Position numbers and translations under genes: made by a program | IMG/VR virus record: IMGVR_UViG_3300032073_000350 | Span: 1-20,195 of that record | Length of the DNA stretch: 20,195 bases | Origin: a virus | Strand: one strand, 5' to 3' | Notes under the pieces: model-generated | What the model was told of the DNA's origin: nothing | Database searches by the model: none | What the model saw: the letters and a program-made list of their open reading frames with translations, nothing else | Part shown: piece by piece, positions 1 through 20,195 of the stretch | Numbering within the stretch: the stretch's first letter is position 1 | How the letters are laid out: each line of letters begins with the position of its first letter

Positions 1-304
1 TGATATCTTGAAAAGGATTTGGCTCCTTGTTCAAAAGAAGATTTACTCTGGATCTTTTTACGCCTTTTGCTATGCTCTGAATACCAGGTACTTGTGCTCC
101 TACAGTAGTTTTAACTTCTGCTGCGTCATCTACAATAAGATTAACGCCACGATTTACAATCTCAATGTCTTCGTACGCTTTTTCGTACTTAAACGTAAAT
201 TCTCGAGACGGCTGTACAGTATGGTCGAAATATCGCTGAGCAGGGTTCAGTTTTTCTTCATCTGCTTCAGGCTGTCGGCCTATAAATCTGTCATACCATG
301 CCAT
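1..304 (-). CDS. Phage portal protein, N-terminal part (runs off the left edge)
   Basis: Reading leftwards from an ATG at 304-302, an open frame of about 101 codons reaches the window edge without a stop. It begins MAWYDRFIG and contains a segment around residues 40-60 (KAYEDIEIVNRGVNLIVDD) typical of the N-terminus of HK97-type portal proteins, the dodecameric ring through which DNA enters the capsid. It overlaps the last 14 bases of the HNH gene, so the two are probably translationally coupled. Its place after terL and HNH fits the usual head-gene order. The identification rests on this N-terminal resemblance and context only, as the clip and stem domains are outside the window. Confidence 0.72.
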   Translation of the reverse strand, partial: MAWYDRFIGRQPEADEEKLNPAQRYFDHTVQPSREFTFKYEKAYEDIEIVNRGVNLIVDDAAEVKTTVGAQVPGIQSIAKGVKRSRVNLLLNKEPNPFQDI

Positions 305-653
305 GTTTTTCTCTTTGAATCTCTACCCAACGTTCCTGCTTTTTGGCAGTTCCGAGAGCTGGGTCTCTTCCATACACCTTATGTAATTTTAAGTGATGCG
401 TATGGCATAGGGTAACGGTTTGTTCGTACAACTCAGACCAGTGCGCCTCTATAAAATCTTCCCGAAAAGATAAAATATTCTCAGGAAGTAACCTATTCTT
501 TTTAACGTAATTATGTACTAAGGGACTTAAGGAGTTGAAATGATGAAAATCAAGTTCTTCTTTTTCTCCACAAATATAGCACTCTGTGCCTTTTTCATAC
601 TTGTTTTTTGCTTTATCTCTTATGTATTTTACGATGTCTCTTTTTAGATCCAT
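291..653 (-). CDS. HNH endonuclease next to the terminase
   Basis: This 120-residue protein has the HNH/zinc signature: CYIC (C25, C28), an HH pair at H37-H38 that would hold the catalytic histidine, and CHTHH near residues 83-87 to complete the zinc site. Length and layout fit stand-alone phage HNH proteins. HNH proteins encoded beside terL are known in other phages to help terminase nick or cut DNA during packaging (HK97 gp74 type), so a packaging role is more likely here than homing, though homing cannot be excluded. It lies between terL and portal. A promoter at 668-696 ends only a few bases before the ATG, so the leader would be very short and without a Shine-Dalgarno. Confidence 0.82.
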   Translation of the reverse strand: MDLKRDIVKYIRDKAKNKYEKGTECYICGEKEELDFHHFNSLSPLVHNYVKKNRLLPENILSFREDFIEAHWSELYEQTVTLCHTHHLKLHKVYGRDPALGTAKKQERWVEIQREKHGMV

Positions 654-667
654 TTACGAATACCAGA

Positions 668-696
668 ATTATAGCGAATGTGAGGTGTCATGTCAA
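668..696 (-). promoter_or_regulatory. Sigma-70 promoter for HNH and portal
   Basis: On the minus strand TTGACA (696-691) is followed by a 17-base spacer and TATAAT (673-668), a perfect consensus. The predicted start is near 661, about eight bases before the HNH ATG. It would give head genes a start independent of the terL readthrough. Confidence 0.75.
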
Positions 697-713
697 ATAC
701 TATTTTTGACATG
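689..713. repeat. 9-bp perfect inverted repeat over the HNH promoter -35
   Basis: CATGTCAAA (689-697) and TTTGACATG (705-713) are exact inverted copies separated by seven bases (TACTATT). The left arm contains the -35 hexamer of the minus-strand promoter, so this could be an operator. There is no T-run that would suggest a terminator for terL. Confidence 0.5.
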
Positions 714-719
714 GTCTCT

Positions 720-2024
720 TTAAAACCCGCTGTTTGATGTTTCAAATGAATACAGTGCATAACGCAATGCATCGGCCATATGAGATGCACGATTGTGTTT
801 CGGCTTCTCTCTTAAAAGGTTGGGATTAGGATCCCATTGGTACTGATCCAAGCATTGTAGAGTTTCCCTACAAAACTGATCAACTTGTAATCTATCGTTA
901 TCAACAATGCCTTCTACATGAGCTATTCCATCAAGCACTGATTTCTTCGCATTTACAGTACTAATATCATAGTTTTGAGCAAAGTCAAAACGAGTTTGCT
1001 GGGCTGCAGAATCAATGTAGATATAGTCTATATCCCACTTATCTATAAGTATTTGTATCTCGGATGCGTGTTGTTCTGTAGTTCTTTCTGCATCTAAGTA
1101 CTCATCTACTAAATAATACTTTTCTTCGTCCCAGTCATATCCAATAACACAGAATGCAGTAGGGTCTCTATACCCTACGTCAAGTCCTGCAAATATATCC
1201 ATGCTACTAGTATTTAATTCTTCGAAGTTTCCTACACACTTTTCAAAGTTAAAGTTCCAAACCTGACCTTCATATGTATTAAAGTCAGCTTCATACTCTT
1301 GCCGAAACTCAGCCTCGGACATACTTTTTCTAGCTTCCTGAATATCCGTTTCAGACATTCTAGGATTAGATCGATAGCTCGCTTTAATAGAGACCCACTC
1401 TGGAAAATCATCAACAAAACCTCTGTCAAAAAACTCAGCAAACCAGTTATTCCTTCCTCGAGGAGTAGAAATAAAAATTGCTTTTGAGTTATCCTTGTCA
1501 AGTGTGGGGCGCAAAGCTACATTGAACGCATCTTTACCATCTGCCAGAGCTGCCTCATCAAAAATAATTAGATCGTAGGACCTACCAACGCATGAGTCCA
1601 CTTGGTTAACTGAACCCATGCGTATCGTAGAGCCATTAGAAATCTCTATCACTTTATCTTTTGCGTTATCTTTAACTACTTCTAGATCAAAGTGTTTTAT
1701 GAGAGTTCTTTGCAAATCAAATGAGATTTGTGATAAGGCATAGTTAGGGGACATAATTAAAATATTCGAAGAAGGTACTAGCGATACAAGCTGACCAATA
1801 ATGTTAGCAATGTACGTTTTCCCCTGCCTTCGAGAAATAGCCGCGCATACAAACCTATACTTAGGATTGTTAATAGCATTAATGATTGCTTTTTGAGAAG
1901 GCAATGGCTCAATACCCAATAGATCCATGTAAGGTTCTACAGGTAGTTTTAAGAATTTATCTTCTTTGGAGTAATCACTGAGATAGTCAGAGACTATATC
2001 TTTACGGCTAATTTCAATTGACAT
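720..2024 (-). CDS. terL: Terminase large subunit (DNA-packaging ATPase/nuclease)
   Basis: A 434-residue motor protein that pumps DNA into the prohead and cuts the concatemer. The ATPase half has a Walker A variant SRRQGKT (residues 64-70) and a Walker B plus catalytic glutamate LIIFDEAA (152-159, D156 and E157). The motif FISTPRG (near 185) looks like the coupling motif. The RNase H-fold nuclease half shows its acidic residues in AGLDVGYRDP (about 285), YIYIDSAA (about 335) and HMADALRYAL (near the C-terminus). The length is normal for the family. The ATG at 2024 directly abuts the stop of the small upstream gene, so translation is probably coupled. It is separated from terS by almost 8 kb of cargo genes, which is unusual. 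Confidence 0.95.
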   Translation of the reverse strand: MSIEISRKDIVSDYLSDYSKEDKFLKLPVEPYMDLLGIEPLPSQKAIINAINNPKYRFVCAAISRRQGKTYIANIIGQLVSLVPSSNILIMSPNYALSQISFDLQRTLIKHFDLEVVKDNAKDKVIEISNGSTIRMGSVNQVDSCVGRSYDLIIFDEAALADGKDAFNVALRPTLDKDNSKAIFISTPRGRNNWFAEFFDRGFVDDFPEWVSIKASYRSNPRMSETDIQEARKSMSEAEFRQEYEADFNTYEGQVWNFNFEKCVGNFEELNTSSMDIFAGLDVGYRDPTAFCVIGYDWDEEKYYLVDEYLDAERTTEQHASEIQILIDKWDIDYIYIDSAAQQTRFDFAQNYDISTVNAKKSVLDGIAHVEGIVDNDRLQVDQFCRETLQCLDQYQWDPNPNLLREKPKHNRASHMADALRYALYSFETSNSGF

Positions 2025-2189
2025 TTAGTCTTGTCCCATTGAGAAAGTTTTACTGTATTTTCTACAATAATCTAGTTCTGTTAAGTTGTCTTCCTGTTCA
2101 TCTATTTCAGAAGGTTTATGCGGTCGTTCTGATCGCTTCTTTTCTTCAATAAAATCAAGTATTTCCCTTAATTCTGCGCTGTCTGGCAT
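2025..2189 (-). CDS. Small charged protein upstream of terL
   Basis: A 54-residue frame from ATG (2189-2187) to TAA (2027-2025), ending immediately before the terL ATG and overlapping the cysteine-peptidase gene by 35 bases. It begins MPDSAELREILDFIEEKKRS and is rich in charged residues, probably a short helix with a polar tail. No membrane segment or known domain is visible. The tight packing on both sides, and the otherwise empty gap it fills, support it being real. Function is unknown. Confidence 0.6.
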   Translation of the reverse strand: MPDSAELREILDFIEEKKRSERPHKPSEIDEQEDNLTELDYCRKYSKTFSMGQD

Positions 2190-2595
2190 AGTAGTATCCC
2201 TGTAGTAGCTTAACTAAGACAGTATTCCACCAGAAGAAGTGCTTAGAAAAAACATATCCTCGACCTTCGAGAAATTCTTTCGTGCACCACTCTTTTTGAA
2301 TATTGTCTAAGTATTCCCCATTATGGCGCAGAACTGCATGTCCTGTGCCGTGTACTTGACAATAACAAACTTTATATCCACCGAATATGAGATTCCAATA
2401 CATTTTTATGTAGCTTCTATTAGACGCCTCATACAAATATGTTAAGGAATAATCTTCACAATCGCCTTCAAAAGGTAATTGTTTCATCACATACCAAGCC
2501 TCTCTCTTTCCGTACTGATTCTTATCTGAAACGTACTTAAAGTTTTTGTTTAAATGAGCTAAAAACTCTTCCATGCTTATTTTCTGCTCATCCAC
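2155..2595 (-). CDS. Transglutaminase-like cysteine peptidase (BTLCP/LapG-like fold)
   Basis: A 146-residue protein with the Cys-His-Asp arrangement of bacterial transglutaminase-like cysteine peptidases: GDCEDYSL (C46), GTGHAVL (H86) and EYLDN (D97). The best-known member, LapG, cleaves a surface adhesin to release biofilm, but phage relatives are uncharacterised and LapG is longer. No signal peptide is seen. The C-terminal part is rich in Trp, Tyr and basic residues. It overlaps the EF-hand protein gene (19 bases) and the next small gene. It could process a phage or envelope protein. Family confidence is moderate and the substrate is unknown. Confidence 0.68.
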   Translation of the reverse strand: MDEQKISMEEFLAHLNKNFKYVSDKNQYGKREAWYVMKQLPFEGDCEDYSLTYLYEASNRSYIKMYWNLIFGGYKVCYCQVHGTGHAVLRHNGEYLDNIQKEWCTKEFLEGRGYVFSKHFFWWNTVLVKLLQGYYYARQRRIKGNT

Positions 2596-2894
2596 GCTGA
2601 GACTCCCATATATGCTCCAACAACACCTGCTTGAGCTATATAAAATAGCCCTAATAAGTCAGCTAATGCTGACACACGACTTTCAGTAACCATAGGAGTA
2701 AATAGTATTCCACTGAATATTATCATAGACCCCATTGCTACCCAAGCCATTCTTTTTTGCGCTTCGGACTTTTCCTCCCGAAGCTCAATCTCAAGCATTT
2801 CTTGAGATCGTTTTATTTCTTCGTCTGATACCACGCCATCATGATCCAAGTCAAATTCATCGTATCGAGAGTCTTGTTGAAATCTTTTTACCAT
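2577..2894 (-). CDS. EF-hand protein with two membrane helices
   Basis: This 105-residue protein carries one complete calcium-binding EF-hand loop, residues 15-26 (DLDHDGVVSDEE), with Asp at positions 1, 3 and 5, Gly at 6 and Glu at 12. A charged helical stretch (about 27-48) follows, then two hydrophobic segments (about 50-66 and 78-98). The topology, with a soluble calcium-binding head and a membrane hairpin, would suit a holin-like or structural accessory role, but nothing proves either. It overlaps the basic-protein gene upstream by seven bases and the peptidase gene downstream by 19. Confidence 0.72.
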   Translation of the reverse strand: MVKRFQQDSRYDEFDLDHDGVVSDEEIKRSQEMLEIELREEKSEAQKRMAWVAMGSMIIFSGILFTPMVTESRVSALADLLGLFYIAQAGVVGAYMGVSAWMSRK

Positions 2895-3196
2895 TTCACC
2901 TTATCCGCCCAATAAGCTGCGGACATCTTACCCTTAGCAATATTCTTAGCGTGTCGAGCTTTAAAACTCGCTCGCTTTTTTCTCATTGCTTCACTCTCAC
3001 CTTTCTTTGGCTTACCAGCAGTTTTTGCTCCCTGCTGGCCAAACCGAATAGTTTTAACTTTAGAGCCTACTTTGGCTACTACAATGTGAGACTTTTTAGC
3101 ATGCCCGGGCGTTCTTTTTGGTTTATTAAAACCTGAAACACCCGCACGTTTTACTGCCGGGTGCTTTTTTCTAGCGCTTTTTCTTTTTACGGCCAC
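2888..3196 (-). CDS. Small lysine-rich phage protein (DUF6321-like)
   Basis: About 102 residues, very basic. The C-terminal half contains FGQQGAKTAGKPKKGESEAM and ends in AYWADKVKW. I recall closely similar proteins from marine phages, annotated as a domain of unknown function (DUF6321, from memory). I chose the GTG at 3196 because GGAG lies eight bases upstream; a TTG at 3226 opens the same frame but has no good ribosome-binding site. The strong basic charge suggests DNA or RNA binding, possibly packaging-related given its place in the late operon, but that is inference. Confidence 0.7.
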   Translation of the reverse strand: MAVKRKSARKKHPAVKRAGVSGFNKPKRTPGHAKKSHIVVAKVGSKVKTIRFGQQGAKTAGKPKKGESEAMRKKRASFKARHAKNIAKGKMSAAYWADKVKW

Positions 3197-3271
3197 GTCT
3201 TCTTCTCCGCTTCTTTTTTCCTGCAACCTGTCGAGTGATGCCAGGAACCTTGGCTATGCTTATACCAGCCA

Positions 3272-3547
3272 CTAGCGTTTCCTACTCTTCTTTTTACGTC
3301 GTGCAAAAGTGCTTACATTAGTAGGTTTTCCGCCGGGATTACCAGCAGCTCTTTTTCGGCGAATTGCTGATTTTCTCTGAGAAGGGGACATGCTTGCCGC
3401 TTTAGATGCAGGAACACATTTTGGATATTTCTTTTTGCCTGCTTTATCTCGACCACACTTCTCGAACCCCCCGCCCTTTTTAGGGCGGGAAATATCAACC
3501 CAGTTCTCTCCGAACCATTTTGTTAAACCCCCACGAGGCTTTGCCAT
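3272..3547 (-). CDS. Small basic phage protein with a conserved Trp/Cys N-terminus
   Basis: 91 residues, starting MAKPRGGLTKWFGENWVDIS, with two cysteines (C32 and C44) in a Lys/Gly-rich core and a tail of Arg/Lys (RRKKKSRKR). It resembles a small family that recurs in marine phage and metagenome contigs, whose function is unknown to me. ATG at 3547 follows GAGGGAAG, a good ribosome-binding site. It is one of several tiny basic genes in a row, which may act on nucleic acid late in infection. Confidence 0.68.
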   Translation of the reverse strand: MAKPRGGLTKWFGENWVDISRPKKGGGFEKCGRDKAGKKKYPKCVPASKAASMSPSQRKSAIRRKRAAGNPGGKPTNVSTFARRKKKSRKR

Positions 3548-3558
3548 AGTTACTTCCC

Positions 3559-3720
3559 TCAGCCTTTTTTCTTACGCTTCTTCATAAGAGCTTTTTGAAG
3601 TGCAGGTGGCAACTTCTTCTGAGCAGCAGTCAAACCGCCCATAGACTTTTTCTTCTTTCCCTTGCCCTTTTTAGCAGGACGTCCTCTTTTACTTCCGTAA
3701 GTTCCTTTACCTCTTGGCAT
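3559..3720 (-). CDS. 53-residue lysine-rich protein
   Basis: ATG (3720-3718) to TGA (3561-3559). It starts MPRGKGTYGSKRGRPAKKGK and ends in a run of Lys/Arg. More than a third of residues are Lys or Arg, and the GRPAKKGK segment resembles an AT-hook-like minor-groove motif. The ribosome-binding site AGGAGAAG precedes the ATG. It fills the space between two genes of the same operon. A DNA-condensing or DNA-binding role is an inference. Confidence 0.62.
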   Translation of the reverse strand: MPRGKGTYGSKRGRPAKKGKGKKKKSMGGLTAAQKKLPPALQKALMKKRKKKG

Positions 3721-3825
3721 CTACTTCTCCTGACATTTGCAATTGTAACAAACTTCATTGATACAGTCTTTGCAATCTTTGCCGCAATGGCAGTTGTGTC
3801 CACATGCTTTGCATGATTTATCCAT
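3721..3825 (-). CDS. 34-residue cysteine-rich, metallothionein-like peptide
   Basis: ATG (3825-3823) to TAG (3723-3721). The peptide has nine cysteines and two histidines in 34 residues, spaced as CxxC, CxC, CxxC, CxxC and CxC (C5, C8, C12, C14, C18, C21, C26, C29, C31). This density and pairing is typical of small metal-binding proteins such as metallothioneins. Its ATG sits four bases after the stop of the upstream gene, and the downstream 53-residue gene starts directly after its stop, which supports translation. The role is unknown; it could buffer zinc or copper. Confidence 0.6.
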   Translation of the reverse strand: MDKSCKACGHNCHCGKDCKDCINEVCYNCKCQEK

Positions 3826-3828
3826 AGT

Positions 3829-4014
3829 TTAACCCATACGGTATTTACCGCCCTTGGCTTTGTAAGTTTTTACAAGCCATCCGTTTGCGTATGCTGAAGG
3901 ATATACAGCGAACTTTCTCTTTGTTTGAGCTTTAACTCTAGCATAAAGCTTTTTATTTGTTGGAACAGGACGCTTTTTCTTAGTGGCGGCCTTTTTGCGT
4001 TTGCGGACCGCCAT
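3829..4014 (-). CDS. Small basic protein with YPSAYANGWLV motif (DUF5872-like)
   Basis: 61 residues. A Lys/Arg-rich head (MAVRKRKKAATKKKRPVPTN) leads into KFAVYPSAYANGWLVKTY and a basic tail. The YPSAYAN-WLV motif belongs to a small uncharacterised family found in phages and algal viruses (DUF5872, from memory). The start is three bases downstream of the preceding stop. It is probably nucleic-acid binding because of its charge, with no direct evidence. Confidence 0.68.
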   Translation of the reverse strand: MAVRKRKKAATKKKRPVPTNKKLYARVKAQTKRKFAVYPSAYANGWLVKTYKAKGGKYRMG

Positions 4015-4017
4015 TAA

Positions 4018-4179
4018 TTACTCCTCTTCCTTTGGTTCTTGTTTTGGTTCTTGTTTTTTGAACGCTTCTTTTATTTTAGGCTGACCTAACCAAGCATTTG
4101 CTTCTTCTTCTGAAGTAAAAGCTTTTTTATCCTTGCCAGGTTGAGTAGCCCACCAAGTACCTCGTTTTTCATGAATCAT
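4018..4179 (-). CDS. 53-residue protein with Trp-rich head and Lys/Glu tail
   Basis: ATG (4179-4177) to TAA (4020-4018), with ribosome-binding site GGAGAG seven bases upstream. It begins MIHEKRGTWWATQPGKDKKA and continues into a helix and a repeated KQEPKQEPKEEE tail. The head looks like a small beta-strand domain that could read 'present a residue, add a helix', but I do not recognise a family. It is packed between the adenylate cyclase and the basic protein genes. Function unknown. Confidence 0.58.
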   Translation of the reverse strand: MIHEKRGTWWATQPGKDKKAFTSEEEANAWLGQPKIKEAFKKQEPKQEPKEEE

Positions 4180-4215
4180 AATTCTCTCCTACCGTGGCGC
4201 ACAGCGCCCAACAAT

Positions 4216-6048
4216 TTAAGTATTATAGTACGAATCACTCTCGAAGTCAAGACTTATTTTTGGTATGGTATATACAAGTACTCGTTCTGTCTTACCCTTA
4301 ACCGTAGTCTCTCCTAGTTTTTCGTACTTATATTCAGGGACATGTCTTTTAGTATTCCCTGATACTACTAAATCGGTTTCAAACTCTTTGCATTGCCCTT
4401 CTAGCCTAGAAGCAAGATTAACTGCGTCACCAATAACGCTATAGTCAAACCTACTACTAGAACCCATGTTACCGACAATACACGGTCCAGTATTGATTCC
4501 GATTCCCGTATTGATTTCAAAGCCTCTTTCGGTCCTGAGAACATTATTTAACTCCTCTAGTGCCTGCCTCATTTCTAGGGCAGCTTGTACCGCATGGTAC
4601 GCATGATCTGGATCGTCTAAGGGAGCATTCCAAAAAGCCATAATACAGTCTCCCATGTATTTATCTACAGTACCTTTATGTTTCAAAATTACATCAGTTT
4701 GGTTAGTAAGAAACTTGTTAATAAGCTCGACTAAACCTTCTGGATTGTCTTTGAATGTTTCTGAGATTGGTGTGAATCCTCTTATATCGCAAAAGAGAAA
4801 TGTCATTTCTCGTCGATCTCCACCAAGCTTTAAAAGCTCTGGATTCTTTTGCAATTTTGCCACCATCCCAGGATCTAAATAATGTTCAAACTGTTTCTTT
4901 ATTTGAAGACGCAACTTAAATTGAGTATAAAAATTAATAAAACTTGATACGGCCCACAGTACAAAAGCACTTATAACTATGAAGGACGCATCTAGCAAAA
5001 TTCCTGAGGTTGTAAAATTATAGTATACATATGAAACTGATCCTCCTATTGCAAGTAAAAGAGCAGGAACCGATAAGTATAACTTAAAAGAACAAACGGC
5101 TATGAGTACGAGAATACCTAGCAAAGCTAGTAACTCTGTTCCTTCCGTCCAGTTTGGTCTTGAAATATTATTTCCTTGTATAAGTGTGGAAATAGCTGCC
5201 GCTTGAATCTCATGCGGAGCTTTTAAGCCATCAGGTGTTGCTACTAAGGTGGACGCACCTTTAGCAGTCACACCAATTAAAACAATTGGATACTCAGTGG
5301 GATTTGTAATATAGTCTTTTGCTGACATTCTCGAAAAGTTCGTATTCCAAGTAGTCCAAATCCTGCCCCGTGCATCAGTATCAATTATAGGAAGATTTTT
5401 CACTCTAAGCTTTTCTACTCCAGTTTTGCCCGTCTTTATCGAATAAGATTTTGCTCCTACTATTGTTCTTAAAACTTCTAGGCCGAAAGAAGGGTAGATC
5501 TCGTTATCTATATTAAAAACAAGAGGCAGTCTTCGTACTAAACCATCAACTTCTGGGGCAGTAGATGTAATTCCATTCCCTTTCGCAGATTCTTCTATAG
5601 CCGGAACATTTGTTAAAACTCCATCGTACTTAAAAAGAAACGGTGTAGGATCTTCTCCCATTCTTGCAGTACCCACATGCGGGGGTCGTCCTACAAATGT
5701 AGAATTTGACGCTGCAGCCGAGACCACCACGTTCTCGGTATTAATACATTTTCCTAAATTTTTGTCTCCTCCAAATCTATCTTCCTCAGGAAATAGGACG
5801 GAAAACCCCACAACTTGTCCACCCAACAACTTACAGAAGATTTGTCGAGGCCAAGGCCATTGACCAAGTCTCTGTAAACTGTCGTCATCAATATCCACGA
5901 GTAAAATATTTTCATCCCCTATGGTAGGTAGGGTAGAAATAAAATAATCAAAAGTTTTTAAGCGAAGTGTTTCGACAGGTGCAGGATCCCAAGCCCTTAG
6001 TCCCACGAGTGCAGCAATTGTAGCTACTATGATAATAAATTTTTTCAT
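4216..6048 (-). CDS. CHASE2-domain class III adenylate cyclase
   Basis: A 610-residue membrane enzyme predicted to turn ATP into cAMP. An N-terminal signal anchor (about 4-18) is followed by a periplasmic CHASE2 sensor (about 25-300, with FDYF and WPWPR motifs), three membrane helices (about 305-321, 324-345 and 350-372) and a cytoplasmic cyclase domain (about 410-597). Metal-binding aspartates are D421 (FCDIRGF) and D467 (MGDCIM). K463 and S537 occupy the base-selecting positions, consistent with ATP. N544 and R548 in VNLASR are the transition-state residues. All key residues are present, so it should be active. Its ATG overlaps the fecR stop (ATGA), so the two are translated together. Sensor and cyclase pairs with FecR proteins are known in bacteria but not, to my knowledge, usual in phages. 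Confidence 0.9.
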   Translation of the reverse strand: MKKFIIIVATIAALVGLRAWDPAPVETLRLKTFDYFISTLPTIGDENILLVDIDDDSLQRLGQWPWPRQIFCKLLGGQVVGFSVLFPEEDRFGGDKNLGKCINTENVVVSAAASNSTFVGRPPHVGTARMGEDPTPFLFKYDGVLTNVPAIEESAKGNGITSTAPEVDGLVRRLPLVFNIDNEIYPSFGLEVLRTIVGAKSYSIKTGKTGVEKLRVKNLPIIDTDARGRIWTTWNTNFSRMSAKDYITNPTEYPIVLIGVTAKGASTLVATPDGLKAPHEIQAAAISTLIQGNNISRPNWTEGTELLALLGILVLIAVCSFKLYLSVPALLLAIGGSVSYVYYNFTTSGILLDASFIVISAFVLWAVSSFINFYTQFKLRLQIKKQFEHYLDPGMVAKLQKNPELLKLGGDRREMTFLFCDIRGFTPISETFKDNPEGLVELINKFLTNQTDVILKHKGTVDKYMGDCIMAFWNAPLDDPDHAYHAVQAALEMRQALEELNNVLRTERGFEINTGIGINTGPCIVGNMGSSSRFDYSVIGDAVNLASRLEGQCKEFETDLVVSGNTKRHVPEYKYEKLGETTVKGKTERVLVYTIPKISLDFESDSYYNT

Positions 6049-7133
6049 TGTTGTTTAATAGATATATAAATATCTCCTCCATTGTTGATAAGAATGTTGA
6101 AGGTTTCTCCACCATCATCAAGCTTGATCGTATAGCTAGTTCCAGCCATAAGTTCTAGTCTGGTAGTGTTCTCTACTTGTCTTTGTAATATTACTTGACT
6201 TCCGTCTATAAAGGTAGAGATTTGAGTCCCAGGATCAAAGCCCACGGCTGTCCCTGCAATGGAAAAGGCTGTATCCTCCTGTGGTCCTTCTTGTCTTTGT
6301 CTTTCTTTCTCCTTTTCCATTTCCTCAAAGACGTCAAGTAAGTCTCTTAAAAAGTCTACATCAAGTAAATCTATGTCTAATTCTGTAAACTCTAAGTTTT
6401 CTTCGTTTGCATCTAGTTGATCTTCTAGTAGTTCTACGTCTAGTCCATCAAAGTCTAGTAAACTTGTATTTTCTTTTGTTTGTTGAATAGTCTCTTCTTC
6501 TTCTTTGGGTGGTGAGACTATAAGCATATTGTCAATAAGTTCCAAGGTTATATCAAGTATCTTTGGAGACGACGGAGTATTTTCAGCCAAAGAAACAGTA
6601 GTGGCTTGAAAAGGCTTATTTAGGGTAACATCGCCCACCATAGAAGAAACAATAATTTCTCCTGAAGCATCTCCAAATTCATCGGGCAGTAGTATTATGA
6701 GAGTTCTTCCTAGCTCATCTACAGTTGCGGTAAAGTCAGTACCCCGAATAGCTATCTCTGCTGTAGGAGTACGAATCTTTATATTATCTTTATCTATAGT
6801 GCCGAGAGCACCAGTTATGAATCTTGCAGTTCCTGAAGCAAAAGTCAGAGCAAGTTTTGATTTGGTAGGATCTGGATCGTAGACAAACTCGTCTATTATA
6901 ATCTCAGAGTGTTCTGTAAGTTTGAGAACAGAATCGTCTAGAAATTCTAGTTCTATTCGACCTGCTGCGGTGCGAACATCATCGTAGCTTTCTATTCCAA
7001 AATCTAGAATAGCTTCGTTTTGTTCTTTGTCACGAAAAACGGCAGCATTACCAAATACATCAGTTATGCTGCCGATATTCGCACTAACAAGTTGTGGAGC
7101 CAGAACCAGACTGAATAATACAAAGAGTCGCAT
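6045..7133 (-). CDS. Secreted FecR-domain protein
   Basis: 362 residues with a signal peptide (about 1-18, cut after LVSA). A FecR domain follows (about 45-145): DDVRTAAGRIELEF, then FASGTARFITG, then IRTPTAEIAIRGTDF, the classic ending. In other bacteria FecR domains sit in the periplasm and relay signals or bind partner proteins. The rest is an unusually acidic linker (about 205-285, many Asp/Glu/Leu) and a C-terminal beta-rich part (about 290-360). The start at 7133 lies inside the last 50 bases of the curlin-like gene and gives a clean signal peptide, although no strong Shine-Dalgarno is present. Overlap with the cyclase start suggests it modulates the CHASE2 sensor (inference). Confidence 0.85.
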   Translation of the reverse strand: MRLFVLFSLVLAPQLVSANIGSITDVFGNAAVFRDKEQNEAILDFGIESYDDVRTAAGRIELEFLDDSVLKLTEHSEIIIDEFVYDPDPTKSKLALTFASGTARFITGALGTIDKDNIKIRTPTAEIAIRGTDFTATVDELGRTLIILLPDEFGDASGEIIVSSMVGDVTLNKPFQATTVSLAENTPSSPKILDITLELIDNMLIVSPPKEEEETIQQTKENTSLLDFDGLDVELLEDQLDANEENLEFTELDIDLLDVDFLRDLLDVFEEMEKEKERQRQEGPQEDTAFSIAGTAVGFDPGTQISTFIDGSQVILQRQVENTTRLELMAGTSYTIKLDDGGETFNILINNGGDIYISIKQQ

Positions 7134-7968
7134 TTGTTGAACTTGTCCCGCTTCCTGTTGTTGAGAAATTTATGAAATCATTGGCTCCGGTAGAAGATTG
7201 GTAAATACCAATATCCCAATAATCTCCTGTTACTGTAATAGTAGAGCTGTGGCCATTACCTGTAGTAGCACCACTATTGTTAATACCCACATAGTCAATC
7301 TGATTATTATCTCCTGTTACTTCCCAGTTTTGGAAAACCCACTTGGAGTTAATTACAGCATTTATGACGTTATCATCCCCATCTATTTCCCAATCTAAAT
7401 CCATGTCACTTGAATCAGCTGCAGAGATAGATCCCATGCTGTTCCAGGAGTTTAGTCCTGTGTGAGTTACTGCACTGGCTGCATTAAATACGATTGTATT
7501 ATCGCTTCCATCTATTTCCCAGTCTACAGTACCTCCGTTGGCATCTGCACCCACACCATAGTTTATAGTCTGAGTATTGTTGCCTCCAAGTATTGTGTTT
7601 GTCCAAGTAGTACTGTCAATATCATAAGTGCCGGCTGGATTCCACTGTCCTGTAAGAACATTTGTATCTCCTGTCCATATGAAACTAAAGTTAGAAGTAT
7701 TTGAATTTATATCGGCTAAAAACTTGTTGTTATCTCCAATCTGATCTAAATTTAAAACAATGTTACTACTGTTAAGTAGCATAGCATTATCAACGGTAGT
7801 AGTGTTGCTAGTATCCCCTGCAACAATGTTACCGTCTCCTAACTGTTCTATGTCTACTTGGGTGTTTGTTGTACCTGTTGTTGTTTGTGTAATATAAATC
7901 TGATTATCAACTGCGTAGGCTGAGCCAGCTACAAGTAATCCGAGTAATGCTAGTAATGAACGTTTCAC
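7084..7968 (-). CDS. Curlin-like repeat protein (putative amyloid fibre subunit)
   Basis: 294 residues with a signal peptide (about 1-19, SAYA). Two good curlin-type units occur near the N-terminus (VDIEQLGDGN at 38-47, LNLDQIGDNN at 72-81). Looser WEIDGxDN/WEVTGDNN units recur at about 150, 193 and 215. The protein is rich in Asn, Thr, Ser, Gly and Asp and poor in Lys, as amyloid curli subunits are. It ends with a two-cysteine tail (CIIQSGSGSTTC). It follows csgG immediately, sharing one base. Export through the CsgG pore and fibre formation on the cell surface is the family-based expectation. It is longer and more divergent than CsgA/CsgB, so the assembled form is uncertain. Confidence 0.8.
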   Translation of the reverse strand: MKRSLLALLGLLVAGSAYAVDNQIYITQTTTGTTNTQVDIEQLGDGNIVAGDTSNTTTVDNAMLLNSSNIVLNLDQIGDNNKFLADINSNTSNFSFIWTGDTNVLTGQWNPAGTYDIDSTTWTNTILGGNNTQTINYGVGADANGGTVDWEIDGSDNTIVFNAASAVTHTGLNSWNSMGSISAADSSDMDLDWEIDGDDNVINAVINSKWVFQNWEVTGDNNQIDYVGINNSGATTGNGHSSTITVTGDYWDIGIYQSSTGANDFINFSTTGSGTSSTNATLCIIQSGSGSTTC

Positions 7969-8765
7969 TACTGTTCTCCCAGTTGAAAGGCCCAGAAGCC
8001 TTTCTCTTCTCCTTCGATAACTGTTTGGTAGACCGCAGTTTCAATAGCTTCTCTTAAAGCTATTGCACTACTCTCATTTTCAGTTGCTCCGGCTTCCAAT
8101 TCAACTAGTTGTGTACCGGCTTCTACAAATCTGAAAACGTCCCCTGACACTCCGACGGAAAGAATCTTTTTGGTCACAAGGACCTCTATTAATATTTCTC
8201 CTGTTAGAACTGAGACAGTGCGCAAAGATACAGTTACGGTATCTTCTCTAAATTCTCGGGAAGCTCCTATGCCTAATGTTCTTGCCCCCATCCCTCCTGT
8301 TCTTAAGTTTGTTTCGTAATCTACTACCCCACCTTGCATTAAAAGTCCTGCAAACAGCAGTGGGCCCAATTTGTTGTCTTCTTCAAAGTCTCTTCGAGTA
8401 CTTCTTATTATTTGACGCTCTCGTGTTATATTATCAATACCAACACGTTCTACTACTTTAAAAAACTTGCCTCCTGCGGCATGTTTTAGTGCCCGTATCA
8501 AGTATGCCTCGGGCGCTGTAGTTATGGCTGTAGAGAATAAAGCAAACTGTGAGTTGCTTTTTCTCTGGCCTGTCTTATCACCAAAAGCACCTGAATATAT
8601 CGCTATCACAGGCTGTCTGCTTGCTGGTTGTAAGTTGTATAGTTGATCTACCTTTAGAGTTGCTACCTCTGCGTTTTTTGTTGAATATGCTATCTGGCCA
8701 GTAGCACAGCTAGCCATCATCGTCGTAAACGTTAAACTGATCAACAGGCACTTCAATTTGTGTAC
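7968..8765 (-). CDS. csgG: CsgG-like outer-membrane curli secretion lipoprotein
   Basis: About 265 residues. From the GTG at 8765 the first 20 residues form a typical lipoprotein signal ending in the lipobox MASC; the same frame opens earlier at an ATG (8810), which would add 15 residues and is also possible. The mature part follows the CsgG pattern: VIAIYSGAFGDKTGQRK near the start, LIRALKHAAGGKFFKVVER, then TVSLRTVSVLTGEILIEV near the C-terminal third. CsgG forms a nonameric pore that exports curli subunits. The gene overlaps the end of csgF and touches the curlin-like gene, giving the order csgF-csgG-curlin. Size is close to the usual 277 residues. Confidence 0.9.
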   Translation of the reverse strand, partial: VHKLKCLLISLTFTTMMASCATGQIAYSTKNAEVATLKVDQLYNLQPASRQPVIAIYSGAFGDKTGQRKSNSQFALFSTAITTAPEAYLIRALKHAAGGKFFKVVERVGIDNITRERQIIRSTRRDFEEDNKLGPLLFAGLLMQGGVVDYETNLRTGGMGARTLGIGASREFREDTVTVSLRTVSVLTGEILIEVLVTKKILSVGVSGDVFRFVEAGTQLVELEAGATENESSAIALREAIETAVYQTVIEGEEKGFWAFQLGEQ

Positions 8766-9234
8766 ATAGGTCGCTTTCTTCACAGCTTTCAAAAGTTCCG
8801 TCTTCACCATATTTACCAGGATAAGTCTCCATAATGAGCCTACCGTCTAGCATATAGTACCTGATATAATAATCCTCGCTTGTAAAGTAAAATCTGCTCT
8901 CGAAGTCGTCTCCGAGCGCTCCACCTTCAAACAGACTTTCGACTAACTCTTTTGAAAGTCTAGAATATATCCTGCTTTCAAAGTTGCGAAGAAACTTGTT
9001 AATAGTGCTGTTTTCTTCTTCGCGCTCCAGTTCATCGAGTCTTGCTTGAATTTCTGCTTGCAGCTCTTTTTTTCGGTTTGTCTCTTGATTCTCTATCGTC
9101 AAGTAATGACTTGATGTGTTGATCCCGCTGAACGACGGGCTCTTGAATTTGTGAGTCATCTGGTCTGCTTCCGCTATTGTCGGAGCTATTAATAAAGCTA
9201 TTATCGCTATTACCACTTTTATGCCGTTTTTCAT
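8710..9234 (-). CDS. csgF: CsgF-like curli assembly factor
   Basis: 174 residues from ATG 9234 (an upstream ATG at 9249 is in frame but would spoil the signal peptide). A signal peptide (about 1-23, IAEA) precedes THKFKSPSFSGINTSSHYLT, which matches the conserved start of mature CsgF that plugs into the CsgG constriction. A charged helix (about 60-80) and a C-terminal domain with YYIRYYMLDGRL and two cysteines (ESCEESDLCTQ) follow. CsgF ties secretion to nucleation at the cell surface. The first 203 bases overlap, in another frame, the coding sequence of the membrane protein upstream, and its end overlaps csgG. Confidence 0.84.
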   Translation of the reverse strand: MKNGIKVVIAIIALLIAPTIAEADQMTHKFKSPSFSGINTSSHYLTIENQETNRKKELQAEIQARLDELEREEENSTINKFLRNFESRIYSRLSKELVESLFEGGALGDDFESRFYFTSEDYYIRYYMLDGRLIMETYPGKYGEDGTFESCEESDLCTQIEVPVDQFNVYDDDG

Positions 9235-9454
9235 ATTCAAGCACCACATTTACTTTTTGCTGCAAACGAATTAAATCATTGTCAAGCATTCGTACTTGGT
9301 CAATGACTTTGATCAAGCTTAAGTGAGATTTTTCTAACTTTGGCGTGATCTGTTCTGTAACGTATTTCCAAATGTAGTAGATATAGTAGCCCATACCTAC
9401 TGCCATAACTATTGGAAAACCAAACTTTTGTATAGCATCAATCGCGTCTTGCAT
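9032..9454 (-). CDS. Membrane-anchored coiled-coil protein, paralog of the upstream gene
   Basis: 140 residues from ATG 9454, chosen because this start aligns with the paralog encoded at 9438-9716; ATGs at 9466, 9502 and 9511 are alternatives. One membrane helix (about 13-30, GFPIVMAVGMGYYIYYI) leads to a probable coiled coil (about 40-75, with VRMLDNDLIRLQQKV) and a long polar tail rich in Ser, Asp, Lys and Arg. The tail is read from the DNA that also encodes the start of csgF in another frame. Topology resembles an inner-membrane spanin or holin-associated protein, which is inference. Confidence 0.62.
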   Translation of the reverse strand: MQDAIDAIQKFGFPIVMAVGMGYYIYYIWKYVTEQITPKLEKSHLSLIKVIDQVRMLDNDLIRLQQKVNVVLEYEKRHKSGNSDNSFINSSDNSGSRPDDSQIQEPVVQRDQHIKSLLDDRESRDKPKKRAASRNSSKTR

Positions 9455-9716
9455 CTTCCTTGCCATCCGCTCTTGCAATTCTATCAATGTCAGGATTGAC
9501 ATTAAGCGCATGACTTACAAGAGTGTCTATCTTTATAAGATCGTTGTTCATAGTCTTCACTCTATTCACTAAAGAATTAGTAAAGTTGTCAACCATGTTG
9601 ACTTGTTCAACGACTCCTTCCAAAATATATTTTAGAGTCTGAAAAATAAAAAAGCCCATAACAAGAGCAGCTGCAATAGGTGCTCCCACTTGGGCTATGA
9701 GGTCGAAAATCTCCAA
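9438..9716 (-). CDS. Membrane-anchored coiled-coil protein (holin-like candidate)
   Basis: 92 residues starting at a TTG immediately after the TAG of the upstream gene. One hydrophobic helix (about 9-32, GAPIAAALVMGFFIFQTLKYI) is followed by a heptad-like region (about 38-72). It matches the next gene along its length: VMGFFIF/GMGYYIY, VKTMNNDLIKIDTLV/VRMLDNDLIRLQQKV. The pair is therefore a tandem duplication. A small single-helix membrane protein next to terS suggests lysis or a membrane-associated packaging role, but no catalytic motif is present. Confidence 0.7.
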   Translation of the reverse strand: MEIFDLIAQVGAPIAAALVMGFFIFQTLKYILEGVVEQVNMVDNFTNSLVNRVKTMNNDLIKIDTLVSHALNVNPDIDRIARADGKEDARRD

Positions 9717-9923
9717 CTAGTGCTGTATTAATATAGCGGACAATATGCCTAATAAAAACATAATTGTCGTGGCTCCTCCAGCTAATATTAGTTGGTGCAT
9801 TTTATCTAAGCGCGCCTCAACCCCCTCCATGCGATTGTAGATAGTTTTCCATCTTTCCTCACATTGTGCATCGTGAGTGTGAAACTGTAGTTTTAACTCT
9901 TGAAGCTCGTCATCATTCAACAT
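9717..9923 (-). CDS. Tail-anchored small protein, XhlA-like
   Basis: 68 residues with a charged helical N-terminal part (about 1-43, including HTHDAQCEERWKTIYNRMEG) and one C-terminal membrane helix (about 46-65). That coiled-coil plus tail-anchor layout is like XhlA haemolysin/holin-accessory proteins of phages. It overlaps the end of terS by 11 bases and is directly followed by the two membrane paralogs, making a three-gene membrane cassette. Lysis function is inferred from layout only. Confidence 0.7.
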   Translation of the reverse strand: MLNDDELQELKLQFHTHDAQCEERWKTIYNRMEGVEARLDKMHQLILAGGATTIMFLLGILSAILIQH

Positions 9924-10374
9924 CTTTTAACAACTTATCCATGAGCTTTCCATAATTGCCCTGGCCAAAGGGTAACCCTTCGTTAATCTGTACGTTATTT
10001 TGTGTTCTTACGTTACTGTTCTGAGCTTTTTCAATATCTGCTTGGGCCTTGATCTCGTCCATTCTCATCTTGTGAGCCATTTGCAATAAGTCGGCCAAAT
10101 CTTTGTTAGAGTATACTCCACTTTCTTTAGCTTCTTCAAGCTTACTTTCAATCATCTCGTCCAGTAAACTTGCAATATTATTTTTATTGCGATACCCCAT
10201 GTCCAAATACACTGTATCAATGTACTTTTTCACTTCACGCTTGTTTAACAACTCTACTACTTTATTTTCGTTAACGCCTAGTTGTTGGACAACTGCACGA
10301 ATATTACCGAAAGTAAGGTATGAGTTTGCTACTTCAAGTCCCTCTGGGGAAATTGTGGTTAGTTCTTTAGCCAT
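9913..10374 (-). CDS. terS: Terminase small subunit (probable)
   Basis: 153 residues. An N-terminal helix-turn-helix-like part (about 12-50, with NIRAVVQQLGVNENKVVELL) is followed by helices containing DMGYRNKNNIASLLDEMI and SGVYSNKDLADLLQMAHKMR, then a polar C-terminus ending in LMDKLLKDVE. This arrangement (DNA-binding head, oligomerising helices, C-terminal tail that contacts TerL) and these motifs match small terminase proteins of marine tailed phages as I remember them. It is the first gene of the long leftward operon. A consensus promoter ends six bases before the ATG, so the mRNA may be leaderless. Confidence 0.75.
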   Translation of the reverse strand: MAKELTTISPEGLEVANSYLTFGNIRAVVQQLGVNENKVVELLNKREVKKYIDTVYLDMGYRNKNNIASLLDEMIESKLEEAKESGVYSNKDLADLLQMAHKMRMDEIKAQADIEKAQNSNVRTQNNVQINEGLPFGQGNYGKLMDKLLKDVE

Positions 10375-10380
10375 GGAGAA

Positions 10381-10409
10381 ATTATAGAAGATAGCGACTG
10401 TAAAGTCAA
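10381..10409 (-). promoter_or_regulatory. Promoter of the terS-curli-terL operon
   Basis: Minus strand TTGACT (10409-10404), 17-base spacer, TATAAT (10386-10381), preceded by an A/T-rich AAAAATAATTC block. The start of transcription would fall at or next to the A of the terS ATG (10374). Confidence 0.72.
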
Positions 10410-10437
10410 GAATTATTTTTGAGTTGGTAGTAAAATT

Positions 10438-10457
10438 AAAGGGGCCGAAGCCCCTTT
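10438..10457 (-). terminator. Rho-independent terminator after the TorF-like gene
   Basis: On the minus strand AAAGGGGC-TTCG-GCCCCTTT forms an eight-base-pair stem with a stable UUCG loop, followed by TAATTTTA. It separates the outer-membrane-protein gene from the terS operon promoter. Confidence 0.8.
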
Positions 10458-10465
10458 ATACAGTT

Positions 10466-11086
10466 TTAGAAATGATAAAATAAAGATACAGCGTGTGCTG
10501 AGTCTTCGATTTCAGTTTCTTTTTCTGTGTATGTGTAAGAAACACTGAAGTTCTTCCAAGTTTTACCAACGGAAACTCCATATAAAAACTCTTTATCTTC
10601 ACCACGTCCTACAAACCCTTCGAGATCTAAGGGCAAGCCCCAATCTGCTCCAACAGCAGCTGAACCTTGATAATACGAAGTTTTATTTTCGATATCTCGG
10701 AAAACTGTAGCGGAAAGAGGGCCTACAGAAATAGAACCATATACTTCTGCAACGTCATCAGCAAAAGCAAGGTCATCATCCATCCAAGAATACTTCAGAT
10801 AGCCAATATCATAGCTAACATACTCTCCAATGTCTGAAGAGAATCCGGCCGAATAGTTTACTTCGTAATCTTTTTCGCCAGTGAGGTTTACTTGACTTGC
10901 CCAAACATCAGCATAAAATCCCGCATGTTCAACACCGATATTACCTTGAAGTGCAGCCTCTCCCATAGTCTGGGTGGCTCCCCTCCAAACGTAGTTTGAA
11001 GTAGCGCCAAGTGAGCCTGATACCTCGAGGGCAGCGGCGGGGGCGGAAATAGCTAAAAGAGCTATAAAGGATAGTACATATTTCAT
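10466..11086 (-). CDS. TorF/Gcw_chp-like outer-membrane beta-barrel protein
   Basis: 206 residues from ATG 11086 with AAAGGGAGAA upstream. An in-frame ATG at 11143 would put 19 extra residues before a perfect signal peptide and is rejected. The signal peptide (about 1-19, PAAA) is followed by LEVSGSLGATSNYVWRGATQ, the hallmark of the Gcw_chp/TorF putative porin family, then alternating beta strands and a C-terminal SLFYHF, ending in the phenylalanine that the outer-membrane assembly machine recognises. The length fits the family. It has its own promoter and terminator, so it is a single-gene unit. Possible roles are altering uptake, blocking a receptor or changing permeability; none is shown. 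Confidence 0.85.
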   Translation of the reverse strand: MKYVLSFIALLAISAPAAALEVSGSLGATSNYVWRGATQTMGEAALQGNIGVEHAGFYADVWASQVNLTGEKDYEVNYSAGFSSDIGEYVSYDIGYLKYSWMDDDLAFADDVAEVYGSISVGPLSATVFRDIENKTSYYQGSAAVGADWGLPLDLEGFVGRGEDKEFLYGVSVGKTWKNFSVSYTYTEKETEIEDSAHAVSLFYHF

Positions 11087-11161
11087 AATTTTCTCCCTTT
11101 GGTGAAAAGAAAACGGGGGCAAACAGTATGTTACCCCCTCCATTTTTTCTCCACTTTTGGT

Positions 11162-11190
11162 AGTATCTCAGAATGTACAAAAATTGTCAA
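11162..11190 (-). promoter_or_regulatory. Promoter of the TorF-like gene
   Basis: Minus strand TTGACA (11190-11185), 17-base spacer, GATACT (11167-11162), again preceded by AAAAATAATTC. The start would be near 11155, giving a leader of about 70 bases. Confidence 0.7.
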
Positions 11191-11224
11191 GAATTATTTT
11201 TCTAAGGTATGTAACCCCGCGTTT

Positions 11225-11503
11225 TTATCCCCTAATATCAGCAAGCCCTTCTTCTCCGCCAAGAATTGGAGGACCAATAATTACTGGATCATCTCGCATT
11301 TCTTCTGGAAACCGAACTTTCTTTGCTTCCCACTCTTCTTGAGTTCTGCACTGATATCTTTTTTTGTTGTTCCAATAATTAGAGTAAAACTTCCCACACC
11401 ACTCCCCTTGATCGTTCATTTTTAATTTGAACTCTTCTTTTTCTTCTATTGCAAAAGACGTAAGAGGTGCTACCACTAATGCTGCTGCCAATAAAACTTT
11501 CAC
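11225..11503 (-). CDS. Small secreted protein with two cysteines
   Basis: 92 residues from a GTG at 11503, preceded by AAGGAGA. The frame also opens at 11551, but that codon lies on the edge of the promoter -10 and is not usable. A short signal peptide (MKVLLAAALVVAPLTSFA) gives a mature protein of about 74 residues: acidic/basic start, a Cys pair (EWCGKFYSNYWNNKKRYQC) that could form a disulfide, and a Pro/Gly-rich end. It is probably periplasmic. I do not recognise the family. It is a monocistronic unit next to the outer-membrane barrel gene, and may also act on the envelope. Confidence 0.7.
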   Translation of the reverse strand: MKVLLAAALVVAPLTSFAIEEKEEFKLKMNDQGEWCGKFYSNYWNNKKRYQCRTQEEWEAKKVRFPEEMRDDPVIIGPPILGGEEGLADIRG

Positions 11504-11551
11504 TATGTTCTCCTTTTTGTGAGCTTTGAAATCACCTTGATTTCGGAACAT

Positions 11552-11580
11552 ATTATAACAGTACTGGGATGCTTTGTCAA
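11552..11580 (-). promoter_or_regulatory. Promoter of the small secreted protein
   Basis: Minus strand TTGACA (11580-11575), exactly 17 bases, TATAAT (11557-11552): perfect consensus, with AAAAATAGTTG upstream of the -35. Confidence 0.8.
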
Positions 11581-11812
11581 CAACTATTTTTCTGTGCTAA
11601 TATTTCGTTAAGATTTCGTTAATATTTGATGATGTCAAAAATACCCAAAGTCGTACGTGTTGGGGACGCCCGCGGCGGGCGCGAAAGTCAAGTCAAATAA
11701 CCGCCCCTCCTTAGATCTTTTTGTTCTAGCAAGCCGATCGCATATAACAAATCGGTATTGGACACGAGGGGGTGGGGGTGGTACTCTTAGGGTTCATTAA
11801 TTGGAGATGGTT
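11581..11812. other. Divergent intergenic region between left and right arms
   Basis: No convincing gene. It holds a GC-rich hairpin CGCCCG-CGG-CGGGCG (about 11667-11681) and a G-rich tract with runs of five, five, two and three guanines (about 11768-11792) that could fold as a G-quadruplex. A weak rightward promoter candidate is TTGGAC (11758-11763) with TACTCT (11782-11787). The GC rise of the following segment begins here. Confidence 0.5.
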
Positions 11813-12016
11813 ATGCAAACACTTGGCACATTCATAGGCGCGGCGGCTCTGACATTTGTTGTTAGTTTGTTTGCGCTAACAGGTTTTATCTTTCTTGACA
11901 ATGGCGACAACTGGCTAACAAATGCGCTCGGCGTTTCGATGATGGTTATGTCTTTCCTACTTGTTACGCTCGCGTTTCATATTGTCAAACTTTATGCTGA
12001 GCGAGGCGCGCGATAA
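11813..12016 (+). CDS. Two-helix membrane protein
   Basis: 67 residues from ATG 11813, placed after GGAG with a six-base gap; an in-frame ATG at 11801 is upstream of that ribosome-binding site. Two hydrophobic segments (about 5-27 and 38-58) are joined by a short polar loop (DNGDNWLTN), and the tail is KLYAERGAR. It looks like a small inner-membrane protein of unknown function. It is the first plus-strand gene and the first of the higher-GC block. Confidence 0.65.
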   Translation: MQTLGTFIGAAALTFVVSLFALTGFIFLDNGDNWLTNALGVSMMVMSFLLVTLAFHIVKLYAERGAR

Positions 12017-12043
12017 CTTCCATTATTCCTCCATTATTCAGGC

Positions 12044-12072
12044 TTGACTTTTGGGCGAAGATCACCGATAAT
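12044..12072 (+). promoter_or_regulatory. Promoter of the higher-GC operon
   Basis: TTGACT (12044-12049), 17-base spacer, GATAAT (12067-12072), then AGGAG before the ATG at 12100. Confidence 0.7.
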
Positions 12073-12099
12073 ACCCCTTCACTAACTAGGAGACTACAT

Positions 12100-12390
12100 A
12101 TGTCTAACTACACTCCGGCGATGATCGCCAAGCTGCAAGCCGCAGCTCCCCTTAACCTTGCTGTTGCCAAGGATCTTGCTGCCGATTTCGGTCTGTCGCA
12201 TCGCTCTATCATATCCAAGGCGAAAAGCCTCGGCTTGGAATATGTCAAGGCTTCGCCCAAGGTGAAAGCTGTCAAGCAGCCCACCAAGGCCGAGATGGTT
12301 GCAGCCATCCGCGCGGCGGTTGCCTTGCCAGATCGCGAGGGCGATTTGACCAAAGCCGAATTGGTTAGCGTGTTGGAGCATCTCGGATGA
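12100..12390 (+). CDS. Putative DNA-binding protein, paralog 1 of 3
   Basis: 96 residues. It shares a layout with the products at 15078-15407 and 17791-18129: an opening NYT, a helix-turn-helix-like stretch ending in RSIISKAKSLGLEY (about 36-50), a basic linker with T/K repeats, then a C-terminal helical half (about 63-95) that begins TKAEMVAAIRAAV and ends LTKAELVSVLEHL. I recall this family from T4-like marine phages, with unknown function. The helix-turn-helix reading is inference. It starts an operon whose next gene overlaps by ATGA. Its codon use is GC-richer than its two paralogs. Confidence 0.68.
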   Translation: MSNYTPAMIAKLQAAAPLNLAVAKDLAADFGLSHRSIISKAKSLGLEYVKASPKVKAVKQPTKAEMVAAIRAAVALPDREGDLTKAELVSVLEHLG

Positions 12391-12593
12391 GATTGCTCCG
12401 CACCTTAGCGGATTGGTTGGGGGCGCTGGCGTTATGCTGCGCTCCCTTCATAATCGACACGCTCGAAGGGAAGGTTCTAGCCATCGTCGGGCTTGCATTG
12501 TTGACCTTGCAAGCCATACGAAAAGAATGCTATAATCTGGTTTTACTTAACATTATCGGCATTGGAGGATATTTTTATGCGATTCATTTTTGA
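12387..12593 (+). CDS. Small membrane protein
   Basis: 68 residues; ATG overlaps the stop of the previous gene (ATGA). Three hydrophobic stretches are seen (about 10-24, 29-43 and 50-66), the last with NLVLLNIIGIGGYFYAIHF. It resembles short phage and bacterial membrane proteins without known function. Translational coupling with both neighbours is likely, as the end overlaps the HAD gene by 17 bases. Confidence 0.62.
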   Translation: MRLLRTLADWLGALALCCAPFIIDTLEGKVLAIVGLALLTLQAIRKECYNLVLLNIIGIGGYFYAIHF

Positions 12594-13035
12594 CCTAGAC
12601 GGAACCGTCATTGACTCTAGCCATCGCCTCGGCGATTCGCTGGACGATTGGCGGCGACTAAATACGCCGGACAATATCGCCGCCGATGGCGAGCTACCAT
12701 TGTTCGACCAAATGCTCGACGCTATCAATGATGGGCTAGACGTTATCGTTTGCACTTCCCGCGTGATGGGGGTACATGATTTCCAATGGCTCAAGGCACA
12801 CGGCATCGACGGGATCACGATTCTATGCCGCGACTCTAGGGATGCTCGGCATTGTGGATTCTTCAAGCTGGCATTGCTCCACGACTATGCAAAATCGTTG
12901 GGCATGACTTGGGCAAGATTCCGCCGAACTTCGATTATGTTTGATGATTCGATTGAGGTTCAAAATACGCTCAAAAGCGTTGGACTTCGCGTGATTGATC
13001 CTGTAAACTATAACCTCAATATAAGGACAGCTTAA
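12577..13035 (+). CDS. HAD-superfamily phosphatase
   Basis: 152 residues from ATG 12577, preceded by GGAGG (an ATG at 12562 lies upstream of that site). HAD motif I is FDLDGT (D6 is the nucleophile, D8 the acid), motif II is the threonine in VIVCTSR (about 62), and motif IV is the MFDDS acid pair (about 120). Cap domain is small. Relatives in phages include polynucleotide 3'-phosphatases and nucleotidases. Given the exonuclease next door, a DNA or RNA end-repair or nucleotide-salvage role is plausible but not shown by the sequence. Confidence 0.8.
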   Translation: MRFIFDLDGTVIDSSHRLGDSLDDWRRLNTPDNIAADGELPLFDQMLDAINDGLDVIVCTSRVMGVHDFQWLKAHGIDGITILCRDSRDARHCGFFKLALLHDYAKSLGMTWARFRRTSIMFDDSIEVQNTLKSVGLRVIDPVNYNLNIRTA

Positions 13036-13036
13036 A

Positions 13037-13717
13037 ATGACTATAGCGAAAAAATCAATCATGGTTCTGGATACCGAAACGTGCGACCTAAAAGGCCACG
13101 TTTACGATGTCGGTTACACGGTTACAAATCGCAAGGGCGAGATTCTCAAAACCTACAACGCATTGGTTGCGGAGATTTTCACCGATGCCGAGCTAATGAT
13201 GGGCGCATTCTACGCGAGAAAACTATTCTCGCACTATGCTCCAATGCTCGACCGTGGCGAGATTTCGCTGAAGCCTTGGGGTGAGATTGTCGCGCAAATG
13301 CGAGCCGATGTTACGGAATACGGAATCAATGTTGTCGCGGCTTACAACCTCGGCTTTGATCGTCGCGTGATGCGAACCACAAACAAATTGTTGGGCGATG
13401 GCCCCGTGTTTGAAGGCTGCTTTCCTAACCCACGATTGCTCGACATTTGGCAATTCGCTTGCGAAACCAAATTGTCACAAGCGCGATACAAGCAAATCGC
13501 TAGGAATCTCGGTTGGATGTCTGCCGCTGGCAATATCAAGACCGGCGCTGAATACGCCTACCGATTCTGCTCTGGCGACCACGGTTTTATCGAAGATCAC
13601 ACCGCTTTGTCGGACGCAATCATCGAGACGAAAATTCTCGCGGATTGCTACGCTTGCAAAAAATCTGTCCCCTACGGGATCACAAACGCTCAACCTTGGA
13701 GAATCGTAAATGCGTGA
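13037..13717 (+). CDS. DEDDh 3'-5' exonuclease (DnaQ/RNase T-like)
   Basis: 226 residues. The DEDDh catalytic set is visible: D12 and E14 (VLDTETCD), D108 (AYNLGFD) and H188/D193 (DHTALSD). This fold removes nucleotides from 3' ends and serves as proofreader, RNase or degrader of host DNA. No polymerase domain is attached, so it is a free-standing exonuclease. It starts two bases after the HAD stop and shares eight bases with the next small gene, so it is clearly part of the same operon. Substrate (DNA or RNA) cannot be told from sequence. Confidence 0.85.
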   Translation: MTIAKKSIMVLDTETCDLKGHVYDVGYTVTNRKGEILKTYNALVAEIFTDAELMMGAFYARKLFSHYAPMLDRGEISLKPWGEIVAQMRADVTEYGINVVAAYNLGFDRRVMRTTNKLLGDGPVFEGCFPNPRLLDIWQFACETKLSQARYKQIARNLGWMSAAGNIKTGAEYAYRFCSGDHGFIEDHTALSDAIIETKILADCYACKKSVPYGITNAQPWRIVNA

Positions 13718-13820
13718 TACTAAATTTTGGAAAATCTTGGTCGCCGCCTATATGATTTATTCTGTCAGCGCGGATATAATTCTGATCTGCGGGATCGCAT
13801 GGCTACTCCTGACGGGGTAG
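13710..13820 (+). CDS. 36-residue membrane peptide
   Basis: ATG 13710-13712 to TAG 13818-13820; it overlaps the exonuclease stop (ATGCGTGA) and has GGAG eight bases upstream. A basic head (MRDTKFWK) is followed by about 25 hydrophobic residues, so a single-pass inner-membrane peptide is expected. It could be a toxin-like or regulatory peptide. No family is recognised. Confidence 0.5.
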   Translation: MRDTKFWKILVAAYMIYSVSADIILICGIAWLLLTG

Positions 13821-13836
13821 CCAAGGGGCGCGGCGA

Positions 13837-13852
13837 TGTTCCACGTGAAACA
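13837..13852 (+). promoter_or_regulatory. parS: Exact parS site (ParB-binding sequence)
   Basis: TGTTCCACGTGAAACA is identical to the classic bacterial chromosomal parS 16-mer, an almost perfect palindrome bound by ParB, which then spreads and loads condensin. No parA or parB gene is in this window, so host ParB is the obvious candidate partner. Confidence 0.8.
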
Positions 13853-13952
13853 CTCCCCGAAAAAAACTCAATTAATGCTTGACTTTAGCAAAATTTTGGC
13901 GCGCGGGCGCCAGTGTGGGAGTGAAGTATCTACCCTAAATGCCCTCTGCGCC

Positions 13953-13981
13953 ATTATGAGTGCAAAAGCTAAGAATGTCAA
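13953..13981 (-). promoter_or_regulatory. Leftward promoter in module A
   Basis: Minus strand TTGACA (13981-13976), 17 bases, CATAAT (13958-13953). It fires towards plus-strand genes, so it would make antisense RNA or feed leftward transcription. Confidence 0.5.
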
Positions 13982-14029
13982 GTCTTTTTTACGGGTGTGC
14001 GCAAAATAATTTTAGATTGGGCAAGTCTT
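13974..14029. repeat. Direct repeat copy A (regulatory module)
   Basis: About 56 bases from AATGTCAAGTCTTTTTT to GATTGGGCAAGTCTT, imperfectly matching copy B at 14101-14155. Each copy starts with the -35 of a leftward promoter. Confidence 0.65.
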
Positions 14030-14079
14030 CTTGCGCCAGTAGTAGAGTGACGAAATGAAGTGAAAAATAGGCCCGCGCC

Positions 14080-14108
14080 ATTTTACGCGCAATGCTGCGC
14101 AATGTCAA
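14080..14108 (-). promoter_or_regulatory. Leftward promoter in module B
   Basis: Minus strand TTGACA (14108-14103), 17 bases, TAAAAT (14085-14080). Same arrangement as module A, 127 bases away. Confidence 0.5.
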
Positions 14109-14155
14109 GTCTTTTTGCGGGGTTGCGTGCAATTTATTTTGATTGGGTAAGTCTT
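14101..14155. repeat. Direct repeat copy B (regulatory module)
   Basis: About 55 bases from AATGTCAAGTCTTTTT to GATTGGGTAAGTCTT. Unlike copy A, its right end runs into a perfect rightward TTGACA, so copy B is a bidirectional promoter. Confidence 0.65.
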
Positions 14156-14182
14156 GACACGGGGACGATAATTGTGTATAAT
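14154..14182 (+). promoter_or_regulatory. Consensus sigma-70 promoter
   Basis: TTGACA (14154-14159), 17 bases, TATAAT (14177-14182): perfect. The nearest gene starts at 14375, so the transcript has a long leader that opens with a small GC hairpin. Confidence 0.75.
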
Positions 14183-14322
14183 TAGCGCAAACCCCGGAAC
14201 GGGGCTGTAAATTTAGGAAAATTTTGGAAGATTTGGGCAAAATAAAACTTGACAGAAAAACCCCGCGTGCGGCCCCCCGGAATTCATTTGCGATATTTTA
14301 TGAGCAATTCCGCAAAAAACAT

Positions 14323-14351
14323 TTGACAGAGAGTGCTTAGGGTTGTATAAT
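14323..14351 (+). promoter_or_regulatory. Consensus promoter of the PPK2 gene
   Basis: TTGACA (14323-14328), 17 bases, TATAAT (14346-14351), followed by the TATACGCATA block shared with other right-arm promoters and AGGAGAA before the ATG. Confidence 0.82.
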
Positions 14352-14374
14352 ATACGCATACTTTAGGAGAATAG

Positions 14375-15016
14375 ATGAATAAATTAGAAACCCAACAGGC
14401 TCGGCTCAACCAAATCGTAATGTCAAAAGACTTCGGTCCGACTGCGATTGTGCTTGAAGGTCGTGATACTGCGGGCAAATCATCTACGATCCGAGAGGTT
14501 ACCCACTACTTGCCTGTAAGCAAATTTGGTGTACAGCTATCTGCCAAACCTAGTCAAAAAACTATGGAAAGCTGGCTAGATTACTGGGGTACCAAAATGC
14601 CGTCAGGCAAGCAGATGGTATTCTACGACCGATCTTGGTACTCAAGAGCAATGGTACAAAAGATCAATGGCTGGTGCTCTAACGACCAGTATCAGGATTT
14701 CATGGAAGATGTAAATTTTTGGGAGAAAGCACAAGCTCCTGTTCGAATGGTTAAGTTCTGGCTGTCTATCAGCGAAGAAGAACAGGCTAGCAGATTGGCT
14801 GAGAGGAAAGTATCCCCGCTCAAATTTTGGAAGTTGTCCCCAAACGACGAGCGAGCATTATCATATTACGACGAGATGACCCTACTCAAAGAAAGGGTAT
14901 TGACAACTACTAACAATTGGTATACAATTAACTACAACAACAAGCCAGAGGGACGACTAGCTCTTATCACAAAACTCTGCGACATACTGGAGACAAAAAG
15001 TGAAAAAAGTTCTTGA
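14375..15016 (+). CDS. ppk2: Polyphosphate kinase 2 family protein
   Basis: 213 residues; PPK2 enzymes move phosphate between polyphosphate and nucleoside mono- or diphosphates. Walker A is EGRDTAGKSS (28-37), matching the PPK2 pattern EGRDAAGKGG. The second motif YDRSWYSRAMV (84-94) parallels the family's NRSWYNRAGV, with D85 and R86. The lid SRLAERKVSPLKFWKLSPND (139-158) has the expected Arg/Lys set and the WKLSP signature. It is slightly shorter than typical PPK2 (about 230-300) but lacks no core motif. Likely role: making ADP/ATP or GDP/GTP from polyphosphate for phage synthesis; class cannot be assigned by eye. The end of the gene overlaps the next promoter. Confidence 0.88.
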   Translation: MNKLETQQARLNQIVMSKDFGPTAIVLEGRDTAGKSSTIREVTHYLPVSKFGVQLSAKPSQKTMESWLDYWGTKMPSGKQMVFYDRSWYSRAMVQKINGWCSNDQYQDFMEDVNFWEKAQAPVRMVKFWLSISEEEQASRLAERKVSPLKFWKLSPNDERALSYYDEMTLLKERVLTTTNNWYTINYNNKPEGRLALITKLCDILETKSEKSS

Positions 15017-15041
15017 CATTTTAACCTTTGGCTTGTATAAT
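15013..15041 (+). promoter_or_regulatory. Consensus promoter of paralog 2 and probably the tmRNA
   Basis: TTGACA (15013-15018), 17 bases, TATAAT (15036-15041), overlapping the last codon of the PPK2 gene. No terminator is obvious before the tmRNA, so it may be read from here. Confidence 0.8.
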
Positions 15042-15077
15042 AGACGCTTAAACAAACAAACATTCGGGAGAAAAAAT

Positions 15078-15407
15078 ATGGCAGATTCAGCAGTTAACTA
15101 CACTGAAGAGATGGTATCAACCATGGTCGATCAGTACGAAGCTGAGCCTACAATGGCAACTGTAGAAGCATTAGCAGGACAGTTCGACAAGCCAAAGCGC
15201 AGCATCATTTCTAAGCTGTCTAACATTGGCATCTACATTCCTGCAAGCAAGGGCAAAACCAAAACTGGTGCTCCTGTAGTTCGCAAGGACGAGCTGGTAG
15301 CTGAGATTCAAGCATCACTTGGTGTGGAAGTACCTACTCTTGCCAAGGCTACTAAAGGTGACCTAGAAAAATTGTTGGGAGCACTTTCAATAGTATCTAC
15401 ACAGTAA
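15078..15407 (+). CDS. Putative DNA-binding protein, paralog 2 of 3
   Basis: 109 residues from ATG 15078 with GGGAGA upstream; the frame opens earlier at 15000, but that would begin inside the PPK2 gene and before this promoter. It has NYTEEMVSTMVDQY, then a helix-turn-helix-like part ending in KPKRSIISKLSNIGIYIPA (about 44-62), a basic TKTG linker and a C-terminal helix pair (KDELVAEIQASLG; KGDLEKLLGAL). It is the clearest member of the three-copy family in this window. A regulator of phage transcription is a reasonable guess. Confidence 0.75.
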   Translation: MADSAVNYTEEMVSTMVDQYEAEPTMATVEALAGQFDKPKRSIISKLSNIGIYIPASKGKTKTGAPVVRKDELVAEIQASLGVEVPTLAKATKGDLEKLLGALSIVSTQ

Positions 15408-15410
15408 TTC

Positions 15411-15760
15411 GCTGAAACTAAAGTAGGGTTGAGTGGACGGGGGTTCGATTCCCCCCTCCTCCACCATAAGAGCATCAAGGTGCTTTTATGATGGGGGAGC
15501 ATGGTTTCGACAAGCAATCTCAGGTTAGTGGAGAATCGGTGAGCAACCTACCGTAAATGGAAGAACCTAAATTAAACGCAAACGATGACGTTTATTCTCT
15601 AGCTGCATAAGCTAGCGGGCAAGGCCTCTCGGCTTGTTATCCAAAGGAGAGGCACTCAGAAAGCATACTGGGAAGACCGCGACCGTCCCCTGCGTAGGGA
15701 TGGATATGTCAGAAAAGATCGGGGAGAAGCAGATCGTGACCCCAGCCCAGTATGTTTTCT
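15411..15760 (+). ncRNA. ssrA: Circularly permuted tmRNA (ssrA)
   Basis: tmRNA rescues stalled ribosomes and tags the protein for degradation. Here the 3' acceptor piece comes first: T-arm GGGGG-TTCGATT-CCCCC, acceptor strand CTCCTCC and encoded ACCA end at 15466. The 5' piece begins at 15493 with GGGGGAG, which pairs with CTCCTCC and contains the G3-U70 wobble that marks alanine charging. D-loop-like TGGTTTCGAC follows. A 26-base segment between the pieces forms a nine-pair hairpin (ATAAGAGCA/TGCTTTTAT) likely removed by processing. The tag frame is 15578-15610. A 13-pair helix (15660-15672 with 15746-15758, one G-U) encloses the later pseudoknots. Outer ends are approximate. Permutation is typical of Alphaproteobacteria and cyanobacteria. 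Confidence 0.93.
15578..15610 (+). other. tmRNA tag frame, peptide ANDDVYSLAA
   Basis: Resume codon GCA at 15578, then ten sense codons and TAA: A-N-D-D-V-Y-S-L-A-A. It ends in the LAA protease signal and resembles the E. coli tag ANDENYALAA; alphaproteobacterial tags are usually longer. Confidence 0.92.
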
Positions 15761-15777
15761 AAGTTTAAGGAGATTTT

Positions 15778-16056
15778 ATGGACAAGTTACAAAATACTCT
15801 CAATGAGTATGAACAAAAGCAGTGGGAACTGTACCTAAATCATTATAACGTAGGAAAAGAAATAATGTCTGAGATACCAAGAGGTGCTCTGTTTGTAGAT
15901 TACAATTTTCGTGTAAATGCAAACGGTATAACATTTGAAGATAAATATCCAAAGAATCTATCTCTGGAAGCGATGAATAGATATGGAGATTTTAGTGTCG
16001 GAGATAGCTTTGTACTAAAATTACTGGATGGACAGCTAGTTTTCGAGAAACAATAG
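15778..16056 (+). CDS. Unknown 92-residue protein
   Basis: ATG follows AAGGAGATTTT. The N-terminal half is helical and charged (MDKLQNTLNEYEQKQWELYL), the C-terminal half beta-rich (FVDYNFRVNANGITFEDKYP, then VGDSFVLKLLDGQLVFEKQ). Soluble, no motif recognised. It sits right after the tmRNA, possibly in the same transcript. Confidence 0.72.
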   Translation: MDKLQNTLNEYEQKQWELYLNHYNVGKEIMSEIPRGALFVDYNFRVNANGITFEDKYPKNLSLEAMNRYGDFSVGDSFVLKLLDGQLVFEKQ

Positions 16057-16085
16057 TTGACATTCAATGCGTAGGCTTGTATAAT
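16057..16085 (+). promoter_or_regulatory. Consensus promoter
   Basis: TTGACA (16057-16062), 17 bases, TATAAT (16080-16085), followed by TATACGCATA and AAGGAGAA before the ATG at 16110; nearly identical to the PPK2 promoter from the -10 onwards. Confidence 0.82.
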
Positions 16086-16109
16086 ATACGCATAGTTTAA
16101 GGAGAAGCA

Positions 16110-16319
16110 ATGAGAATGACAGATTCACAGTTTGAAATCTACATGATGGTAAGCGGTATGATGCAAGAGGGGTTATCTCAAGCAGAAGCATTGTCTTACA
16201 TCATTAAGTATGACCTTGCTCACATAGATGACATTGCCTGGTTGATGCAAAAGCGAGCATATGCTGAAGCAGCAACAGAGCAAGCAGTAAAATACACTGA
16301 GGGTTTAGCTAATGGCTAG
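16110..16319 (+). CDS. Unknown small helical protein
   Basis: 69 residues, MRMTDSQFEIYMMVSGMMQE and onwards; almost entirely predicted helix, Met- and Ala-rich, without a membrane segment. An Ala/Glu-rich C-terminus precedes the end LANG. Its stop overlaps the next ATG in ATGGCTAG. Function unknown. Confidence 0.7.
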   Translation: MRMTDSQFEIYMMVSGMMQEGLSQAEALSYIIKYDLAHIDDIAWLMQKRAYAEAATEQAVKYTEGLANG

Positions 16320-16401
16320 ACCCCAAGCCCAACAACCCCAACCTTCAAAAGAAGAGTTGGAAGAATTAAAACGTCAAGCACAGGATAGAAGAAATGGCTA
16401 G
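16312..16401 (+). CDS. 29-residue Gln/Pro- and charge-rich peptide
   Basis: ATG 16312 to TAG 16401. It starts MARPQAQQPQPSKEELEELK and ends NG. Its start overlaps the previous stop and its end overlaps the next start, both in the octamer ATGGCTAG, which suggests coupled translation of a tiny gene. Function unknown. Confidence 0.5.
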   Translation: MARPQAQQPQPSKEELEELKRQAQDRRNG

Positions 16402-16621
16402 AGGAAAGAGACCTGCGAAGATTGCTTCGCAAAAAGTAGTAAGTCGAAAGCGTATGCTTGATGATAAGGAAGTATTCCCGATCCGAGTAGTAAGCCGACG
16501 AGAAGGTATGAAGTACGACATCATGGGTGGATTCACCCGAGAAGGTCGTGACACCATGACAACCATCTATGGTAGTGATGGATACCCTGTTCCTTTCAAA
16601 AAGATTGGAAAATTAGTTTAA
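16394..16621 (+). CDS. Unknown 75-residue basic protein
   Basis: MARGKRPAKIASQKVVSRKR start, then a mixed beta region (FPIRVVSRREGMKYDIMGGF, TMTTIYGSDGYPVPF). Basic N-terminus may bind nucleic acid. No family recognised. Last gene of a three-gene overlapping set. Confidence 0.68.
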   Translation: MARGKRPAKIASQKVVSRKRMLDDKEVFPIRVVSRREGMKYDIMGGFTREGRDTMTTIYGSDGYPVPFKKIGKLV

Positions 16622-16639
16622 CCTTAGCAAAAATAATTG

Positions 16640-16668
16640 TTGACAGAAAGGTTATTTTTTGAGATAAT
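16640..16668 (+). promoter_or_regulatory. Promoter of the large structured RNA
   Basis: TTGACA (16640-16645), 17 bases, GATAAT (16663-16668), with AAAAATAATTG upstream. No open frame of useful size follows. Confidence 0.75.
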
Positions 16669-16674
16669 ATCTTT

Positions 16675-17182
16675 TCAAAATTAAGGGAATGAAGATTCGT
16701 TCTTCATTGAGTAGAGAATCTACTCCGGTGATCCGCTGCTGCCCAAGCCGGCGTTAAGGTTCCTTGCGAGTGAGAGAATTCGAAAAAAGTATCACTGCCG
16801 CCTGAGCACTGCGTTACAAGCTCCGCACATAATTGCTATCAATTGCTATGTTTGTGTGTAAACACGCTCTGGAACTATCCCCACAGCCAGAGTAGGGAAA
16901 CGACAATAATGTGTCTGTGAGTCGTTTGCGAATGGGAAGAGAGGAGGTACCCCATTCATCTTTAATAACTAAAAGGAGAACAGTTGCTGGGCCGGACATC
17001 GCGTAAGCATAAGAGCCGGAAGTCGACGGAGTCATCGAGAGCAGTAATTCCTAGTCCTGACTAGCTAGCAGGAGCCACAGCTTAATTTAGGTAGCCCGCT
17101 TCGCTCATCGTGAGGTGAGATAAACGAAGAGTACTCAACTGGGAAATGCCCTAAGGTGTCCAAGCCTTGGGGCATTTTTTTA
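16675..17182 (+). ncRNA. Large structured noncoding RNA, about 500 nt, unknown class
   Basis: A promoter on the left and a strong terminator on the right enclose about 500 bases without a credible gene. The strand is full of hairpins: AATGAAGA/TCTTCATT (16688-16708), GAGTAGA/TCTACTC (16709-16725), CTCTGG/CCAGAG (16867-16892), AAACGAC/GTCGTTT (16898-16927), GAATGGG/CCCATTC (16930-16957), CTAGT/ACTAG (about 17052-17065), and CTTCG/CGAAG around CTCATC-GTGA-GGTGAG with a GNRA loop (17099-17129). Size and density recall the ornate large RNAs of phages (GOLLD, ROOL), but I cannot match the sequence to either. RNase P, group I intron and tRNA signatures were sought and not found. Confidence 0.75.
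17144..17182 (+). terminator. Strong Rho-independent terminator
   Basis: A 13-pair stem (17144-17156 with 17165-17177, one G-U) and an eight-base loop end in a run of Ts. It closes the structured RNA. Confidence 0.9.
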
Positions 17183-17202
17183 TACCTATTCAAAAAAATT
17201 TC

Positions 17203-17231
17203 TTGACAATTTTTCTCACGTCTATTATAAT
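17203..17231 (+). promoter_or_regulatory. Consensus promoter of the last plus-strand operon
   Basis: TTGACA (17203-17208), 17 bases, TATAAT (17226-17231), then AAGGAGAAA before the ATG at 17253. A/T-rich CAAAAAAATTTC lies upstream of the -35. Confidence 0.82.
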
Positions 17232-17252
17232 ATATCGCACAAGGAGAAAAAT

Positions 17253-17579
17253 ATGGCTACAATAATACCATTTCCCGAAAAAGATACCCTAAAGGCCAAG
17301 CTAGAAGATAGTATGGGAGAAATGCGTATGTCTCTAATAGAGATGTATGAGGCTCTCGATAAGGTTGAAAAAGGGTTTACAGTTATACAAAATCAAGCTC
17401 ATGAGATGGAGGACTCCTATCAGGAATTGATGAAGTTGTATATCGAAGAAGTAGGTGAGGATAATGTCCCTCTCGAATGGTTAGACTTTTGTCCCTATGT
17501 TGGAATGACCCGAGATGCAACTACGGGTGAAATTAAAATAACTTTGGTAAACCCAAAAGACTTGGAGAAAGATAAATGA
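17253..17579 (+). CDS. Unknown 108-residue protein with coiled-coil character
   Basis: MATIIPFPEKDTLKAKLEDS start; residues about 10-70 are a long charged helix (coiled-coil prone) followed by WLDFCPYVGMTRD and a beta-like end. It is the first gene of an operon of four overlapping genes. No known domain is recognised; the acidic nature suggests a protein-protein rather than DNA role. Confidence 0.72.
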   Translation: MATIIPFPEKDTLKAKLEDSMGEMRMSLIEMYEALDKVEKGFTVIQNQAHEMEDSYQELMKLYIEEVGEDNVPLEWLDFCPYVGMTRDATTGEIKITLVNPKDLEKDK

Positions 17580-17791
17580 GAGATCAAATTATTAATGCAC
17601 TAAAAATGCAATATGCCGGTATGATGGAAATGCATCGTGCAAATATTGATATCTATCTTGCTAACCCCGTCGGGATTGGAGAGCATCCAGATATATTAGG
17701 TGCTATTGATTCTGAGATAGCGGAGTTGGCTGCAGTTACAGAAAAACTGCAAACACTTATGAATGAATTTGATGATGATCCGGAGGACTAA
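17576..17791 (+). CDS. Unknown acidic 71-residue protein
   Basis: ATG overlaps the stop of the previous gene (ATGA). Two helices (about 1-30 and 40-65) joined by a Pro/Gly loop (NPVGIGEHPD), ending in FDDDPED. The stop overlaps the next ATG (TAATG). Similar short acidic helical proteins occur in T4-like marine phages, function unknown. Confidence 0.7.
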   Translation: MRDQIINALKMQYAGMMEMHRANIDIYLANPVGIGEHPDILGAIDSEIAELAAVTEKLQTLMNEFDDDPED

Positions 17792-18129
17792 TGAACTATA
17801 CGGAAGACCAGACCAAGTACATGGTCGAAGAGTATACGAATAAGCCGACTCGTATTACAGTAGAAAGGCTAGCAAAAGAACTGGACAAAACTCCTAAGTC
17901 CATAATCGGTAAATTAAGCCGAGAAGCAGTGTATCGCCGATCCGTCTACAAGACGAAGTCAGGCGAAATACCTGTAACAAAAGAAGAGATAGTACGCGAT
18001 CTAGAAGCTGCACTTGGCTTCAATACAGAGGATTTGGCGGGGTTGGAGAAAGCCCCAAAGAATGTACTAAAGCGATTACAAACAGAACTATGCTCCTTTA
18101 CTGGGGTCTCAACGGGGTCAAAACTATGA
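17791..18129 (+). CDS. Putative DNA-binding protein, paralog 3 of 3
   Basis: 112 residues. NYTEDQTKYMVEEYTNKPTR, then a helix-turn-helix-like segment ending KTPKSIIGKLSREAVYRR (about 33-50), a KTKSG linker and a helical half (TKEEIVRDLEAALG, PKNVLKRLQTELC). Order and motifs match paralogs 1 and 2. The C-terminal tail SFTGVSTGSKL is extra. Its start overlaps the previous stop by one base. Confidence 0.72.
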   Translation: MNYTEDQTKYMVEEYTNKPTRITVERLAKELDKTPKSIIGKLSREAVYRRSVYKTKSGEIPVTKEEIVRDLEAALGFNTEDLAGLEKAPKNVLKRLQTELCSFTGVSTGSKL

Positions 18130-18407
18130 GAAGATTACCAAAACTAATGGAAAGCTGGACTGAAGGCGACTGCACTATTGAAATCTATGAAGATCTTGGT
18201 CCTCTACCGAACAATCCACACTGTGATGTAACTTCCTATAGATTGAAAATAATTACTCACGATTCTAGAAAATTCCCTGTGCTTACTGGTGCAATAAAAG
18301 AAGCAAAGAAACTTTTGAGCAGAAAAAATAATCGCGAATTGCGTACAATTAAGACGAATTTTGACTTAAACGGAAAAAATGAAAAAGACAAGAACGAGGA
18401 TATTTGA
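18126..18407 (+). CDS. Unknown 93-residue protein
   Basis: I take the ATG at 18126 (ATGA overlap with the preceding stop); an upstream ATG at 18090 lies inside that gene. It begins MRRLPKLMESWTEGDCTIEI. The first two thirds look alpha/beta, and the end is Lys/Asn/Glu-rich and disordered. No motif recognised. Confidence 0.66.
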   Translation: MRRLPKLMESWTEGDCTIEIYEDLGPLPNNPHCDVTSYRLKIITHDSRKFPVLTGAIKEAKKLLSRKNNRELRTIKTNFDLNGKNEKDKNEDI

Positions 18408-18749
18408 TTATCACCGTCCTTAGAGATTGTCGTAATCAACATTTGAATGATGTGATTAGAGATGGGATTTATGATAACCACTATGCAACAACAATCTAAT
18501 CTATTGGGATCCCGTTATGATGCTCCCAGAGGTCGCATCATCGGAATCGCAATAATAGATTTATGCACAGAGGTTATCATCTGATTGAAGTAATTAACGA
18601 TTGACTTGATTGTCTATCAAATATGTTATATATTTTACCACACTTTTTGGCATAAAGAAAGTACTATTTTTGACTACCTATATGGATTTCAGGACTGGCC
18701 GGCAATGTGGTAATGTAAAAAAATTTTATATTTAAGATGGAGAGTTGGA
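18408..18749. other. Intergenic region with possible tiny frames and a weak promoter
   Basis: No certain gene. A 31-codon TTG frame starting near 18404 and an ATG frame 18483-18584 (33 residues, beginning MQQQSNLLGS) overlap each other; neither has a strong ribosome-binding site. An eight-base inverted repeat TTACCACA (18635-18642) and TGTGGTAA (18706-18713) could close a stem. A 13-mer TACTATTTTTGAC (from 18663) is shared with the HNH promoter region at 698-710. Confidence 0.45.
18601..18629 (+). promoter_or_regulatory. Weak promoter candidate
   Basis: TTGACT (18601-18606), 17 bases, TGTTAT (18624-18629), four of six matches at the -10. It would serve the genes from 18750. Confidence 0.4.
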
Positions 18750-18923
18750 ATGAAAAGCGAAAATACACTTCCAAAAATAGCTGTGGGAGAAATACACGAG
18801 AACGAAGACGGTTCTGCGAATGTAGAGTTGGAGTTAGACGCACCTGCTGTAGCTCTTCTCATGCAAATTGGATTTGAAACCTTATTAAAAACTTCTTTGG
18901 AGAAGCGAATTGATAACGATTAG
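18750..18923 (+). CDS. Unknown 57-residue protein
   Basis: ATG 18750 to TAG 18923, with GGAG nine bases upstream. MKSENTLPKIAVGEIHENED start, a beta-like segment (SANVELELD) and a C-terminal helix (VALLMQIGFETLLKTSLEKR). Small soluble protein, no family recognised. The next gene's TTG start overlaps its end. Confidence 0.62.
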   Translation: MKSENTLPKIAVGEIHENEDGSANVELELDAPAVALLMQIGFETLLKTSLEKRIDND

Positions 18924-19089
18924 TTATAAACAAATGGATCGAGGACTTGACAGAGGTCCAGTCGATGAAGTAACAATGGTACTTGGTGATGAAGATGCAA
19001 ACCGAGATGCACTCATGCGCTCTTTTCAGCAGTTTCTGCAAGGTATCGGATATGTATTCTCGGTCGAAGAACTTGGAGAATACGACTAA
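18910..19089 (+). CDS. Unknown 59-residue acidic protein
   Basis: TTG start at 18910 with TGGAG seven bases upstream; the first in-frame ATG (18934) has no ribosome-binding site. It reads MITISYKQMDRGLDRGPVDE, then a helix with MRSFQQFLQGIGY and an acidic end (EELGEYD). Stop overlaps the next ATG (TAATG). Function unknown. Confidence 0.58.
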   Translation: MITISYKQMDRGLDRGPVDEVTMVLGDEDANRDALMRSFQQFLQGIGYVFSVEELGEYD

Positions 19090-19346
19090 TGACCTGGAAC
19101 TATAGAGTAGTATCACGAGCCTATCCTGGGCCAGGAGACCATGAAACTATGCGAGAGTACTACATTCATGAAGTTTACTACGATGATGGTAGAATCATTG
19201 GAATGACAGAAAATCCTATGGAGCCTTATGGTCAGGATGAACAAGAACTAAAAGATAGCATTGAATTAATGTTGCAAGCCTTTGAGAAACCTACTCTCAA
19301 AGAGGAGGAGTTGGAAAATGCGTTTAGATCAGGAGGACAAAAATAA
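19089..19346 (+). CDS. Conserved phage protein with HEVYYDDG motif
   Basis: 85 residues. MTWNYRVVSRAYPGPGDHET, then YYIHEVYYDDGRIIGMTENP and a C-terminal helix (ELKDSIELMLQAFEKPTL). I recall many close relatives in phages and bacteria annotated as hypothetical; the fold is probably a small beta sheet plus helix. No catalytic residues are evident. It overlaps both neighbours. Confidence 0.75.
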   Translation: MTWNYRVVSRAYPGPGDHETMREYYIHEVYYDDGRIIGMTENPMEPYGQDEQELKDSIELMLQAFEKPTLKEEELENAFRSGGQK

Positions 19347-19488
19347 GAGTTATTTAAGATGTAGAGCGAAGGGCTGTAAGTTCACAGGCCCTCCTCTACA
19401 TTTTGCTCATATCTACAATACCACACTTTGCCCCAAACATGCAAGTGCTGCAGTGTGGAAACGAAATCAATACTTCACATCAAAATAG
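19318..19488 (+). CDS. Small Cys/His protein, possible zinc-binding
   Basis: 56 residues from ATG 19318 (AGGAGGAG upstream). Cysteines in LRCRAKGCKF and CPKH, with HFAH between, could bind one zinc. Basic overall. Function unknown; nucleic-acid binding is a guess from the charge and ligand pattern. Confidence 0.64.
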   Translation: MRLDQEDKNKSYLRCRAKGCKFTGPPLHFAHIYNTTLCPKHASAAVWKRNQYFTSK

Positions 19489-19638
19489 AAGCCCCAGAAG
19501 AAAACTTCTACACCAACGGTGAGAGTTCTTGTTTCAGGGTACTTTGTTGTTTTCATCCACTCCAATACGATGGCGGGGAGTATGTAGAAGGTATTTCCAA
19601 AATTTTGTCTGTATCTGTGAAACTGCATAGTTGTTCTC

Positions 19639-19824
19639 CTATACTAAGAAACTAATAGCATTTGTATTAGTAATTGTCTGTACACGACCTTTATGATCGT
19701 ATAGAGTAATAGAATACACCATCTGCGAGATCTTGTACTGACCTTGGCCAACACGAGAAACTCGCTCGATGGTATAGTTTGATTGCGATGTATAAGTAAT
19801 AGGACTAACTGGAGGTATAGTCAT
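19639..19824 (-). CDS. Unknown 61-residue protein
   Basis: I take the ATG at 19824, four bases after the stop of the MazG-like gene; an ATG at 19866 overlaps that gene. MTIPPVSPITYTSQSNYTIE start, then beta-like segments (QYKISQMVYSITLYD, VQTITNTNAISF). Probably a small beta protein, possibly a head or neck decoration type, but no family is recognised. Confidence 0.58.
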   Translation of the reverse strand: MTIPPVSPITYTSQSNYTIERVSRVGQGQYKISQMVYSITLYDHKGRVQTITNTNAISFLV

Positions 19825-19828
19825 ACTT

Positions 19829-20195
19829 CTATTCCGGATAGATGATTTCATGTAAGTTTGGCTCAAAGTAGTTAGGGCCTTTTAGTACCTTACCATCTTC
19901 TCGATGAATAGGTCTTCCATCCTCTCCAAGTTTTGACATATTACTATCATGCACTTCTGTGAAACACTCATCTAAATCTAGACCGAAAGCATGTCCTGCA
20001 CCATAGATTACATAGAGAAGATCAGTGAGTGCGTCTGCAATCTCTACCATATCCCTATCTTCTACAGCTTGACAAAGTTCACTGAACTCTTCTGATATGA
20101 GTTCTAATCGAAGCTCTCGAGTACTAAAATCAGGCCAGGTAGGTTCTACTTCTACCTTCTGTCCAAAGGCTTCCATGAAGTCTCCAACCGATTCA
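19829..20195 (-). CDS. MazG-like nucleotide pyrophosphohydrolase (5' end outside window)
   Basis: The frame is open to the right edge (ESVGDF precedes the first ATG at 20176), so the true start is probably beyond it. The MazG-like fold is shown by ELISEEFSEL, the metal-binding EIADALTDLLYVIYG, and the conserved C-terminal part EVHDSNMSKLGEDGRPIHRE and GKVLKGPNYFEP. The enzyme hydrolyses nucleoside triphosphates or related signals to monophosphates. In phages it may feed nucleotide pools or lower (p)ppGpp, which is debated. Translation coupling with the small downstream gene is likely. Confidence 0.88.
   Translation of the reverse strand, partial: ESVGDFMEAFGQKVEVEPTWPDFSTRELRLELISEEFSELCQAVEDRDMVEIADALTDLLYVIYGAGHAFGLDLDECFTEVHDSNMSKLGEDGRPIHREDGKVLKGPNYFEPNLHEIIYPE

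Follow-up and report, generated by a model that had tools for sequence, protein, structure and literature searches.

A curli-type secretion cassette with FecR and CHASE2 adenylate cyclase genes between terS and terL of T5-like phages

The IMG/VR virus record IMGVR_UViG_3300032073_000350 (20,195 bases, linear and probably a fragment; this whole stretch of DNA is hereafter called the window) carries on its minus strand a cassette of seven genes, sm1-sm2-csgF-csgG-curlin-FecR-CHASE2 cyclase (4216-9716), flanked by the terminase genes terS and terL of a marine T5-like phage. The genes are arranged head to tail, and neighbouring ones overlap or touch at their ends. The module itself is known from other phages, and its presence in a T5-like group at a fixed slot appears to be new. 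Judged from its sequence, this is a cargo cassette that has about an even chance of serving, at a late stage of infection, to secrete a curli-type fibre onto the infected cell, while FecR, the CHASE2 domain and cAMP would act as an envelope sensor.

The features of the region are listed in Table 1. The first-pass annotation had described five genes here, csgF, csgG, a curlin-like gene, a FecR gene and a CHASE2-adenylate cyclase gene, between the two terminase genes. All five are present at that place and on that strand, and their names and grouping are borne out by the profile searches: CsgF, CsgG, FecR and both CHASE2 and cyclase domains score above the Pfam curated cut-offs, and the curlin is recognized through its family profile. 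The block is larger than proposed, since it also includes the pair of small genes that precede csgF. The cyclase, FecR, CsgG and CsgF proteins each fall into an unnamed PHROGs family. The tmRNA is of the permuted type according to Rfam, with a score just above the betaproteobacterial cut-off, which is not decisive for the host.

Table 1. Genes and promoter-like sites of the cassette region, in the order of reading
Feature	Coordinates	Strand	Evidence and remarks
Promoter P1, TTGACT-17-TATAAT	10381..10409	-	Near-consensus sigma-70; directly before terS; consensus match, not a mapped start
terS, terminase small subunit (T5-like)	9913..10374	-	phrog_3802 7.4e-37; ~40% identity to T5-like TerS; upstream flank, first gene of the transcript
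sm0, small protein with C-terminal membrane helix	9717..9923	-	Left cassette edge; also in cassette-free relatives
sm1, small membrane protein	9438..9716	-	phrog_18771
sm2, sm1 paralogue with longer C-terminal tail	9032..9511	-	phrog_18771 4.2e-26; sequence alignment
csgF, adaptor	8710..9249	-	Pfam CsgF 6.8e-11; start probably at 9234, as in the first-pass annotation
csgG, outer-membrane lipoprotein pore	7968..8810	-	Pfam CsgG 5.6e-43
Curlin-repeat protein, fibre subunit	7084..7968	-	Signal peptide; C-terminal Cys pair conserved in its group
FecR-domain exported protein	6045..7133	-	Pfam FecR 2.5e-11
CHASE2 sensor with class III adenylate cyclase domain	4216..6048	-	Pfam CHASE2 2.5e-38, cyclase 1.1e-22
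Promoter P2, TTGACT-17-TATAAT	4222..4250	-	Spans the last cyclase codons, reads towards terL; right cassette edge; consensus match, not a mapped start
DUF5872 small basic protein	3829..4014	-	Pfam DUF5872 6.4e-10; right flank; adjoins sm0 in cassette-free relatives
terL, terminase large subunit (T5-like)	720..2024	-	Pfam Terminase_6N 3e-16; 48% identity to phage My1 TerL

The carrier is a T5-like, Demerecviridae-related phage, judging by its T5-type packaging, head and tail genes and their order. The window itself holds TerS, TerL and a portal fragment, and the remaining T5-type genes come from sister contigs, on which homologues of the portal, protease, major capsid, tail terminator, major tail and tape-measure genes of Pectobacterium phage My1 stand in the same order as in My1. 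In My1, terS and terL abut, whereas in the window the cassette lies between them. Besides the window, 39 T5-like IMG/VR contigs, found in three scans and derived from many data sets, carry cassette genes upstream of terL. The cyclase gene ends 1.3-4.5 kb before terL and on the same strand in all 38 contigs with both genes, and the order terS-cassette-terL was found in each of 11 complete intervals. Among the 50,697 records of the phage collection, the window TerS is matched by 902 and the csgG by only seven (two of HTVC008M, four of Melnitz and one of 1.5 kb), so no isolated T5-like phage in this collection carries the cassette.

Cassette-free relatives (e.g., L066, L067, L071), with a TerL 87% identical, have a clean empty site, where a small ORF begins within ~20 bases of the sm0 stop and DUF5872 comes next. 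In the window, an ORF similar to this small one begins ~35 bases past the cyclase stop. A T5-like group that is less closely related (L042-L045 and the majority of the loci from the last scan) has an sm0-like gene after the cyclase, which indicates the same region and not the exact same junction. In cassette-free T5-like phages, either a spanin pair or another set of genes for secreted proteins can also occupy the terS-terL interval; this slot serves as a site for envelope-directed cargo.

Both edges of the transcribed block are associated with promoter-like sites. P1 is kept in most relatives, and a terminator-like hairpin (10437-10458) lies upstream of it. Of 39 cassette loci, 37 have a P2-like site (at least 11 of 12 consensus positions) at the cyclase stop, which in the relatives almost always lies 3 bases past the stop codon, against an expectation of about 0.04 per 200 bases; at the sm0-DUF5872 junction of cassette-free relatives, a promoter was found in 0 of 13. 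Such a conserved site suggests that terL probably has its own start. Thus, the proposal of the first-pass annotation that the cassette is transcribed with the terminase stands for terS and probably does not hold for terL.

The predicted curli secretion parts comprise the CsgG pore, the CsgF adaptor and, at the family level, the curlin subunit. The lipobox Cys35 of CsgG is invariant in the alignment. The constriction residues Tyr51 and Asn55 of E. coli are not kept, so the export properties may differ. A PDB search started from the CsgG alignment was set aside, as E. coli CsgG was a part of that alignment and the search was not independent. The N-terminal pore-binding segment of CsgF aligns with that of E. 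coli CsgF. The window curlin alone gave no Pfam match, and it contains only two full Q-x-G-x-x-N motifs, the repeat pattern being evident at the family level: several positions of this motif are invariant in the family alignment, five of 23 family members match Curlin_rpt of Pfam (best 8.6e-6), and among 177,635 PDB sequences, the family profile had its best match in a major curlin subunit (3.6e-4) and its second best in a curlin-repeat protein (1.7e-3). The GxxN motif occurs 10 times in the window protein compared to 3.9 times in composition shuffles, of which 12 of 5000 reach 10. Its AlphaFold2 model is all-beta (pLDDT 75, pTM 0.78), and Foldseek returned weak beta-helix matches only. CsgE and CsgD are not universal beyond Gammaproteobacteria. 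Neither the CsgE gate nor the CsgD regulator was matched among the 20 window proteins scanned, and CsgC was not found in the window; the phages studied previously are likewise without CsgE and CsgD (PMC9599517).

The small genes sm1 and sm2 travel with the pore genes. At least one of them accompanies csgF in all 39 loci having at least 900 bases upstream, and in the complete T5-like terS-terL intervals of the first set, they were present in 3 of 3 with csgG and in 0 of 27 without it. According to the published model, one or two 'histidine kinase' genes always precede viral csgF (PMC9599517). In HTVC008M and Melnitz, this place is occupied by sm1/sm2 homologues, and the window sm1 is 55% identical to the gene preceding csgF in both. 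However, kinase models did not match any of 19 members of the sm1/sm2 family, and no model used identified a kinase at this place in the window. A weak match to the PHROGs holin family phrog_4898 was obtained for 10 of the 19 members (best 7.6e-5) and a weak one to Pfam YvrJ (0.011), while the family profile retrieved only coiled-coil noise from the PDB. The two gene products may be described as holin-like predicted membrane proteins, and such short genes lacking a kinase match cast doubt on the 'histidine kinase' of the published model.

Structures resembling the FecR model include the PupR signalling domain (6ovk) and an anti-sigma-like protein (4m0h), both with a probability of 1.0. Its C-terminal domain, with a strand pattern and an IxIxQ end, was considered as a mini-curlin, and this idea was dropped when its profile was compared to that of the curlin family and the probability was 1.4%. 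The cyclase has a predicted active site with a complete class III residue set, namely two metal-binding Asp, Lys/Asp for adenine and Asn/Arg for the transition state; the residues D421, K463, D467, D541, N544 and R548 are kept in 29 of 29 (N544 in 28 of 29). Of 38 FecR loci whose sequence extends far enough, 13 have no detectable cyclase, which means that signalling is not always needed and that this arm is optional in some lineages. A search of 13 phage records, two of them complete genomes, gave no cNMP-binding domain that might act as a phage cAMP receptor, so the cAMP would have to act on a receptor of the host.

The first-pass annotation regarded the combination of pore, adaptor, fibre subunit and signalling pair as new, which was wrong. 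A 2022 paper described these components together in podophages and myophages of Pelagibacter (PMC9599517), and the module is also seen in the genomes of HTVC008M and Melnitz. The same gene order, i.e., small upstream gene(s), csgF, csgG, curlin, FecR and adenylate cyclase, is shared by the type VIII secretion (T8SS)/curli module of SAR11/OM43 myophages and HTVC023P-type podophages (PMC7029224, PMC9004378, PMC9599517). The window differs from this pelagiphage module in its T5-like carrier, in the terS-terL slot and in the promoter at the cyclase stop. It has one curlin gene, whereas Melnitz and the 117-kb T5-like contig G010 have two. Compared to the E. coli curli system (csgDEFG-csgBAC), the window CsgG and CsgF are 34% and 20% identical in alignment, with a conserved CsgF N-terminus; CsgE, CsgD and CsgC are missing, the CsgG constriction differs, and FecR and the cyclase are added. 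In the literature search, we found no report of the module in T5-like or other siphophages, of a fixed terS-terL slot with a sigma-70 promoter at the cyclase stop, of the holin-like, non-kinase nature of the 'histidine kinase' genes, of chromosomal Caulobacterales csgF-csgG-curlin-FecR-cyclase operons, or of a repeated lysozyme/spanin neighbourhood of the cassette.

The closest cellular CsgG relatives belong to such operons. In the CsgG tree, the phage proteins share a single clade with those of Caulobacterales L170 and L172 (100/99), and ordinary bacterial CsgGs fall outside it. The five-gene order csgF-csgG-curlin(-curlin)-FecR-cyclase was found in Caulobacteraceae MAGs (L170/L171) and in Hyphomonas sp. 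TMED17 (L172, a 705-kb contig). Unlike the window cassette, these operons lack sm1/sm2 and are chromosomal; in L170 and L172, which were examined over their whole length, the neighbouring genes are chromosomal ones. They are rare exceptions to the statement that FecR and cyclase do not occur within bacterial T8SS operons (PMC9599517), and among 299 Caulobacterales genomes, a phage-like FecR was present in one copy, which was already known. In the combined CsgG, FecR and cyclase tree, the T5-like terS-terL cassettes group with the podophage type (100/100), and G010 groups with HTVC008M and Melnitz (100/100), so T5-like phages have probably gained the cassette at least twice. The podophage-type loci (L005-L041/L052), which we infer from contig size and gene layout to be HTVC023P-type podophages, thus probably have their nearest cassette relatives in T5-like phages and not in myophages; the branching inside this joint group is weak.

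A surface fibre or pore made late in infection, as the first-pass annotation had suggested, is plausible. According to the fibre reading, the cassette would be transcribed together with terS from P1, and P2 at its 3' end would restart transcription for terL. Curlin and FecR would be exported to the periplasm, from where curlin would exit through the CsgG-CsgF pore and, late in infection, form a curli-type fibre on the outside; sm1 and sm2 would be partners of the cassette in the membrane. The periplasm is the side that both FecR and the CHASE2 sensor are expected to face, and they would watch the envelope or the periplasmic curlin and set the level of cAMP acting on the host receptor. The likely benefit would be aggregation or coating of infected cells, either for the capture of new hosts or for the exclusion of rivals, before and at lysis. 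We count in favour of a fibre the apparently complete pore-adaptor-fibre set with predicted export signals, as well as the intact cyclase residues, the fixed position, the putative promoter at the cyclase stop and the related chromosomal operons. The identical order in T4-like, podophage-type and T5-like phages, moreover, means that the whole set is kept together. Counted against it are the changed Tyr51/Asn55, the lack of CsgE, the FecR loci missing the cyclase, the lysis genes often adjoining and the observation that no clumping occurred in Melnitz infections (PMC9004378).

The main rival, extending a proposal in PMC9004378, is that the cassette is an accessory lysis or exit module, in which CsgG-CsgF pores would breach the outer membrane, sm1/sm2 would act as holin or antiholin partners, and FecR-cyclase would time lysis. 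We consider this somewhat unlikely, albeit the neighbourhood gives it real support. In addition to the weak holin matches of sm1/sm2, the genes immediately before sm1 in G010 code for an endolysin (GH108) and a spanin pair, a lysozyme homologue lies at most ~1.5 kb from the cassette in 19 non-T5 loci, spanins occur near it in six loci, and a spanin pair is among the possible contents of the cassette-free interval. However, the 27 cassette-free T5-like relatives lack both sm1/sm2 and csgG and so must lyse otherwise, podophage-type loci are often without a nearby lysozyme, and a pore alone leaves the retention of curlin, CsgF and FecR unexplained.

Less probable still is that FecR-CHASE2-cyclase forms a phage transmembrane checkpoint, whereby FecR would read curlin or pore assembly in the periplasm, and the cAMP output would time lysis or alter host physiology; if true, it would be a phage-borne second-messenger circuit coupled to a secretion pore. 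It is very unlikely that the CsgG-CsgF pore takes up large nutrients or cofactors during infection under regulation by curlin and FecR (suggested in PMC7029224 and PMC9599517): the missing CsgE gate, the changed constriction and the role of FecR in iron signalling (PMC9599517) fit uptake, but the curlin subunit is kept in the family with invariant repeat positions, and a transporter or binding protein is absent from the cassette. Misassembly of host DNA onto a phage contig, which the first-pass annotation had named as a possible refutation and for which related operons on bacterial chromosomes could provide a source, has virtually no chance of being correct and is rejected, since the same arrangement recurs on the 39 independent sister contigs, the base composition of the cassette resembles that of its flanks, and relatives have clean empty sites.

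The fibre reading and its rivals alike concern an envelope module that is common to unrelated ocean phages, T4-like, podophage-type and now T5-like, and its maintenance by such phages suggests that it probably pays for itself during infection. T5-like phages offer a clean comparison, in which close relatives either have or lack the cassette at a single site, and a promoter marks the cassette edge. The rare bacterial operons could be either donors or recipients of the module, and both its function and the direction of transfer become testable.

The region between terS and the small basic DUF5872 gene, which holds the cassette in the window, is a cargo hotspot. In three cassette-free T5-like relatives (L073, L077 and L058), the same slot is occupied by another block, encoding signal-peptide proteins, whose last product is a membrane/coiled-coil protein and whose PHROGs matches are solely to unnamed families. 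The Gcw_chp-type gene of the window may also be cargo, since a homologue in another cassette locus, L301, sits between the cassette and the spanins.

Features of the window and of the cassette-free relatives
Feature	Location	Remarks
Small basic protein cluster (DUF5872, phrog_23735, phrog_7595) with EF-hand membrane protein	window 2577-4014	
Short hairpin	window 4170-4216	GGCGC-TGT-GCGCC; immediately 3' of cyclase stop
Gcw_chp-type outer-membrane protein gene; small exported protein gene	window 10466-11143; 11225-11551	directly upstream of terS
ORF resembling polyphosphate kinase 2 (by eye)	window 14375-15016	sole PHROG match weak, thymidylate-kinase
Permuted (two-piece) tmRNA gene	window 15362-15701	Rfam tmRNA_permuted, 115 bits
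Alternative slot block	L073:3875-7044; L077:4512-7750; L058:681-2672	signal-peptide proteins

Pairing in the hairpin behind the cyclase gene was retained despite base changes in two further loci (GGCAC-TCC-GTGCC in L053 and GGCAC-TCT-GTGCC in L004), and the hairpin would lie at the 5' end of the transcript predicted from P2, a promoter-like consensus match reading towards terL. In the neighboring small-protein cluster, the EF-hand protein had a weak holin-superfamily match, and the phrog_7595 protein is common to many marine phages. The kinase-like ORF is present in relatives as well. The permuted tmRNA, with the tag ANDDVYSLAA, is a possible clue to the host; the 117-kb cassette-bearing T5-like contig G010 likewise carries one, with the tag ANDNFVASENYALAA.

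In L315 and L336, the small paralogous membrane-protein genes sm1 and sm2 lie on the opposite strand, downstream of the cyclase, with their linkage to the cassette nonetheless kept; they seem to be functionally tied to it. The cassette was also found in L333, a virus contig of 250,519 bases, perhaps a jumbo phage.

Follow-up and report, generated by a model that had tools for sequence, protein, structure and literature searches.

A two-piece tmRNA gene in a marine phage and the apparent exchange of structural blocks among its relatives

Results

The window, i.e., the whole stretch of viral DNA that we analyzed (20,195 nucleotides, IMG/VR record IMGVR_UViG_3300032073_000350), contains a permuted tmRNA gene with the tag ANDDVYSLAA, which is the sole RNA gene called by ARAGORN in the record. 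Scanning with cmscan against Rfam identified the same gene at 15406–15610 as a member of RF04321 (tmRNA_permuted), with a score of 115.3 bits (E 2.8e-22) against a family cut-off of 47. Since ARAGORN and Rfam are independent finders and concur, the permuted tmRNA call is firm. An earlier note, prepared from the sequence alone, had proposed a circularly permuted phage tmRNA with this very tag at 15411–15760, with a covariance search as the check; the permuted model bears it out, and its coordinates are correct to within a few bases.

The gene, on the + strand like all its parts, has the upstream acceptor piece, intervening spacer, and downstream coding piece that the note had also read. The acceptor piece (15406–15466), which is matched by the RF04321 model from position 1 and corresponds to the 3′ tRNA domain in ARAGORN, includes the 5′ strands of P2, the T arm (15439–15455), the 3′ acceptor strand, and CCA, and is 92–100% identical in 14 relatives. 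It is followed by a 26-nt spacer (15467–15492), expected to be removed, which forms a hairpin (z −4.7 when folded together with its flanks) and exists as alleles of 4 to 75 nt in relatives. The coding piece (15493–15653, the 3′ end being provisional), delineated by ARAGORN and cmscan, consists of the 5′ acceptor strand GGGGGAG, the TTTCGAC loop, the 3′ strands of P2, the first pseudoknot (PK1), the resume site, the tag, and the second pseudoknot (PK2). As the note had stated, CCA is encoded and the G3-U70 wobble is present, so at the sequence level the tRNA-like domain is in place, with an acceptor stem (GGGGGAG/CUCCUCC) paired at 7 of 7 positions, G3-U70 included. The PK1 region (15537–15577) corresponds to what we term allele A, an unrelated allele B being found here in half of the relatives. 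The resume site leads into the short frame ANDDVYSLAA-stop (15578–15610, called by ARAGORN), which has a hydrophobic degron end, and then into PK2 (15617–15653), both stems of which show two-sided compensatory change in five genes. Beyond lies a 3′ hairpin (15658–15760; z −3.4), whose outer stem has 15 bp and whose structured interior gives way to other interiors in relatives. This hairpin has no Rfam match, nor did scanning Rfam to E 1 reveal any further credible RNA family in the locus, so it is not explained by a riboswitch or a known ribozyme; it may be a transcription or processing boundary. Judged by its sequence, this is a genuine two-piece tmRNA gene borne by a marine phage.

The gene content of the record points to a tailed, distantly T5-like phage and includes a terminase large subunit 48% identical to terminases of Pectobacterium, Vibrio, Erwinia, and Pantoea phages, and a MazG-type pyrophosphohydrolase. 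A search for named relatives that would allow host assignment found none past these distant T5-like terminases. The tmRNA gene directly follows an ORF (15078–15407, + strand) of the phage DNA-binding protein family phrog_1725 and is downstream of a candidate promoter TTGACA-17-TATAAT (15013–15041, + strand), a consensus match only, at 12 of 12 sigma-70-type positions. Therefore, the tmRNA is probably part of the transcription unit of this ORF. Perfect consensus promoters are also found at 14323 and 16057. Upstream on the same strand (14375–15016) is a gene for a polyphosphate kinase 2 (PPK2) family protein, for which phage records contain few relatives, none of them above 40% identity. Elsewhere, a curli-cyclase block on the − strand (4216–9249) encodes CsgF, CsgG, a curlin-like repeat protein, a FecR-domain protein, and a CHASE2-adenylate/guanylate cyclase. 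The same block is carried by the phage Melnitz, and pelagiphage HTVC008M has csgG and the cyclase (36–45% identity); since it is shared although the terminase in the window is T5-like, this block apparently moves among marine phages that are not related to one another. Finally, between the oppositely transcribed halves of the record, from about 11500 to 14000, G+C rises from about 0.38–0.41 to 0.46–0.51 with a skew near zero. This stretch, which encodes a polynucleotide-kinase-like protein and a phrog_20187 protein, either was acquired recently or reflects a join in the assembly.

The tmRNA gene looks maintained when its sequence is compared with those of its relatives. The exact P2 core pattern is present in 14 IMG/VR contigs, and in related contigs the gene is found at one place beside the same ORF. 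Among the relatives compared, the tRNA-like core is 89–100% identical, with the adjoining ORF down to 61–77% between groups, and the acceptor piece, P2, the resume site, and the tag are near-invariant, the tag being held at ANDDVY(S/Q)LAA in most. Five genes with the long 3′ block display three two-sided compensatory pairs, of which two are in PK2 (one per stem) and the third is within the 3′ hairpin; the shuffled mean is 0.6, and no such pair arises in slid controls. In the crossing stem of PK2, the changed pair is C-G in the window and G-C in the four relatives. Coming from five sequences only, these changes are supportive, not conclusive, of the gene being maintained. Across a set of 71 distinct permuted genes, almost all of them viral, pairing at acceptor pairs 5 and 6 is never lost despite sequence variation; for the remaining acceptor pairs, the 3′ sides were dictated by the search pattern and carry no weight. 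The gene is dispensable, since two long contigs with relatives of the upstream ORF (L218 and L219) have no tmRNA nearby. That the RNA might instead be a decoy or modulator, titrating SmpB or AlaRS and thereby inhibiting host trans-translation, has a precedent in the tmRNA of mycobacteriophage DS6A, which has a tRNA-like domain only and is reported to inhibit tmRNA, perhaps by SmpB titration (PMC4131195, PMC11915505). We find this improbable because a decoy needs none of what is retained here, namely, the tag frame, the resume site, PK2, and a tag constrained to ANDDVY(S/Q)LAA in most relatives.

Around the conserved core, near relatives differ in whole blocks. Spacers are of 4, 26, 30, 65, 68, 73 (two types, 73a and 73b), or 75 nt; PK1 is either allele A, as in the window, or the unrelated allele B; the tag ends in SLAA, QLAA, or D(I/M)AA; the interior of the 3′ hairpin is long (as in the window), short, of a third form (L243), or missing; and a tRNA-Cys after the tmRNA is present or absent depending on the relative. 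It is directly downstream of the tmRNA in L205, L206, L208, L214, and L221. In L214 and L221, the one-piece “standard tmRNA” Rfam matches cover both the coding piece and this tRNA-Cys, and we regard them as an artefact of the model rather than a second form of the gene. The 4-nt spacer, CGAT, in L209 (3422–3520), L212, L213, and L215 is among the shortest of the permuted genes studied here.

These blocks occur in mixed combinations. All four pairings are found between PK1 A/B and spacers 73a/73b (L129, L221, L244, and L241), and between PK1 A/B and the long/short 3′ block (window, L212, L221, and L213), PK1 A with a short 3′ block or a 4-nt spacer being represented by contig L212 alone, in a type of data (metagenome assemblies) that may contain chimeras. 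Compared with shuffled sequence, the larger spacers and the 3′ blocks fold better (z −2.1 to −4.7). Such differences might have arisen by repeated independent insertion, deletion, or divergence rather than by recombination between phages, as the spacers and loops of structured RNAs change fast and a 4-nt spacer might arise more than once through deletion. However, PK1 A and B align at only 45–60% identity (in short gapped pairs), and yet each is tight among its carriers (74–100% within A, 91–100% within B), which have near-identical flanking sequence and display all four combinations with other blocks. Furthermore, some spacers are 99% identical between phages whose neighboring ORFs are just 63–67% identical, and convergence on such 73-nt spacers is implausible. 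We thus consider independent change unlikely, and intragenic recombination through the conserved core to be the best account of the mixed block alleles and of near-identical spacers beside diverged ORFs. Our comparison suggests that these phages trade whole structural blocks of their tmRNA. Searching IMG/VR with the 3′ insert gave matches only in contigs already carrying tmRNAs of this clade, and there is therefore no evidence for a free mobile RNA element.

The gene does not belong to the alphaproteobacterial type (RF01849). First, the T arm of permuted genes from Alphaproteobacteria is distinct (GGGGGCGGTACCC), whereas that in the window is canonical (GGTTCGATTCC). Second, in a tree of 109 genes and 134 columns, in which many forks are unresolved, the window and other viral genes are split from the alphaproteobacterial genes and Melnitz with a support of 100/98. 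The T arm and the tree together exclude this type. The window's side of that split also contains four Burkholderiales-type genes, and in this tree the window's own clade and the neighboring clades are all viral. The betaproteobacterial model RF01850 (beta_tmRNA) is matched at 15362–15658 with 88.2 bits against a cut-off of 84, and the tree lends no support either way to a link with betaproteobacterial genes; among the relatives scanned, RF01850 is listed for none, and L211 passes the alphaproteobacterial model instead. The earlier note saw a mix in the association of a permuted form with a gammaproteobacterial-looking tag, and took it as telling of host or gene origin. The likeness of the tag stands, as ANDDxYALAA tags in the bacteria sampled are all from one-piece genes. 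A special origin is not needed because permuted Burkholderiales genes also bear short AND...ALAA tags (ANDESYALAA and ANDERFALAA), so the mix is no contradiction and the puzzle is largely resolved.

Is the gene a recent acquisition? As discussed in PMC9004378, integration often takes place at tmRNA genes, and fragments of these genes can be carried by phages. A phage could have picked up a host tmRNA in this way, for example at an ssrA integration site. This is, in our opinion, very unlikely: over the core, the nearest bacterial gene is 67% identical versus 96% for the nearest viral one (among genes sampled, bacterial sampling being partial), and many diverged phages have the gene at this same position. 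Only 2 of 41 genomes from the order of Pelistega pass the permuted model, which points to a bacterial reservoir that is narrow for this form and thinly covered by our sampling. When 369 genomes from the class to which Pelistega belongs were searched at the DNA level, the matches were short and nearly all in the T arm, and hence reveal no near donor. Long residence in phages is a likely part of our best explanation as a whole.

Two-piece tmRNA genes have been described in phages before and are common among those from aquatic habitats. Buchholz et al. 2022 described 53 of them among 133 distinct phage tmRNA structures, 50 being marine or aquatic (PMC9004378). While a first, strict pattern had zero matches in IMG/VR, a looser one for the non-alphaproteobacterial permuted form returned at least 119, the canonical T arm that it demanded meaning that alphaproteobacterial-type genes could not be returned. 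Nearly all of the loci fetched are permuted according to ARAGORN. The belief in the earlier note that phage copies of this form are rare is contradicted by both datasets. Several viral permuted tmRNAs (L008, L036, L051, L020, L027, and L059) have tags of up to 31–33 residues or ending in AHA, ANA, or AGA, some of which may be ARAGORN frame errors.

Discussion

The explanation that we favor, and regard as likely, is that this two-piece tmRNA gene, borne by a marine tailed phage that is distantly T5-like, is functional and produces a host-processed rescue and tagging RNA that has undergone mosaic evolution. A single precursor would be transcribed jointly with the DNA-binding ORF, probably from the consensus promoter at 15013. 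By analogy with established tmRNA biology, host RNase P would cleave before 15493, and host 3′ processing would leave the CCA end at 15466, with the acceptor and coding pieces predicted to stay joined via the acceptor stem and P2. The RNA would then be charged by host AlaRS via G3-U70 and carried to stalled ribosomes by SmpB, which must be assumed to come from the host since no smpB was recognized among the window proteins scanned. There, (A)ANDDVYSLAA would be appended and the tagged product degraded by ClpXP. Within the E. coli tag, SspB is bound through AANDENY and ClpX through ALAA (PMC8512704); (A)ANDDVYSLAA retains the AAND, the tyrosine, and the LAA of that tag, which makes a host with SspB and ClpXP likely. 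The benefit for the phage would probably be that ribosome recycling and protein quality control are kept going during cell takeover. The roles previously proposed for phage tmRNAs are to maintain the machinery that the phage has hijacked or to tag host proteins so that they are recycled (PMC9004378).

By itself, the gene is one more group of the known phage two-piece tmRNAs, of a non-alphaproteobacterial type, from a lineage of marine phages that has many relatives in metagenomes. What is apparently new, and most deserving of follow-up, is the block exchange among near relatives; we found no earlier description of domain shuffling within a tmRNA gene in the open-licence literature. Through recombination via the near-invariant core, phages would swap blocks with one another, namely, the spacer, PK1, the tag end, and the 3′ hairpin. 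A broader idea, to which we give even chances, is that the tmRNAs of this clade are combinatorial, the tRNA-like core being a recombination joint for swapping spacers, PK1s, tag ends, and 3′ domains, which perhaps tunes processing, ribosome handling, or escape from host nucleases. The mixing of alleles reveals which parts of a tmRNA are interchangeable in nature (a spacer of 4 to 75 nt, two unrelated PK1s, and several 3′ blocks) and which are fixed, and these natural variants could be used to probe the minimal spacer for two-piece maturation and the role of PK1.

Comparison with known systems highlights similarities and differences. Melnitz, a phage of OM43, also has a permuted tmRNA gene in a marine phage (PMC9004378), and its curli-cyclase genes are likewise present elsewhere in the window. 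However, the T arm in Melnitz is of the alphaproteobacterial type, nearly the same as GGGGGCGGTACCC, whereas it is canonical in the window; its tag is ANDNYVPVDYALAA rather than ANDDVYSLAA; its spacer is 142 nt long (by ARAGORN) rather than 26 nt; and the glutamine riboswitch reported in Melnitz (PMC9004378) has no counterpart detected by Rfam in the window locus. The permuted tmRNAs of Burkholderiales (RF01850) share with the window the gene order, a canonical T loop, the TGGTTTCGACA loop, a 10-residue AND...LAA tag, and a score over the cut-off of that family. They differ in that the core in the window is only about 60–67% identical to the Burkholderiales genes sampled, and in that their terminator hairpin is replaced in the window by an exchangeable 3′ hairpin. 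Lastly, the one-piece tmRNAs of gammaproteobacteria have tags that resemble ANDDVYSLAA, such as ANDDAYALAA and ANDDNYALAA, but their gene order is unpermuted, unlike that in the window.

What the first reader, a model, noticed from the sequence alone, without database searches (positions are those of the whole stretch)
16675..17182. Large ornate RNA of unknown class
About 500 nt with its own consensus promoter and a 13-pair terminator, no gene, and at least seven perfect hairpins including a GNRA-capped one. It sits 0.9 kb after the tmRNA, the kind of place where GOLLD and ROOL RNAs occur in phages. It may be a new class or a divergent member.
Basis: partly seen in the sequence, partly recalled or inferred. 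Interest (0 to 1): 0.83.

Follow-up and report, generated by a model that had tools for sequence, protein, structure and literature searches.

The report
New large modular phage RNA
A virus of bacteria carries a gene for a roughly 500-letter RNA that makes no protein but keeps an elaborate fold across many related viruses, and it swaps building blocks with the virus's ribosome-rescue RNA, so it looks like a new class of large structural RNA whose job is still unknown.

Summary
Window 16675-17181 is an independent non-coding transcription unit: promoter, no long ORF on the + strand, terminator. Relatives found by flanking genes, DNA pattern and a covariance model give 24 loci with model E<=1e-3. 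The core fold is supported by covariation: 95.6% of cells paired versus 62.0% shuffled, with compensatory changes at 30 of 30 pairs. No Rfam 15 family matches; ROOL and GOLLD models find nothing in the window. The phage has a T5-like terminase. The RNA sits after a permuted tmRNA and before a conserved small gene.

It is strongly modular. The 5' and 3' domains are swapped between relatives. One relative carries a tRNA inside the RNA (L014). An ~80-nt module, "M2", with its own covariation, lies either at the tmRNA tail (as in the window, 15667-15752) or at the 5' end of the ornate RNA, never both in the 22 loci examined.

Best reading: a new class of large ornate phage RNA that works like GOLLD/ROOL, a structural scaffold expressed from the phage's translation-support locus. 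Class and fold are well supported; the mechanism is inferred.

The parts
16640..16668 (+). promoter of the RNA, TTGACA-17-GATAAT with extended -10 (TG); inferred start of transcription about 16675
   Evidence: promoter found at the matching place in 25 of 27 homologous loci
16675..17181 (+). the large structured RNA, whole transcript
   Evidence: homologs
16688..16725 (+). variable 5' domain: two hairpins (16688-16708 and 16709-16725); replaced by unrelated sequence, or by module M2, in relatives
16769..16796 (+). helix H0 (AGUGA/UCACU) whose loop carries conserved AAAGU(A/G); arms change together in relatives
   Evidence: sequence comparison by eye; AAAGT columns invariant in A5
16799..16961 (+). 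central core matched by covariance model R1: helices H1 (16804-16807/16820-16823), H2 (16824-16829/16853-16858), 2-bp M3 hairpin (16835-16836/16845-16846), H4 (16867-16872/16887-16892), H6 (16898-16904/16921-16927), H7 (16930-16936/16951-16957)
   Evidence: covariation; unguided helix scan
16880..16897 (+). predicted pseudoknot: loop CCC (16880-16882) with GGG (16895-16897), around the 3' arm of H4; mostly invariant, so not proven by covariation
   Evidence: CCC/GGG paired in 8 of 8 rows of A5, no variation
16937..16950 (+). H7 loop AAGAGAGGAGGUAC, Shine-Dalgarno-like here but variable in relatives (UAGGCGG, UAGGUAGG, AAGGUGG)
16971..16978 (+). AAAAGGAG between core and 3' domain; the tRNA insertion of relative L014 lies just before this point
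16981..17141 (+). 3' domain closed by CAGUUG/CAACUG (16981-16986/17136-17141), with a GNRA-capped arm (16992-17019), a small hairpin (17024-17037) and hairpin 17099-17129 whose tip is the conserved GUGA loop (17104-17119)
17144..17181 (+). intrinsic terminator
15667..15752 (+). module M2 copy at the tail of the tmRNA locus; in other phages M2 is the 5' domain of the ornate RNA
   Evidence: R2, 43.1 bits, E 1.8e-9; this copy was not used to build the model
15370..15701 (+). permuted tmRNA (tag ANDDVYSLAA)
   Evidence: Rfam RF04321 at 15406-15610, 115.3 bits
17253..17579 (+). conserved small gene of unknown function that follows the RNA behind its own promoter; the relatives of this slot were found partly through it
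   Evidence: present downstream in 18 of 24 loci

Best explanation
It is a new class of large, independently transcribed, structured phage RNA. Shown: own promoter and terminator, no long reading frame, a covarying core fold (H1-H7), and interchangeable 5' and 3' domains. Inferred: it works like the GOLLD and ROOL RNAs, as a stable RNA scaffold made in quantity during infection from the phage's translation-support locus (PPK2, tmRNA, tRNAs). The rigid core would be the assembling body, and the exchangeable pieces (M2, the 3' domain, sometimes a tRNA) would be cargo or docking modules. One M2 per phage, carried by either the tmRNA or the scaffold, suggests that M2 acts in trans for the same pathway wherever it sits. 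I put about 0.95 on 'real new structured RNA class' and about 0.35 on 'GOLLD/ROOL-like scaffold'; the confidence given is a compromise for the combined statement.
For: Homologs: 24 loci with R1 at E<=1e-3. Covariation of the core on 25 distinct rows: 95.6% of cells paired versus 62.0% shuffled, score 0.649 versus 0.174 shuffled and 0.05-0.10 with slid partners, 30 of 30 pairs with compensatory change. A blind scan of the alignment for antiparallel covarying runs returned only proposed helices on top (14-57 double changes) and at most 5 for anything else (22 rows, alignment fitted to the model). A sequence-only MAFFT alignment of 8 gave 31 of 78 pairs with double changes. The 3' domain also covaries. 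Own promoter in 25 of 27 and a T-run then a next promoter in 26 of 27 loci. Position: small gene A3 downstream in 18 of 24; tmRNA and/or tRNA within 3 kb upstream in 13 of 24. tRNA inside the RNA of L014 (ARAGORN; Rfam tRNA 52.6 bits), as reported for the GOLLD linker (PMC12286853, passages). M2 placement: 13 loci at the 5' end of the ornate RNA, 7 outside it, 2 none, 0 both, of 22 R1-positive sources examined; whole records carry one M2 each in 7 of 10 records and none in 3.
Against: No transcript, abundance, oligomer or partner has been measured. The pseudoknot is mostly invariant and so unproven. In the L114/L116-type loci the core has no terminator directly after it: a Shine-Dalgarno and a short ORF follow (read for L114), so there it may be an mRNA leader. 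Many relatives were found through neighbouring genes, so part of the synteny is by construction (L101, L105, L132 and L138 came from the M2 DNA pattern instead). R1 gave one match at 21.6 bits that I judge false, so the L020/L018/L016 group (16.7-19.7 bits) rests on position and shape, not score. The tmRNA-tail placement of M2 comes largely from one close clade.
Confidence: 0.5

Rival explanations
1. A ribosome-directed regulatory RNA: the Shine-Dalgarno-like stretches (AGGAGG in the H7 loop, AAAAGGAG before the 3' domain) bind the 16S rRNA tail and either sequester or recruit 30S subunits during infection.
For: An AAAGGAG-like stretch is present in most members with a 3' domain; the H7 loop carries GGAGG in the window clade and in L030, L095, L096, L020. 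The locus is translation-related (tmRNA, tRNAs). Ribosomes are reported to bind GOLLD in pull-downs (PMC12286853, passage).
Against: The H7 loop is not kept complementary: UAGGCGG, UAGGCAGG, UAGGUAGG, AAGGUGG and UAGGUUGG occur. No start codon follows consistently (read by eye).
Confidence: 0.15
2. A leader or cis-regulatory RNA (riboswitch-like) of the downstream small gene.
For: In L114 the core leads directly into a Shine-Dalgarno and an ORF. Melnitz phage is reported to carry a glutamine riboswitch in its ssrA 3' domain (PMC9004378, passages), so riboswitches do sit at such loci.
Against: In the window and most members a T-run terminator and then a separate promoter stand between the RNA and the gene (26 of 27; in the L114/L116 type the short ORF lies before that terminator). 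The downstream genes differ between subgroups. No Rfam riboswitch matches.
Confidence: 0.12
3. An accessory part of the trans-translation machinery: a partner of the phage tmRNA that brings the M2 function to it when M2 is not on the tmRNA itself.
For: M2 lies either at or near the tmRNA tail or on the ornate RNA, 0 of 22 with both; a second ~104-nt piece is 95% identical between the tmRNA insert of L002 and the RNA region of L033; constant neighbourhood.
Against: M2 also occurs in loci where no tmRNA was detected (for example L041, L045, L119, L129), though these are fragments. Sharing may only reflect recombination between neighbouring RNA genes.
Confidence: 0.2
4. Not an RNA gene: chance hairpins in an intergenic gap.
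For: Folding energy alone is weak (z -2.66); promoter-like sites in the region are no more frequent than in shuffles.
Against: Covariation and conserved position.
Confidence: 0.02

Closest known systems
GOLLD RNA (Rfam RF02032)
   Same: Large phage RNA of unknown function near tRNA genes; one domain conserved, another variable; tRNAs sometimes inside (PMC12286853, passages). Here too a tRNA sits inside one member (L014).
   Different: No match of the GOLLD model in the window (0 matches at E<=10; one 5.1-bit match elsewhere in G007). Shorter (about 285-654 nt in the loci where a terminator follows the RNA directly), different helices, and a module shared with a tmRNA locus.
ROOL RNA (Rfam RF03087)
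   Same: Large ornate RNA encoded in phages and prophages, often near tRNA islands, with pseudoknot and a variable linker (PMC12286853, passages).
   Different: No ROOL match at E<=10 in 5 records (the tool's control genomes did not ring either). Different core.
Permuted tmRNA (RF04321) of the same phages
   Same: Adjacent gene; shares module M2 and, between L002 and L033, a ~104-nt insert.
   Different: No tRNA-like end or tag reading frame in the ornate RNA; no tmRNA match within it.
Glutamine riboswitch in the ssrA 3' domain of methylophage Melnitz (PMC9004378, passages)
   Same: An extra structured RNA domain at the tail of a phage permuted tmRNA.
   Different: Neither R1 nor R2 matches Melnitz MZ577097; M2 does not match Rfam riboswitch models in the loci scanned.

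Membership tests
GOLLD RNA | match to the GOLLD covariance model | tested here: not met
   none in G000 at E<=10; only a 5.1-bit match elsewhere in G007; also absent (E<=5 listing)
GOLLD RNA | phage-encoded, near tRNA genes, tRNA sometimes in the linker | tested here: met
   a resemblance of kind, not proof of membership
GOLLD RNA | 14-mer RNA nanocage | not testable with these tools
   needs native gel, mass photometry or cryo-EM
ROOL RNA | match to the ROOL covariance model | tested here: not met
   0 of 5 records at E<=10 (no control genome rang, so sensitivity was not shown in that call); also absent
ROOL RNA | octameric RNA nanocage | not testable with these tools
   needs experiment
tmRNA | tRNA-like domain plus tag-encoding reading frame | tested here: not met
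   ARAGORN and Rfam find only the tmRNA at 15370-15701 and nothing in 16675-17182
large structured ncRNA (any class) | compensatory base changes supporting one fold | tested here: met
any Rfam 15 family | score at or above the gathering cut-off | tested here: not met
   for the window; for relatives (only the inserted tRNA of L014 matches inside an ornate RNA)

The most novel reading that the evidence does not exclude
These phages use a modular RNA kit: a scaffold RNA and the tmRNA exchange a single-copy docking module (M2) and other pieces, and the scaffold assembles into an RNA particle that holds translation cargo (tmRNA, tRNA or ribosomes), a third nanocage-type RNA evolved independently of GOLLD and ROOL.
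Probability: 0.2. Interest if true: 0.92.

Novelty: new variant of a known kind. Interest (0 to 1): 0.75.

Why it matters
Only a few classes of very large structured bacterial and phage RNAs are known, and the functions of GOLLD and ROOL are open. An unrelated class in phages, with a defined core, 24 supported loci and natural domain swaps, gives an independent system for asking what such RNAs do. The either/or placement of M2 between tmRNA and the large RNA is a concrete lead to function: it ties an ornate RNA to ribosome rescue, which can be tested directly.

Tried and rejected
Pattern from two sequences (GAGCCACAGCTTA...): searches gave one true relative and five chance hits in coding sequence (L004-L008, read). 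A search by the upstream gene product found no relatives. Cultured phages: no homolog of the RNA or of the downstream gene; the few weak hits were short chance or promoter matches. The M2 pattern gave 0 hits in the genome collection. Anti-Shine-Dalgarno function was considered from the window's AGGAGG loop and lowered after the loop proved variable. A riboswitch reading was considered because of Melnitz and lowered. An apparent second R1 copy in G008 (21.6 bits) was examined and judged false: it partly overlaps a reading frame and lacks the family's layout. Weak members L020, L018, L016 (and L015, L017, L019, L102, which carry M2 in the same slot) are not in the count of 24. L013, identical to L012 over the RNA, is not counted separately; some of the 24 (L096/L097, L114/L117, L116/L118) have the same core sequence on different contigs. 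RF01998 was queried for GOLLD from memory and turned out to be another family; RF02032 was then used.

Papers: PMC12286853 and PMC9004378 were seen as passages only; all others as search listings only. I found no report of this RNA in the search listings, which cover open PMC papers only.

Full report
WHAT IS THERE. The window is a whole 20,195-base IMG/VR virus record. Its terminase is closest to those of phages such as Pectobacterium phage My1, about 48% identity over 99% of the protein (that these phages are T5-like is recalled). At 15370-15701 lies a permuted tmRNA. Between a small basic gene ending at 16621 and a gene starting at 17253 lies the reported stretch: a promoter 11 of 12 to consensus with a TG extension, about 505 nt without a + strand ORF of 60 aa, and a long terminator hairpin with a T-run. 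Folding energy alone is only modestly unusual (z -2.66), and the - strand is nearly as good (z -2.39), so energy was not taken as proof.

NOT A KNOWN FAMILY. Rfam 15 at gathering thresholds finds only the tmRNA in the window. A lax scan of 16600-17260 lists four chance-level matches and neither GOLLD nor ROOL. Direct searches with ROOL (RF03087) and GOLLD (RF02032) over five records found none in the window at E<=10, and one 5.1-bit GOLLD match elsewhere in G007; the ROOL search also rang in no control genome, so that call alone does not show its sensitivity. Relatives of the RNA were scanned too, without a credible hit inside them except the tRNA of L014.

RELATIVES. The downstream gene product led to L002, where the same slot holds a diverged RNA with its own promoter and terminator. 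PPK2 and the downstream gene then gave 80 and 13 loci, and blastn found the RNA on seven distinct further contigs (L009, L010, L012, L014, L022, L093, L030). A covariance model of the central core (R1, 166 positions) run over 92 sources, then 48, then 39 gave 24 distinct loci at E<=1e-3, the window included (L013, identical to L012 over the RNA, not counted). In one search a promoter was found in 25 of 27 examined loci (these 24 plus three weak ones) and a T-run followed within 20-22 nt by another promoter in 26 of 27. The downstream small gene follows in 18 of 24 (L032 ends too soon to tell; none was found in L114, L116, L117, L118 and L143), and a tmRNA and/or tRNA lies within 3 kb upstream in 13 of 24, several of the rest being cut by contig ends. 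L101, L105, L132 and L138 were found by the M2 DNA pattern rather than by the flanking gene, and still have that gene.

STRUCTURE. On the CM alignment of 27 rows (25 distinct), 95.6% of cells pair against 62.0% in shuffles; every one of 30 pairs has at least one compensatory change; the covariation score is 0.649 against 0.174 in shuffles and 0.05-0.10 when partners are slid. This alignment was fitted to the structure. A sequence-only MAFFT alignment of eight rows still gave 31 of 78 pairs with double changes, and a scan of the fitted alignment (22 rows) for any antiparallel covarying run put only the proposed helices on top. The 3' domain covaries as well: 90.5% versus 82.2%, score 0.352 versus 0.183, on 11 rows; there the number of further pair types does not exceed the shuffles (158 of 500 reach it). 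The CCC/GGG pseudoknot beside H4 hardly varies and stays a prediction.

MODULES. The window's 3' part is 86% identical to L009 over 373 nt, while its 5' 125 nt do not match L009 and instead match L132, L022 and L105 at 77-78%. L014 carries an insertion of about 80 nt with a tRNA (ARAGORN, four-base anticodon gtta; Rfam tRNA 52.6 bits) between H7 and the 3' domain. Thirteen homologs begin with a further module, M2, containing the exact 17-mer GATAAGGCAGTAAAGAT. A viral scan for that 17-mer gave 49 stretches, some of them chance matches in coding sequence. M2 has its own covariation, 99.0% paired versus 79.8%, score 0.565 versus 0.182, on 13 rows. A model of it (R2) run over 92 sources gave 43 matches, 42 of them at E<1e-8, one per source, including the window at 15667-15752, overlapping the end of the tmRNA. 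Of 22 R1-positive sources examined there, 13 carry M2 at the 5' end of the ornate RNA, 7 elsewhere (window, L009, L010, L012 and L014 at the tmRNA tail; L030 just after the tmRNA; L096 before a tRNA-Cys), 2 none (L095; L154, whose 5' part is off the contig), and 0 both. In ten whole records, 7 hold exactly one M2 and 3 none. A second piece of about 104 nt is 95% identical between the tmRNA insert of L002 and the RNA region of L033. M2 was not found in the genome collection with an extended pattern, nor in methylophage Melnitz.

HOW IT MAY WORK. Shown: an RNA gene with a conserved fold and swappable domains, in a locus with PPK2 (Pfam PF03976), tmRNA and tRNAs. Inferred: a scaffold of the GOLLD/ROOL kind. 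Those RNAs are reported as phage-encoded, near tRNA islands, forming RNA-only cages, with tRNAs sometimes in the GOLLD linker and with ribosome binding in pull-downs (PMC12286853, passages seen). The parallel is in setting, size class and anatomy, not in sequence or fold. The either/or placement of M2 argues that M2 serves a pathway shared by tmRNA and the ornate RNA, but recombination between neighbouring RNA genes could give the same picture, and the five tmRNA-tail cases of the window type are one close clade. In L114 the same core leads into a short ORF before the terminator, so some members may act as leaders.

VERDICT. It is a new class of large structured phage RNA, unrelated by the tests here to any Rfam family, with a feature that I did not find described in the searches listed: exchange of a single-copy module with the tmRNA locus. 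Function is open.

Noticed in passing
window 15667-15752: Copy of RNA module M2 at the tail of the tmRNA locus; elsewhere M2 is the 5' domain of the ornate RNA (R2, 43.1 bits).
   Followed up: yes
L014 9343-9417: A tRNA with a four-base anticodon call (gtta) inserted inside the ornate RNA between H7 and the 3' domain.
   Followed up: partly
L002 2388-2491 and L033 4329-4432: A ~104-nt RNA piece 95% identical between a tmRNA insert and a large RNA region of another contig.
   Followed up: partly
L118 6419-6562, L116 8305-8431, L143 2401-2561: The variable P3 arm of M2 holds short tandem repeats (TACTTGATACAGTTTTG-like) whose number differs between contigs.
   Followed up: no
L119 10585-11250 and L129 7349-7900: Other large M2-headed RNA regions with promoter and terminator but without an R1 core match, apparently further RNA classes in a similar slot.
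   Followed up: no
L137 7000-7205, L147 2709-2891 (-), L130, L106: Hairpin motif AATTGGTAT..ATTCCTATG (part of the core, M3) recurs next to M2 without the rest of the core.
   Followed up: partly
L116 579-877 and 6532-6902 (-): Two tmRNA genes with different tag peptides on one contig.
   Followed up: no
window 7971-9249 (-): Curli secretion genes in a phage record: CsgG (PF03783, E 5.6e-43) and CsgF (PF10614, E 6.8e-11); a curli operon is also mentioned for methylophage Melnitz (PMC9004378, passage).
   Followed up: partly
window 4219-6048 (-): CHASE2 plus adenylate/guanylate cyclase protein, with a FecR-domain protein next to it, in a phage record.
   Followed up: no
window 14375-15016: PPK2 polyphosphate kinase gene upstream of the tmRNA, kept near tmRNA and ornate RNA in several relatives.
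   Followed up: partly
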